Source: Sulfurisphaera ohwakuensis
Lineage (GTDB): Archaea > Thermoproteota > Thermoprotei_A > Sulfolobales > Sulfolobaceae
NCBI RefSeq assembly: GCF_009729055.1
Contig: NZ_CP045484.1
Location: 372,001-436,000 of the forward strand
DNA length: 64,000 nt
Direction: 5' to 3'
Position numbers and translations under genes: made by a program
In this document: positions 1-64,000 of the stretch, in pieces
Layout: every line of letters begins with the position of its first letter
How positions within the stretch are numbered: the first letter of the stretch is position 1
The notes under the pieces: model-generated
What the model was told of the DNA's origin: nothing
Seen by the model: the letters and a program-made list of their open reading frames with translations, nothing else
The model's database searches: none

Positions 1-259
1 ACTTTTCTAATGCTCTTTTACTTGCGGCAGTAGATACATAATATATTTTTAATGCGTACCACTTTCCATCTTCTGTTATTGCTGGATAAACTTTGGCTTC
101 TTTTCCAGAGGATATAGCACCATATATATTTTTTAAGTTTAATTTTCTAGATAATTGATAAAGAAGATAATAAGTTCGAGTATCTAGTGTTGAGTCAACA
201 ACTTTAAAAAGATCTTCATCTTTCCTTCGTTTCTCCTCCTTTTTCCCTTTTCTCTCCAA
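1..259 (-). CDS. rio1: RIO1-type serine kinase, N-terminal part (cut by window edge)
   Basis: The first 86 codons of a minus-strand gene are visible. They contain the Rio1 nucleotide-binding loop GAISSGKEAKVYPAI followed by ALKIY, where the lysine of the beta-3 strand sits. Rio1 is an atypical protein kinase/ATPase that acts in late maturation of the small ribosomal subunit. No ATG is available; the frame opens after a stop and the first good start is TTG at 259-257, 4 nt after the aIF1A stop, with GAGG just upstream as ribosome site. The N-terminus is lysine/glutamate rich. aIF1A followed by Rio1 is a common archaeal operon. The C-terminal catalytic part is outside the window. Confidence 0.9.
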   Translation of the reverse strand, partial: MERKGKKEEKRRKDEDLFKVVDSTLDTRTYYLLYQLSRKLNLKNIYGAISSGKEAKVYPAITEDGKWYALKIYYVSTAASKRALEK

Positions 260-263
260 AAAA

Positions 264-590
264 TCATCCTCTTAACTGCTCTATGATATCAGCGGAAACT
301 ACTTGCTCTTCCTCTAATCTTCTAACCTCACTTTCGCTATATTTATATATAATATCACATTTATTTGGCTGAAAGTCCCAAGGTGCTGCTAATACCACAT
401 CTCCTTCTTTTACCCACATCTTTTTCTTCATTTTTCCTGGTATTCTTCCTAGTCTTTCTTTTCCATCTAAACAAATGACTTGTACATGTTCAGCTCCTAG
501 CATTTTCTTTACCACACAAATAACTTCTCCTTCTGCTGGTTTGGGTACTTCTTTTACAGAAGGTTGCTCATTTGTTTTCTTTTTAGCCAA
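264..590 (-). CDS. eif1A: Translation initiation factor aIF1A
   Basis: This 108-aa protein has the S1/OB-fold of eIF1[24 protein letters not shown], then [19 protein letters not shown] and an acidic-residue-rich tail. It binds the small ribosomal subunit A site and helps start-codon selection. Start is TTG at 590-588, preceded by GGTGG; no in-frame ATG exists upstream. A TATA-like box (TTTAAAAA, about 610-617) lies in the 43-nt gap to the thiolase gene, so a promoter probably begins here and also serves the downstream rio1 gene. Confidence 0.95.
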
Positions 591-633
591 TCAGTTAGCC
601 ACCATTTTCATATTGTTTTTTAAACCTAAAAAG

Positions 634-1818
<1,185 letters not shown>

Positions 1819-1872
1819 ATTAATCACTTTGTTTAAACTATTTTAAATTTTTATGCATTTGAATTTGTCTCA

Positions 1873-3129
1873 TTATTGAATAAATTTTCCTCTTAAATCA
1901 AAAAATGATGCCTCAGTAATTTTTACGTTAATCCACTCACCTAATTTATCATAATCCTTAATTACGACTGGGATATAATTAATAGTTCTTCCTATTATTG
2001 AGCCTTTTCTACCCAATTCAGTAGTTAAAACTAAAGCATTTGAACCTAAATATTCAGAGTGAACAGAATATGCTACCTCTTCATACACTTCATTAGCAAT
2101 TTTCATTCGCTGCTTCTTTATAGAATCTGGCACTTGTGGCATTGATGCGCTTCGCGTATTAGGACGTATTGAATACATTGCTAGGTGTATTCTTTCAAAC
2201 TTTATTTCTTTAATAAGATTTATTGTATTCTGAAAAGCTTCATCATCTTCTCCTGGATGACCAATTATAATATCCGTAGTTATGTTAACTATTGGTATTT
2301 TGTCTCTTATTTCCTTAACTAACTCTCTATATTCATCAACGGTATATTTTCTATTCATTAGCTTCAGAACTCTATCATCTCCGCTTTGTACGGGTAAGTG
2401 TAAGAACTTATATATTCTCTTATCTTTAATTATTTCTAATATCTCATCAATTTGTTTAATAGCTAATTCTGGGGTCATCATACCTATTCTTATCATATAA
2501 TTCCCTTCTATTTCTAATATTTCCTTCAGTAATTCTACTAAGTTGTAGTTAATATCCAATCCGTAAGCTGCAGTATCCTGTGCTGTAAGTTCTATTTCTA
2601 CAGCACCTTTCTGAACAGCCTCTTTAACAGCATTTACTATATTTCTTGGAGGATAACTTCTTAGTTTCTTTCTAGCTAATTTAGTTATACAAAAATTACA
2701 ATCTCCAGCACAACCATCAGCAATTGGTATTATTGAAATTTTACCTTCAAATATTCTAGGCGTGACTAATTCTTTACTTTCTTCAAGAAATATCTCTCTC
2801 TTGTTACTTTCCACTGCCTCAACTATTTTGTCTATACTTTGTGCTCCAACAATACTACTTTCCGGTGCTAGGCTTATTACTAATGCTGGTTGAGAACTAA
2901 CCAAACACCCAGCTATTATTAGTTTTTTTCCGATTTTTTCCAATTCCTTTATCCTTTGCTTCATTCTTTCTTCTGTTTCTAATCTAACAGCACAAGTATT
3001 CAGAACTATTACATCAGCTTGATTATAACTGTCAACTATATCATGACCTTTATCTTTTAATAAAGTCATCATTATGTATGAATCTCCTTTATTAAGTGCA
3101 CAACCATATGTTTCAATATAAACCTTCAC
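1873..3129 (-). CDS. tRNA methylthiotransferase, CDKAL1/e-MtaB type
   Basis: A 418-aa radical-SAM methylthiotransferase. The N-terminal MTTase domain carries three cluster cysteines (C10, C46, C75), the radical SAM CxxxCxxC is C140-C144-C147 (CAGDCNFC), and the C-terminus (about 355-418) looks like a TRAM domain. The archaeal family makes ms2t6A at position 37 of ANN-decoding tRNAs. Start is GTG at 3129. It diverges from the aIF2-beta gene across only 44 bp, so the two promoters overlap. Distinction from bacterial MiaB rests on the archaeal host and overall family knowledge. Confidence 0.9.
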   Translation of the reverse strand: MKVYIETYGCALNKGDSYIMMTLLKDKGHDIVDSYNQADVIVLNTCAVRLETEERMKQRIKELEKIGKKLIIAGCLVSSQPALVISLAPESSIVGAQSIDKIVEAVESNKREIFLEESKELVTPRIFEGKISIIPIADGCAGDCNFCITKLARKKLRSYPPRNIVNAVKEAVQKGAVEIELTAQDTAAYGLDINYNLVELLKEILEIEGNYMIRIGMMTPELAIKQIDEILEIIKDKRIYKFLHLPVQSGDDRVLKLMNRKYTVDEYRELVKEIRDKIPIVNITTDIIIGHPGEDDEAFQNTINLIKEIKFERIHLAMYSIRPNTRSASMPQVPDSIKKQRMKIANEVYEEVAYSVHSEYLGSNALVLTTELGRKGSIIGRTINYIPVVIKDYDKLGEWINVKITEASFFDLRGKFIQ

Positions 3130-3143
3130 AACTAATCATAAGT

Positions 3144-3152
3144 AATTTATAC
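3144..3152 (+). promoter_or_regulatory. TATA-like box for the aIF2-beta operon
   Basis: AATTTATA-type box centred about 26 bp before the GTG at 3174, the distance expected for a leaderless transcript. On the minus strand the same bases read TATAAATT in front of the divergent methylthiotransferase gene. Confidence 0.5.
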
Positions 3153-3173
3153 TTCAACCTCTTAAGATTACTT

Positions 3174-3593
3174 GTGTCTACAGAAGAAGAGTATATTAAA
3201 CTATTGGACAGATTGTATTCAAAACTACCTGAAAGAGTTCAAAAGGTCAGTGGACAGTCATTACCAAATCTGATTATATTATCAATAGGAAATAACACAA
3301 TAATAAAGAATTTTAGTGAATATTGTGATAGAATAAGAAGAGAAGATAAGCTATGTGCAAAATTCATCTTAAAGGAATTAGCAGCTCCAGGAAATGTTGA
3401 TGAAAACGGACAATTAGTCATTCAAGGAAAATTTTCTTCAGCTTCTATAAATAAAATCATGGAAAGATTTATAAAAACTTACGTTCAATGCAGTACATGT
3501 AAAAGTCTTGATACCGTTCTAATAAAAGAGAAAAAAGCGTGGTATATTTCATGTTTAGCTTGTGGTGCTAAAACACCAGTTAAACCGTTGTGA
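3174..3593 (+). CDS. eif2B: Translation initiation factor aIF2 subunit beta
   Basis: A 139-aa protein with the aIF2-beta core (KNFSEYCDRIRRED, ELAAPGNVDENGQLVIQGKFS) and a C-terminal zinc ribbon with C106, C109, C127 and C130. It is part of the aIF2 heterotrimer that brings initiator tRNA to the ribosome. The frame is open further upstream to 3096, but that part overlaps the divergent gene and is not aIF2-beta-like. GTG at 3174 gives the normal length and sits 26 bp after a TATA-like box. It is the first gene of an operon; its stop overlaps the next start. Confidence 0.93.
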   Translation: MSTEEEYIKLLDRLYSKLPERVQKVSGQSLPNLIILSIGNNTIIKNFSEYCDRIRREDKLCAKFILKELAAPGNVDENGQLVIQGKFSSASINKIMERFIKTYVQCSTCKSLDTVLIKEKKAWYISCLACGAKTPVKPL

Positions 3594-3895
3594 GTAAAAT
3601 GAAAGTTAGCTTAAATATTATAAGGAGAGAAGGTTATGTTTTTGTTAATATCTGTGAGCCTGAACTTATAGGTAAGACATTTAAAGAAGGCGAAGTAAAT
3701 CTAGTGATAAATAAGGAATTTTATGAAGGGCAAGAAGTTTCTCTTGATTACGCTTTTTCACTTCTAGATGAAGCAAACGTTGTCAGTATAGTAGGAAATA
3801 AAATAATAGAAGAAGCAGTAAAAAGAGGTTTTTTAAAAGAAGAGGGAGTAATCTCTATACAAGGAGTTAAGTTTGCACAAATATATAATATGTGA
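3590..3895 (+). CDS. DUF424 family protein
   Basis: A 101-aa archaeal protein with the DUF424 pattern: a GKTFKEGEVNLVINKEFYEG segment and a conserved alanine/valine-rich helix region ending in VSIVGNKIIEEAVKRGF. Function is unknown. Its GTG start overlaps the aIF2-beta stop by 4 nt (ATG at 3599 is an alternative) and its own stop overlaps the NMD3 start. Fixed position between aIF2-beta and NMD3 suggests a role in translation or ribosome biogenesis, which is inference from context. Confidence 0.85.
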   Translation: MSKMKVSLNIIRREGYVFVNICEPELIGKTFKEGEVNLVINKEFYEGQEVSLDYAFSLLDEANVVSIVGNKIIEEAVKRGFLKEEGVISIQGVKFAQIYNM

Positions 3896-4611
3896 GAATT
3901 ATGGCACGAAAATTTTGCGTTTTATGTGGTAGAGAGGAAGGGGAATTTATTGGCTCATTATGCGTTGATTGTTATATAAAAACCAAAGAAATCGTAAGTT
4001 TGCCAGAGAGTATAAAAGGTAAGTATTGTAAATTATGTGGAGCTGAATGGGTAAATGGCAAGTGGATACGAAGTAAGGATAAAACTCTAACACCCGTAGA
4101 ATCTATAATATATAGAGAAATTGGGAAAAAGATAGAAGTAGATCCTAATGTAGAAGAGATAAGCTATCATATCGAAAATATCTGGAAAGACGTTAATGGA
4201 CACACTTTTGTAACGCTTAATATTGAAGGCAAAATAAGAGGAAAACCTTTCACTTTAACTAAAGTTGTTGATTTAAACATAGAAAGAACTTTATGTACAT
4301 CTTGTATAAGGAAGAAATCAAGATATTATGAAGCTATTATACAACTAAGATTTAAAGAGGGAAAATTTGACGCTAAAAAGCGAACAGTCTTTGAGTCTTT
4401 CTTTACTGATGATATTATAGATAGCTTATCCGATGTGGTTGAAGGAAAAGAAGGAGTAGATTATTATTTCATAAATAAAACAGTAGCGAAAAGGCTAGTT
4501 TCTAATTTTACTTCAATGGTAAAAGACGTAAAAATTATGGAAAGTTATCAGGATGAAACAATCAGAAACGGTAAAAAATTTGCTAAATTAGTTATATCAG
4601 TTAGAGTATGA
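3892..4611 (+). CDS. nmd3: NMD3-family ribosome biogenesis protein
   Basis: A 239-aa protein with paired CxxC knuckles: CVLCG and CVDCY at the N-terminus, YCKLCGAEW, and CTSCIRKKSRYYEAIIQLR further on. This is the zinc-rich N-terminal part of eukaryotic NMD3, the large-subunit export adaptor; archaeal members lack the export tail and presumably act on the 50S subunit. Start is GTG at 3892 (overlapping the DUF424 stop) or ATG at 3901. The 3' end overlaps the RNase HII start by 4 nt, so the operon is translationally coupled. Confidence 0.88.
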   Translation: MRIMARKFCVLCGREEGEFIGSLCVDCYIKTKEIVSLPESIKGKYCKLCGAEWVNGKWIRSKDKTLTPVESIIYREIGKKIEVDPNVEEISYHIENIWKDVNGHTFVTLNIEGKIRGKPFTLTKVVDLNIERTLCTSCIRKKSRYYEAIIQLRFKEGKFDAKKRTVFESFFTDDIIDSLSDVVEGKEGVDYYFINKTVAKRLVSNFTSMVKDVKIMESYQDETIRNGKKFAKLVISVRV

Positions 4612-5234
4612 TAGTAGTTGGAATTGATGAAGCTGGTAGAGGATCATTAATTGGTCCGATGATTGTTGCTGGAGTTGCTATTAAGAATGATAGGTTAAAG
4701 TTTTTAAAGAATATGGGTGTGAAAGATAGCAAACAATTAACGAGAAATAGAAGGGAAAAATTGTTTGATATTATATGTTCTTATTCCGAGGGATTTACAA
4801 TAGTAAAAGTCTCACCAGAAGAGATTGATAGTGAAAATCTAAATGAGTTAACATATAAAGCTATGATAAAAATAATCTATTCTCTAGTAGAATTTAAACC
4901 CATTAGAATAAGTATAGATAAGGTTGGGAATACAAAAGTTGTTGAGCAAGAAATTATAAAACTTGGAATGGAACCTAACATTGTAACTAATGCAGATGTT
5001 TATTTTGTAGAGGCAAGTGCTGCAAGTATTATTGCTAAGGTTATTAGAGATAATATAATTGATACGCTTAAGTCAAAATATGGAGATTTTGGTAGTGGTT
5101 ATCCCTCAGATCCTAAAACAGTAAATTGGGTTAAGAACGTTTATAAGGAATATTTAACTCCGCCCCCTATCATAAGAAGGAGTTGGAAAATTTTACAAGA
5201 GATAGCTCCTAATTATTATATTAGAAAATGGTAA
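4608..5234 (+). CDS. rnhB: Ribonuclease HII
   Basis: A 208-aa protein with the diagnostic GIDEAGRGSLIGP motif (Asp7, Glu8), VKDSKQLT, and the NADVYFVEASAASIIAKVIRD block. It cleaves RNA in RNA-DNA hybrids, including single ribonucleotides and primers, using divalent metal. ATG at 4608 overlaps the NMD3 stop (ATGA). The end overlaps the next gene by 7 nt. Confidence 0.95.
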   Translation: MIVVGIDEAGRGSLIGPMIVAGVAIKNDRLKFLKNMGVKDSKQLTRNRREKLFDIICSYSEGFTIVKVSPEEIDSENLNELTYKAMIKIIYSLVEFKPIRISIDKVGNTKVVEQEIIKLGMEPNIVTNADVYFVEASAASIIAKVIRDNIIDTLKSKYGDFGSGYPSDPKTVNWVKNVYKEYLTPPPIIRRSWKILQEIAPNYYIRKW

Positions 5235-6307
5235 CTAACTTACCAGCTGAGGCTAAGGCAAAATGGTTAAAATATATGGATGCTAAAACTACAGAGGAGA
5301 AAATCAAAGCTCTCCAAGAATTTTTAAGTGCTGTTCCTAAACATAAAGGTACTGAAAATTTAGTATATTGGGCTAAAAGAAGGCTAGCAGAATTAAAAGA
5401 AGAGGCTCAATTAGAGAAAAAGAAATCTTCTTCACTAGGTAAAGGGCTACAATTTTTCATAGAAAAAGAAGGTGCTGGACAGGTAGTACTCTTAGGTAAT
5501 AATGAATTAAGGAACAAATTAATGAGAATTTTAACAAATGTTAAAAATGATCCTAAAGAGCTACCTATCCCAGGGATGATGGAATATCAAGATATCAAAA
5601 TTCAATTGGTTAATCCTCCCCCATTAATTTTTGAGGCTAAAGCATTAGTAGGAAAAGTGCTTGGTTTAGTAAAGAATGCGGACTCATTATTGATAGTTGT
5701 TAAGGATAGAGAGGAGTTCTTTAATATTCGTGATTTCTTAGAAAATAATGGAATATATCTTAAAAAACCTAAGGGGAAAGTAATAATAGATAGAAGTAGA
5801 TACGGTAATAGTGGTATAAGGATAGTACTCTTAGGAAAACTAATAGGTACCAATGAGTCTGAAGTGAAGAATTATTTAGAAAGTTTCGGAATTAAAAATG
5901 CGTTAGTTAAAATATTAGGAGAAGTTACTTTAGATGATATAGAGAAGGAAGTATTTGAAACAGCATTTTATAAACAGGCTATAATAGCTACTCAAGAGCC
6001 TTTTTCGTTACCAGATATTGTTGTAGTGAGTCTATTTGATATTAACAAATTAAAGGAAGCTATTTTCAGATCGTTAGATATTATTAGAGTTTATACAAAA
6101 GAGCCTGGAGAGAAACCTACATCTGAGCCTTTAACCTTAAAACGTGGCTCTACTGTGATAGATGTAGCAAGAAAATTACATAATGACCTGGCTGAGAATT
6201 TTAAATATGCTAGGGTGTGGGGAAAGTCTGTAAAATTCCAAGGTCAAAAAGTTGGTGCTGATTATGTATTAGAAGATGGTGATATAGTAGAGATACATGT
6301 TAAATAA
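5228..6307 (+). CDS. DRG/Obg-like TGS protein with decayed GTPase domain
   Basis: A 359-aa protein that keeps the layout of archaeal DRG GTPases: a helical N-terminus, a GAGQVVLLG strand, the IPGMMEYQDIKIQLV segment and a C-terminal TGS domain (about 290-359). The nucleotide-binding motifs are gone. The P-loop site reads GNNELRNK (90-97) instead of GxxxxGKS, the DxPG motif reads LVNPPPL (127-133), and no NKxD is visible. It therefore probably does not bind GTP in the normal way. It overlaps RNase HII by 7 nt as last gene of the translation operon, which suggests ribosome or translation-factor binding through TGS. That role is inferred. Confidence 0.8.
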   Translation: MVTNLPAEAKAKWLKYMDAKTTEEKIKALQEFLSAVPKHKGTENLVYWAKRRLAELKEEAQLEKKKSSSLGKGLQFFIEKEGAGQVVLLGNNELRNKLMRILTNVKNDPKELPIPGMMEYQDIKIQLVNPPPLIFEAKALVGKVLGLVKNADSLLIVVKDREEFFNIRDFLENNGIYLKKPKGKVIIDRSRYGNSGIRIVLLGKLIGTNESEVKNYLESFGIKNALVKILGEVTLDDIEKEVFETAFYKQAIIATQEPFSLPDIVVVSLFDINKLKEAIFRSLDIIRVYTKEPGEKPTSEPLTLKRGSTVIDVARKLHNDLAENFKYARVWGKSVKFQGQKVGADYVLEDGDIVEIHVK

Positions 6308-6317
6308 AAGCTTATAT
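6306..6317 (+). promoter_or_regulatory. Promoter (BRE/TATA AAAAGCTTATAT) for pilus-type genes
   Basis: AAAAGCTTATAT begins at the stop codon of the TGS gene; its TATA part is about 26 bp before ATG 6340. The same 12-mer recurs at 8219-8230 before the ATPase gene. Confidence 0.6.
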
Positions 6318-6339
6318 GTATAATGTTGAAATATATTAT

Positions 6340-8220
6340 ATGGCGGTTATTTCTAGTGGGAAGAAAAAACCATCAGATGAAAAGATTAATATATCGCAAA
6401 TAGATTTGTTATTTTATAGAACACCACTAGTAGAACCGCTTGCTAAATCCTTAGATAAAAAGCTTAAGCAAGCTGGCTTGTCAGATGATCCAAGAATTTA
6501 TGCTTCAAGGTTATTTTTCTTCTTGATTTTAGGTATAATTATTGGAGTAATGTTATTATTTCCAGGCTTTATATTTTTAAGAGAATTTGAATTAACTAAA
6601 CTATCTAAATTTGCTGTAGGCGGAATTATGTTCATACTGTTTGGTGTGATTATTCCAGTAGTGACATACTTAGTATTAATTTCTAACGTATCACAGAAAG
6701 TAGAAAGTAGAAGAATTGGAGTTGAGGCTGAAACTCCAGCATTTTCGGCTTTATTTTTAGTATTCCTTAGAAGTGGACTTTCTCCAAGATTACTTTTTGA
6801 AAATCTCTCAAAAACTAAAGCATTTAATTATATGAATAGTATAGCAAAATATATTGTGAAAAGGATTAATTTTCTAGGAGAATCGGTGGAAAAGGCAATA
6901 GATGAGTCAACTAAAATAGTTCCTTCTAAACTATATAATGATCTAATGGTAACATATATTACAGCAATTAGAACTGGTGCTCCAGTTTTTGAGACAATGC
7001 AATCTAAAATTAAGGATATCCTAAAAAATATGGAATTGCAAGCATCAAAAGCTGCGGATAATTTATCGGGTGTTGGAGAAGGTTACGTTACATGGTTAGC
7101 TTCAGGTTTTATTAGCTTTTTCTTAATATTAATTCTAGAAGCCGTTTTTCCCCAATTGCATGTATTACCAATTGGAATATTAGGGGCTTTTGCTGTCCTA
7201 GGAATTCCAATTGTAAACATTTTATTTGTATGGGTAGTAGATCAAACGCAGTATAAATTCCCAGAAAAACAATTGCGAGCTGACAAGATTTTCTTAATGT
7301 TGTTCCCAGTAGGAATTATTCTTGGTATAATTTTAATGATAGTTCTAGAGCCTATAATAGCTAAGATAACTCATCAAATTCCTGTAGCTCCTAAATACAT
7401 GTTGCTAGGTCTATTTACACTTTCTGGAAATTTAAATTATATTCCAGCTACTGTGATAGGATTAACAATAGGTCTTATACTGTCGCTTATTCCTCCGTAT
7501 ATTATAGTAAAAAGAGAATTGAATGAAGGTAGCGGATATGATATCTATGTAGCTAGATTCCTCAGAGCTATTGGCGAAGGTTCAAGAGCAGGATTATCTC
7601 CAGAAGCAGTAATTAAAAACCTTAAAGATTCTAAAGAATTAGGTAAACTACAAAACATATTAAGAAGAGTATATGCATACATTAATCTAGGTATACCGAT
7701 TAAGGATGCTTTTAGAAAGGCTTCAGATATTATTATTGATTTCTCCACAAAAATTGCATTTACATCGTTAGCTGATATGATAGAGATAGGGAGTCTAACA
7801 CCAGAATCAGTAGAAACTTTAGCAGATCAATTAGATGCACAAATAAGAATTAGACGTGAATATTATGCTAAAATAAAGATATTACTTTATATGCCTTACA
7901 TAGGTTCTATTTTAGCTTTAATTGCAACAATTATATTATCATCAGCTATAATATCCTTATTAAGTTCCAGTAGTTTCATTACAAGTTATGGTCCACTAGC
8001 TGCTGCACAAGTTTTAGTTCCTAAAGCAGTATATATAGCGTCATTATCATCTGTGTTTAATGCATATACAGCTGGGTTATTGGTGGGTAAATTAGCTAGT
8101 GGAAGAATAGCAAACGGATATTTGCATGCTATAATTCTATTGATAATCACAATGATTCTAGTATTGTTAACACTAAGTATCAAATTCTCATTTACATCTC
8201 CAGTAGCTCCCACTCTATAA
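6340..8220 (+). CDS. Type IV pilus/type II secretion membrane assembly protein (TadC/ArlJ-like, duplicated T2SSF)
   Basis: A 626-aa integral membrane protein with two T2SSF-like cytoplasmic modules. The first follows two N-terminal membrane helices (about 57-80 and 92-115) and includes FLRSGLSPRLLFENLSK; the second includes IGEGSRAGLSPEAVIKNLK. More helices lie near 245-300, 315-340, 355-395 and at the C-terminus (about 515-545, 600-620). It should form the inner membrane platform for a pilus or secretion machine powered by the ATPase encoded next. ATG 6340 fits the TATA-box distance; an ATG at 6316 overlaps that box and is less likely. No pilin gene is nearby, so I cannot say whether it serves Aap, Ups, Bas or another system. 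Confidence 0.85.
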   Translation: MAVISSGKKKPSDEKINISQIDLLFYRTPLVEPLAKSLDKKLKQAGLSDDPRIYASRLFFFLILGIIIGVMLLFPGFIFLREFELTKLSKFAVGGIMFILFGVIIPVVTYLVLISNVSQKVESRRIGVEAETPAFSALFLVFLRSGLSPRLLFENLSKTKAFNYMNSIAKYIVKRINFLGESVEKAIDESTKIVPSKLYNDLMVTYITAIRTGAPVFETMQSKIKDILKNMELQASKAADNLSGVGEGYVTWLASGFISFFLILILEAVFPQLHVLPIGILGAFAVLGIPIVNILFVWVVDQTQYKFPEKQLRADKIFLMLFPVGIILGIILMIVLEPIIAKITHQIPVAPKYMLLGLFTLSGNLNYIPATVIGLTIGLILSLIPPYIIVKRELNEGSGYDIYVARFLRAIGEGSRAGLSPEAVIKNLKDSKELGKLQNILRRVYAYINLGIPIKDAFRKASDIIIDFSTKIAFTSLADMIEIGSLTPESVETLADQLDAQIRIRREYYAKIKILLYMPYIGSILALIATIILSSAIISLLSSSSFITSYGPLAAAQVLVPKAVYIASLSSVFNAYTAGLLVGKLASGRIANGYLHAIILLIITMILVLLTLSIKFSFTSPVAPTL

Positions 8221-8230
8221 AAGCTTATAT
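8219..8230 (+). promoter_or_regulatory. Promoter (BRE/TATA AAAAGCTTATAT) for the secretion ATPase
   Basis: Identical 12-mer to that at 6306. It starts inside the stop codon of the membrane gene. Here the predicted transcript has a short leader with GGTGAT at about 8251, a ribosome site for ATG 8262. Confidence 0.6.
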
Positions 8231-8261
8231 AGAAGAAAAGCATAATAAAAGGTGATATATA

Positions 8262-9989
8262 ATGGACTTAAAACTTAATATATTCGGGAAAAATAATACT
8301 AATAAAAAGAATGATAAAGAATTAATAGACTTAGATTTACCATATTCACTTTATCCATTATTTGTAACTTCAGCCTCATTTGAAGGAGAAGTTCAATCGG
8401 ATTATGATATAGATTTAAACCAGATTATACCAGAATATATAGCAAAAGATTTTGATGCACATAAAATTGAATTATCAATAGCAAAACCCCATGTATTTAT
8501 TACTTATGATGAAGAAAAAGGTATCTATAAGTATAATTTAGTAGAACCTCCTCTTGATCTTAATACATTTAAAAATTATGTTATACTAATATCTGAAATT
8601 GAGAGGAATCTTCTTTCAAATGCTGAATATGTTGAGCTAGGTAAAATCTTAGAAGAATTAAGTATAAAGAGGAAAGATCTAAATGTTTTCCAAGGTAAAA
8701 TAGGAGAGTATAAACAATTATCTACCCCATTTAAGGTTGCTCTATACTATGTGTTAAGGAATATGTTTGGTTATAACATTATAACTCCACTTTTATTATA
8801 TAATAAAGTAGAAGATATATCTGTTAGTGGTATAAACTTACCTGTTTACGTATATCATAGAGAATTCGAATATACTCCAACAAATATTATATTTACTAAA
8901 AATATGAGAATGTTTAATATAAATATTGACGGAGAGGAAATAATTGACGAATTAGTTTTAAGATTAATCTCCTTATCTAATAAAACTATTTCTGTTGCAA
9001 ATCCCATAATGGATGGTATTTTACCTAAGGGAGATAGAATTGCGGCAACTTTTAGAAGAGAAGTTTCTGCTAATGGTTCTTCGTTCGTAATAAGAAGATT
9101 CTCAGAAAGCCCTATAACTATATTAGATCTTATAAATTCAAAAGTATTATCTCCACAAGCTGCTGCCTATTTATGGTATGCTATAGATATGAAATTATCT
9201 TTCATGGTTATAGGAGTTACTGGAGCTGGAAAGACAACAGTTTTAGGTTCTATACTTAATTTAGTGAAAGAGTCAATGAAAATATTAACTATAGAAGATA
9301 TTCCAGAATTAAGATTAGCTCAAGATAATTGGGTTCAACTATATGCTAGGCCAGCTTATGGAGGAATGGGAAAAGAAATAACTTTAATGGACTTGTTAAA
9401 ACTCGCATTAAGATATAGACCGGATATAATAGTTGTTGGTGAGATTAGAGGAGAAGAAGCTTATGTATTATTCCAAGCAATATCAACTGGACACGGAGGT
9501 GCAACTACTTTTCACGCTTATGATAGTGAGAGCGCAATAAAGAGACTAATGAATGAACCATTAAATATTCCAAGGGAATGGATTCCTATGATGAATATTA
9601 TAGTTACAGTTAGAAGGCTACCAGTATATGTTGGAGATAAAATATTATTGAGAAGAAGAGCTGTAGCAATAGACGAGATTGTATCTTATAATGATTTAAG
9701 GAGAACAGTTAGATGGGATCCAACAACTGATAGTCATATTGTAGACTATGAAGCCATGCAAGTTTTAAGAGCAAGAACTGAGGAGGCTGGAAAGAACTGG
9801 GATGAAGTTAAGGCTGAGATAGAGAGAAGGGCTGAATATCTTAAGTTATTAGCTTCTGCTAGGCCCATAGTTCAAAGTAAAGAAAGTTACAAGCTACTGA
9901 AGAAGTACATAATTAAGTATAGTTTAAGACCAGTAGAAGCTATGAGAGAAGTCCAAGCCATGGTGGGAATCAAACAACAGACTCCATAA
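8262..9989 (+). CDS. Type II/IV secretion ATPase (GspE/TadA/ArlI family)
   Basis: A 575-aa hexameric-type ATPase. Walker A is GVTGAGKT (318-325), Walker B is IIVVGEIRGEEAY (about 390-401), and the His box is HGGATTFHA (411-419). It energises pilus assembly together with the membrane protein encoded just upstream. The N-terminal 200 residues are divergent, as usual for the family. The gene has its own promoter and a GGTGAT ribosome site, in contrast to the leaderless upstream gene. Its last 20 bp overlap the convergent glycosyltransferase gene. Confidence 0.92.
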   Translation: MDLKLNIFGKNNTNKKNDKELIDLDLPYSLYPLFVTSASFEGEVQSDYDIDLNQIIPEYIAKDFDAHKIELSIAKPHVFITYDEEKGIYKYNLVEPPLDLNTFKNYVILISEIERNLLSNAEYVELGKILEELSIKRKDLNVFQGKIGEYKQLSTPFKVALYYVLRNMFGYNIITPLLLYNKVEDISVSGINLPVYVYHREFEYTPTNIIFTKNMRMFNINIDGEEIIDELVLRLISLSNKTISVANPIMDGILPKGDRIAATFRREVSANGSSFVIRRFSESPITILDLINSKVLSPQAAAYLWYAIDMKLSFMVIGVTGAGKTTVLGSILNLVKESMKILTIEDIPELRLAQDNWVQLYARPAYGGMGKEITLMDLLKLALRYRPDIIVVGEIRGEEAYVLFQAISTGHGGATTFHAYDSESAIKRLMNEPLNIPREWIPMMNIIVTVRRLPVYVGDKILLRRRAVAIDEIVSYNDLRRTVRWDPTTDSHIVDYEAMQVLRARTEEAGKNWDEVKAEIERRAEYLKLLASARPIVQSKESYKLLKKYIIKYSLRPVEAMREVQAMVGIKQQTP

Positions 9990-11229
9990 TACTAAAAAAC
10001 AATAGTATAATTGATGGTAAAATATTTCCGAATATTATATTTAAAAATGAAAATAGAAGAGGAATAGTTACCCAAACCTTTATTTTTTCCTTCTTAGCTT
10101 CTTTTTCCATTTCTTTTGGTGTAATCGTCCATTTAAAAGGGAGTCTAATTAGACCTTTACAATACCCTGCTATTGAAGCATTTAATATTACTAAAGGTAA
10201 CTTGTAATCATTAACTCTTTGTCTATATACTAATGCATATATGGAAACAGACGTTCCATAGACTACAATAGATAATATGAATACTAAAAGAGGAATTTTT
10301 AAGATAAAGTTAAGTGAAGAGAGTAAAATTAACATGAAAATAAATAATCCGTAAATACCCCATTGTTGGGCATAGAGTACTCCTTCAATACCTCTAATGC
10401 CCTTTTTAAATAACTTAAAGGATTGCAATAGTAACTGGGCTGAACCGTAAGACCATCTCTCTATTTGTTTATAAAGATCATCTAAAGTAAATGGAGCTAA
10501 AGAGTAAACTATTATGTCATCAAGGTATTTGATTTTGTAATTATATAGGAATAATCTAATCCCTAATTCTAGATCCTCTGTTATGATATTTTCTTTCCAT
10601 CCACCTACTTTTATTAAAATATCTTTTCTTATGCAAAACGCTGAGCCATTTGGAAAAATGGGTAACCCTAGATAATATCTCACCTTAAAAAGAGAATCCA
10701 TAACTTTTTCAGTGAACTCTTTATAGTATCTTTGAACATCTGTTTCAGCGTTATAAATCCTTAATCTATAAGAAGCTACATTGAAATCATATAATGCTAG
10801 TCTACTTAAGAAATCCTTGTCTACTCGTGCATCTGAATCAAGAAATACAAGATACTCGTACTTTGCATGCTTTACGCCATAATTAAGAGCTCCAGCTTTT
10901 CCTCCAACCGGATTATTTCTATTAAGGATTTTTAATTTTTCTATGTTCATATATTCACGATATTTTTCCTCAAATTTTTCTTTAGGATCATCGGAAATAA
11001 TTATAATTTCGTACTTCTCGTAATTAATACCTAGTAGATTATGTATTAAACCTTCTATAGTTTTTTTACTTTCATTCTTTTCAGCCACAATTATACTAAA
11101 CCCCTTTTGAGATTTATTTTGTGGTTCGTAAACGTTAATTTGACGTTTTGAGTAATAATAAGACTGTAAAAGATTCCAAACAGATGGTAATATAGCAGAT
11201 AAAATTAGTAACAAAGAAAAAATATTCAT
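9970..11229 (-). CDS. Membrane glycosyltransferase, family GT2
   Basis: A 419-aa protein with an N-terminal membrane helix, a GT-A domain ([22 protein letters not shown] with the metal-binding Dx[17 protein letters not shown] acceptor motif) and C-terminal membrane segments from about 285 onward. This layout matches processive cellulose/hyaluronan-synthase-like GT2 enzymes that build or export a surface glycan. The start ATG overlaps the stop of the pyrophosphatase gene (ATGA), so the two are co-transcribed. The product sugar is not predictable. Confidence 0.87.
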
Positions 11230-11744
11230 TTTGAATTTGCCCTTTTTATGGCTTCATTAATTCTAGTTTTAGCCTCCGAAACTCCTCCCCAACCAGATAT
11301 CTTAACCCATTTACCTGGCTCAAGTTCTTTATAGTGTTCGAAGAAGTGGTTTATCTTGTCTTTAATAGCTTGAGGTAAATCAATTATATCCTTTATATTT
11401 GAAAATGTAGGGTCTACTTTATCTTTTGGTACTGCAATAATTTTTGCGTCTTCTCCTTCTTCATCCCTCATATAGAGTATTCCTATAGGTCTAACTTCTA
11501 TAGCCGTTCCTGGTAGTAACGGATAATTGCTAATTACTAATACATCTAAGGGGTCTCCATCTTCTTCTAATGTACCAGGTATAAAGCCATAATTAAATGG
11601 ATAAACCATCGAGGTGTAAAGGATTCTATCTACTTTCACTACTTCTTCTTCATCATCGTACTCATATTTTATATTTGATCCTAAAGGTATCTCTATTAGA
11701 ACATTTACTTCATCTGGTGCCTTTTTACCTGGGCTTAATTTCAT
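11226..11744 (-). CDS. ppa: Inorganic pyrophosphatase, family I
   Basis: A 172-aa soluble pyrophosphatase. It hydrolyses pyrophosphate released by biosynthetic reactions. The signature [10 protein letters not shown] carries the metal-binding aspartates and [11 protein letters not shown] lies just before. I use ATG 11744, giving the [11 protein letters not shown]-terminus typical of Sulfolobus enzymes; a GTG at 11750 would add two residues. Confidence 0.96.
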
Positions 11745-11766
11745 TTTCACTCAAAAGATGATTTCA

Positions 11767-12306
11767 TTAGCCATTTATATTCTTTATCAAGTTATTTATC
11801 TCATTAATAATCAAAGATAATTTCTCATCCTTCATGAGGTTTTCAATTTCCTTTTCGTAGGTTTTGGTTATTTCACTAACATCATAACCTAATTTAGCAT
11901 ATCTCTTTGCTTGCATGTATGTAGATAATCTATCACATAATTTTGCAATCTTTCCTTCTAAGCTTTTCATTTCCTTATATTCTATGAATAATTCAACATC
12001 CAGACCTAGTTCTTTAATAGCTTCAAGTTCTATTTCCTCCTTTTCTTCTATTCTCTCAGAAGCCCATTTTGGTAAATCTCCTAGCAAACTCTCAGCAACG
12101 TCATGAAATAATGCTATCACTGATGCTCTTTCAGGATTAATCTTAACACCTTTTTCCTTAAGCTTACTAGCAAGATAATATGCTAAAACAGCCGCTTCCC
12201 AACTATGTTGGGATACTGTCTCTCCTATTGATGGCGGTACTCCTCTTTGCATCCAACCAGTTCTAACTAAATTTTTACATCCTGTAATAACTCTTTCTAA
12301 ACTCAT
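11767..12306 (-). CDS. HD-domain phosphohydrolase (YfbR/HDDC2-like)
   Basis: A 179-aa HD protein with the metal ligands in QHSWEAA, LFHDVAE and a later Asp in LCDRLS. The GWMQRGVPPSIGETVSQHSW opening resembles 5'-deoxynucleotidases of the YfbR/HDDC2 type, which dephosphorylate dNMPs. Start is ATG 12306; a TTG at 12321 would add five residues. It lies 20 nt after the thiDN stop and is probably in the same operon. Confidence 0.85.
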   Translation of the reverse strand: MSLERVITGCKNLVRTGWMQRGVPPSIGETVSQHSWEAAVLAYYLASKLKEKGVKINPERASVIALFHDVAESLLGDLPKWASERIEEKEEIELEAIKELGLDVELFIEYKEMKSLEGKIAKLCDRLSTYMQAKRYAKLGYDVSEITKTYEKEIENLMKDEKLSLIINEINNLIKNING

Positions 12307-12325
12307 GGAAAAGAATTTCAAAGCT

Positions 12326-13672
12326 TCAACTTAAATTTTTACATATATAATTTAGTGTATCAATTATTGTATCAATATCTTCTGTCCAAATTCTTATCAT
12401 TGCTTCCTTTCCTTTCATTCCCTTATCAAATATTACATTGGGAATCTTTCCGTAATTTTCATATATAAAATCTATTATCCATTGCATACTTTTTCCCTCT
12501 ATTTCATGCTCTGGTTCTTTTTCCCTATCTATTTCTATAACATCATATCCATATAAGCGTAGAAGTTTAATTGTATTTTCATCATATCTTATATTAATAA
12601 GAACCGTAGCTCTCTCTCCTTTTCTTATTGTTGCTAGAAGTAATCTGGCAGTATGTGTGGGTTTTCCGAAAACTACTGGAAAGCCTATACTCACTTTATT
12701 ATCCCAATTTCTTATTATCCTATTTTTAAAAGTTGCTATATCATTAAGATCTTTAACATATGATGAAGGTATTGAGTGGGCTAAATTTGATTGAACTTCT
12801 GGTATTAACTTATAAAATGAAGGAGTAGATTCAACAAAATTAGCAAATTTATACATATCTTCTATAACTTTATATTTATAAGCATTCTTTTCTATGTAAA
12901 CAAGGGGATCCACTGGCCCTATTCCCTTTCCTATTTCAAGACCATATTCAATAGAAGTTTGAAGTATATCTCTAGCAATTCTTATCGCATTATATATTTT
13001 TTCTCCTTTTGCTAATTCGGCCGATATTACTGTTGAGAATACGCTACCAGTTCCGTGTGTATTTTTTTGATTAATTCTCTCATAACCAACTAGGTAAAAG
13101 GAATCTTTTTTAGCATCATAGAGAATGTCAAAACTGTACTTTGTAGATATATGGCCACCTTTAACTATTACGTATGGTATATTATATGTATTAGAAATTA
13201 TTTTACTACTTTTCTTCATATCCTCAAGAGTCTTAATGTTAATACCAGAAAAATAAGAGGCCTCAACAGCATTAGGAGTGAGAACTGTAGTAATCGGTAG
13301 GATATATTTTTTATAATCCTCAAGATCTTTAATTAGCTGAGTTCCATCTTTAGCAAATATTACTGGATCTGTTACAATAGTCTTTCCTTCTAAATATTCT
13401 TTTACAACTTCATATTGTTCCTTATTGTAAATCATTCCTATCTTAACATTATTTATGTCAAAATCCTCTAGAACTGTTTCTAGTTGTTTTTGAAAAAAAT
13501 CTCTTTCAATGACAAGTATATCTTTTATACCTCTGGTGTTTTGAGCAGTTATAGCAGAAACTACTAACGTACCATGTACTCCTAATATTTCGTAAACTTT
13601 TATATCAGTTTCTGCTCCTGCACCATTACCAGTATCTATCCCTGCCACACTAAGTGCTACTACCTTTTTCAT
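12326..13672 (-). CDS. thiDN: ThiDN: HMP-phosphate kinase fused to thiamine-phosphate synthase
   Basis: A 448-aa two-domain enzyme. Residues 1 to about 255 are ThiD ([41 protein letters not shown]), which phosphorylates hydroxymethylpyrimidine phosphate. Residues about 265-448 are ThiN, the archaeal thiamine-phosphate synthase that replaces ThiE. The ThiD motif has IDTGNGAG where bacterial enzymes have SDSGGGAG. Its start overlaps the moaDE end by 23 nt. Confidence 0.92.
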
Positions 13673-14360
13673 TTCTTCTCACTCTAGTATTTCCAGCAAC
13701 TACCCAAAATTCTCCATCATCTCTTATTTCTAATTTCCAAATACCCGTCGTATGTTTCACTAATTCTAAGGTTTCTTCTACTGCATGTATAGCATCTTTT
13801 CTACCCTTTCCTAATGCCATGATCAACAATACATCTTCACCTGGTTTCATGTTATCTATTACATGAATAATTTGTAAATCAACTAGATCATTATATTTTT
13901 TCTTAACTTCATCTATTATTTCCTTAAATCTTCTCCTTGTATATTCCTCGTAAGCTTCATATTTCAATTCATAAACTTTATGATTCTCAACTATTCCCTT
14001 CACAAAACCTAAATAAATTACTAGCGATCCAGCTTCTGGTGGTGCTTTTTCTCTAAATTTTTTTATTTCCTCTAAAAGATCAAATCTCTTTGAAACATAT
14101 AATTCTCCCCCAGAAGGCGGAGGTAAAAATGCTATTTCATCTCCATCATTAATGTTATTTACATTAGCTTTGCCATTAACTAAAATAGTAATTCTCACAC
14201 TACCTAAGCCATTTTTGATAACTTTTAAGAACTCTTCACCATATAAAGAAGATAACTGTCCAAGTAAACAGTCTACTGTTTTACATTCTGTTTCAATTTC
14301 CTCAAAACTCTTATTTGTAAAGTCTTGAATAAATGAAAAATATCTTAAACGTACTTTCAT
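13650..14360 (-). CDS. moaDE: MoaD-MoaE fusion, molybdopterin synthase
   Basis: A 236-aa protein that joins both molybdopterin synthase subunits. Residues 1-85 are the ubiquitin-like MoaD, ending in PPPSGG (Gly84-Gly85). MoaE starts immediately after and includes [46 protein letters not shown] and the conserved [12 protein letters not shown] end. MoaD normally needs a free C-terminal Gly-Gly to carry sulfur as thiocarboxylate, so this fusion should be cleaved after Gly85, as reported for mycobacterial MoaX. A GAGAGG ribosome site precedes ATG 14360. Molybdenum-hydroxylase accessory genes occur 27 kb away. Confidence 0.92.
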
Positions 14361-14394
14361 TCCTCTCTCCCTTTATATAATAACACATTCAAAT

Positions 14395-14814
14395 ATGGAT
14401 AAAGAATTATTAAATTTCCTATTAAATGGTGAGTCTCAAAGGATTTATAAAGATGATAAATACCTCGAAATATTAAATAAACTGAGTGAAATAGATGCTA
14501 AGCTTCAATTACTTCTTAAATCTAAACCAAATAAGTCAATATGTGAACAAATACTTGATAAAACTTATGTAATAATGTCTGTATCAGAAATAGATCCGAA
14601 GCTTCATCCTTCGCTTTTCATATTAGATCTTGACGGAGAAAAAATACTAGTCACATTTAAAGATACTATAGAATTATTGAAAATGTATTTTATAATATAT
14701 AAAGATCAAGCAGAGATAAAGATACCAAGGAGACTAACTCCACTTTTTGGTTTTCTAAAGAAAAATGGTTTAATATACTTAGACCATGAGGACATGACTT
14801 ATAAATTTGTTTAA
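14395..14814 (+). CDS. Hypothetical protein, 139 aa
   Basis: I do not recognise the family. The first half has heptad-like leucines (LEILNKLSEIDAKLQLLLKS), suggesting a short coiled coil. The C-terminal part (RRLTPLFGFLKKNGLIYLDHEDMTYKF) resembles a winged-helix wing. A TATATA box at 14372-14379 precedes ATG 14395 in the 34-bp divergent gap with moaDE. The last 4 nt overlap the convergent flavoprotein gene. Cytosolic; no signal peptide or membrane helix. Confidence 0.7.
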   Translation: MDKELLNFLLNGESQRIYKDDKYLEILNKLSEIDAKLQLLLKSKPNKSICEQILDKTYVIMSVSEIDPKLHPSLFILDLDGEKILVTFKDTIELLKMYFIIYKDQAEIKIPRRLTPLFGFLKKNGLIYLDHEDMTYKFV

Positions 14815-17087
14815 GAATATATTATTTCCTTAAATACTCTTTCAATAAGCTTTGGTGTAATTGCTCTTTTTATCATCTCATCAATTGCTTTTATCATTTG
14901 ATCACTGTTTACTATGTCTTTAGCCGAATATTCAAGTTTACTTGAAGTAAGGATTTTTTCTCTCATTTCCATAATTAAACTAGAATAATTTTGTCCCTTT
15001 AAATAATCTGAAATTAATGTAATCTTCTGATCTAGTATTATAGTGTCATTAACTATCTTTGAAATGTATTTAATTATTTCATCCTTTCTTTCGTGCTCTT
15101 TTATTTTCTGTTCTAGTATATTCTTAAACTTATTTAGGATAACTGGGTATGTAACAAGGATAAAGTATCCTTCACCGCCTAAGTTCCATAAGCTAACTTT
15201 CTCTGCAATTTCATCTACTGAGTCTGTTAAGGCTTCTTTAATTGAATCAATTGATAGATCTAGTAATAAATTATCTAAATCTTTTTCTCCAACAAGCTTC
15301 TCCATATTCTCAGATCCTACATAAAATACGGAATACACAGATGAAGTACCATATTTCCAAGTAGAGAACGGACAAATTGTTAGCACAGCTTTTCCCTTAG
15401 AAGATATTGGATATCCCTTATATGTAGTCAAATTTAATCCGGCACATTCATCATCATTTCCTTTAATTCCTAGTTTTTTAGCCCAACAACCAGCATGAAT
15501 TTTTCTTTCTTTTAATGCATCTTTTACAACTTCATATGCTAATATACCCGTATCTCCAGATAGTAAATTGTAAATGTATAATGCTTCTGGACAGAGGAAA
15601 TAAATCCCTTGGGCATCTTTATTTTTCTTTAATTCCAAAATTTTACTTACCTTATCTTTAGCACCTTGAATATTCCCTCCAATAAAATCATCAAAACCGC
15701 AACAAGCATTTACTAATTCTACTCTAGGAGAAAATTCTTGAGGCAAAGAGTTTCCTTTATCTAACAAGTATGTTAAAAAACCTCTAACACCATTTATATC
15801 ATATTTAGATGCACATCCTACAAAGAGTAAATACAAAGGCCTATTTCTATAAGTATTTTGAAGTTTTTTTGCTAGGTTAGAGATATCTGAAGGTAAATCT
15901 TGTATTTCTATTTTAATTTTTTCTGGAGAAATAATATTTACCCCTTCAGTAGTTAATTTACTAATTGGTATATTTACTGGGCATACTTCTTCATCTTTTA
16001 CACATCCAAAGCAAGTTTCAAAATCCTTTTCCTCCATTATAAGTCTACCAATTTTCCCAACTGGAGAATATAGAGGGTTATGGGTGACTTCGTATGCTTT
16101 ACAAACATTAAGGCATAATCCACAGTTAATACATTTAGTTGCCTCGTTATATATGCTAACTATGCTCTTATACTCTTTTGGTAATTTAGTCTTCTTTCCT
16201 AATTTGTTTAAAATCTCTAAATGTAATTTGTCATATTCAGAAAGTGAGGGGAAAGGTAAGAACTCTTTATTTTTCTTTAAAAATGAGAAAAGTTCGTTTA
16301 AATCATCAAACTTAATTCGTCCTAAAAATACATAGTATTTATCTGGTGAATTAAAATTTATTTTGTATCCTATAATTTTTTCAAAAAATTTTAACTGAGC
16401 TAACTTAGAATATGAAGACTCTGGAAATCTGAGCATAACTGGTATATAATCTCTTTTAAAACTCTGTATAACAATTTTATTTATATCGTTAATTAAAGAG
16501 TAAGTATCAATACTACTCCCAGAAATACCTTCCAGTTTCGCATAATTAGAAGTTAAATAAAATCTTTCTTTGTCATCTAGTATAATTGCACTCCATGCAA
16601 ACTTACTTTCTTTATCACTTTCAATTACTTCTGTATAATTTGCTGTCATAACGATTGCTTCATTATCTTTAAGACTGTGAACCTCTTTCTTTCCTCTTAC
16701 AAAACCAAATTTGTAACTTCCAAATCCAGACCCATTAGTTGCTATGAACCCTCCTATGCTTCCTTGCAGATATAATGGAAAAAGTACTGGTACTTTTGAA
16801 TATTTCTTTAACTCGTTTATAAGTTCTTCAAATGTAAGTCCTGGTGCTACTCTATAAATAGAATAAATAGAAGAATCGGATTTGATTTCTTCTATTATAT
16901 TCCCAGAAGGTAATTTTGTAGGTGAAGGAATAATTTTAGGGTTAGAATATTTTATAATGTCCCCATTCATCGAGGTAAGTCTTCCAATTACAACTTCTTT
17001 ATCTTCCTTGATAAGAAGTTTTTCTATTTCTTTGATTTCAATAGTAGTCAAAGCCCTACTAAAGATTGATGCATCAGTAACTCTCAT
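14811..17087 (-). CDS. FAD-linked oxidase/Fe-S fusion (GlcD-GlcF-like)
   Basis: A 758-aa fusion. The N-terminal third is a PCMH-type FAD-binding domain (GSIGGFIATNGSGFGSYKFGFVRG). A ferredoxin-like part follows (CINCGLCLNVCKAYE; CFGCVKDEEVCPVN), then CCG-type heterodisulfide-reductase modules (NACCGFDD, HAGCWAKKLG). The layout resembles glycolate/D-lactate dehydrogenases that pass electrons from a 2-hydroxy acid to quinone or another carrier. The second cluster motif shows only three clear cysteines (CxxC, CP) and the FAD cap domain looks short, so the substrate is open. I use ATG 17087; TTG 17093 is possible. Divergent from pantoate kinase. Confidence 0.82.
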   Translation of the reverse strand: MRVTDASIFSRALTTIEIKEIEKLLIKEDKEVVIGRLTSMNGDIIKYSNPKIIPSPTKLPSGNIIEEIKSDSSIYSIYRVAPGLTFEELINELKKYSKVPVLFPLYLQGSIGGFIATNGSGFGSYKFGFVRGKKEVHSLKDNEAIVMTANYTEVIESDKESKFAWSAIILDDKERFYLTSNYAKLEGISGSSIDTYSLINDINKIVIQSFKRDYIPVMLRFPESSYSKLAQLKFFEKIIGYKINFNSPDKYYVFLGRIKFDDLNELFSFLKKNKEFLPFPSLSEYDKLHLEILNKLGKKTKLPKEYKSIVSIYNEATKCINCGLCLNVCKAYEVTHNPLYSPVGKIGRLIMEEKDFETCFGCVKDEEVCPVNIPISKLTTEGVNIISPEKIKIEIQDLPSDISNLAKKLQNTYRNRPLYLLFVGCASKYDINGVRGFLTYLLDKGNSLPQEFSPRVELVNACCGFDDFIGGNIQGAKDKVSKILELKKNKDAQGIYFLCPEALYIYNLLSGDTGILAYEVVKDALKERKIHAGCWAKKLGIKGNDDECAGLNLTTYKGYPISSKGKAVLTICPFSTWKYGTSSVYSVFYVGSENMEKLVGEKDLDNLLLDLSIDSIKEALTDSVDEIAEKVSLWNLGGEGYFILVTYPVILNKFKNILEQKIKEHERKDEIIKYISKIVNDTIILDQKITLISDYLKGQNYSSLIMEMREKILTSSKLEYSAKDIVNSDQMIKAIDEMIKRAITPKLIERVFKEIIYS

Positions 17088-17132
17088 CCACAATAATTAA
17101 AAATATAAAGTAATAAATGTTTTCCTAAATAG

Positions 17133-17882
17133 ATGACAGATATTGAAATTATCGTTCCCCTAAATATTTCTGGAATTTGGTATCCAGTTTATACTGAAGA
17201 TATAAGGTATACCGGGTCTATAGGCTTATCATTGGTATTAAATCCGCCAATAATCGCTTTTCCTAAAAAAGGTGATCCGGAAATTTATTTTAATACCCAA
17301 CGTGTGAATTTTCCAAATTTAAAGTATCTAAGTCTTTTAGCTAATGTAAAACTTTATATCCAATCTGAAGTACCTTTAGGTTTTGGTTACGGGCTTAGTG
17401 GTGCAATAAGTTTAGCTTATGCTCTAGCTTCTTATGAATTGTATAACATAAAATTAGAAGATGCACTTGTGGTTGCTCATGAAAGCGAAATATTTACTAA
17501 TAATGGACTCGGTGATTTAATCTCCGAATATTATGGTGGAGGATTAGTTTACAGAAAGAAGCCTGGTGCTCCAGGATATGGAGAAGTAGAAAAAATTATA
17601 GTTGAATGGGAGCCAATTTGTAGTAAACCTCTATCAAAAGAATCTACAGAGAAATTAATAAAAAATAAAAATGATAATGCGCTAGTATATATAAATCAGT
17701 TTTTACATAATCCTTCTTTATTAAAGTTCTTTGAATTATCGAGGAAATTTACTGAAGAGATCGGATTTATATCCCCTTTTCCAAACTCTTTCAGAAAGAA
17801 AGGTTTAATACTTAGATTAAAAGAATGTGAAGAAGGATGGATAAAACACACACCAGCAATACATGGAGCTTACATTCGTTAA
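17133..17882 (+). CDS. Pantoate kinase (GHMP family)
   Basis: A 249-aa GHMP kinase with the ATP loop [19 protein letters not shown]. It belongs to the archaeal pantoate kinase family, which phosphorylates pantoate to 4-phosphopantoate and, with phosphopantothenate synthetase, replaces bacterial PanC/PanK. The next gene encodes exactly that partner, overlapping by 46 nt, and panB follows convergently. The three genes make a CoA synthesis cluster. Confidence 0.9.
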
Positions 17883-18637
17883 TTCCAGAAAATCATCCTA
17901 GAAAAGAATCTCTCATAATAAGAGAAAAAATAGTGGATGGCTTATTAAATGGCTATGTTGCGCCCCAAGGATTAATTGCTCATGGAAGGGGAGAATGTTT
18001 TGACTATCTTATTGGAGAAAAAACTCAAGAATTTGCGATTAAAGCTATAAAAGCCGGAGTTGCTTCTCTACTGTTAGCTAAAAACCCCGTAATATCGGTA
18101 AATGGTAATATGGCAGCACTAGTACCTAACGAAATAGTAAAATTAGCGGAATTAATAAATGCAAAAATAGAAGTGAACTTGTTTTATAGAACTATTGAAA
18201 GAGAAAGGAAGATTGCTGAGATACTAAAGAAGGCTGGTGCAAAAGAGGTCTTAGGTGTTGATGAAGATGCGTCGGCTACTATTCCAGAACTTTTCAGTGA
18301 AAGAAGAAGAGTTAGTCCAAGAGGAATATACATAGCTGATGTAGTATTATTAGGATTAGAAGACGGAGATAGAACAGAAGCTTTAGTTAAAATGGGTAAG
18401 AAAGTTATTGCAATAGACTTAAACCCTATGTCAAGAACTTCTCAGAAAGCTAGTATAACTATAGTAGATAATGTGATTAGAGCATTTCCCAAAATGATTG
18501 AGATAGCTAAAGAACTAAGAAACAAAAGTAAAGAGGAATTAGAACAAATAGTGAAAAATTATAATAATAAGGAAATATTAGCTGAAAGTCTTAGATTTAT
18601 AAGCAACTACCTTCTTCAGCTATCTCGAGATTTATAA
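17837..18637 (+). CDS. 4-phosphopantoate--beta-alanine ligase (phosphopantothenate synthetase)
   Basis: A 266-aa member of the archaeal PPS family. The conserved N-terminal region [21 protein letters not shown] and [21 protein letters not shown] is clear, as are the late [16 protein letters not shown] and [11 protein letters not shown] segments. It condenses 4-phosphopantoate with beta-alanine using ATP. The ATG at 17837 lies inside the pantoate kinase gene, giving a 46-nt overlap and about 15 extra residues before the conserved part. The 3' end overlaps panB by 22 nt. Confidence 0.92.
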
Positions 18638-19419
18638 TGCTCTTTTCCCGGGAATCTCCCTTCTTTTACCTCTGAGATATAATCCTCTATTGCTCTTCTT
18701 ATTAGTCCCCTTAAATCTATATATTTCTTTGCGAAATAAGGAGTAAAATCTGAAAGACCAAGTAAGTCATGAATAACTAAGATTTGTCCGTCACAATATG
18801 GTCCTGCTCCTATACATATCGTTGGAATATTAATGCTTTCAGTTATTTTTTTAGCTACATCTGAGTAAGTGTTTTCTATTACTATTGAAAAAGCCCCAGC
18901 TTCTTCTAGTGCTTTTGCATCTTTAACTAATTGTTCCTCTTCTTTTTCTCTTTTCCCCAAAATTCTATATCCACCTATTCTTAAGAATCTTTGTGGGGTT
19001 AATCCTATGTGACCCATAACAGGTATTCCAGCCCTTACTATAGCCCTAACAACATCTCTCACTTCTTCTCCACCTTCTAATTTTACTGCATCAGCACCAT
19101 GTCTAGCAAGTAAACCAGCATTTTTTACAGCATCTTTGGTTGACGTTTCATAGCTTAAGAATGGCATATCAGCAACTATTAACTGTGGAGGCTTAGCTTT
19201 TACTACTGCGTCTAGATGAATTAACATATCTCTCATAGTCACTTTAAGTGTGTTCTCTTTTCCTAAAACTACCATTCCAAGGGAGTCCCCAACTAAGATA
19301 CCATCAAGATTCGTCTGAGATATTATCTTCGCTGAGGGATAATCGTAGGCTGTTAACATTATTATTTTCTCTTTCTTTTCCTTCTTTTTCAAGAAATCCC
19401 TTATTGTAACCTTTTCCAT
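18616..19419 (-). CDS. panB: Ketopantoate hydroxymethyltransferase
   Basis: A 267-aa PanB. It makes ketopantoate from ketoisovalerate and methylene-tetrahydropterin, the first committed step to CoA. Family motifs include [31 protein letters not shown] and [11 protein letters not shown] 19419 is chosen since KVTIRDF is conserved in the family; an ATG at 19434 is in frame too. The start lies well inside the upstream 228-aa gene, a 116-nt overlap. It is convergent with the phosphopantothenate synthetase gene. Confidence 0.95.
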
Positions 19420-19990
19420 AAATTTTCCTAGCAATAATTGATGCTAAAGTTAATATTCTCTTTATTCTTTCAGCAATTGGTAATGTTTCCTCATATTGCG
19501 AAGCTTCCTCATAAATTTCCGTTAATTTTGAAAGCTCATCAAATACCATTAACCTAAAAGTTTTCTTGTCTATCTCAGTAATAATACTTTTCTTAGACAT
19601 TAAATCCAGTTTTCTTTCTATTTTTTGTGGTTCAAGAGAGTAAAATTTTATTTTAATAAGCTCTATTTTGGGATCTCCTTCTTTATTTTTGTTTAAGATA
19701 GTCTCTACTTGTTCCTTATCGATGAACTTCCACCAGTGTTGATTACTGCTTTTATATGTGGTTTCTAATATACCATAATCCTTTTCAAGAGCCCTTAAAA
19801 TCATTTTAGGGTCATAAGAATAACCTAATTGTGAAAGTTTATCTACAACGTCCTTATAACTAAAATCTCCTAATTCTGGCTTATTGTTTTCATATGAGCA
19901 ATCTAAAGCAGCTTGAAGTATAATCCTTCCTTTCTCTCCGAACTTCAGTAAGAACTCTAATGTTCTGTCGCTAACATTACCAGTTACCAC
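19304..19990 (-). CDS. Hypothetical protein, 228 aa, overlapping panB
   Basis: I do not recognise the family. The N-terminal half looks helical and could hold a winged helix ([31 protein letters not shown]). The middle is charged and helical ([18 protein letters not shown]). The last about 38 residues are encoded in another frame of panB and are rich in Lys, Glu, Asn and Ser, so they are probably not a folded domain. Start is GTG at 19990. It is upstream of panB in the same direction and likely co-transcribed. Confidence 0.7.
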
Positions 19991-20044
19991 ATATAACTTA
20001 CTTCGAATGATTTTTTATTCTAATATTTCGAAAAACATGGTATA

Positions 20045-20779
20045 ATGAACGAAGAAATTGCTATCAGTGTTATCAATCTTAGAAAAAAGTTCGGTAATTT
20101 TTGGGCCTTAAAAGATGTTAACTTTACGGTAAAAAAGGGGGAAGTATTTGGTTTAATTGGCCCTAATGGTGCTGGTAAAACTACTACACTTAGGGTAGTT
20201 GCAGGTATAATTAAGAGCTACGAAGGTATCGTAAAAGTATTTGGTTTAGATCCTGTAAAAGCTAAAAATAACGGATATATCTCCTATATGCCAGAAGATG
20301 CGTTCCCATATGAAAAACTTACTGGAATAGAAAATTTACAGTTTTTTGCTGAACTTTACAGTCGTGGTGATAAGAGGAAAACTCAAGAATTCGTTGAATT
20401 AGGCATAAAAATAGCTAATTTAGGGGATAAAATATACCAGCCAACCTCAACATATAGTAGGGGAATGAAAAGAAGGCTTATTATTGCCAGAACGTTAATG
20501 GTGATGCCTAAATTAGCAATCCTTGACGAACCCACGTCAGCACTTGATGTTGACTCTGCTGTAAGGGTAAGAAATACAATAGTTGAAATGTCGAAAAAAT
20601 ACGGAATTACGATTATTTTGTCTTCTCATAATATGTTAGAGGTTCAATATATGTGTGATAATATAGCCATGATAAATGATGGAAAAACAATTATTTCTGG
20701 TAGTCCGAATGATATCATTGAAAAGTTAAAGGTTAAAAACCTTGAAGAAGCTTTCATGAAGGTGATTTCAAATGCTTAA
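20045..20779 (+). CDS. ABC transporter ATP-binding protein
   Basis: A 244-aa ABC ATPase. Walker A is GPNGAGKTTT, the signature is TYSRGMKRRL, Walker B is LAILDEPTSALD and the switch His is in SSHN. It resembles the NatA/CcmA-type exporters that pair with ABC-2 permeases. The permease gene follows with an 8-nt overlap. Substrate (ion, drug, lipid or peptide) is not predictable. Confidence 0.93.
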   Translation: MNEEIAISVINLRKKFGNFWALKDVNFTVKKGEVFGLIGPNGAGKTTTLRVVAGIIKSYEGIVKVFGLDPVKAKNNGYISYMPEDAFPYEKLTGIENLQFFAELYSRGDKRKTQEFVELGIKIANLGDKIYQPTSTYSRGMKRRLIIARTLMVMPKLAILDEPTSALDVDSAVRVRNTIVEMSKKYGITIILSSHNMLEVQYMCDNIAMINDGKTIISGSPNDIIEKLKVKNLEEAFMKVISNA

Positions 20780-21947
20780 AACATTTATAAATAAAGAATT
20801 ATTAGAAATTAGAAGAGACAAAAAACTATTACTCTCTTCCATCTTATTACCCTTCATACTTTTACCTTTAATTGGCGTAATACTATATGCATCAGTTTCT
20901 GCTCAACCTCCAGTTATAGCAGTTATAAATAATAATTCTGCAAACACTCCTTATGTCAATATAGTTACTAGTTACATTAAACATAATGGCGGAATCGTGA
21001 TAACAAATAGTACTCAAAATGCTGATGTAGTTATAGTTTTTCCAAATGAATTTTATCAAAATATAAGTAACATATCTCGTCAAGCCTTTGTTTACTTTTA
21101 CGTACTAATTTCATCAAATCAAAACGCTCTTGACATTGCAAATAATGCTTTATATACTTTATTACTTAATATATCAAATCAAAGAATCGAATATTTGAAA
21201 AACTTAGCTCATGTAAATGTTACTCCTTCTTCTATCAGGAATCCGATATATGTGGTTTTAGGTTATCGCTCAATAACTGGAAAAGTTGTTTCATCTGGAG
21301 TTAGCCAATTAGCTAGTTTTGCCAGGATTATTGCATTAGTGTTATTTCCTAGTGCTACACCAGTGGTCTTCTATCTATTAGAAGGAATAACCGGGGAACG
21401 GGAGAGAAAGACATTAGAATCCTTACTTGCAACCCCACTATCAATAAGGTCTTTTATCATTTCAAAATTATTTGTAGCAATAATTTTAGGAATTTTCTCT
21501 TCTTTAGGCGATATTGTAGGAACATTCTTCTTTATATCACTCTCATCTTATGCATTTAATATTTCAGTGTCTCTTACTTTTTCATTTCTTATAATCATAG
21601 TATTAGTCTATTTAATTTCTATTCTGTTAACTGGGGCATTGAGTTTAATATTCTTATTTATATTTGGAGGTTCTACTAGAAATATTCAGATAATTAATTT
21701 TATAATAATATCCTTTGGGATGATAGCTTCATTTGTAGCACTCTTTATAAATCCAAGCCAATTAACATTTCCATTAACAGCAATATATGGTATTCCTTAT
21801 GTTCAATTAAGCCTTGGATTACTCCTATATGTATTCGGATCAATACAAGATTCCATATTCTCTCTCTTGGCAACAATGATTGTATCTGTATTTCTAATAT
21901 TACTGGTATCTAGATACTTTAATTCCGAGAGGCTTCTCTTAAAATAA
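20772..21947 (+). CDS. ABC-2 type permease
   Basis: A 391-aa permease with one N-terminal membrane helix (about 20-40), an external loop rich in Asn/Ser with several N-glycosylation-like sites (NIS, NNS, NVT), then about five helices. The hallmark EGITGERERKTLESLLATPLS cytoplasmic segment is of the NatB type. It forms an exporter with the preceding ATPase. Translation is coupled through the overlap. Confidence 0.9.
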   Translation: MLKTFINKELLEIRRDKKLLLSSILLPFILLPLIGVILYASVSAQPPVIAVINNNSANTPYVNIVTSYIKHNGGIVITNSTQNADVVIVFPNEFYQNISNISRQAFVYFYVLISSNQNALDIANNALYTLLLNISNQRIEYLKNLAHVNVTPSSIRNPIYVVLGYRSITGKVVSSGVSQLASFARIIALVLFPSATPVVFYLLEGITGERERKTLESLLATPLSIRSFIISKLFVAIILGIFSSLGDIVGTFFFISLSSYAFNISVSLTFSFLIIIVLVYLISILLTGALSLIFLFIFGGSTRNIQIINFIIISFGMIASFVALFINPSQLTFPLTAIYGIPYVQLSLGLLLYVFGSIQDSIFSLLATMIVSVFLILLVSRYFNSERLLLK

Positions 21948-21979
21948 AAAATATAAATTTGTATTGACAACTATAATAT

Positions 21980-22207
21980 ATGCCGGTAAAAGCGTATATA
22001 TTAGTTGTAACCGCTTTTGGAAAAGAAACAGATGTGGCTAATTCAATAAAAAGAATAAACGGTGTAAAAGAAGCTAATCCAGTATATGGAGAATACGATG
22101 TAGTAGCAGAAATTGTTACAGATAGTTTAGATGAGCTAAATAAGGTAATTTCTCAAATTAGAAAAGACCCATCTATTCTAAGAACTGTAACTCTAATTGT
22201 AATGTAA
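21980..22207 (+). CDS. Stand-alone Lrp/AsnC effector domain (RAM)
   Basis: A 75-aa protein consisting only of the Lrp/AsnC ligand-binding fold: [41 protein letters not shown] and a final beta strand. It lacks the DNA-binding helix-turn-helix. Such proteins form oligomers that bind amino acids and may partner with full Lrp factors. A TATA-like ATATAAAT box lies about 25 nt before ATG 21980, so the transcript is probably leaderless. Confidence 0.9.
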
Positions 22208-22215
22208 ATCAGAAC

Positions 22216-22238
22216 GAGGAAATTTTTCCTCATTTTTT
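22216..22238 (+). terminator. Hairpin plus T-run after the Lrp-like gene
   Basis: Perfect inverted repeat GAGGAAA/TTTCCTC (22216-22222, 22225-22231) followed by a T-run at 22233-22238. It sits 8 nt after the stop codon and would end the plus-strand transcript. Confidence 0.55.
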
Positions 22239-22242
22239 ATAT

Positions 22243-22333
22243 TCAGTACGTCCCTGCAACATCATAAACATAGAATTAGGGGACCCACCTATGCTCATTT
22301 AGCTCTCGGGACACGAGAGCATAATCACATAGG
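22243..22333 (-). ncRNA. Possible structured RNA with half C/D motif (uncertain)
   Basis: The 132-bp gap 22208-22339 holds more than a terminator. On the minus strand there is ATGATGT (22265-22259), exactly 12 nt, then CTGA (22246-22243), which is a C-like box, guide and D box. Upstream lies a 7-bp perfect hairpin, GCTCTCG/CGAGAGC (22302-22308, 22314-22320), nested in CCTATG/CATAGG. A competing pairing, ATGCTC (22291-22296) with GAGCAT (22317-22322), cannot form together with the hairpin. No second C/D half with good boxes is found, so this may be a 3' UTR element of the ribbon-helix-helix gene and not an independent RNA. Confidence 0.35.
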
Positions 22334-22339
22334 CCCAAA

Positions 22340-22645
22340 TTAACTTTTTTCATCTTTACTAATAACTTCAACTTCTTCTTCTTCACTTTCTTTCTCTAGC
22401 AATCTTTGAACTAATTCTTCAACAAGAGCATCAAGTTGGGCAACTTTTGCCTCTAAATAGGCAACACTTTCTTCCAATTTTTCATATCTATCATCCTTCT
22501 CCTCTCTGTCCTCTTTATCCCTTTCTTCTAACCCTTGTCTAATATAGAACTTTACTAAGTCAGTAATCTGTACTCCAAGCTCCTCTGCTTTTCTTTTTAG
22601 TTCTTCATAAAGTGACTCTGGTAAAGATAAGTGTATAGTAGGCAA
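22340..22645 (-). CDS. Ribbon-helix-helix regulator with coiled-coil tail
   Basis: A 101-aa protein. Residues 1-45 fit a CopG/Arc fold: a beta strand PTIHLSLP, then SLYEELKRKAEELGVQITDLVKFYIRQGLEE. Residues about 48-88 are a heptad coiled coil (ESVAYLEAKVAQLDALVEELVQRLLEKE), then an acidic tail. Start is TTG at 22645 with GAGGAG 8 nt upstream; the only nearby ATG is out of frame. It diverges from a second small ribbon-helix-helix gene, and the region between holds a 14-bp direct repeat, a possible operator. Confidence 0.85.
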   Translation of the reverse strand: MPTIHLSLPESLYEELKRKAEELGVQITDLVKFYIRQGLEERDKEDREEKDDRYEKLEESVAYLEAKVAQLDALVEELVQRLLEKESEEEEVEVISKDEKS

Positions 22646-22649
22646 TGTG

Positions 22650-22717
22650 TATACTCCTCATGATAAAAATATATAAGTACAAATATTTATATCTTCATCA
22701 TCATATACTCCTCTTGA
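22650..22717. repeat. Direct repeat TATACTCCTC(A/T)TGA between two regulator genes
   Basis: Two 14-bp copies at 22650-22663 and 22704-22717 differ at one base and are 54 bp apart, about five helical turns. The first copy covers the ribosome site of the minus-strand regulator. Ribbon-helix-helix proteins often bind such repeats, so autoregulation is plausible but inferred. Confidence 0.5.
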
Positions 22718-22790
22718 AAGCATAAGATGGAAATACCGCTCCAGAAAATACTTAAACCTTAGTATGAAGAATATTAATATCGGATAAAAG

Positions 22791-22967
22791 ATGAGAGTTG
22801 TAACATTTAAAGTAGAAGAAGATTTATTGGAACTATTAGATAGGTATGCAATAAGGTATGGTTTAAATAGATCAGAAGCTATCAGAAAAGCTATTGAAAG
22901 CCTGGTTAAAACAGAAATAGATAAAGAAACAGTGCCAGTTGCAAAGGTTGAAAAAGTTAGACTTTAA
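22791..22967 (+). CDS. Small ribbon-helix-helix regulator, 58 aa
   Basis: A 58-codon gene starting with ATG. The protein opens [20 protein letters not shown] and continues with a helix [17 protein letters not shown], the classic CopG/Arc ribbon-helix-helix of crenarchaeal regulators and plasmid copy-control proteins. The tail is about 19 residues, mostly charged. It is divergent from the 101-aa regulator across 145 bp. The last 11 bp overlap the convergent hydrolase gene. Confidence 0.85.
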
Positions 22968-23577
22968 AAATAAGTATAGATCCCTTTTCAATACTATTTT
23001 CGTCAACTTCTTTTTCTCTTATTTCTATAGTTTTTCTATTTATAACTTCTAAGAAGTTATCTAAAGGGTCTAATGGCATAAAATGTCCTTTAATCCAGTA
23101 ATGCATTGGAATTGTTATTTTAGGATTTAGTTTATCTATTATTTCTTTTGCTTCCAAGGCATTTATTGTTATAACTCCTCCTACTGGGATCATCAATATA
23201 TCTGGATTCTTTATCTTCTCAAGGATTTGATCATCTGGCATATGGCCAATATCGCCCATATGAACAATCAGTTTTCCATTAGGGTTTACAATCCTGTAAA
23301 TAGCAGTTTCTCCTCTTCTTTTTCCTTTTTCCTTATCATGATATGCTTTTAATCCTTCAATAGTATACGAAGCATAATTAAATTCTCCATAATATTTAAT
23401 TTTTACATCTTTATGAGGAATTATTTCATAAGCATTATGGTCATAATGATTATGAGTTATGAGAATTAAATCAGCTTTAGTTTCAGGTCTGGGTAAGCCT
23501 ATACTTCCTCCATCATGGGGATCTAAAAGTATTTTATTATCTAGAAGAAAAGAAGAATGATAGAAAAACTTTATCAT
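22957..23577 (-). CDS. Metal-dependent hydrolase, beta-lactamase fold (UlaG/UPF0173-like)
   Basis: A 206-aa member of the metallo-beta-lactamase superfamily. The metal motif THNHYDHN is clear, with further ligands in HMGDIGH and a late HYW. The size fits the short UPF0173/UlaG-like class whose substrates are mostly unknown. The ATG overlaps the stop of the LeuA-like gene by 4 nt, so the pair is one operon. Confidence 0.85.
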
Positions 23578-24734
23578 ACTTTAATCTTTTTGCTACTTAC
23601 TTTAATAGCTATCTCTTTAGCAACATCAACATTTACCTTTTGACCATTTTCAGCAAGTTTCTTTATTTCATTTAATACTTCTCTTAACTCTTGATCATCT
23701 AAGTAAATTCCTTGTTCCTCAAGAAGTTTTTTCAGACCATGTATACCACTATGTTTTCCTAGTGCTAATCTTCTGAAATTACCTACCTCCTCTGGAGATA
23801 TTGGCTCGTATGTCAATGGGTTCTCGATAACTCCGTGAACATGGATGCCAGCTTCATGACCAAATGCATTTTCTCCTACTATTGCTTTAAAATAGGGAAC
23901 AGGAACGCCAGTTAACTCTGATACAAGTCTGCTTGTTTCGTATAACTTGTATGTTTTGATATTAACCTCATATCCCAAAAGTTTTTTCAGTGCCATCACT
24001 ACTTCTTCTAATGATGCATTTCCGGCTCTCTCTCCAATTCCATTCACAGTTACATGAACTTGTCTTGCTCCAGCCATTACTCCAGCAATTGAGTTAGCTG
24101 TTGCTAAACCAAAATCATTATGGCAGTGTACACTTACGATTTTATCTTTAGTTACAGAAACAACATCTTTGATTAAATCATGAAACTTGAAGGGATGCAT
24201 AACTCCAACAGTATCTGGTATATTTATTCTATCTGCCCCAGCCTCAATAGCAGTACTTACAGCTTTTAATAAGAAATCCTTATCAGTTCTTGTAGCATCT
24301 TCTGGGGAATATTCAACTATTAAGCCATGATCTTTAGCATATCTAACTGATTCATAAATTTTATCTAGCACTTGTTCCCTTGTCATTTTTAGTTTATATT
24401 TCAGATGTATATCAGAAGTAGCAATGAACACATGGATGCTTGATATGCCAGTATCTATGGTCTTATCTATATCTTGCTTATTAGCTCTTGATAATCCTAT
24501 AACCTCAACTTGATCTCCAACTTCTTCTAAGATTTTCTTAGTGGCTATAAATTCTCCCTCAGAAGCTGCAGGAAAACCAGCTTCTATTACATCAACTCCT
24601 AGTTCTGCCAATTTTCTTGCTATCTTAACTTTTTGTTCGACTGTTAAATCTATACCCGGAGCTTGCTCGCCATCTCTTAATGTTGTATCAAATATTCTAA
24701 CTTTTTTTGAATTAACCGAGAATTGACATCCCAA
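23574..24734 (-). CDS. 2-isopropylmalate/citramalate/homocitrate synthase family enzyme
   Basis: A 386-aa acyl-CoA aldolase of the LeuA family. [13 protein letters not shown], the [14 protein letters not shown] metal site and [15 protein letters not shown] are intact. It ends shortly after the HMGL-like catalytic region, so the C-terminal LeuA allosteric domain is missing; leucine feedback in the usual way is not expected. From sequence alone I cannot separate isopropylmalate, citramalate or homocitrate synthase. The frame begins with TTG at 24734; no in-frame ATG stands before the conserved [14 protein letters not shown]. Confidence 0.85.
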
Positions 24735-24754
24735 ACTATCTGTTACTTAAAAAA

Positions 24755-25300
24755 TTATAAATCTTTGCTTAAAACTTGTTCGATTATCTGTTTAGCTATT
24801 TTTAGTTTGTTTCTTTTAACCCAGTTAGCTGGTAAATTTTGTTCATAATAAGGTTTTGAATATTTTCCTACATAACCAGAGTCAAAGTCCATTCCATAAA
24901 GTACAATTTCTTTAGCTTTGAAGAGTTTTGCTAAAATTACAGCTCTATCTCCATCAGTAAATCCACCGAATAAATGAATATTTCCAAAAGGGAAAACTTG
25001 TGCCGAACCTATTACAATTTTCATATTGTTTATCTTGTACAATTTGCTAATATTATCACCATGTGCATGAACTACGTAAATTGATTCTTCTGGAAACACA
25101 GAAATTCCATCTAAATCAGTTACAATTATATCTGGGATGATTCCATGTTCATATAAGTAGTTGGTTGCTCCATCTGCTGAAATAACTAAATCTTCACTAA
25201 TTTTATTTACAGATACTAGATTAGGACCAGCACCTACAACTGCTACTCTTTTATCTCTAATAATGTTAAGTTTCTCTACGAAATCATTTTTTATTTTCAT
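24755..25300 (-). CDS. mptE: 6-hydroxymethyl-7,8-dihydropterin pyrophosphokinase, MptE type
   Basis: A 181-aa archaeal protein with [38 protein letters not shown] and [17 protein letters not shown]. These match the MptE-type kinase that activates hydroxymethyl-dihydropterin by pyrophosphate transfer, replacing bacterial FolK. A PTPS-like protein and a dihydropteroate-synthase-like protein are encoded within 4 kb. Sulfolobus makes a modified folate (sulfopterin) by such steps, so the cluster fits that pathway. Confidence 0.85.
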
Positions 25301-25374
25301 GTTTAATAGTAATGCAGAATAGTAATCATCTTTATAAGAATAGCCAAAGTATGCCCTTATTTTTGAATAAAAAT

Positions 25375-25569
25375 TTAACCAGTAGTAAGGATCTTGAAAT
25401 ATACTACATCACCTTCGTCTTTTATAATCTCAATTTTAAAGTTGTTCTTAACACATTGAAAATAAGGGTTATTTTTAGATATTTTGTAGATAATATGTTC
25501 ATTAGGAAAAAGTGCATCAATTACATTTGAACCGCAGATCTCTTTATCCAAATCAACTATGAAACTCAT
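25375..25569 (-). CDS. Small CGSN-motif protein, TusA-like fold suspected
   Basis: A 64-aa protein starting at ATG 25569, 17 nt inside the HEPN gene end. It opens with a strand and then [10 protein letters not shown]; the end reads [16 protein letters not shown]. The protein encoded at 45335-45574 shares the DL...CGSN start and the DEGD..VYK end, so the two may be distant homologs. A plus-strand frame of similar length over the same bases shows no such likeness. The gene is small and only moderately supported. Confidence 0.55.
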
Positions 25570-25963
25570 CAAATACATTATTAGCAAGTTCAAATATTTC
25601 TTCTAATTCCTTTATCAGTCCTTTTGCTTCAAAATTTCTTATAATCACAGAATCCTTAAATGACGATTCATCAAGTAAAGTTAAAGGATATAGTTTTTCC
25701 TCCATGAGTTGAAGCTTTCTAACTAAAGCTATTTCTTTTTCTTCTGTTAACTTTGAAAGAATTAAGTTAAGTTTCTGTGACGTATGTTCTTCTAGTGAAT
25801 AGTAACCATAAAGTGCTAATAGTGCTTTACTTAAATTCTCTACAAAATTGTAAGAGTTATCTAAGGTACCTACTAAATCTCCTTCTTCTAATGAAGTTTT
25901 AGCTTGTTTTAAATATCTAAAAGCTTTACTTAGATATTCGGATGATAACGCGCTATTATTCAT
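25553..25963 (-). CDS. HEPN-domain protein, no RxxxxH motif
   Basis: A 136-aa helical protein with the HEPN pattern: AFRYLKQAKTSLEEGDLVGTLDNSYNFVENLSKALLALYG followed by SLEEHTSQKLNLIL. The RX4-6H ribonuclease motif of toxic HEPN proteins is absent. Its start overlaps (ATGA) the preceding gene, which encodes a nucleotidyltransferase-like partner, the usual HEPN/MNT gene pair. With both partners lacking catalytic motifs a regulatory or structural role is more likely than toxin activity. Confidence 0.75.
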   Translation of the reverse strand: MNNSALSSEYLSKAFRYLKQAKTSLEEGDLVGTLDNSYNFVENLSKALLALYGYYSLEEHTSQKLNLILSKLTEEKEIALVRKLQLMEEKLYPLTLLDESSFKDSVIIRNFEAKGLIKELEEIFELANNVFDEFHS

Positions 25964-26418
25964 AATTCGATCACCTCACCCTTATTTATTTCACCCATTT
26001 TTAAAACACGATTAATATTAACTATATTAATTTTTCTTGCTTCTTTTTCTATTAATTTTTCCTTATCAAATATAGTCTTTCCATTAGTTAGTAAATACAA
26101 GACTATTGGGTTATGGAAAGATAGTTCTGAAGGATCAAGAATTATAAAATAAAGAAGAGGTCTTTGTCCGTATTTTTTTACATATTCAAAATAATTTTCT
26201 AATTGCTCAATCTTTTTTATGAAATATTCAGCTATTTCCTCCCTAGCATAAAATGAAATTTTGTGCACTTTTTCTAAGATTAATAGAATTAAAAGAGCCT
26301 TTTTCTCGTCCAAAGTGTCTATAGCTTCTCCTCCTATTACTATACCTTTCAAATTCTCTCCATAATGGTCAAGTATTTTTTCACTTAAACTCTGAACTAG
26401 ATTAAGTAAGGACTTCAT
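25960..26418 (-). CDS. Degenerate minimal nucleotidyltransferase-like protein (HEPN partner)
   Basis: A 152-aa protein. The N-terminal GENLKGIVIGGEAI and ALLILLILEKV strands and the C-terminal PIVLYLLTNGKTIFDKEKLI segment resemble minimal nucleotidyltransferases. The catalytic GSxxxG reads IGGEA and the DxD position reads EKKALL, so it should not transfer nucleotides. It heads the operon with the HEPN gene. The family call rests on pattern and gene pairing. Confidence 0.6.
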   Translation of the reverse strand: MKSLLNLVQSLSEKILDHYGENLKGIVIGGEAIDTLDEKKALLILLILEKVHKISFYAREEIAEYFIKKIEQLENYFEYVKKYGQRPLLYFIILDPSELSFHNPIVLYLLTNGKTIFDKEKLIEKEARKINIVNINRVLKMGEINKGEVIEL

Positions 26419-26450
26419 GCTTATTATTTACAACTACAAAAATTAAGTTT

Positions 26451-26963
26451 GTGTATGAGTTGATATCCGAATATTTGAAGTATCCACCTTATGAAGTTTT
26501 ACCCATACTAGAGTTAAGAATACCGTGTAGTACTCAATGCATATCTAACTCTATATATAAACAGTTACTGGAAATAGAGGCATTTAAATCGCAATTAGAA
26601 GTAATAGATAGCCTTAAAGATTTAATAAAGTATAAAATAGAGAATCTAATTGATGAAGTCTCAGCTAGAATATCTAATAGGGAGAACGTAGATATTAATT
26701 CATTAACTTATTCCGTGTATAAGATTATAGAATTTGGTGGCGATTACCAAATAGGGTATGATAATATAGTTTTTGAAAATAAGAAAATATTTGCTGGTAG
26801 TTTTAATGAAATTATGAGATTAAACAAAGAGATAGAAAAAATTCTAACCGATAAGGACGTAAGATCATTATGTGATGAGATTAAATATTTGGTTGAATCT
26901 CTGTGGGAACATTTTGACAAGAACATAAGGAGGTCATTAAATGAAAGTCAAAGTAGGACTTGA
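26451..26963 (+). CDS. Hypothetical protein, 170 aa, upstream of PTPS
   Basis: I do not recognise the family. It has an early CSTQC (CxxxC), a charged helical middle ([19 protein letters not shown]) and a helical C-terminus, no membrane helix. GTG at 26451 fits a leaderless start about 26 bp after TTATTATTT. The end overlaps the PTPS-like gene by 23 nt and carries its strong ribosome site GGAGGT, so both are co-translated. A role in pterin metabolism is a context guess. Confidence 0.7.
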
Positions 26964-27360
26964 AGGATTTTCTTTTGATTCAGCTCATTATACTTTATCC
27001 TCAGAAGGAAATCAACAAATTCATGGACATACATATAGGGTTTCTATTGAAGTTGAGGGTGAGTCAATAGATGAAAATACGGGATTTGTTATAGACTTTG
27101 ATATTTTAAAGAAGATAATAAATGATATAGTAAAAGATTGGGATCATAAATTAATAATTCCTTCTGAAGATCTTAATCAAATATACTTTAAAGGTCCGTT
27201 TAAGCTAGACATAAAGGTCATTCCATATAAATATCCCACGGCAGAATATATCGGATTAGAAATAGCTAAAAGTATATATGAAAAATTACAGAAAAAGTAT
27301 AAAATTACAGTAAAAATATATGAAGGAGAAAACAATTATGCTATAATTGAGTATCCATGA
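26941..27360 (+). CDS. 6-pyruvoyl-tetrahydropterin synthase/QueD family protein
   Basis: A 139-aa protein of the PTPS/QueD fold. Zinc ligands are His in DSAHY and the HGHTYRV pair; the WDHKL and late [12 protein letters not shown] (Glu) motifs are present. The catalytic Cys that stands four residues before HGH in QueD is an Asn here (EGNQQIHGH), with a Glu two residues earlier. That resembles PTPS variants that form hydroxymethyl-dihydropterin for folate-type cofactors. MptE and DHPS-like genes nearby support this reading. GGAGGT precedes the ATG. Confidence 0.85.
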
Positions 27361-27765
27361 TTATTTTATTATAAATCGAAGGCCAATATTATCAATAATT
27401 TTACAATTCTCGTCCTTTACTTTTGAAAAACAGATTTTACCATTATCAAAAGAAAAGCATCCATAAGGATTTTTTAGAAACTTATCCAGCTCAAATTCTT
27501 CTCCCTTATCACTTTCTTTAAAGCAACCTTCCAACTCAACTCTTTCCAAAACAGAGTTAATACTTATAATAACTCCACCATATAGAAGGGCAAAGCATTC
27601 AGCAAGACTGAGGTCTTTACACGATTCCTCAATATTAAAGGTCTTCTTTAGTCTTTCAAGGAATTCACTTCTTGTTATAAGAGGGTAAGTTGATATTAGT
27701 ATATTTATGTTATTTTTTCTTAGTCGTATTATTGTTGGAGTCGATGATATTATATCCACGCACAA
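27361..27765 (-). CDS. Hypothetical protein, 134 aa, overlapping the DHPS-like gene
   Basis: I do not recognise the family. It is cysteine-containing (six Cys, including GCF and YGCFSFDNGKICF) and beta-rich, without membrane helices. The reading frame starts with TTG 27765 or GTG 27759 inside the DHPS-like gene, a 50-56 nt overlap; homologs could begin later. Its stop directly abuts the stop of the PTPS-like gene with no spacer. Confidence 0.65.
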   Translation of the reverse strand: MCVDIISSTPTIIRLRKNNINILISTYPLITRSEFLERLKKTFNIEESCKDLSLAECFALLYGGVIISINSVLERVELEGCFKESDKGEEFELDKFLKNPYGCFSFDNGKICFSKVKDENCKIIDNIGLRFIIK

Positions 27766-29227
27766 ATAAAGGTTCGTCTTGTATATAATTTTTATCTAGC
27801 TTAAACGCTAATTCAGCCTTAGCTAATTCATATCCTATATACAAACTATGCTCATTATTAATATCCTTCTTCAATTCTATTAATTTTCTACCTATACTAA
27901 GCCCATCTGTTCCAGATATCTTAATATTTTCTTTTCCCTTCCATTCGAGATAGATTTTATCAGCCACTTTTATGACTACAAATCCTTTATCCATGTTTTT
28001 AGGTTCTATATGTTCATTAATAAACAAATAATCTTCTGGGTTTCTAATTTTCTCTTTTATCCTCTTTTTATCTTTTAATATTAGAAGATCTAAACCTAGA
28101 TCTTTTGGTAAACTTTTTTTATGTAGGGATACGCTAATCATTTTAGTAGCTATGTTTACTTCATAAGAACTCCAACGAGTCTTACCGTGTTCCATTATCA
28201 GTAAGTTTCCAATTTTGAGCTCACCAGCTATTGCTGTCAATAATGCATTAACACCTATACTATCTACATCTATTAGCTCAGTAACATTAAGTATTCCCAT
28301 TAGCATAGGAGCATCTGTAAGGTCTCTTAATTTTTTGTATTCAAAAATACTATCAACTAGTCCAACCATTGGTGGCGAGAGGATAGGGTCTAATATCAGT
28401 TTCTCAAATCCTATCTCCTTTGCTTTCCTATATAGATTAAAAGTAACATTAGCTCTATTTTCAATAGAAAGAGGTGCAACTACGAATGCTTTATCTTTTA
28501 TTACGGCGAGTTCATTTATATTATCCTCATTAAGATTAAATATAAAATCTGCACCAGCTTTTGCTCCCTCAATAAGCTCTTTAGTTGAGGCTGAATCTAT
28601 ACCAACAATATATCCTTCCTCTCTGAATTTAGTAACTTTCTTTCTTACCTCATCTAAATCCTCATGACCATTAGGAAATCCTAATACGATCACATTAACG
28701 TAATTTGATACTCTTTTAGCTTCTCCTAGAAGAAACTCTATGTCTTTGCTTGCATCAAACTCTATAAATATTCTAAATGGAGGAGGATATCTAGGTATTT
28801 TTAATCCATCTATCTCAAATGCAAAATCGCCTTTTTCTTCTAATTCCCTTAAGATCTTTTCTATGTCCTCCTCTTTCTTTTTCTTTAGTATAGTATCAGC
28901 TGGATAAATCGTAGATAAAGTTTCACCTTTTGAGAGAGCTTCTATTACTCTAGGAATATCCCTATAGTCTTCACTACCTTTATACGTTTTAACCTTTGTT
29001 ACTTCTTGTATTTTTTGTGCATCACCACTAGCTAAACCAGGAATGATAATGTAATCGTAATCCTTAAGTGATATATTCTTTAAGTTTTCTGCTATATAAT
29101 CTACTGTCATTAACGAAGCAATGGGGTAATTAAGTGCAATAACATCAGCTTTTACATCTTTCAATTGACTTGCAATTTCTTTTACGCTCTCATATGCTAA
29201 TTTTCCGGTTACTAGTAACACTTTCAC
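27710..29227 (-). CDS. Dihydropteroate synthase-like protein (TIGR00284 type)
   Basis: A 505-aa protein. The N-terminal about 150 residues form an extra domain (VLLVTGKLAYESVKEIASQL, YIIIPGLASGDAQKI). The middle (about 155-390) is a TIM-barrel of the pterin-binding family with LDPILSPPMVGL, PMLMGILNVTELIDVDSIGVNALL and ATKMISVSLHKKS. Archaeal members are proposed to attach the arylamine moiety to activated pterin in methanopterin or sulfopterin synthesis. MptE and PTPS-like genes flank it. Start is GTG. Confidence 0.85.
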   Translation of the reverse strand: MKVLLVTGKLAYESVKEIASQLKDVKADVIALNYPIASLMTVDYIAENLKNISLKDYDYIIIPGLASGDAQKIQEVTKVKTYKGSEDYRDIPRVIEALSKGETLSTIYPADTILKKKKEEDIEKILRELEEKGDFAFEIDGLKIPRYPPPFRIFIEFDASKDIEFLLGEAKRVSNYVNVIVLGFPNGHEDLDEVRKKVTKFREEGYIVGIDSASTKELIEGAKAGADFIFNLNEDNINELAVIKDKAFVVAPLSIENRANVTFNLYRKAKEIGFEKLILDPILSPPMVGLVDSIFEYKKLRDLTDAPMLMGILNVTELIDVDSIGVNALLTAIAGELKIGNLLIMEHGKTRWSSYEVNIATKMISVSLHKKSLPKDLGLDLLILKDKKRIKEKIRNPEDYLFINEHIEPKNMDKGFVVIKVADKIYLEWKGKENIKISGTDGLSIGRKLIELKKDINNEHSLYIGYELAKAELAFKLDKNYIQDEPLFVRGYNIIDSNNNTTKKK

Positions 29228-29305
29228 ATACTATCTTTCTTAATTTAGGATTAAAAATACCGTTATTAGAAACTCTTTTATTTACTTTAACACATAATAT
29301 TAGTG

Positions 29306-30277
29306 ATGAGTCTTTTACCTAGAGCATTTGATGTAAAGCCAGGAGAGAAGTTTGATGTGGTTATAATTGGTATGGGTCCTGCTGCATATAGTGCAGCATT
29401 ATACAGTGCAAGGTTTATGCTAAAGACTTTAATGATAGGTGAAACACCTGGAGGACAATTAACGGAAGCGGGTGAAGTTGATGATTATTTAGGTTTAATT
29501 GGAATTCAAGCTGCTGATATGATAAAACTATTCAATAAGCACATAGAAAAATATAACGTCCCTGCAATTATGGATACGGTTGAATACTTTAGAAAAGAAA
29601 ATAACGAATTTATAGTTAAAACTAAAAGAAGAGGAGAGTTCAGAGCTGATGTAATAATAGTTGCAGTAGGCGTAAAGAGAAGAAAACTAAACGTGCCTGG
29701 AGAAGCTGAATTTACCGGTAAAGGTGTTTCTTATTGTTCAGTATGTGATGCTCCGTTATTTAAGAACAGACCAGTTGTTGTTGTTGGAGGAGGAGACTCC
29801 GCGTTGGAAGGAGCTGAAATTCTTTCTCGCTACGCAACTAAAGTATATCTTGTGCATAGAAGAGACGAATTTAAAGCACAGCCAATTTATGTAGAGAGTG
29901 TCAAGCAAAAGCCAAATGTTGAGTTTATTTTAAATTCAGTAGTTAAAGAAATTAAAGGTGATAAAATAGTTAGAAAAGTAATCGTTCAGAATTTAAAGAC
30001 TAATGAAATTAGAGAGCTTGATGTTAATGGAGTATTTGTTGAAATTGGTTTCGATCCGCCAACAGATTTTGCTAGGCAAAATGGCCTAGAAGTAGATTCG
30101 CATGGATATATCAAAGTAGACGAATGGATGAGAACTAATATAGAAGGTGTATATGCTGCTGGTGATTGTACTGGGATGTGGTTAGGTTTTAGGCAAATTA
30201 TAACTTCAGCTGCACAAGGCGCGGTAGCTGCACATAGTGCTTTTAATTATTTAACAGAGAAAAAGAGGAAAAAGTAA
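29306..30277 (+). CDS. trxB: Thioredoxin reductase
   Basis: A 323-aa flavoprotein with FAD motif [17 protein letters not shown], redox pair C144-SVC-C147 within YCSVCDA, NADPH motif [13 protein letters not shown] and the [10 protein letters not shown] end. It reduces thioredoxin-like proteins, a central antioxidant route. ATG 29306 is used; GTG 29303 is in frame directly before. Divergent from the DHPS-like gene. Its stop overlaps the next ATG by one base. Confidence 0.95.
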
Positions 30278-31071
30278 TGCGAGAGGTTTTAGTAAAGATT
30301 ACAAAGGAAATAATTTCTTTTCTATATGAAGAAAAAGATAAACAAGGTATTGATAAAATCATAGGAAAACATGGAAATGATGTTACTAGGGTTATTGATA
30401 AGAAATCAGAAGAATTGATTTTCGATAGGCTTAATCATTCTGGATATAAATTTATGTTCGTCTCAGAGGAAGCTGGTGTGGTTAATAAAGAAAACTATGA
30501 GTATATAGCTATTATTGATCCTTTAGACGGAAGTACAAATTACCTAAATGGAATTCCTTGGTCTTCAGTATCTATAGCAGTCTATAGAAGAGGAGAAAAA
30601 GATATTTTGTCCTCTTTTACTGGTGTAGTAGGTAATATATTCACTAAAAAGATATATTCATATGATGAAAATTTTTCATATGTTGATGAAGAAAAAATTA
30701 GTACTCCTCATCCACCAGACAGACTTCTGATTTTAGCATATTTTTCAAGGTCAAGGCTTTTATCTGTAAAGAACTTTCTTGATTCATTAAATGCTGATTA
30801 TAAAATAAGAAGTTTAGGGAGTGCCTCATTAGATATGATTTTAGTGTGTACTGGTAAAGCATCTATTTATTTTGATGTTAGGGGAAAATTAAGAAATGTT
30901 GATGTTGCAGCTTCTTCTAACTTCTGTAAAAGGCTTGGAATAATCCCTAGGAACTCAAGATTAGAAGAAATAAGAGTAGGAATAGAAAAAGTAGAACAAA
31001 TCCAGGAAATTATTCTTTCTTCAGATCAGAACTTGTTGAATTTAATTGCTCTTTCTTTACAGAAGGCTTAA
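30277..31071 (+). CDS. Inositol monophosphatase family phosphatase
   Basis: A 264-aa protein with the metal-binding motifs EEAG and [23 protein letters not shown] and a late [17 protein letters not shown], where the usual WD.AA is changed to NVDVAA. The archaeal family includes enzymes active on inositol phosphate and fructose-1,6-bisphosphate. The gene overlaps trxB by one base, and its last 62 bp overlap the convergent AAA ATPase gene. Confidence 0.88.
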
Positions 31072-32827
31072 CTTTTGCAATAGCTTCTAATAAGTCTTCA
31101 TAAGTCAATTTTCTTTCTTTGTTTCCCCTTATTATTTCCTTTAAGACTTTCAGTTTTGCTTCTCTTGTTACAGCAGCTATATCAGCTCCGCTGTAACCCT
31201 CAGTAATGTCAGCCAATTTATCGCAATTCACTTGTTCACATATATCTTTACCTAAGTATTTTTCAAATATATCTTTTCTTTCATCTTTATTAGGTAATGG
31301 CATATAAATTATTCTATCAAATCTGCCTGGTCTTTTTAATGCTGGATCGATATCTTCTAATCTATTTGTAGTTCCTATAACCACTACTTCCTTCAAACTT
31401 CTGATTCCGTCCATTTCAGTTAGAAGTTGGTTAACTATTTTTGAAGCCTCTGACTTTTGGTTTTCACGTTTAGGAGCAATAGCGTCAAGTTCATCTAATA
31501 GTAAGATGGAAGGTTTATTCTCTCTAGCTCTGTTAAATACTTCTTTAACTGCTGAAACAGCACCTTCATATCCCTTATAAAGAATTTCTGCTCCACTTAG
31601 CATAATTAATCTAACGCCTAACGTTCTTGCTAGTGCTTTAGCCATCATTGTTTTACCTACACCTGGAGGTCCGTAAAGTAAAATTCCTCTAATTGATGGA
31701 ATCTTCATTTGTTCCATTAAATTATAGTACTTGAATTGCATTTCTAGCAAATCATATAATTCTTTCTTTATCTCCTCATATCCTCCTATATCATTTAAGG
31801 TTATTTTTTCAGCATCTTCTGATTCAGGTAACTCAGGTCCTCTGAACTTTCTCTCGTAATCTAGCCTAAACTTCTCATATTCATCAAGCATTTGTAAAGT
31901 TACACTTGGTTTATATCTCTTAATTACGTTTGCGAAATCTTGTAGTGTTATTTTTCTTTCTACTCCCTTTTCTAATGCCTCTACAGCAGCCATTCTAGCA
32001 ACTTCCTGGCATACATTTGCTATATCGGCTCCAGTGAATCTTTCTGTCATTTCGGCTAATTTATCAAAGTCAACATCTTCACCTAAAGGCATATTCTTAC
32101 AATGAATGAGAAATATCTCTTTTCTAGATTTTTTATCAGGCACACCAATATAAATTAGTTTATCAAATCTACCTGCCCTTAAGAGTGCTTTATCTAAAAG
32201 ATGTGGAACGTTAGTAGAACCAACAATAATAACCCCATCTTCGCTTTGTAATCCATCTATCTCTGACAGCATCAGAGAAAGCAATCTAGGCGTGACAGAA
32301 TCTCCAGTATGACTTTCTCTTTTAACTCCTATAGTGTCTATTTCATCAAAAAATAATATGCATGGTGCGTTTTTCCTAGCATTCGCAAACAATTCTCTAA
32401 GTCTAGCTTCACTTTCACCGTACCATTTGCTCATGATATCGCTTACATTAACATAAATAAAGTTAATTTTTGCCTCATTTGCTAGTGCTCTCATCATTAA
32501 GCTCTTACCACAACCAGGTGGACCAAATAGTAAAATCCCTTTCGGAGGTCTCAATCCATATTTCTTAGCTATTTCCTTATACTTCAGTGGAATCTCTATA
32601 TATTCTTTAATTTCTTTTTTTACATCATCATATCCACCGATCATATCCCATGTAATTTTTTCTTTAACTTCTTCTTTCTTTTTCTGAGACTTTTGTTGTA
32701 TTTGTAGAGCTTTGTCTGATAATATGAACTTTTGAGTCTGTTTTCTGAATAGGAGAACTAGGAGGATTATTGTAATTCCAACAGCACCAAGAACCTCTAT
32801 TAATGGAATAAATTGAGTAACTCCCAT
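31010..32827 (-). CDS. Membrane-anchored double AAA ATPase (Cdc48-like modules)
   Basis: A 605-aa protein. Residues about 5-27 form one membrane helix, followed by a basic linker and two AAA modules. First module: Walker A GPPGCGKS (102-109), Walker B ILFFDEID. Second module: [16 protein letters not shown]. Arginine-finger regions (AGRFDK, PGRFDR) are intact. The Cdc48/VAT substrate-binding N domain is missing, replaced by the membrane anchor. Membrane-bound AAA proteins of this type are known from Sulfolobus; roles in membrane protein quality control are likely but inferred. ATG 32827 follows a TTTAAATATT box by about 27 nt. Confidence 0.92.
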
Positions 32828-32868
32828 GTTCAAAAAACATTATGAATTTGCAAATATTTAAATTATAG

Positions 32869-34414
<1,546 letters not shown>

Positions 34415-34422
<8 letters not shown>

Positions 34423-34519
34423 CTCTTTTAATTCTAAATACTATTGCTAGTATAGCACCCAATACAGATAAACCTACTGCTGTATACGCGAAAACCAATA
34501 ACATTTCTGTTGGGTTCAT
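34415..34519 (-). CDS. 34-aa single-helix membrane peptide
   Basis: A 34-codon gene starting with ATG 34519. The peptide opens MNPTEMLLVFAYTAVG, carries one hydrophobic helix of about 22 residues and ends in a basic IKRGE tail, which predicts a bitopic membrane peptide with its C-terminus inside. Its last codons contain the ribosome site of the flavoprotein gene and the two overlap by 8 nt, so translation is coupled. TATA-like TTTATTTAAG lies about 25 nt upstream. No family recognised; it could anchor the flavoprotein at the membrane. Confidence 0.65.
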
Positions 34520-34558
34520 TTAGGATAACTTAATTAACTTAAATAAAACTTTAGTGGT

Positions 34559-35644
34559 ATGAATTTTATTTACCCAGATTATATGAGGAATAGTATTTAT
34601 AATCTTGCCTGTGGTATAGCTGATTTTCTTGGAGCAAAGAGGGAATGTAGGGGAAATAAGATAAATATTTCTGGTAAAAAATTGGCATTAATTCTTCTTG
34701 ACGGACTAGGTTACAACATGTTGAAATCTGTAGGTCTTGAAAGTGAAAACAAGATAACTACTGTTTTTCCTTCAACTACATCAACAGTATTAACCACATT
34801 ATTTACAGCACAATTACCTGGTGAACATGGAATTTTAGGCTATAATACTTTGTCTAAGAGGCTAGGAGGAATAGCTAATGCTCTCAGATTCACTTATCCA
34901 GCAATTGGAAATAGGGATACTGTAACTGAAAATATCAAGTTTTCGAGTGCATTTCCAAATGTTAAAAGCTACTTAACTGAAGTAAAAGATAAAAAGACCG
35001 CGGAAGTCATACCCAAAGGTATTGATAATACTGAATTTACATTAGCAACCCATGGGAAAGTATCTACAACAAAAACGTATGTAACATATTGGGATGCGCT
35101 ATACGAATTTTCTAATATACTTCAAGATTACGATTTTGTTTATTTTTACATACCAGATATAGATACTTTAGCTCATAAGTATGGTCCTTCATCTTTACCA
35201 GTAAAGCAAGCTATAAAGGAAATTTTTGAAGGAGTTAGACAAATAGCTTTGCATCACCAAGATTATATATTCGTTATTACAGCCGATCATGGTCATGTTG
35301 AAGCATCTTCCCATATACTGTTAAACCAAGATACTGAACTTCTAGATATGTTATATTTGCCCCCATATGGGGATTCAAGAGCTTTATTTTTCTTAACAAA
35401 ATTTGATTTAAAGACATATCTCTATCACAAGTACCCTGAATTAAAAGTTTTTGAAAAAGTTGATTTTGAAAGGCTTGTAGGAGCAGAAAATATAAATGCT
35501 GATTTTATAGCTGTACCCTCGGATAACAAAGCGTATATATACTCCTTTAAAGATCAAACAGATGATTACGCAAAATTAAAAGGTCATCATGGTGGTTTAT
35601 CTGAAGACGAAATGTATGTTCCTCTGGTGATACTAAATGGTTGA
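34559..35644 (+). CDS. Phosphodiesterase/nucleotide pyrophosphatase, alkaline phosphatase superfamily
   Basis: A 361-aa protein of the type I phosphodiesterase family. Metal motifs are LILLDGLGYNML, the nucleophile threonine region FPSTTSTVLTTL, PDIDTLAHKYGP, ITADHGHVE and a final HHGGLS. It should hydrolyse phosphate diesters or nucleotide sugars; the physiological substrate is unknown. No signal peptide is seen, so it acts inside. It overlaps the phosphoribosyltransferase gene by 8 nt. Confidence 0.87.
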   Translation: MNFIYPDYMRNSIYNLACGIADFLGAKRECRGNKINISGKKLALILLDGLGYNMLKSVGLESENKITTVFPSTTSTVLTTLFTAQLPGEHGILGYNTLSKRLGGIANALRFTYPAIGNRDTVTENIKFSSAFPNVKSYLTEVKDKKTAEVIPKGIDNTEFTLATHGKVSTTKTYVTYWDALYEFSNILQDYDFVYFYIPDIDTLAHKYGPSSLPVKQAIKEIFEGVRQIALHHQDYIFVITADHGHVEASSHILLNQDTELLDMLYLPPYGDSRALFFLTKFDLKTYLYHKYPELKVFEKVDFERLVGAENINADFIAVPSDNKAYIYSFKDQTDDYAKLKGHHGGLSEDEMYVPLVILNG

Positions 35645-36167
35645 ATATTATGTACCTAAATGGGAAGAAATAGAAGAAGGGATTTTAGATGTTGTAGAGA
35701 AAATGGTTAATGATGACTTTGTGCCTGATGTTATTGTTGCTATCTTAACTGGTGGAGTAATACCAGCTAAATTAGTCGCAGACGCATTAGGGATTAGAAA
35801 TATAAAATACATAGATATAAAATTCTATAAAGGAGTTGAATCTAGAGAAAGAAAACCAGTAATAAAAGCTGTTTATGTAGATAACTTAGAAAATAAGAAG
35901 GTTCTAATAATAGATGACGTAGCAGATACTGGTGAAACATTAGATGCTGTAGGTAACATCATAACTATGTATAATCCTTCTCTTATTAGATCAGCTACGG
36001 TATATGTGAAACCTTGGTCTAGGAAATATCCTGATTATTATTATAAAATATTAGATAAATGGATCATTTTTCCATGGGATAAATGGGAAGTAGTAAGAGA
36101 AAACACAAATGCACCAATAGATAAAAAGGAAAAATATTTTGATATTTTGAGAAAACTTAGAAAATAG
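35637..36167 (+). CDS. Purine phosphoribosyltransferase (GPT-like)
   Basis: A 176-aa type I phosphoribosyltransferase with the PRPP motif KVLIIDDVADTGETLDAV and the early AILTGGVIPAKLVADALG loop. It resembles archaeal xanthine/guanine phosphoribosyltransferases used for purine salvage. Base specificity is uncertain. It is coupled to the phosphodiesterase gene and convergent with the mutase gene (11-bp overlap). Confidence 0.87.
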   Translation: MVEYYVPKWEEIEEGILDVVEKMVNDDFVPDVIVAILTGGVIPAKLVADALGIRNIKYIDIKFYKGVESRERKPVIKAVYVDNLENKKVLIIDDVADTGETLDAVGNIITMYNPSLIRSATVYVKPWSRKYPDYYYKILDKWIIFPWDKWEVVRENTNAPIDKKEKYFDILRKLRK

Positions 36168-37845
36168 ATGGTTCCCTATATTCTCCCCATATTTCTCTTA
36201 AAGTCCCACTAATTTCTCCTACTGTTGCACCAGCTTTTATAGCGTTTAAAATGTATGGGAATAAGTTTTCATTTTCTTTTTCTGCAGCTTTCCTTAACAT
36301 ATTTAGTGAATCTCTCCACTTCATTTCATCCCTCTCGCTTCTATATTTCTTTAATCTCTCTAGAACTCTATTCCTTACTTCTGGATTAACCCTAAATACT
36401 TCAGTAGTTCCAATCCAATCTGGTTCATAAAACATATTTACACCTACTTTAACCATTTCTCCGCTTTCAATTTTCTTTTGAATCCTATAAGCACTTTCAG
36501 CAATTTCTGCTTGTGGATAACCTTTTTCAATAGCCTTCATCATGCCCCCCATACTCTCAATTTTTTCAATTATTTTCCATGCTTTCTCCTCAATTTCATC
36601 TGTTAGGGCTTCAATGTAATAAGATCCAGCTAATGGGTCTATTGTGTCAGCAGCACCACTCTCATACGCAATAATTTGCTGAACTCTTATAGCAATCTTA
36701 GCCGCTTTCTCACTTGGCAGAGCTAAGGCTTCATCATAGGAATTTACGTGTAAGCTTTGGGTTCCTCCTAGTACAGCAGCTAAAGCTTGCAAAGTAGTTC
36801 TAATAATATTTATTTCTGGCTGTTGTGCAGTTAACTCGGCACCGCCAGTTTGTGTGTGGAATCTTAACATCATTGATTCTGGTTTTTTAGCACCAAACCA
36901 TTCTTTCATTATTTTGGCCCACATTCTCCTTGCCGCCCTAAACTTTGCCACTTCTTCAAAAATGTTAGTATATCCAGCGAAGAAGAATGAGAGTTTAGGC
37001 GCAAATTCATCTACTGGAATTCCTCTTTCCATTGTCTTTCTTACATACTCAATTCCATCTGCTAGTGTAAATGCTACCTCAAGTATCGCATCAGCACCAG
37101 CTTCTCTAATGTGATATCCACTAATACTTATTGGATACCACTTTGGTATGTTTTTAGCTGAATATTCTATTAAATCTATTGCATATCTCATAGACGGTTC
37201 TGGCGGATATATAAAGTTTTTCCTCGCTATATATTCTTTTAGAATATCGTTCTGAACTGTTCCATCTAAAACTTTCTTGTCAATTCCTCTTGCTTCAGCT
37301 GTAGCTACATACATTGAAAGCAATTCTATTGCTGTGGCATTGATTGTCATTGACGTAGTTACCTTATCTAAAGGTATGCCACTCATCACTATATCCATTT
37401 CTTTCCAATGGAACATTGAAACTCCAACAACACCAACTTCTGTAAACGCTAAGATATGATCAGGATCTAATCCTAACTGTGTTGGTAAATCAAATGCCAT
37501 ACTTAAACCAGTTTGTCCTGCTTGTAGTAATTTTCTAAATCTTTCATTTGTGTCTTCAGCGGATCCAAATCCTGCATATTGTCTAATTGTCCATAATCTT
37601 CCCCTATACATTGTAGGGTAAATTCCTCTGGTAAAGGGATATTCACCTGGAAAACCTATTTTTTCGGCATAAGAACCTTTAAGGTCTAATGGTGTGTATA
37701 ATCTCTTAACTTCAATTCCCGAGGGAGTAGAAAATGATTGTTTTCTTTCAGGTCTTTTGCTCAACCATGGCTTTAGAACTTTTTCCTCCCACTGCTGGTA
37801 ACTTTCTTTAATTTTCTCCTCAGTATCCAAATCTAAATCCCGCAT
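36157..37845 (-). CDS. Methylmalonyl-CoA mutase, large (catalytic) subunit
   Basis: A 562-aa subunit with the substrate-binding TIM barrel: YPFTRGIYPTMYRGRLWTIRQYAGFG, AFDLPTQLG and AALGGTQ-type AVLGGTQSLHVNSYDEALALP. The cobalamin-binding domain of fused mutases is absent and must come from a separate small subunit, which is not in this window. It interconverts succinyl-CoA and methylmalonyl-CoA, a step of the 3-hydroxypropionate/4-hydroxybutyrate cycle. Methylmalonyl-CoA epimerase diverges 75 bp away. Confidence 0.95.
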   Translation of the reverse strand: MRDLDLDTEEKIKESYQQWEEKVLKPWLSKRPERKQSFSTPSGIEVKRLYTPLDLKGSYAEKIGFPGEYPFTRGIYPTMYRGRLWTIRQYAGFGSAEDTNERFRKLLQAGQTGLSMAFDLPTQLGLDPDHILAFTEVGVVGVSMFHWKEMDIVMSGIPLDKVTTSMTINATAIELLSMYVATAEARGIDKKVLDGTVQNDILKEYIARKNFIYPPEPSMRYAIDLIEYSAKNIPKWYPISISGYHIREAGADAILEVAFTLADGIEYVRKTMERGIPVDEFAPKLSFFFAGYTNIFEEVAKFRAARRMWAKIMKEWFGAKKPESMMLRFHTQTGGAELTAQQPEINIIRTTLQALAAVLGGTQSLHVNSYDEALALPSEKAAKIAIRVQQIIAYESGAADTIDPLAGSYYIEALTDEIEEKAWKIIEKIESMGGMMKAIEKGYPQAEIAESAYRIQKKIESGEMVKVGVNMFYEPDWIGTTEVFRVNPEVRNRVLERLKKYRSERDEMKWRDSLNMLRKAAEKENENLFPYILNAIKAGATVGEISGTLREIWGEYREPSIF

Positions 37846-37889
37846 TTATATATGTTTAAACACTTAAAACTTTTGCTTTTTTAAACAAA

Positions 37890-37897
37890 CTTTTAAG
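37890..37897 (+). promoter_or_regulatory. TATA-like box for the epimerase gene
   Basis: CTTTTAAG centred about 27 bp before ATG 37921, so the mRNA is predicted leaderless. It lies in the divergent gap with the mutase gene. Confidence 0.5.
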
Positions 37898-37920
37898 TCA
37901 AAAATGTAAAAATACAATTG

Positions 37921-38343
37921 ATGGAGACACAAAATATAGATCATATAGGTATTGCTGTGGAAAATATAGAGGAAGCAATAAAATTTTATACTGAAAAGTT
38001 GGGAATGAAGGTTGTACATAGAGAAGTGCTGGAGGACAGAGGCTTAAAGGTTGCATTTTTAACTGGTAAAGAAGGCGAAACAGCAATAGAATTATTAGAA
38101 CCTATTAACCATGAAGATATGAATAATACTGTAGCTAAATTCATTAAAAATAGGGGTCAAGGTTTACATCATTTAGCTATAAAAGTTGAAAACATAGAGT
38201 CTTCACTTAAGGAGTTAGAATCTCAAGGAATTCAGTTAGTTGATAAAAAGCCAAGACCTGGTGCTAGAGGGCATTTAGTTGCGTTTGTTCACCCTAAGAG
38301 TGTGATGGGTGTTTTACTGGAGTTAGTTCAGCCGAGAGAATAA
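37921..38343 (+). CDS. mce: Methylmalonyl-CoA epimerase
   Basis: A 140-aa glyoxalase-fold protein: NIDHIGIAVENIEEAIKFY with a metal-binding His, GLHHLAIKVENIE, and VFFIHPK-like VAFVHPKSVMGVLLELVQ with the last His and Glu ligands. It interconverts the methylmalonyl-CoA stereoisomers for the mutase encoded divergently. ATG 37921 is favoured over TTG 37918 by the TATA distance. Confidence 0.95.
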   Translation: METQNIDHIGIAVENIEEAIKFYTEKLGMKVVHREVLEDRGLKVAFLTGKEGETAIELLEPINHEDMNNTVAKFIKNRGQGLHHLAIKVENIESSLKELESQGIQLVDKKPRPGARGHLVAFVHPKSVMGVLLELVQPRE

Positions 38344-38347
38344 ATGA

Positions 38348-38354
38348 TTTTTTT
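38348..38354 (+). terminator. T-run terminator after the epimerase gene
   Basis: Seven T residues lie 4 nt after the epimerase stop codon, the simple U-rich type used by Sulfolobales. No hairpin is seen. Confidence 0.45.
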
Positions 38355-38388
38355 AACTTCAGTTTGATATATATTATTGGGATCAACA

Positions 38389-38901
38389 ATGTCAAGGAAA
38401 TATAGAGATCCTTTCGATTTATTTGATGAACTTTTTAGAGAAATAGAGGAGGAATTTGAGAGATTTGAAAGAGAGTTTATGAGATTAGGTAGTGAAGAAG
38501 GTGCTAAAGTTTACGGTCCTTACGTTTATGGATTTAGAATAACAGTAGGGCCAGACGGAAAACCAAAAATTGAAGAATTTGGAAACGTAAGGAATTTTAA
38601 GGGGAAACCTATAGTAAGTGAAGAAAGAGAACCATTAGTTGATGTTATAGAGAAAAATGATGAAGTTAGAGTGATAGCTGAAGTACCTGGCGTGAATAAA
38701 GATCAGATTAAAGTAAAAATTTCTGGAAATAAGTTGATCATACAAGCACAAGGTGAAGATAGAAAGTATTATAAAGAGGTAGAATTACCTACTGAGGTTG
38801 ATGATAAAAGTGCTAAAGCTACGTATAATAATGGTGTATTACAAGTAATTTTGAAGAAGAAACAGCAACAAGAAGCTGGTACCGAAATTAAGGTTGAGTA
38901 G
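38389..38901 (+). CDS. hsp20: Small heat shock protein, Hsp20 family
   Basis: A 170-aa chaperone. An N-terminal acidic/aromatic region (DLFDELFREIEEEFERFEREF) precedes an alpha-crystallin domain (PLVDVIEKNDEVRVIAEVPGVNKDQIKVKISGN and the late YNNGVLQVILKKK). The last residues GTEIKVE provide the IxV-like tail used in oligomer assembly. ATG 38389 lies about 24 bp after TGATATATA, fitting a leaderless transcript. Confidence 0.93.
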   Translation: MSRKYRDPFDLFDELFREIEEEFERFEREFMRLGSEEGAKVYGPYVYGFRITVGPDGKPKIEEFGNVRNFKGKPIVSEEREPLVDVIEKNDEVRVIAEVPGVNKDQIKVKISGNKLIIQAQGEDRKYYKEVELPTEVDDKSAKATYNNGVLQVILKKKQQQEAGTEIKVE

Positions 38902-39400
38902 AATTATCTAGTTTTTTTATAACTACTTTTTCGCTTTGAATAAAGCTTAATCCACTAGGATCTTCTATGATCAATGTAAATGGTTTTTTACCCTCTTTTG
39001 CTTCAAATATATCTTTACACGTTTTTTCATTACACTCATTTATTTGATCTATAATGATTTCTAATATACCTTCCACGGTTGTTATAATTCCTTGATAAGC
39101 AGAGCCAGCTGTTATCTCAACACCTAACTCTGGAATTATTATGCTAGCAAACGCTGATCTATATACGATAGTATTTAGATCGTTTTCTGTCTCAATTTTA
39201 TATTCTAACTTTATAGGAGTTAGTGTTTCGAAAGGTTTTACATCTCTTACTCTGAACCCACAATTTTCACACTCCCAAACTGATAATTCTAACTTGCCTA
39301 CCTTAGGAGCCTCATAAACGTACTCTTTAATTACTAGAGTCTCTTTATGGCATACCGGGCAAATGTGTTTTCCTTCATATAGTAATTTAGGCTCACTCAT
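38888..39400 (-). CDS. ZPR1-type zinc finger protein
   Basis: A 170-aa archaeal ZPR1 domain protein. The C4 zinc finger uses C14, C17, C44 and C47 (CPVC, CENC), then IPELGVEITAGSAYQGIITTVEGILEII follows as in the ZPR1 beta barrel. Eukaryotic ZPR1 works with elongation factor EF1A; the archaeal role is unknown. The GTPBP1-like GTPase gene diverges from it by 60 bp. It ends with a 14-bp convergent overlap with hsp20. Confidence 0.87.
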   Translation of the reverse strand: MSEPKLLYEGKHICPVCHKETLVIKEYVYEAPKVGKLELSVWECENCGFRVRDVKPFETLTPIKLEYKIETENDLNTIVYRSAFASIIIPELGVEITAGSAYQGIITTVEGILEIIIDQINECNEKTCKDIFEAKEGKKPFTLIIEDPSGLSFIQSEKVVIKKLDNSTQP

Positions 39401-39460
39401 TTATCTTCAATTATAAAATTTAAACCCTAGTACAAATTATTTATTGATAAAAGTGGTGAG

Positions 39461-41038
39461 ATGAACTATCCTAGAGAAAGTGAAGATGGTAAGATTGAGT
39501 ATAAACTTATTCTTACCAGTAAGGATGAAAGTAGATTACAAGAGTTAGCGTCTCAAATGAAGTATAGATTAGAAGAAGGAGGAGGAGAGGCTTTCTATAT
39601 AATTGGTGTAAGCGATAATGGTGAAGTATTAGGATTAACAGAAAACGAGTTGAATAAGAGCTTAGAAATTCTTTCAAAAATATCATCCATTATTAATGCA
39701 AAGATAGTTCATGTAAGGAAAGTAGAAGCAAAAAAAGGAAAATATATTGCTGAAGTTTTAGTTAGAATTCATAGAGACAAAATACCGGTACAAGTAAATA
39801 TTGCAGTCATGGGTCATGTGAATGCTGGCAAAAGCACTTTAACTGGAGCTCTTATTTTTGGAAAATTAGACGATGGCAATGGTACTTTGAGAGCAATGGT
39901 AGCCAAACACGTCCATGAAGTAATATCAGGTAGAACTTCTTCCATAACACTAAGAGTTCTTGGCTTAAAAGATAATGGTGAAGTAGTAAATTGGAACTTA
40001 CGAGACCCGTTAGACGAAGCTGATGTAACACTAAATAGTTCTAAAATTATACGTTTAGTAGATTTAGGTGGTCATGAGAGATATCTAAGAACTACACTTA
40101 AAGGTTTGTTAGGTTACGAGATCGATTATGTTATGCTCGTTGTAGGATCAGATGACGGTTTATCAGCTATGGGGAAAGAACATTTAGCAGTAGCATCTAT
40201 TTTACATTTTCCAATTTTTATTGTTATAACTAAAATTGATAAATATCCAAAAGAAAGAATTAATGAGATAATAACTGATATAAGAAATGTTCTAAAAATC
40301 CCTGGAATAAATAGGCTTGTAATTGAGGTGGAGAGTGACGAAGATTTGTTAAATGCGATTCTTGCTATGAGAACTGGAAGAGTAGTTCCAATATTTAAAG
40401 TCTCTAATGTAACTGGAGAAGGGCTATCTTTGCTTATAAAGTTTCTAAATATGTTACCTCCTAAAAATAAAGTAGAAAAAGTAAGCATTTCGCAACCTCC
40501 CTTAGTTTATATTGATGAGATATATAACGTAACTGGCGTTGGAACTGTTATTTTGGGCTCTGTTATACGCGGGAGTGTAAATACGAACGACATTTATTAT
40601 ATTGGTCCTACAAAGTTTGGTGAATTTAAACCAGTCAAAGTAAAGTCTATACAGCTAAATAGAATTTTTGTCGATACTGTTTATTCCGGCAGTATTGCAA
40701 CTTTTGCAATACAAGGAGTTGAAAAAGATACGTTGAGAAAAGGCATGGTGCTAGTCAAGAATGATCCTAAAGCTCATAAGAAATTTAAGGCAAAAGTAAT
40801 AGTACTTCATCATCCAACAACAATAAGAGAAGGTTATGTAGCAACATTACACCTTTACACTATAAGACAAGCTGTAAAATTTGAAAAAATAACTAAGAAA
40901 TATTTACGTACTGGTGATTCCTCAGAAGTTGTTCTATCTTTTCTTTACAGGCCAGAATACATAGAGAAAGATCAAATATTTGTGTTTAGAGAAGGAAGAA
41001 CAAGAGGTCTAGGTATAATAACTGAATTACTAGATTAG
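39461..41038 (+). CDS. GTPBP1-like translational GTPase
   Basis: A 525-aa protein with an N-terminal about 110-residue extension and an EF-Tu-like G domain: G1 GHVNAGKST (118-126), G3 DLGGHERY, G4 TKID, then EF-Tu-like barrel domains. It resembles eukaryotic GTPBP1/GTPBP2, relatives of EF1A involved in ribosome rescue or mRNA turnover. GGTGAG precedes ATG 39461. The archaeal target is unknown; divergent pairing with ZPR1, an EF1A binder in eukaryotes, is notable. Confidence 0.9.
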   Translation: MNYPRESEDGKIEYKLILTSKDESRLQELASQMKYRLEEGGGEAFYIIGVSDNGEVLGLTENELNKSLEILSKISSIINAKIVHVRKVEAKKGKYIAEVLVRIHRDKIPVQVNIAVMGHVNAGKSTLTGALIFGKLDDGNGTLRAMVAKHVHEVISGRTSSITLRVLGLKDNGEVVNWNLRDPLDEADVTLNSSKIIRLVDLGGHERYLRTTLKGLLGYEIDYVMLVVGSDDGLSAMGKEHLAVASILHFPIFIVITKIDKYPKERINEIITDIRNVLKIPGINRLVIEVESDEDLLNAILAMRTGRVVPIFKVSNVTGEGLSLLIKFLNMLPPKNKVEKVSISQPPLVYIDEIYNVTGVGTVILGSVIRGSVNTNDIYYIGPTKFGEFKPVKVKSIQLNRIFVDTVYSGSIATFAIQGVEKDTLRKGMVLVKNDPKAHKKFKAKVIVLHHPTTIREGYVATLHLYTIRQAVKFEKITKKYLRTGDSSEVVLSFLYRPEYIEKDQIFVFREGRTRGLGIITELLD

Positions 41039-41433
41039 CTTACTGCTTGTGCCGTACACTCTAAAATTTGTTTAGTTAATTGTGAGACGTGTTTTTCAAC
41101 AAAGTTTTTTAATGCGGGGATTTGAACATCAACTTCGTAATCAACATCATAAATTAATTCATGATTCTGAATTCTAACTAAACTTCTTACTGTAGCTTTT
41201 ACTCCAGCGCCTAATATTTCTATAACAGTTTCAGACCAATTATCTCCTTTATTAAAAGATTTGACTTCACCATCAGTTTCAATAGTTAAGAACCCTATTC
41301 TGCTTTTTGCTACAAATCTATTTTCCTCGATATCCTCAATACCTGGAACACAACGCAGTAAATTGTAATAACTAGAAATAAAAATTTCGGCTTTCTTTAT
41401 ATCATTTATTTTTATTTTTCCTTGTAATTTCAT
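41035..41433 (-). CDS. CoxG-like SRPBCC protein, divergent copy
   Basis: A 132-aa protein that looks like a divergent relative of the CoxG gene just upstream: same size, same order of strands, with CVPGIEDIEENRFVAKSRIGFLTIETDGEVKSF matching the CoxG CFPGLKSLNKEGDEYKV region. It should have the helix-grip SRPBCC fold. The start overlaps the CoxG stop (ATGA). A CoxG partner or paralog role is inferred. Confidence 0.75.
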   Translation of the reverse strand: MKLQGKIKINDIKKAEIFISSYYNLLRCVPGIEDIEENRFVAKSRIGFLTIETDGEVKSFNKGDNWSETVIEILGAGVKATVRSLVRIQNHELIYDVDYEVDVQIPALKNFVEKHVSQLTKQILECTAQAVS

Positions 41434-41864
41434 CTATTACTCGCCTTTGTTTTAATACATTCAAATAAATCATTTAAAATTTTATTAACGGCAGAATCCA
41501 TTAATCTAGCTCCTATTGAAGCTAATATACCACTCACTTTTACATCAGCAGAATACTTAAGCCTAGTAGGATTGTCTATTACAGTAACTAAAGCATTTAT
41601 ATCTACATTACTATTTAATCCGTTACCTTTCGCTACTAAAGTAACAGTTTTATTTTCTTTATCTATTTGGACGAATTTTACTGAAGCTTTATAATCTCCT
41701 TTTATAAACCCAATGCCGGTAGAGCCTACGACTTTATATTCATCTCCTTCTTTGTTTAGACTTTTTAGACCTGGAAAACATGATGCTATTTTTTCTGGGC
41801 TTGTAACATATTCCCATAATTCTTGGGAAGAGATAGGAACTTGAACTTCCCCTTCAAATTTCAT
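41430..41864 (-). CDS. coxG: CoxG family protein
   Basis: A 144-aa SRPBCC protein with the typical CoxG opening GEVQVPISSQELWEYVTSPEKIASCFPGLKSL and the ASIGARLMDSAVNKILNDLF C-terminal helix. CoxG proteins help recruit carbon-monoxide-dehydrogenase-type molybdenum hydroxylases to the membrane. Cox-type small and medium subunit genes lie 1 kb away, which supports a shared function. Confidence 0.85.
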   Translation of the reverse strand: MKFEGEVQVPISSQELWEYVTSPEKIASCFPGLKSLNKEGDEYKVVGSTGIGFIKGDYKASVKFVQIDKENKTVTLVAKGNGLNSNVDINALVTVIDNPTRLKYSADVKVSGILASIGARLMDSAVNKILNDLFECIKTKASNR

Positions 41865-41891
41865 AAACTATTATAACAAATAGTAGTATTT

Positions 41892-42449
41892 ATGAGAATT
41901 GGTGCTGTTGTACTAGCTGCAGGAGAAGCTAAACGATTTGGCAAAAATAAGCTTATCCAGAATTTTATGGGAAAACCGATCATAATAAGAGTTATAGAGT
42001 CAGTCAGTTTTTTAGATAGAGTAATAATTGTTGGTAAATACATAGAAGAATTGATACCATTTTTAAAGAATGAAATAGTTATCTATAACCCTAAATGGAT
42101 GCTGGGTATAAGTGAATCAATTAAGCTTGGGGTTAGGTTCTTCCAAGATTATGATGGTGTCTTAATAGTACTAGGAGATATGCCCCTATTAACTTCAGAG
42201 ACTATAAGAAAAATTATTGTAAATTTCAAAGAAAATTGTTCGGCTGTTGTTCCAGTGTATAATAATATTAGAGGAAATCCAGTTCTAATTTCAAGAAAAT
42301 TATACGAACAAGTTTTTTCATTATCTGGAGATATAGGAGCAAGAGAAATATTGAAAAAGAGAAGTGATTTGTGTTTTGTTGAATGTGGAGTAGAAGTTGT
42401 TACTGATGTTGATACGGAGTCTGACTTAACTTCTCTGCAGCAGCCTTAA
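41892..42449 (+). CDS. Molybdenum cofactor cytidylyltransferase-like (MocA)
   Basis: A 185-aa NTP transferase: [26 protein letters not shown] (nucleotide loop), [13 protein letters not shown] and [20 protein letters not shown]. MocA/MobA relatives attach CMP or GMP to molybdopterin. MocA makes the cytosine form used by Cox/xanthine-oxidase-type enzymes, consistent with the neighbouring subunits. It is divergent from coxG (27 bp) and overlaps the small-subunit gene by 50 bp convergently. Confidence 0.88.
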
Positions 42450-42906
42450 TAGCTTTTACAATATTTTGATATCCAGTGCATCTACACAGGTTCCCAGATA
42501 TGCCTTCTCTTATTTCTTCCTCTGTTGGATTAGGTTTTTCCCTAAGTAGCCAATAAGCTTCCATTATCATACCAGGGGTGCAATACCCACATTGTAATGC
42601 GTGATTCTCCCAGAAAGCTTCTTGTATTGGATGAAGTTTTCCATCTTTAGTTAATCCTTCAACTGTAAGTATTTCTGCTCCATCTGCTTCTACTGCAAGC
42701 ACTGTGCATGATTTTACTGATTTTCCGTTCATAATTACCGTACAAGCACCACAATTTGAAGTATCACAACCAATATGTACTCCAGTAAATCCTAATTCTC
42801 TAAGTACATGAACTAATAATCTTCTAGGTTCAACTTCAGTCTCGTACTTTTCGCCATTTATCTTTAATGTAATTTTTACTTTTTGATCATTATTGATTAT
42901 TTTCAT
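42400..42906 (-). CDS. Molybdenum hydroxylase small subunit (2Fe-2S, CoxS/CutC type)
   Basis: A 168-aa protein with two 2Fe-2S domains: plant-ferredoxin-like [12 protein letters not shown] with a later Cys (KSCTV), and the helical CGYCTPGM...NLCRCTGY domain. It passes electrons in CO dehydrogenase or glyceraldehyde oxidoreductase-type enzymes. ATG 42906 has GGTGA 5 nt upstream; GTG 42915 is also open. It overlaps or abuts the FAD subunit gene upstream. Confidence 0.93.
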
Positions 42907-42911
42907 CTGTC

Positions 42912-43763
42912 TCACCTCTTTAACGCTGTAAGAATAGCTCTCTTAGTTAAAACTTTTACCATCTTTTTCTTATATTCAGCAGAGCCTCTTAAATCTGAAG
43001 TGGGGTTTGCACTCTCCATAGCTCTTGTTGCCGCTTTTTCAATTATCTCGTCATTTAACTTTTTACCGAGTAACTCTTCTTCAGCACCTTTTGCTCTAAC
43101 AGCTACATTATTTACTGCTGTTAATCCAATTCTAACATCTTCAATCACATCACCAGATAATTTTAGGAGTAATGCTACGCCAACTATAGCAAAATCTCCA
43201 GCTCTTCTTTCTAGCTTTTGATAAGAGAATTTGTAACCTTCAAATGTTGGAACCTGAATTTCAGTAACAAGTTCACCTGGATTTAAATCTGGAGTGAACA
43301 TGTCCTTTGCAAATGATTTAAAGTCAACCACTCTGTCTCCTTTTCTCCTTGTAATTTTTACTTTTGCATCCATTGCAATGAGAGCTGCTGGATAATCTGC
43401 AGAAGGATCTAAATGAGAAATACTACCCCCTATTGTTCCCATATTTCTTACTTGCGGATCTCCAATGTTACTAGCTGTTTCACTCAGTAGAGGTATTGAT
43501 GATTTCGAGATGTTATAATGCGTAGTTAATGCTCCGATTTTATATAAGTTACCATCTTTAGTAATATAACTTAAATTAGAGAATCTTCTGATTTCTACAA
43601 TATATGAAGGCCTTATTAATCTTAGTTTTAGCATTGGTATTAAACTATGACCACCAGCTAATGGTCTAGCGTCTTGATGTTCTTCTAAGAACTCTAAAGC
43701 TTCGTTTAGATTATCTGGAATAACATATCCAAACTTTGGCGGATACACAAAATTAGGTAACAA
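42912..43763 (-). CDS. Molybdenum hydroxylase medium subunit (FAD, CoxM/CutB type)
   Basis: A 283-aa FAD subunit with [41 protein letters not shown] and a C-terminal CO-dehydrogenase flavoprotein domain ([19 protein letters not shown]). It takes electrons from the 2Fe-2S subunit. The large molybdopterin subunit is not encoded within the window on either side, so it must be located elsewhere. Start is TTG 43763. Confidence 0.93.
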
Positions 43764-43765
43764 AC

Positions 43766-43909
43766 TTATTTAATATATTTTTCTGGTCTCTTTTTGAATT
43801 CAGCCATGCACATCGGACTACAAAAATAATAAGTTTTTCCCTTATAGGTAAACTTATAAGGAGTGGAATCTTCTACATCCATTCCACAAACAGGATCTTT
43901 AATTTTCAT
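43766..43909 (-). CDS. YHS-domain protein
   Basis: A 47-aa YHS domain: [31 protein letters not shown]. It contains the three cysteines and is proposed to bind metal. ATG 43909 gives the standard YHS start; the frame remains open to TTG 43951, inside the SUMT gene end. It lies 2 nt before the CoxM gene and is probably co-transcribed with it. Role could be copper or heavy-metal handling, or cofactor assembly. Confidence 0.85.
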
Positions 43910-43935
43910 ATTTTTAAAGTTCTCATATAATGTTT

Positions 43936-44655
43936 TTAAGTTAACTTCCAAAGTTTCTCTCTTAATTTCACAACATCTCCAACAACAATTATTGCAGGAG
44001 GTCTTATTTCATGGTCTATTATTAGTTTAGATAAGTCTTTTAGCCTTCCCGTTATAACTCTTTGTTTTTCAGTTGTACCGTTCTCTATAATAGCTACATA
44101 TTCCTCATAATCTCTCACTGAGAGTAAAATTCTCTCTAATTGTTCTATTACGTGAATCCCCATCAAGATTATTAGAGTTCCTTCTCTTGGAATATAACTT
44201 GCATCAATGATTTTATTATCAGCCCTAGTCCCTGTAATTACTGTAAAGCTAGAGGAGTTTGTTAATCTGCTTGTAACTGGAATGCCCGCATAAGCCGGCA
44301 CTGCAATAGCACTACTTACTCCCGGAACTACTTCGCATTCAATTCCGTGAGATAGTACGTAAATACACTCTTCTTCTCCCCTTCCGAAAACATAAGGATC
44401 TCCCCCCTTTAATCTCACAACAATGCTATTTGTCTTTGCTTTTTCTACTAAGAGTTCATTTATATAATCTTGAAGTTTTGAGTCCCCTATCTCTTTTCCT
44501 ACATATATAAGCTCTGCTTTTGTATCTTCTAATAACGTCTTTGGAACTAATCTATCATAAATAATTACATCAGCCTTTTTTATCAAGTTATAAGCCTTAA
44601 GTGTAATTAGCTCAGGATCTCCTGGACCTGCACCTACAATAAAAACCTTTCCCAT
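43936..44655 (-). CDS. cobA: Uroporphyrinogen-III C-methyltransferase
   Basis: A 239-aa SUMT with [41 protein letters not shown] and [19 protein letters not shown]. It makes precorrin-2 from uroporphyrinogen III using SAM, the entry to siroheme, heme d1-type heme and cobalamin. Cobalamin is needed by the mutase at 36 kb. The ATG overlaps the preceding membrane-protein stop (TGATG). Confidence 0.93.
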
Positions 44656-45293
44656 CAAATTGCCTTTACTTTTTTAATTATATAAACCCCAAATAATATT
44701 CCTTCAGGAAATTTCAGACCGAACACTAGAAGTAGTATATAATTTACAATGATGGTTTCTGGGAAACCAAACATGTTGGCTGCATCATAAACTATAAAGA
44801 AGTATAAAATATCAGCTAAAAAACCTAGACTATATATTATTATCTTCTCTATAAACTTAAATGATGATATAAAATAGCCTATTAAAAATCCGGCAATAGC
44901 CATAGAAGTAAATGATCCAGCAAAAAGTATCTGATTTTCTTCTTCAATCCTAAACATATATGGTGTCAACCAAGGGATTATAATTGCTAAACTTAGTACA
45001 AAGGCTATTATTGAGTATTTTCTTAATGCTATTGAAATTACTGGTATTCTCTCACCTTGATCGTCTTCTACGTATTTATCCTTACTAGATGAATTTAGTA
45101 CATACCATCCTAGAATTCCACTACCCAAAATAGGCCCTTGATAGGAGAGTAACTTTATTATTGGATCTCCAAATACATAAACTATAACTGAAACAAGAAG
45201 AATTACTAAACTACTATATTTGGCCAATGCAAGATAGTTCATAAATATATAAACTAATTCACTTCTAAAATGCTTTTTCATTGGCTTAGACAA
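44655..45293 (-). CDS. Hypothetical membrane protein, 212 aa
   Basis: I do not recognise the family. Six hydrophobic segments are visible, including [45 protein letters not shown] and [14 protein letters not shown] loop after the second carries charged [13 protein letters not shown]. Start is TTG 45293 or ATG 45281. It is the first gene of the unit that continues with cobA, the YHS protein and the Cox-type subunits, so a membrane role for that system is possible. Confidence 0.7.
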
Positions 45294-45334
45294 TTTAACT
45301 TAGATTGTAAAAAATCTATTAAGACCTAAGTGAT

Positions 45335-45574
45335 TTATGGAAGATATACTTTGTATACGATTTTATCCCCTTCATCAGATTTTGATAATATTTTAACTCC
45401 TTTTTCCTTCATAGCTTCTGCCCACATTTCAACTTGATCCGCTTGTAATCCCTTTAACGCTATAATTTCAATCTCCTGATTCCCTCCTTCACTAAGCCAA
45501 AACCTCATTATACTTAGAGCAGGAGAGTTACTTCCACACTTAGTATCACTTTGTCTTAAATCTAGTACTTTCAT
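45335..45574 (-). CDS. TusA/SirA-like small protein with CGSN motif
   Basis: A 79-aa protein with the TusA-like order: strand KVLDLRQ, cysteine motif CGSN, helix SIMRFWLSEG, strand EIEIIALKG, helix ADQVEMWAEAMKEKG, last strand IVYKVYL. TusA carries sulfur on a Cys in a CP motif; here it is CGSN. A second, shorter CGSN protein is encoded at 25375-25569. ATG 45574 overlaps the SIS gene stop (TGATG), so the two genes are one operon. Confidence 0.7.
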   Translation of the reverse strand: MKVLDLRQSDTKCGSNSPALSIMRFWLSEGGNQEIEIIALKGLQADQVEMWAEAMKEKGVKILSKSDEGDKIVYKVYLP

Positions 45575-46401
45575 CAATATATCATCTCAGAACTAATATT
45601 TAGGATCTTTTCATCTTCAAGGAAATAAATTCTATTCCAATTATCTCTTTTCATTTTATAAATTATTGATGATAAAATAACTCTAATGTTACAGAACGCA
45701 CCTACGCATCCAGTCTCTTCTACTATCGTAAAATCAATCAATTTATATAGTTTATTTTCTCTCTCGTCACCAGAAGATAATATTATAATATTTCTATTTC
45801 TTGAGGAGAATATAGGAGAATGCATAAATAATTCGAGTCTTTCGTAATTAGATGGTATACCAAAAACCTCAGCCATTTTTAAACTACTGAAATATGCTAC
45901 GCCATAATTTTCCGATTTACCTATAAAGAAGGGACTATTATCTAGATTAATAACCTTATTTACTCTCTCTTTATCTTCTTCAAATCTAAACATAGAATAA
46001 AGAGCTGATAATGACATTAGGAAGGATAAAAAACCTGGAAGTTTAGCTTTGGACCTATAAGGTAATATAACGACGTCATTAACTTCTTTAGCGAGTGGTG
46101 ATTCCGAATTTGCTGTAATTCCAATAACCTTAACACCCTTACTTCTTAACTTTTTAGCTAGAATTACGTTATACCTTGTTTTTCCAGAGACAGATACGAT
46201 AACAGTTGGTTTAGTAATATTAACCTCTAATGCCTCATAAGGGTCTAAAACTGTTATTTTCCTCTTACTTTTCCCTTCTATGACTAAACCGCTAGCGTAA
46301 GAATCTCCAGATCCTACTATATACGCCTCATCTAGTTGAATATGAGAATCTACTTGATAGTTAGTATTTAATTCCTCCTCGAGTAACTTGATATAGTTCA
46401 T
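45574..46401 (-). CDS. SIS-domain sugar phosphate-binding protein
   Basis: A 275-aa SIS protein with AYIVGSGDSYASGLV, TVIVSVSGKTRYNVILAKKLRSKGVKVIGITANSESPLAKEV and a second, weaker half. This resembles the isomerase part of GlmS and PGI/PMI-like enzymes. No amidotransferase domain is present. Substrate unknown. It is divergent from the amidohydrolase-like gene by 25 bp. Confidence 0.82.
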   Translation of the reverse strand: MNYIKLLEEELNTNYQVDSHIQLDEAYIVGSGDSYASGLVIEGKSKRKITVLDPYEALEVNITKPTVIVSVSGKTRYNVILAKKLRSKGVKVIGITANSESPLAKEVNDVVILPYRSKAKLPGFLSFLMSLSALYSMFRFEEDKERVNKVINLDNSPFFIGKSENYGVAYFSSLKMAEVFGIPSNYERLELFMHSPIFSSRNRNIIILSSGDERENKLYKLIDFTIVEETGCVGAFCNIRVILSSIIYKMKRDNWNRIYFLEDEKILNISSEMIY

Positions 46402-46426
46402 ATAATATTATTTAGGTGTTGTTCAA

Positions 46427-47593
46427 ATGAAAAGCATAATTAGAGCTGGAATAGCGTTAGGGGCAGATAATCCCTTAAAGAAAGTATACGTTGGTGTTAA
46501 TGAAGGAAAAATAGAAGTTGTAAGTAATGAAGAGTTAGCTGGTTATGAGGATGCTGAGTTAGATATAGGCGGATGGGATAGGCTTCTATCACCTGGATTT
46601 ATTTCTATCCATACTTTCATTACTTTATATCCTTTTAGATTTAGAATATTTTATGGAAAAATTAATGCTAATGATCTTCTTTCAGTTATGAGTAATAATG
46701 ATGTATATCATTTAGCTCTTTTAGGGGCATATCATTTGTTAAGATCCGGCGTTACCACTGTTGTATTTAGCGATAAATATCCAGACCCCGTAGCTAGAGC
46801 TGTAACTAATGTAGGTTTAAGACCAATTATTGCTATTCCGGTAGGGTGCAATAACTCTCCAGATGATTGGGAAAAGGAGTTTAAGGCAATGTATAACAGA
46901 TGGTCACATTCTGGAAGTAACAACGTTATTTTAAAACTATGTGACCAAAGCCTTAGTAAAGAGGTTTTTGACGTAGCAAAAAGTACTAACATAGTTGTAC
47001 TAGTTGAACGAACTGTTAATTTATCAAGTTTTAGAAAAGATGAGTTGCCGGAAAATATAATAGCACTTGGAGGTGGATCAAGAAGTGATCTTGATTATAT
47101 AAAGAAATATAAGATATATTTATCTTTCACCCCTTCGTTAGAAATCTCTAGGTTTCCATTAAGTGAATATAAACCATCTTTGGCATTAGACCTTGTTCCT
47201 TCATTTGATATAAGACAAGAGATTGCCTTAGCTTCAACTAGATTAATGTTAACACCTGAAGAAGCTTTTAGATCGATAACCATTTGGGGTCATCAGCAAC
47301 TTGGTTTAAACGCCGGCTATTTAGGTATTAATAGTGATGCTGACTTGATTATCTATGAATATAGAGAACCGCCAGCTTTTCCATTAGATTATAATTCCCC
47401 CTATGAATCCTTGATATATTCTGGTTATAACATAGAAACTGTATTTGTAGGTGGAGAAAGCGTATTAGATGGTGGAGTACCTCTAAATGTGGGATTAAAG
47501 GATGTAGAAGAAGGATTAAGGAGGGTAGAGGAAATTGATAAAAGACTTGGTGAAAGAATTAGGTCTCTGGAAAAGAGTAGAGATAATAGGTGA
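46427..47593 (+). CDS. Amidohydrolase-like protein with missing metal ligands
   Basis: A 388-aa protein of the amidohydrolase superfamily. [61 protein letters not shown] and the [12 protein letters not shown] end match the family. The HxH metal pair at the end of strand 1 is reduced to a single His (SIHTF), and no His pair is evident in the middle, where VVLVERT and LYLSF-like LSFTPS stand. It may be inactive or use other chemistry. The 3' end overlaps the Trm5-like gene by up to 59 nt. Confidence 0.75.
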
Positions 47594-48302
47594 TATAGCA
47601 GTAATAGGAATACCTTTTGATAAAACCCCAGAAGATGTTAAGCCATTTGCTGAGGAATTACTTAGGAAGCTTACATATATTAAGGCAGTTTGGGGAAGAT
47701 ATAGGGATACCCATGGTGATTATAGATTATCTACGTTAGTTCATTTGGCTGGTGAAAAAAGAAGTGAAACTATATATAAAGAGCATGGTTGCAGGTACTT
47801 TTTAGATATAACAAAGGTCTTTTTCTCTGCTAAATTGTCATATGAGCACCTAAGGATAGCTAAGGAAGTAAAAAGTGGTGAGATAATTATAAATATGTTC
47901 GCTGGATATGGACCTTTTTCTATCCTATCTTATATCTTAGGAAAACCAAAGATTGTTTATTCTATAGATATTAATCCTTTTGCATATTACTATATGATGG
48001 TTAATATTGATCTTAATAAAGCGTACGGTGTTATTCCAATATATGGTAATGCTTTCGAAAAAATAAATTATTTACCAACAGCTGATAGGATAATTTCCCC
48101 TTTGCCAGAGAAAGCTGAAGAAGCTTTTAAAGTAGCGTGGGATCATGTGAAAAGTGGTGGAATAGTTCATTTATTTACTGAAGTAGAGGGTGAGGATCCT
48201 TTAAACAAGATAAAAGATATGTATCCAAACGTGATTTTTGCGAGGATTGTGAGAAGTGTAAAACCAAAAGTTTATCATGTAGTTGTAGATATAAGAAAAT
48301 AA
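47535..48302 (+). CDS. Trm5-family tRNA (guanine37-N1)/wyosine methyltransferase
   Basis: A 255-aa methyltransferase of the Trm5/TYW2 class. [26 protein letters not shown] (SAM site) and [21 protein letters not shown] are clear. The usual NPPY/NLPK loop reads SPLPEKAEE. Short archaeal Trm5 forms act on G37 or on wyosine intermediates in tRNA-Phe. TTG 47535 is the first start; TTG 47547 or GTG 47550 also fit, which would shorten the overlap with the previous gene. Confidence 0.8.
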
Positions 48303-48523
48303 TGGATATTTACACAATAATGTTATTAGGTTATCAAGTTTCTCAGAAAAAGACTATCAGTGCTGGTATATATACGATTAAATTTCATAGAAGAAGGAAA
48401 AATAACACATACATGTACATAGTAGAATTAGAAATTGAAGGAAAAGTAATAGAAAGAGGAATTTTTAGTGAATATTCTAACGCGGTAATATATGCTGGTG
48501 AGATTTTTAGCCGTTTTCGTTAA
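48302..48523 (+). CDS. Hypothetical protein, 73 aa
   Basis: I do not recognise the family. It is mostly beta (TISAGIYTIKFHRRRKNN, MYIVELEIEGKVIERGIF) and ends in a helix, pI basic. Its ATG overlaps the Trm5-like stop by one base, which supports a real, co-translated gene. It could be a small RNA-binding partner of the methyltransferase; this is a guess. Confidence 0.6.
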   Translation: MDIYTIMLLGYQVSQKKTISAGIYTIKFHRRRKNNTYMYIVELEIEGKVIERGIFSEYSNAVIYAGEIFSRFR

Positions 48524-48534
48524 TGCTTATAAAT
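48524..48534 (+). promoter_or_regulatory. TATA box (TGCTTATAAAT) for the glutamine synthetase-like gene
   Basis: TGCTTATAAAT starts at the stop of the 73-aa gene and is centred about 25 bp before GTG 48553, predicting a leaderless mRNA. Confidence 0.55.
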
Positions 48535-48552
48535 TGAATAAGTTAATTAGTT

Positions 48553-49842
48553 GTGAGAAAGTTGCTTAGAGACGAAGTCCTCGAAGTTCTAAAAAGTGGA
48601 AGGGTAGATTACGTTAGAGTAGTATTTGCTGACATTTTAGGAAACAGTAGAGGAAGGTCTTTGAGAAGGATTGAGTTTGAAAAATCATTAAATAAAGGTA
48701 TAGAGTATTCAGAAGCACTTCTTTATCTTGATTATAAAGATACTCCAATAAAGCAAAGATATGGTGATATTTTTGCAGTTCCAGATATAAGTACATTCGT
48801 ATTAATACCATATTTAGAGAGAACAGCCAGAGTATTATCTTTCTTGACTACACAAGATAATTCTCCTCATCCCTTATGCACAAGATCGTTATTAACAAGA
48901 TCAATTGATAAACTTGGTGAACTTGGTTATAATATCAAAGTTGCTTTTGAACCTACTTTCTACCTAATTAATTTCAAAGATGGGAAGCCAGTTCCAGCAG
49001 ATGAAGCTAGAGCGTTCTCATCTGAAGGACTTATGGAACAACAGAATTTTCTTAGAGACCTTATTAAATATTTAGAAAGTGTAAATATTCAAGTTCAATA
49101 TATAAATAAGCATTATGCACCAGGGCAATACGAAATAACTTTCAGTATGGGTGAGGCATTAGAAGAAGCAGATTCCTTGATTACAGCTAGAGAAATCATT
49201 AGAGATACTGCGAGACTATACCATTTATATTCAACATTCATGCCAAAACCATTTAAAGAGTACCCAAGTAGTAGCATGGATATTTACATAAAATTGGTTG
49301 ACACACAGAATAAGTCTGTAGGTGTTGATACTTCGGATCCTAGAGGATTAGGATTAAGCAAGATACTATATTCTTTCTTAGCGGGTATATTAGAACATAT
49401 TTCCTCTATACTGGCTATAGCTGCCCCAACCATAAATTCTTATAAGAGATACAGAGAAGTAGTTACACCCAATGTTGCTGGTATAGGGAATGAAAGACAT
49501 TTTATAATTAGAATACCATCTACATATAGAGATTTAGGTGTTTTCGAATTTAGATTAGCTGATCCCTTAGCTAATCCATACTTATTACTTTCATCGATGA
49601 TATTTGCTGGGATTGATGGAATAGAGAAAGGACTTGATGTTGATGTTAACTATGAAGTTAGCACTCTTCCGACAAATCTTAAGGAGGCGTTATATAAGCT
49701 CGATAGTGATACAAAACTAAAATATTACCTTGGAAAAGAATTAGTAGATACCTTCATTGAATTGAAGAAGAAAGAAATTGAAGATTACGAAAAAGAAATA
49801 ACAGAGTGGGAAATTAATTCTTATCTTAAGTCTGGATGGTAA
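48553..49842 (+). CDS. Glutamine synthetase family protein, divergent active site
   Basis: A 429-aa GS-fold protein. The beta-grasp start ([20 protein letters not shown]), [18 protein letters not shown] and [15 protein letters not shown] follow the family. Two sites are altered: the canonical NGSGMHxHxSL reads [11 protein letters not shown], losing its histidines, and the NRSxxxRIP loop reads [11 protein letters not shown]. It may act on another amine or acid, as gamma-glutamylamine synthetases do, and not make glutamine. Full length for the family. Confidence 0.8.
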
Positions 49843-49843
49843 T

Positions 49844-50845
49844 ATGAAAGCTGCTGTCTTCAGAGAAATAGGTAAACCATTAAGCATAGAAGATGTTCAG
49901 TTGCCCCGTTTAGAGTCCGATAAGGAAGTATTATTAAAGGTTAAAGCTACTGGTGTTTGTCATGGGGACTTACATGTAATAATGGGAGACTGGCAACACG
50001 AAGTACCCGTTAACACCCCAATTATTTTAGGTCATGAAATAATAGGTGAAGTAGTTGAAGGAGGAACAAAATTCCAAAAAGGGGATTTAGTTATGGTATA
50101 CAATGCTTTTGGTTGTAAAGAATGTAAACATTGCAAGGCGGGGTATTATCAATTCTGTGAAAGAGTAAAAGTGTTGGGAGTTCATTTAAATGGGGGATTC
50201 GCAGAATATGTGAAAGTACCCGATGAAGATTTCCTTATGAGAGTTGAAGGTAACCCAATTCAATTAGCCCCTTTGGCAGATGCTGGAGTAACAGCATATA
50301 GTGCAACTAGAGGTATAAAAGAAGGTGATAAGGTTTTAGTTGTTGGGACTGGAGCTGTTGCACTTTTAGCAATACAAATTTTAAAAAGTCTTAAAGCTGA
50401 GGTAAGTGTAGTTAGTCGTAATCCAACAAGGTTGGCTAAAGCTGAAGAACTTGGTGCTGACCATGTATATTATAGGAAAAAAACTTTTCCATCATTATAT
50501 ACCTCTATAGTAGGAAAAAAATTTGATTATATTATAGATTTTGTGGGATCTGACGAAACTCTTGATGAAGTAGCATGGCTTTTAGATAGAAGAGGTGAAC
50601 TTAGAATAGTAGGCGAATTTGGAGGACAATTATCCATTCCAGAACAATTATTAGTGTTAAGAGGACTTAAAGTACAAGGAATTCTTTATGGTACTATGGA
50701 TGATATGAAAGGGGTAATTAATCTTTATAATTCTGGTAAGTTAAAAACTCTTGCCGTACCTTATTATCTAGATGAAATAAATGATGCCTTAAATGATTTA
50801 ATGCAAGAGAGAATTTTGGGAAGGGCTGTTATAATTCCTTCTTAG
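49844..50845 (+). CDS. Zinc-containing alcohol dehydrogenase
   Basis: A 333-aa medium-chain dehydrogenase. Catalytic zinc ligands are in [20 protein letters not shown] and a later position; the structural zinc uses four cysteines in [16 protein letters not shown]. The NAD(P) motif [13 protein letters not shown] is present. Substrate unknown. Starts 1 nt after the GS-like gene stop. The end overlaps rtcA by 17 bp. Confidence 0.92.
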
Positions 50846-51848
50846 CTCTAAAAATGAATGGTTTTTCGCCAGAAATTTCAATATTCACATTAAGAAACTT
50901 TTTGATAATCTCTGAATTAGTTCTTGCATGAGATGTGAGTTCAGAACCTATATATTCGCCATAATATAATGAAGCATATAGCATTAACATATCGCTCATG
51001 TGTTTATCGATGGTAGCGTTGCTTATAATTTCTTCATAAATAGATTTAGCTGCTTCTTCACCTACTATTTCAGCCCTTTTACCCTTTTCTCCTAAAGAGT
51101 CGGAACCAAGAAAAGTTTTTTCAAAAATCGCTGTTAATGCGATACCGGAGCCCTTACTTCTTTCATTCTCTCTAACATCAATTTCTATTTCTATTGGAAT
51201 CTTTATTTTTGAGAGAAGAAATTCTTTAGCTGACTTAGCTTGTCTCTCAGCTATGTGTGATGGTAAAGATGATACGTGGGAGATCCCTTTTATCATTAAT
51301 AACTCTCCTCTCTCCATTAAAGAGAATGAAGACGGGTTTCCTTTTACTTCTGTAATTTTGACTTCTCCTCCTCCTTCTGGGTAATGTCCTCTCCTAATAA
51401 GTATTAAATTTACTCTAATTCCTATTTTTTCTAACAGAGAGAGAAAGGTTAATCGTATATAATCTATTGAAGGAGATTTAGGAACATCTGTACCTCCTTT
51501 AATGGTAACTTTTATATTCCTATTAATTAATAAAGGCAGTATTGTTTGTAGAATTAAGGTTACACTTCCCGCAGTTCCTACGTCAAATTCAAAGTCTCCT
51601 TTTTCTACTATATCTTCCGGTTCGAAAACTAGTTCAGTTGATCCTACAAAGTCTCCTTTTACTTTAGCATTAGTTAATTTTTTAACTGCCTCAACAGCTG
51701 TAAGATGCTGTCTTTGTAAACCAGGTTTTGGTCTATTTGCTCTAATTTTATATATTCTGAATGGTTTCTTAGTTAATGCTGAGAGTGTTAAAGATGTTCT
51801 TAAAATTTGTCCTCCCCCTTCACCAAATGAACCGTCTATTTCAATCAT
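50829..51848 (-). CDS. rtcA: RNA 3'-terminal phosphate cyclase
   Basis: A 339-aa RtcA. Motifs: [48 protein letters not shown], and the adenylylated His in [17 protein letters not shown]. It converts RNA 3'-phosphate to 2',3'-cyclic phosphate with ATP. Start ATG 51848; a small unknown gene diverges 5 bp away. Confidence 0.95.
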
Positions 51849-51853
51849 GACTG

Positions 51854-52306
51854 GTGAATATAGGAATGCGTGTGAAAATAAATGCTATTGCCAATATTAT
51901 AGGCACAGAAGAGCTAATAATTATTCCAATTACCCGAAACGGTGATTTCGTATTAGCATTAAATTTTTATGAAGACGTTGAAGGAGGAAGACTAGCTAGA
52001 TTTGTTCTAGTTTATGATAAATTCGGAGAAATTGATTATATGGAGACTATAATAAGGGGGGATAAGGTTATTGTTACAGCTGAGGGAATAGAAGAAGATT
52101 TCAAAAAGATCAGTAACTTAATAAAAATAGATAAGTATCTGAAAAGTAACAGAATACCTTTATTTGTCAACATAAGCGTGCTAAAGGATACTAATATTAA
52201 TGAGAGGGGTGTTAAAGGTTTTATAAATTATGTTGCTAAATTTGGAAGAATTGATGCTACTAAAGTGAGAAATGCTGTTCAGTTAACTATTGAAGAAAAC
52301 GTCTAA
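51854..52306 (+). CDS. Hypothetical protein, 150 aa
   Basis: I do not recognise the family. The N-terminal half is beta-rich ([58 protein letters not shown]) and the C-terminal half is helical and basic. Possible starts are GTG 51854, ATG 51866 and GTG 51872. It is divergent from rtcA and overlaps the Dpo4 gene end by 24 bp. RNA-related function is only suggested by the neighbour. Confidence 0.65.
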
Positions 52307-53338
52307 TCCCTTCGATTTGTATATATTATCAAATCTTACTCCAACTCTTCTAACTAATCTACTATCTTTTTGTAAAATTTGTTTTAATAATTCAATTGAT
52401 TCTGTATAAGCTCTTTCTTTGCTTATACCAGATTTAAAAGTTTTACTTTTACTTACGATGTCTAAGTCTTGCATGATAGTTACCACAGTCATTCTCTTAG
52501 GTATACCTTCTATTTTGTTGTATGCTTCATCTATAGCCTTTTTCAGATAAGGTTCTATCACTTTTATATCTCTAGTATTTTTAGGTAATGTCAAATATCT
52601 TCCATGCGGTACCCTTTCTTTATTTAATACCGGCTCAAAATAAGAGTTTGTGGCTAATCTATAAAGATAAAATGCCTTAGCTTCCCCTATCTCTTCTTTT
52701 AATTTATCAAATGAAACAGATAAAATATCTATCAACTTATTTACACCTAATGAATGAAGTCTTTCAGAAATAACATTACCTACACCAGGAACCTCATCTA
52801 TATCAATACTTTTGATGAACTCCTCTATTTCGTCTGGTTTTACTACTCCTAATCCATTTGGTTTTACTCTATCTGCAATGATTTTTGCAAAAACCTTATT
52901 TGGTGCGATTCCAACTGTTACTGTAATCTTTTCCTTCTCCATTATTTCTCGTTTTAATTTTTTTCCTAATTCTATCGCCTCTTCAAAATTTTTCACCTTG
53001 CTAGTTATATCAATGTAGGCCTCGTCTATGCTAGCTATTTCAATTTTATCCGAATAGCTACTGATTATGCTCATTATTCTATTAGAAACCTCAGTATATA
53101 CTTCTTTGTGCATTGGAACGAATATTGCATTTGGTGCCAATTCCATTGCTCTTGATATAGGCATTCCAGCTTTTACTCCCAACTTCCTAGCTTCATAATT
53201 AGCTGTCGCTACAGCTCCACTTTTCTCATTTCTACCAGAATAAACACAGACTATAAGAGGTTTTCCTTTATATTGAGGATTTAAAACCTCCTCTACTTGA
53301 GCAAAGAAATAATCAAAATCCACAAACAATATTATCAT
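52283..53338 (-). CDS. dpo4: DNA polymerase IV (Dpo4, Y family)
   Basis: A 351-aa translesion polymerase. [21 protein letters not shown] opens the catalytic domain (Asp7), [21 protein letters not shown] contacts the template, and [10 protein letters not shown] holds the other acidic pair. VPGVGN is the thumb HhH. The C-terminal GLDVFFNS is a PCNA-binding PIP-like tail as in S. solfataricus Dpo4. ATG 53338 gives that enzyme's start; an ATG is also open two codons earlier. Overlaps the kinase stop by 4 nt. Confidence 0.97.
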
Positions 53339-54192
53339 ATACATTTTACCTTAGGCTCATAGATTTTTAGTGCTTCATGCACTTCATTAAGATTTGGTGA
53401 GCTTATTCCGCCAAGCCTTTGTATCTTAATTGCAGATGCGGTCACAGCTAATTTTAATCCTTCTTCAATACTTAATCCTTCTAAAAGGGAGTAATTGAAC
53501 GTAGCGTCAAAAACATCTCCTGCACCAGTCGTATCTACAATATTGTCTACTTTATATGCTTCAACATAGCACTCTTGATTTTCAGTAATTATTTTCGCTC
53601 CTTTTTCTCCCATTTTAATTACAATGATTTTAGCTCTAATCTTATCTAAATTAATTGCCTTACTTTCTTTCTCATTTAGGTAAAGTACATCAACATCTAC
53701 TTCATTAACATCTTTACTGAAGGGGCCAGGGTCATAAGAGATTAATCTTGCCATCGGATCTCTCACAACTATGTTTGGAGGAACTGAGGCAAAATGGATA
53801 GTATCGAAAAGTCCAAAATACTTTTTCACGTCTTCTTGGGTAATTAATGTTGAAGCACCAAGTTTTCTTACCATAGAAATCTTGCCATTCTTTCTTAAGA
53901 ATATTAATGCCATACTTTGTGGAGCATTAGTCTCTTCTACATAATCAAGCCCTACACCCATTTCAGCTATACTCTCCATTAGACTCTGAGTTATAGTGTT
54001 TTTCCCTACTTTTGCTAATAACTTGCTACTATGCCCTAACTTTGTTATAGCTACAGCATAATTTACTGCAGCACCACCTGGCATAATTTCCATTAAATCA
54101 GTAGTTAGAAACTCATCTGTATCAGGCATTTTTTCGATATTTACAATAATATCTATATTAAATCTACCCACTGATAAATGTATAGGTTTCAT
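53335..54192 (-). CDS. PfkB-family carbohydrate/nucleoside kinase
   Basis: A 285-aa ribokinase-like enzyme. [16 protein letters not shown] and the catalytic [13 protein letters not shown] (Asp base) are clear. Substrate (ribose, 2-keto-3-deoxygluconate, nucleoside or other) is not predictable. The ATG lies only 10 nt after the D box of a C/D guide RNA on the same strand, so the guide RNA forms the mRNA leader or is processed from it. Dpo4 follows in the same operon. Confidence 0.9.
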
Positions 54193-54202
54193 ATCTCAAA
54201 CC

Positions 54203-54251
54203 TCAGACAGCCGCCACTTCAGCACATATCAGTACCAAAGGTCTTCATCAC
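54203..54251 (-). ncRNA. C/D box guide RNA with two 12-nt guides
   Basis: All four boxes are in canonical order on the minus strand: C GTGATGA (54251-54245), guide AGACCTTTGGTA (54244-54233), D' CTGA (54232-54229), spacer TAT, C' GTGCTGA (54225-54219, one mismatch), guide AGTGGCGGCTGT (54218-54207), D CTGA (54206-54203). Both guides are exactly 12 nt, the archaeal norm. The CTTAAAAGG box at 54276-54284 would start transcription near 54254. By the D+5 rule the modified bases pair with T and G: target UACCAAAGGUCU (A) and ACAGCCGCCACU (C). Targets in rRNA or tRNA are not verified. Confidence 0.82.
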
Positions 54252-54292
54252 TACATATAATTTTCATGTTAGTAACTTAAAAGGATAATCTC

Positions 54293-54303
54293 AAAAGCTT
54301 ATA
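54293..54303 (+). promoter_or_regulatory. Promoter (AAAAGCTTATA) for TIP49
   Basis: AAAAGCTTATA with its TATA part about 24 bp before ATG 54325; same BRE/TATA word as at 6306 and 8219. Confidence 0.55.
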
Positions 54304-54324
54304 GTAATATATAATATAACGAAT

Positions 54325-55679
<1,355 letters not shown>

Positions 55680-55683
<4 letters not shown>

Positions 55684-55728
55684 TGAAAGGCAACGGCACT
55701 GAATTATGATGTATTGTTGCCTGGCTGA
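55680..55728 (+). ncRNA. C/D box guide RNA at the TIP49 3' end
   Basis: Plus-strand order: C ATGATGA (55680-55686), guide AAGGCAACGGCA (55687-55698), D' CTGA (55699-55702), spacer ATT preceded by A, C' ATGATGT (55706-55712), guide ATTGTTGCCTGG (55713-55724), D CTGA (55725-55728). Both guides are exactly 12 nt. The C box contains the TIP49 stop codon, and the second half is antisense to the last codons of the Nudix gene. D+5 targets: UGCCGUUGCCUU (G) and CCAGGCAACAAU (G). The guides share a complementary GGCAAC/GTTGCC, so a hairpin is an alternative reading, but the box spacing argues for a guide RNA. Confidence 0.82.
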
Positions 55729-56177
55729 ATACATTTTTCGTATATTTTTTTGTCTATAATATCCCTTAATATTCTATATGTCATACCCCAAATACGATAA
55801 CCATTAAAATAATATTCGTCCCCATTACCTTTTTCAAGTTTGTTAATATCTGCCCAAAAAGCTGTATCAACTTCTTCTTTTTGAATTTGTAATGTAACTT
55901 CCTTATCAATACAACTTACATAAGCTTTAACCAGCATAGTAGGCATATTATTTGGATAATACATACCTAGTTCAATTAAGTTACATGGTCTTATTCCTAC
56001 TTCTTCTAAACACTCTCTAATTGCAGTGTATGAGCATTCTTCATTTTCTTCTCTTCTTCCTCCAGGTAATGCAATATGACCACTCCAAGGATCATTTTTG
56101 TTTTCTTTTCGTTTAATTAAAAGTATTTTACCATTTGCAGAAATAAGAGCAACGACTGCAGCCTTACATTCATTCAT
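55704..56177 (-). CDS. Nudix hydrolase (CoA/nucleotide pyrophosphatase-like)
   Basis: A 157-aa Nudix protein. LLIKRKENKNDPWSGHIALPGGRREENEE leads into the Nudix box GRREENEECSYTAIRECLEEVGI with the full GX5EX7REUXEE pattern. The HIALPGG word is typical of the CoA-diphosphatase branch. Cytosolic. The last about eight codons overlap the plus-strand C/D RNA. Confidence 0.88.
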   Translation of the reverse strand: MNECKAAVVALISANGKILLIKRKENKNDPWSGHIALPGGRREENEECSYTAIRECLEEVGIRPCNLIELGMYYPNNMPTMLVKAYVSCIDKEVTLQIQKEEVDTAFWADINKLEKGNGDEYYFNGYRIWGMTYRILRDIIDKKIYEKCIQPGNNTS

Positions 56178-56195
56178 ATTTATTTAATCTGACCC

Positions 56196-56206
56196 AAAGC
56201 TTATAT
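56196..56206 (+). promoter_or_regulatory. Promoter (AAAGCTTATAT) for the GMP synthase subunit
   Basis: AAAGCTTATAT with its TATA centre about 26 bp before GTG 56229, predicting a leaderless mRNA. Confidence 0.55.
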
Positions 56207-56228
56207 TTTTGAAAATGAACTTTCAAGT

Positions 56229-56795
56229 GTGAAAATTGCTGTAATTTATTTTGGAGGTCAATATAATCACTTAATAGTCAAAGACTTAAAATATTTAGGT
56301 TTAAATGCTGTTCCTATAACCCCAGAAAAACCGGTTGAAATTCTAAGAGATTATGATTGTATAATTTTTGGCGGAGGTCCTTATTCAGTTATTACAGAGT
56401 TAAATAAAATGGGTAATGCTGTAGATTATGTCCTTAAAACTTCTCAACCTAAACTAGGCATCTGCTTAGGTCATCAATTATTAGCAAAGGTTCTAGGTGG
56501 TGAAGTAACGAAGGCAACAAAACCAGAGTACGGATTAGTAAAAGTGAATATAAACGATGAAGATACCATCTTAAGAGGATTATCACCATCTATTAATGCC
56601 TGGGAAAGTCATACCGATGAAGTAGTCTCTCCACCTCAAGGGTTCAGAATTTTAGCAAATAGTGAAAATGCTAAAGTCCAAGCAATGGTAAATAAGGACA
56701 ATACAATATTTGGAGTGCAGTTTCATCCAGAAGTTAAGCATACTGAAAAAGGCATAGAAGTATTTAAGAATTTCATAGAAGCTTGCAAGAAATAG
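56229..56795 (+). CDS. guaAA: GMP synthase, glutamine amidotransferase subunit A
   Basis: A 188-aa class I amidotransferase: FGGQYNHLI, GICLGHQLL with the nucleophile Cys, and VQFHPEVKHT with the His-Glu pair. Archaea split GMP synthase in two polypeptides; this subunit releases ammonia from glutamine for the PPase-type GuaA-B subunit, which is not in the window. Start is GTG 56229. Its stop abuts the convergent gene's stop without any spacer. Confidence 0.93.
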   Translation: MKIAVIYFGGQYNHLIVKDLKYLGLNAVPITPEKPVEILRDYDCIIFGGGPYSVITELNKMGNAVDYVLKTSQPKLGICLGHQLLAKVLGGEVTKATKPEYGLVKVNINDEDTILRGLSPSINAWESHTDEVVSPPQGFRILANSENAKVQAMVNKDNTIFGVQFHPEVKHTEKGIEVFKNFIEACKK

Positions 56796-57572
<777 letters not shown>

Positions 57573-57640
57573 AATCTTAAAATTTGTGTGTATCCTAATA
57601 AATTGTGATGAAGAACAGCGGATCTGCTGAGTGAGGAATG

Positions 57641-58111
57641 ATGTACTGGGTTAGAAAAGGTATAATTGGCGGATCTCCCATACCTTATACAGAAGATGAT
57701 CTAGATGAATGGAAAAGAGAAGGAGTAAAAAGAATTCTTATCTTACCAGAAGAATGGGAAATAGAAGAAGCTTGGGGTTCAATGGATTATTATTTCTCTC
57801 TCTTAAGAGAGAAAGGATTTGAATTTTTACACGAACCAATACCAGATGGTTATGCACCAACTTTCGATCAGTTCCTTAGAATTTATGAATGGCTAAAGAA
57901 AGGTTATGCAAATCTTGTTCATTGTGTTGGTGGTATTGGAAGAACTGGAACAATTATAGCAGGGTATTTAATGCTCGAGGAAGATTTAGATAGTGGAGAA
58001 GCAATTGAAGAAGTAAGAAATTATAGGCCGGGGGCTGTACAAACTTATGAGCAACAATTATTTCTCTTACAACTTGAAAAGATGAAGGAGAAATGGAGGA
58101 CTATATTATAG
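57641..58111 (+). CDS. Protein tyrosine phosphatase
   Basis: A 156-aa phosphatase with the P-loop [11 protein letters not shown] (Cys95, Arg101), the general acid in IPDG (Asp69) and the Q-loop-like VQTYEQQ. It closely resembles the Sulfolobus PTP, which dephosphorylates tyrosine and serine in proteins. ATG 57641 is preferred (MYWVRKG start); ATG 57638 is directly before, with GTGAGG upstream. The end overlaps EndoV by 19 nt. Confidence 0.93.
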
Positions 58112-58683
58112 ATTTTCTTATAAAATTTCAAGAGTTAATAGCAAAAAATGTGAAAATCCAGCATCTTGGAATAGAAAATGTTAAAAGAATTTGTGGAACA
58201 GATATTGCTTATAAGGGAAATATTGGTTATGCTGTTGCTGTAAAAGAAGAAGAAGGAAAAATTGAATATAATCTCGTAAAAGGGGATGTCTTTTTTCCTT
58301 ATATACCAACATTTCTTTTCATGAGAGAAGCTCCATTGATGATAAAAGCTGTGGAAAAATATGAGTGTGATTTAATTTTAGTAGATGGACATGGCTTAAC
58401 ACATCCTAGAAAGAGCGGGATAGCTACGGTCATTGGTGTTTTATTAGATAAACCAACTATAGGTGTGGCTAAATCTAGGTTAACTGGAGATCTAGTAGTA
58501 GAAAATAATATAACTTATGTTATTCTTCATGGTGAAAAGTTAGGTGTAAAAGTAGGAAAGTATTTTTTTAGTATAGGTAATAAGACGGATCTTTCTGACG
58601 TAATAGATTTAGCTAAGAAAGGATATCCTACAGTATTGAAACTCGCGGATAAACTCTCAAAAGATTTGAAGAAAAAAGAATAA
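58093..58683 (+). CDS. nfi: Endonuclease V
   Basis: A 196-aa deoxyinosine-specific nuclease: [10 protein letters not shown] (first Asp), [34 protein letters not shown]. It starts repair of deaminated adenine in DNA and can cut inosine RNA. Translation is coupled to the phosphatase gene by a 19-nt overlap. Confidence 0.95.
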
Positions 58684-58708
58684 TAAACATGTGTTCGTAT
58701 TATAAATT

Positions 58709-59311
<603 letters not shown>

Positions 59312-59322
59312 GTTTATTGGTT

Positions 59323-60297
59323 ATGGATTATTACGCTATAGTGCATAATGATTTTGATGGTACTGCATCTGCTGCCGTATATGCTAGAGCTGTAAATGAA
59401 CTTCCTAAAAAAGTATTTTTTACTGAACCTACTAAGATTCATAACTTTTTGAGTAAGTTGGAATTAAGAGGAGTAAATAACATAATGATAGCAGACATTG
59501 GTATTAATGCCTCAACGTTTGATAGTATACTTCAAAGCTTAAAGAGGCTAATTTCACAAGGAGCAAAAATTCAATGGTTTGATCATCATGTCTGGAAAGA
59601 AGAATGGAAGAAAACGCTTTCAGATATTGGTGTAGAAGTTTATCATGATACTTCTACTTGTGGTGCTGGAGTTATTGTAAAATATTTAAATCCTAACGAT
59701 GAGTTTTCTAAGAAATTAGCTAGCGCAGATTGTTCTGTAGATATTTGGTTACATAATGACCCTATGGGAGAGAAACTAAGAAGAGTTGTTGAATCTAACA
59801 GAGATTATGGTTGGAAGGAATATCTTATAAAAAAGTTTTATCAAGGAATATTATGGGATGAAGAGTTTGAGAAAATTCTCGCAGATCAAATAGATAAAGA
59901 ATTAAAAGGATATGAAAAATTACCAAAATATATTAGAGTTCTTAATATAAATGGAAAGAATGTTGTTGTCGCTATAAGATGGAAAGGTCCGCCAGATATA
60001 AGTTATGCATCACAGTTCTTAATGAATAGATATAACGCTGTAGTATTTGCTTCTATTAATGGTAAGGCTATATCATTTAGGAGTAATTTGATTGAGGTAA
60101 GAAAATATGCAGAAAAGTTAGGTGGTGGTGGACATCCTTTAGCTGCTGGTGCTGGGTTAAAAGCTCCGTTTTGGAGGTTCTTGCTTCATAAATTAGGTTA
60201 TAGAAAACCTTTGTTAGATTGGGTGAGTAATATTGTAATTAATGTAATTAATGAGATAGGCTATGTACCTTATCAAAGAAAAGACATAAGGGTATAA
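59323..60297 (+). CDS. DHH-family phosphoesterase
   Basis: A 324-aa protein with NDFDGTASA, IADIG, FDHHVW and the DHHA1 motif GGGGHPLAAGAG. This fits the RecJ/NrnA-like superfamily that degrades short oligonucleotides or cyclic dinucleotides. The HNDFDGTAS variant and the DNP-like middle suggest the NrnB/oligoribonuclease branch. TTG 59317 is in frame; ATG 59323 is preferred. Confidence 0.85.
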   Translation: MDYYAIVHNDFDGTASAAVYARAVNELPKKVFFTEPTKIHNFLSKLELRGVNNIMIADIGINASTFDSILQSLKRLISQGAKIQWFDHHVWKEEWKKTLSDIGVEVYHDTSTCGAGVIVKYLNPNDEFSKKLASADCSVDIWLHNDPMGEKLRRVVESNRDYGWKEYLIKKFYQGILWDEEFEKILADQIDKELKGYEKLPKYIRVLNINGKNVVVAIRWKGPPDISYASQFLMNRYNAVVFASINGKAISFRSNLIEVRKYAEKLGGGGHPLAAGAGLKAPFWRFLLHKLGYRKPLLDWVSNIVINVINEIGYVPYQRKDIRV

Positions 60298-60396
60298 ACA
60301 TCGATACTCGTCTTCTTAATATATAAACTCATCTATTAACTTTCATTTAAAAATAATTTAAAAACATGAAATGATACTAACTTATAGTGATTCTAA

Positions 60397-61044
60397 ATGG
60401 TCAAACTATACTCTAAGTTCCCAGATGTACAAGTATTAACAACAAAAGGTCCAATTGATTTCTACAAAGATATATTTGGAAAAGGAAAATGGTTATTCCT
60501 ATTCGCTCATCCAGCAGACTTTACACCAGTATGTACAACAGAATTTGTAGCATTCTCGCAAAAGTACGAGGAATTCAAGAAACTTGGCGTAGAACTTGTT
60601 GGACTAAGTGTTGATAGTATTTACTCTCATATACAATGGTTAATGGATATTGAACAGAGATATGGCGTAAAAGTACCATTCCCAGTAATAGCAGATCCTG
60701 ACAAGAAATTAGCAAGAATGTTAGATGCATTAGATGAGGCCTCCGGTCAAACCATAAGAATTGTTGTTCTAGCATCACCGGATGGAATAATCAGATTTGT
60801 TGCTCAATATCCAATGGAGTTTGGAAGAAATATTGACGAATTGTTAAGAATAACTAAAGCTGCAATAGTTAACTATAAAGCAAAAGTAGTACTTCCTGCA
60901 AATTGGCAACCTGGTCAAGATGTTATAGTACCGCCACCAGCCATATTTGATGAAGCAGAAATGAGAATCAAATTACCAAATGCAAAAGCATGGTACTTAT
61001 TATTCAAGAAATATGAAGAACTTCCACCAGATCAGAAAGTTTGA
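60397..61044 (+). CDS. Peroxiredoxin, 1-Cys (Prx6-like)
   Basis: A 215-aa peroxiredoxin with HPADFTPVCTTEF (peroxidatic Cys46) and the long C-terminal arm. No other Cys is present, so resolution must use another thiol protein; many archaeal homologs carry extra C-terminal cysteines. Upstream is GTGATT as ribosome site. It reduces hydrogen peroxide and organic peroxides. Confidence 0.95.
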   Translation: MVKLYSKFPDVQVLTTKGPIDFYKDIFGKGKWLFLFAHPADFTPVCTTEFVAFSQKYEEFKKLGVELVGLSVDSIYSHIQWLMDIEQRYGVKVPFPVIADPDKKLARMLDALDEASGQTIRIVVLASPDGIIRFVAQYPMEFGRNIDELLRITKAAIVNYKAKVVLPANWQPGQDVIVPPPAIFDEAEMRIKLPNAKAWYLLFKKYEELPPDQKV

Positions 61045-61694
61045 ATTAATACAATTTTTTTATTAGCTGGTAAAGCTACATTATAAACTCTCACGTTTCT
61101 GACTACGCTAAATGTTATTTTTGCATAATGCGCATGGCCATGTATTGCGATATGTGGTAAGCATTCTGCTTCTTCAATAATTCTATCACCTAACTGTGGA
61201 TAAGCACTCTTTCTTTCCCCAACCACAGTAGAAAAACTTGAGGCATAATGAGTTAATAATATTTTTAGATCTCCCTCTTCACACAACATTTTAAAAATTT
61301 TCTCCTTCCTTTTTCTATAGAATTCTTCATCAAATCCGTTAAGTTTTTGCCATTTAGTTGGTTCCTCTAATACACCTTCACTTCCTACTATAGTTACTTT
61401 TTTTCCATTGATATCCAATTTAGTAACTTCATCTTCAAGCCATATAATCTTATCAAAATATTTCCTATAATATTCCCTTTTTTCTGTGAAATCTTCATTA
61501 CCAAATACTGCAACGGTAGTATACTTTTTCAAGACATCATATATAGGATAGAAATGATTATATTCACCTTCATTAACTAGATCACCAGCTAGGAGGAATA
61601 AGTCTATTTTTACATTTCTGATATTATTATATGCCATAAAGAATTGCGTAAGATATTTTGGTGAATGAATATCTGACGTAGAAGCTATAAGCAT
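61032..61694 (-). CDS. Calcineurin-like metallophosphoesterase
   Basis: A 220-aa phosphoesterase: STSDIHSP, LAGDLVNEG, VFGNED, LLTHYASS and HGHAHYAK provide the two-metal site. The small size and lack of signal peptide suggest a cytosolic enzyme; substrate unknown. Convergent with the peroxiredoxin gene (13-bp overlap). Confidence 0.9.
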   Translation of the reverse strand: MLIASTSDIHSPKYLTQFFMAYNNIRNVKIDLFLLAGDLVNEGEYNHFYPIYDVLKKYTTVAVFGNEDFTEKREYYRKYFDKIIWLEDEVTKLDINGKKVTIVGSEGVLEEPTKWQKLNGFDEEFYRKRKEKIFKMLCEEGDLKILLTHYASSFSTVVGERKSAYPQLGDRIIEEAECLPHIAIHGHAHYAKITFSVVRNVRVYNVALPANKKIVLIQTF

Positions 61695-61730
61695 AATTTA
61701 AATTATTCTTTCTGCATAAGAAATTTAATT

Positions 61731-62882
61731 GTGAAATTAGAAGGAATAGCAGATTTACCGTTACATACTGGTCATGTTCCTCCATGGTTAGCTCAAATTA
61801 TGAAAAGATTAAGTAAAGCCATTATAGATATTATGGTCATTGAATGGGGACCAGAAAAAGTTGTAGAAAGGCTTTCTAACCCGTTATGGTTCCAAGGATT
61901 TAACAATATTATAGGAATGGATTGGGATTCTTCTGGTTCTACAACCGTAACTTTAGGAATACTAAAAGAAGTTATAAAACCTGAAGAGGAAGGAATAGCG
62001 TTTCTAGGAGGAAAAGGTAAAAATGCAATAAAAGTACCAGAAGAGCTATATATCCTTTCAAAAAAATTCGACTTAGATTATGAAAAACTTGTAAGAGCTA
62101 GTAGATTAGTAGCTAAAGTCGATAGTGTGCTAATACAAGATTCTCACACTCTTTATCATCATTCTTTTATGGTAACAACAACAGGTAAGTGGGGTATAAT
62201 ACAACAGGGTATGAATATAGAAACTAAATTTGCAAGAAGATATCATTGGAAGGAAACAGAAAATTTTGTAAGTGAACCTCATTCTGGTATAGCTGGTACT
62301 AAGCAGAACCTAGCAATAAACGTAGTTGAAAAAGATAAAGAAAATACAAGAAAATTAATAGTAGATCTAGTTAGAGAAAGACCTTCTAATATTGTTGGTC
62401 AAGTTAAAAGAGCCATGTCTATGCTTAAAGGTCAAACCACCTTAGATTCTTTCAATAAAGCGTTCAACATCATAATTTCTCCACAAGCTAAATTAATTTA
62501 TATGAAACCTATAGATGTAAACAGAATACAGAACGTATTACAGCAATTATATGAATATAATCCCTCAAATTTAGAGGAAGTTTTACTTAATGGACTAGGT
62601 CCCTCTACAGCGAGGGCATTATATTTGGTTGCTGATTTAATATATAATGAGCCACCTTCTTACAAAGACCCGGTAAATTACCCCTATGATCCATTTAAAT
62701 ATACTTTTGCTAGTGGTGGTAAAGACGGAATTCCGTTTCCCGTAAATAGGAAAGTTGCATGGGAAGTTATTTATACGTTAGAAGATATTATAGAAAAAGC
62801 TAAGCTTGAAAGGAAAGATAAAGATTTTGCCTTAAATAAATTAAAAGAGATGGTAAAGTATGGAGATAAAGAAAGGTCTTGA
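61731..62882 (+). CDS. DUF763 family protein
   Basis: A 383-aa member of DUF763. GIADLPLHTGHVPPWLAQIMKRLSKAI, WGIIQQGMN, WHWK-like RYHWKE and LNGLGPSTARALYLVADLIY (helix-hairpin-helix-like) are visible. The HhH-like part hints at DNA binding. Function unknown. Start is GTG 61731. Overlaps citrate synthase by 23 nt. Confidence 0.85.
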   Translation: MKLEGIADLPLHTGHVPPWLAQIMKRLSKAIIDIMVIEWGPEKVVERLSNPLWFQGFNNIIGMDWDSSGSTTVTLGILKEVIKPEEEGIAFLGGKGKNAIKVPEELYILSKKFDLDYEKLVRASRLVAKVDSVLIQDSHTLYHHSFMVTTTGKWGIIQQGMNIETKFARRYHWKETENFVSEPHSGIAGTKQNLAINVVEKDKENTRKLIVDLVRERPSNIVGQVKRAMSMLKGQTTLDSFNKAFNIIISPQAKLIYMKPIDVNRIQNVLQQLYEYNPSNLEEVLLNGLGPSTARALYLVADLIYNEPPSYKDPVNYPYDPFKYTFASGGKDGIPFPVNRKVAWEVIYTLEDIIEKAKLERKDKDFALNKLKEMVKYGDKERS

Positions 62883-63981
62883 GGACGTTTATGTTAAAGA
62901 GACAGAGATAACATATATTGATGGGGAACTAGGTAGGTTATATTATAGAGGTTACTCCATATATGACTTGGCTGAATTCTCTAATTTTGAAGAAGTAAGT
63001 TACCTAATATTATATGGTAAATTACCAAATAGAGAAGAATTAAACTGGTTCCAGGAAAAGCTAAGGGAAGAAAGATACTTACCAGATTTTATAATAAAAT
63101 TTCTAAGAGAAGTGAGAAAAGATGCTCAACCAATGGATATACTAAGAACTGCAGTGAGCTTACTTGGTATTGAAGATTCAAAAAATGATGAACGAACTGA
63201 TATAAGGGGCATAAAATTAATTTCAAAATTCCCTACTATTGTAGCTAATTATGCAAGATTAAGGAAAGGGTTGGATATAATTGAGCCAGATCCTAAACTT
63301 TCACACTCCGAGAATTTCTTGTACATGCTATATGGAGATAGACCAAATGAAATAAAATCAAAGGCTATGGATGTCACATTAATCTTACATATTGATCATG
63401 AAATGAACGCATCAACCTTTGCCTCATTAGTTGTAGCCTCTACTTTGTCAGATTTATATTCTTCTATAGTAGCTGGAATATCAGCATTGAAAGGTCCTTT
63501 ACATGGAGGGGCAAACTATGAGGCATTAAAAATGTTTAAGGAAATTGGATCTCCCGAAAAAGTTAACGATTATATTCTAAATAGGCTTTCTAACAAACAA
63601 AGAATAATGGGATTTGGACATCGTGTTTATAAAACTTATGATCCAAGGGCAAGAATATTAAAACAGTATGCTAAACTATTAGCTGAGAAAGAAGGAGGAG
63701 AAATATATACTTTATATCAAATAGCTGAGAAAGTTGAAGAGATTGGAATAAAGTATTTAGGTCCTAAAGGTATATATCCTAATGTTGATTTCTTCTCCAG
63801 TATTGTTTTCTACTCTTTAGGTTTCGAGCCAGACTTCTTTCCAGCAGTTTTTGCTTCAGCCAGAGTAGTTGGCTGGGTTGCTCATATCATGGAGTATATA
63901 AAAGATAATAAGATAATTAGGCCTAAAGCATACTATAAAGGGGAAATAGGAAAGAAATATATTCCAATTGATAGTAGGTAA
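62860..63981 (+). CDS. gltA: Citrate synthase
   Basis: A 373-aa citrate synthase: [65 protein letters not shown] and PNVDFFS contain the His/His/Asp catalytic triad. It condenses acetyl-CoA and oxaloacetate. 2-methylcitrate activity is also seen in archaeal enzymes. ATG 62860 overlaps the DUF763 gene. Confidence 0.96.
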   Translation: [373 protein letters not shown]

Positions 63982-64000
63982 TATTAAATTGATAAAAATT

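Follow-up and report, generated by a model that had tools for sequence, protein, structure and literature searches.

A DRG-type pseudo-GTPase of Sulfolobaceae and its probable role as a nucleotide-independent ribosome factor

The DRG orthologue of Sulfolobaceae is a pseudo-GTPase, a status for which sequence, conservation, phylogeny and structure prediction all give good support, and we consider it probable that this protein works as a nucleotide-independent ribosome factor. Conservation of the DRG family extends from archaea to humans. The member described here is encoded in the window, by which we mean the whole 64,000-nt stretch of Sulfurisphaera ohwakuensis DNA that was analysed, and the genome to which the window belongs is complete and 2.8 Mb in size. 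A sequence-only reading had described the gene product as a DRG-type protein that has lost its GTP-binding motifs and kept its TGS domain, and had suggested a pseudo-GTPase turned into a fixed ribosome or RNA adaptor. The pseudo-GTPase part of that suggestion stood on all four lines of evidence, while the fixed adaptor is a plausible reading, and the one we prefer on the basis of homology to Rbg1/Rbg2 and of the conserved domains.

Loss of the nucleotide site

The reading frame of the DRG-type gene contains zero internal stops, and it holds the segments from which its origin had been recognised, namely GAGQVVLLG (residues 82-90), PIPGMMEYQDIKIQLV and the TGS domain (Table 1). The sequence-only reading was accurate in giving the G1 place as GNNELRNK (residues 90-97) and the DxPG place as NPPP (residues 129-132). 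Its claim that the GTP-binding motifs had been lost was correct but understated, as G2, G4, G5 and the G4-G5 helix have gone as well. Searching with the PF01926 GTPase domain gave no match in the window protein at E<=1, compared with 7e-17 for a P-loop-bearing relative from the same order and 2.6e-25 for a canonical DRG.

Table 1 Features of the DRG-type gene and of the gene run that it closes (window coordinates)
Feature	Position	Strand	Evidence and remarks
eIF2-beta gene	3096-3593	+	NF003067 1.5e-59; opens the overlapping run
DUF424 gene	3590-3895	+	PF04242 4e-25; second in the overlapping run
NMD3 gene (60S-type subunit factor)	3892-4611	+	PF04981 3.1e-46; upstream, same overlapping run
RNase HII gene	4608-5234	+	TIGR00729 2.3e-59; 7-base overlap with the DRG start
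DRG-derived pseudo-GTPase gene	5228-6307	+	ORF with ATG start, 359 aa plus stop
N-terminal helix and helix-turn-helix (HTH) domain (residues 1-68)	5228-5431	+	Apex PKHKGTE; alignment to Rbg1/Rbg2
G-domain core, first part (residues 82-175), nucleotide site lost	5471-5752	+	Without PF01926 match at E<=1
G1 (P-loop) relic GNNELRNK	5495-5518	+	One residue shorter, without G-K-S/T; alignment
G3 relic NPPP replacing DxPG	5612-5623	+	Asn in 31/31 Sulfolobaceae proteins
S5D2L domain inserted in the G domain (residues 176-246)	5753-5965	+	PF16897 8.6e-06 (26.1 bits, under the curated cut-off of 35.2); strands and helices of the model
G-domain core, second part (residues 247-283)	5966-6076	+	NKxD, SAK and the intervening helix absent; alignment, model
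TGS domain (residues 284-359)	6077-6304	+	PF02824 6.3e-21 (74.6 bits, cut-off 22.2)

Aligning the proteins of the family showed that the Walker A motif GxxxxGK[S/T] occurs in 0/31 Sulfolobaceae proteins, whereas in the remaining families of the order 43/43 distinct proteins carry it. The G1 place in the Sulfolobaceae alignment reads GNNELRNK, GDNQLKNE, GRQELKNR and similar, the TT segment of switch I is deleted, and G3 takes the form N-P/T-P, with the Asp changed to Asn in all 31 proteins. Shortening has also affected the NKxD-to-SAK stretch, from which both G4 NKxD and G5 SAK are missing. Motifs that had shifted yet remained intact were ruled out by a regex scan of the 31 Sulfolobaceae proteins, none of which contained the pattern [GA]xxxxG[KR][ST]. 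Scanning in this way returned stray NKxD strings in 2/31 and DxPG strings in 3/31 proteins, all of them misplaced. In the separate scoring of motif columns, one Sulfolobaceae row came out as NKxD-positive through a chance TKFD. Judged by these alignments, the loss of the GTP site is fixed throughout the sampled family and not a local decay, and the Sulfolobaceae DRG would be unable to bind GTP in the usual manner.

Structure prediction with AlphaFold2 agreed with the loss that had been read from the sequence and gave a confident DRG-like model minus the P-loop and the G4-G5 helix. In this model, built by AlphaFold2 from 75 sequences (mean pLDDT 89.8, pTM 0.68), strand 85-90 enters helix 92-102 almost without a loop and makes no P-loop turn, and strand 250-255 leads to strand 264-268 with no helix between the G4 and G5 places. 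In a P-loop-bearing relative modelled with AlphaFold2 as a control (L145, pLDDT 88.5), a five-residue loop precedes the corresponding helix and a helix is present at 272-282.

Because the positions of G90, Asn129 and Pro131 are conserved in 31/31 Sulfolobaceae proteins, the former pocket is still under constraint. Together with the invariant Asn of G3, this conservation would be expected if a nucleotide or another small ligand were still bound through a remodelled pocket. We regard such binding as most improbable, since the P-loop turn, the Lys, the Mg ligand, the base-reading NKxD and SAK have all been lost, and since few residues of the G core are invariant.

DRG descent and conservation of a single-copy gene

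Alignment by phmmer ran end to end against yeast Rbg2 (7.1e-31) and Rbg1 (3.5e-27), E-values that indicate homology far above chance. The top ranks of the Foldseek search were taken by Rbg1 (4a9a, 7rr5) and Rbg2 (7nrc), with E from 1.4e-22 to 1.7e-17; superposition on 4a9a (1.4e-22) by VIA-align gave Z 21.9 over 282 residues with an rmsd of 4.9 A. Considering this rmsd and the pTM of 0.68, the arrangement of the domains is less certain than their folds. Alignment and model both place the S5D2L insertion between G3 and G4, and the HTH region of the model consists of helices 7-18, 22-35 and 43-68. In the alignment, PKHKGTE at the HTH apex falls on QKNKAT of Rbg1, K40 standing opposite yeast Rbg1 K22, and this apex lysine is invariant in 31/31 Sulfolobaceae proteins. 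According to excerpts of two papers, Lys22 of DRG1 is the residue hydroxylated by human JMJD7 (PMC11400632, PMC8629797).

Invariant residues among the 31 Sulfolobaceae proteins number 35/68 in the HTH and 24/76 in the TGS domain, against 14/131 in the G core; the HTH and TGS are the best-conserved domains of the protein. The first ~22 residues (MVTNLPAEAKAKW..., window 5228-5293) form an additional helix that is near-invariant in the Thermoproteota clade and missing from yeast and canonical archaeal DRGs. Two NCBIfam identities were rejected, a YchF-related one (30.4 bits, cut-off 387) and RelA/SpoT (21.9 bits, cut-off 499.2), both matches lying on the TGS region.

Each of the 31 Sulfolobaceae genomes contains one open copy of the gene, 350-361 aa in length. 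Whole-gene dN/dS ranged from 0.013 to 0.061 in the six usable, unsaturated species pairs (L001-L003, L007-L008, L016-L017, L022-L024, L025-L028 and L023-L021; L001-L004 was saturated), and the gene is under strong purifying selection. Although bare motif loss is just what decay is expected to produce, the chance that we are dealing with a decaying gene, a sequencing error or a misassembly is close to nil, as the gene is stop-free in 31/31 Sulfolobaceae genomes and as its dN/dS is that low; the intact frames and dN/dS refute a pseudogene or an error.

Protein matches were obtained in 60/60 relatives, the match in one of them (G037) being YchF only. We also looked for a canonical DRG elsewhere, as the sequence-only reading had proposed. 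With a canonical DRG as the query (L228), the window-type protein came first in 31/31 Sulfolobaceae genomes, at 32-36% identity over its full length, and all later matches were weak. In the window's genome these were NOG1-type, HflX and YchF proteins, which keep GxxxxGKS/T, DxxG and NKxD. The search found no canonical DRG in the window's genome or its 30 relatives, and a second one was ruled out, the remaining matches being HflX, NOG1-type and YchF proteins with intact motifs. For the DFRP partner that holds DRGs in yeast, PF16543 was matched in 0/31 Sulfolobaceae genomes and likewise in 0/14 controls.

The genes for eIF2-beta, DUF424, NMD3, RNase HII and the DRG-type protein follow one another with successive end/start overlaps of 4, 4, 4 and 7 bases. 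These overlaps bear out the earlier placement of the DRG-type gene at the end of the aIF2-beta/NMD3 operon, with RNase HII sitting between NMD3 and it. Directly after the DRG gene, window 6316-9989 encodes a T2SSF (FlaJ/UpsF-like) membrane protein and a T2SSE pilus-type ATPase, and T2SSE ATPase matches occur at 4/7 titled Sulfolobaceae loci. Across 80 titled loci, RNase HII lies near DRG in at least 47, at least 40 of those on the DRG strand, and the eIF2-beta/DUF424/NMD3 run lies near DRG in at least 8, all 7 titled Sulfolobaceae loci being among these 8; the counts are lower bounds because contig ends cut several of the 80 loci. The linkage of RNase HII and DRG is old, while that of NMD3 and DRG is mostly a Sulfolobaceae trait and, given its distribution over these loci, recent.

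These neighbourhoods bear on an alternative in which the pseudo-GTPase and NMD3 would jointly serve the biogenesis or quality control of the large subunit, the pseudo-GTPase acting as a placeholder at the factor site of the immature 50S and not on ribosomes engaged in translation. The presence of NMD3 in the same overlapping run and in 7/7 titled Sulfolobaceae loci fits this alternative, as does the fold search, which also returned NOG1 of pre-60S particles through its G domain. We nevertheless think it unlikely, since NMD3/eIF2-beta lie near DRG in just 8/80 loci and RNase HII is the older neighbour, since the NOG1 matches span mostly the G fold, and since the whole-length relatives Rbg1/Rbg2 work on 80S ribosomes.

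A putative static factor on the ribosome

The preferred reading, a nucleotide-independent ribosome factor, draws on what has been described for the yeast homologue. As described in section 7 of PMC8040806, Rbg2 occupies the factor site of a stalled yeast ribosome, where its TGS domain contacts h5/15 of the 40S subunit, its S5D2L domain contacts the A-site tRNA, and its HTH and G domain contact three elements of the 60S subunit, namely the stalk base, H89 and the sarcin-ricin loop. The HTH, S5D2L and TGS domains that make these contacts in yeast are kept in the Sulfolobaceae DRG, and the switch has been lost. With the GTP site gone and the ribosome-contacting parts kept, the protein probably functions without GTP, and from its homology to Rbg1/Rbg2 we infer that its action on the ribosome is probably that of a static factor.

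Our proposal places the protein in the factor-binding site, where the HTH and the remnant of the G domain would rest on the large subunit, S5D2L would face the A-site tRNA and TGS would lie on the small subunit; slow or stalled ribosomes could in this way be steadied at the A site with no GTP cycle. Its passage on and off the ribosome would be set by affinity alone, or by displacement through EF2/EF1A, in place of the GTP cycle. For yeast Rbg1, GTPase activity is reported in excerpts of PMC3510508 and PMC8629797 to be absolutely required, and a GTPase-inactive mutant fails to rescue. The archaeal protein therefore cannot act exactly like Rbg1 and must exit the ribosome by other means.

Independence from GTP would also fit starved cells, and could point to a hibernation or stress factor that plugs the factor-binding site at low energy without nucleotide. 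The factor site taken by the yeast homologue overlaps those of eEF2 and Hbs1 (PMC8040806), which is consistent with such a plug. We hold this to be highly unlikely, however, as the gene runs together with growth-type translation genes.

TGS and DRG are absent from the text of a paper on the Sulfolobus acidocaldarius ribosome (PMC10516650) and from that of a paper on the essential genome of S. islandicus (PMC6249222). A search of literature available without subscription found no report of a Sulfolobus or crenarchaeal DRG pseudo-GTPase, and combining Sulfolobus, DRG, GTPase and TGS domain gave no literature match. An older GTPase classification may mention such a protein.

With yeast Rbg1/Rbg2 and human DRG1/DRG2 the Sulfolobaceae protein has in common the HTH, the split G fold with its S5D2L insert and the TGS domain, and with Rbg1/DRG1 also the lysine at the HTH apex (K40 here, Lys22 there). 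It differs from these proteins in having neither the G1-G5 motifs nor the G4-G5 helix, in its shortened switch regions, and in the ~22-residue extra N-terminal helix, which is common to other Thermoproteota DRGs. The DRG-like proteins of other Sulfolobales and of most Thermoproteota share with it this N-terminal helix (NLPxEA), the HTH apex PKHKG(T/A)E, S5D2L and TGS, and likewise occur as one gene per genome, often adjoining RNase HII. They differ in that Walker A is kept (43/43 distinct rows of the order), NKxD nearly always so, and only the DxPG of G3 is altered, to DTPP, EAPA and similar.

YchF/OLA1 has an Obg-type G fold and a TGS domain in common with the Sulfolobaceae DRG (VIA Z 14.8), but it is a separate protein of the same genome, with intact motifs and without the HTH/S5D2L arrangement. 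A GTPase fold that is retained after loss of the nucleotide site is also reported for the pseudo-GTPase domains of p190RhoGAP (PMC5593906) and for degenerate septins (PMC10731463). These belong to unrelated families with other roles, whereas the Sulfolobaceae DRG is a single-copy translation-type factor without an active paralogue.

Graded loss of G motifs across Thermoproteota

We aligned 188 distinct proteins and built a tree of 122 rows from which the motif columns had been removed; L233, L274 and L277, which are fragmentary or have split frames, are not part of it. L061, the YchF of a DRG-less genome, was excluded from the order count, and L106, which the regex scores as G1-lost yet which retains GRS, was counted as intact in the tree analysis. 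Outside Sulfolobaceae, the order is represented by 43 rows, all of which have Walker A and none of which has DxPG at G3, where DTPP, DTPA, EAPA, EAPS and similar are found.

Nine Thermoproteota rows (families f17, f51, f60, f61, f64 and f65), which we infer to be lineages of the ammonia-oxidiser type, make up the canonical DLPG part of the tree together with yeast Rbg1/Rbg2. The other 111 rows, reached by a branch of length 1.73, nearly always lack the G3 glycine. The exceptions, L162, L165 and L253 (DTPG) and L055 (EAPG), speak against a simple loss: as single rows nested among glycine-less relatives, they imply that the glycine was regained, or lost many times.

Sulfolobaceae form one clade inside the order, with 100% support. 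Loss of Walker A extends to L223 and to the long-branched rows of f20, f28, f47 and f66, and parsimony requires three changes for this distribution. A single origin of the loss in Sulfolobaceae and L223 was rejected (p-AU 2.8e-31), and a single origin in Sulfolobaceae and the long-branched rows was borderline (p-AU 0.049). Since this second grouping is borderline, the alignment and tree firmly point to two independent losses of Walker A, three being the parsimony count.

The rows without Walker A outside Sulfolobaceae are L230, L231, L232, L270, L275, L276, L278 and L279 (f20/f28/f47/f66) and L223 (f35), and the DRG-type proteins of f20/f28 have no recognisable G motif. In L103, L104, L107, L108, L109, L202 and L207, which belong to several families, the Lys of Walker A is replaced by Arg (GxxxxGRS), possibly a half-way state of Walker A loss. 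Members of f23 and f31 keep Walker A and have Lys at the place of the G3 Asp; G4 is degraded besides in L208, L218, L221, L222 and L264 of these two families.

Across the phylum sample (n=397 genomes), 383 genomes had a match at 1e-15 and 14, G037 among them, had none. G037, which belongs to the window's order (family f8; 99% complete, two contigs), has YchF (L061) and no DRG. Genomes of this kind indicate that DRG can vanish altogether. Two matches were seen in a few of the 397 genomes and were split genes or doubled contigs where inspected (G252, G344 and G429 excluded).

A wider reading, which we put forward tentatively and as a possibility short of an even chance, is that most Thermoproteota DRGs are no longer GTPase switches. 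In this reading the G3 glycine would have gone early, and with it GTP hydrolysis as the first function to be lost; nucleotide binding would then have been abandoned at least two times, and given up most fully in Sulfolobaceae. The conserved archaeal role might be the GTP-independent steadying of A-site tRNA by HTH, S5D2L and TGS, with GTP control kept or sharpened towards eukaryotes.

The family-wide extent of the loss, the change of G3 across the rest of the order and the similar losses elsewhere had all been missed by the sequence-only reading. Within one phylum, DRG proteins form a graded evolutionary series from intact through G3-altered to fully lost. In Sulfolobaceae, a family with genetically tractable archaea, nature has done away with the GTP cycle, while the protein lives on as the sole DRG copy. 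What a ribosome factor does structurally would thereby be separated from its nucleotide switch, and the family may offer a direct test of DRG function minus GTP.
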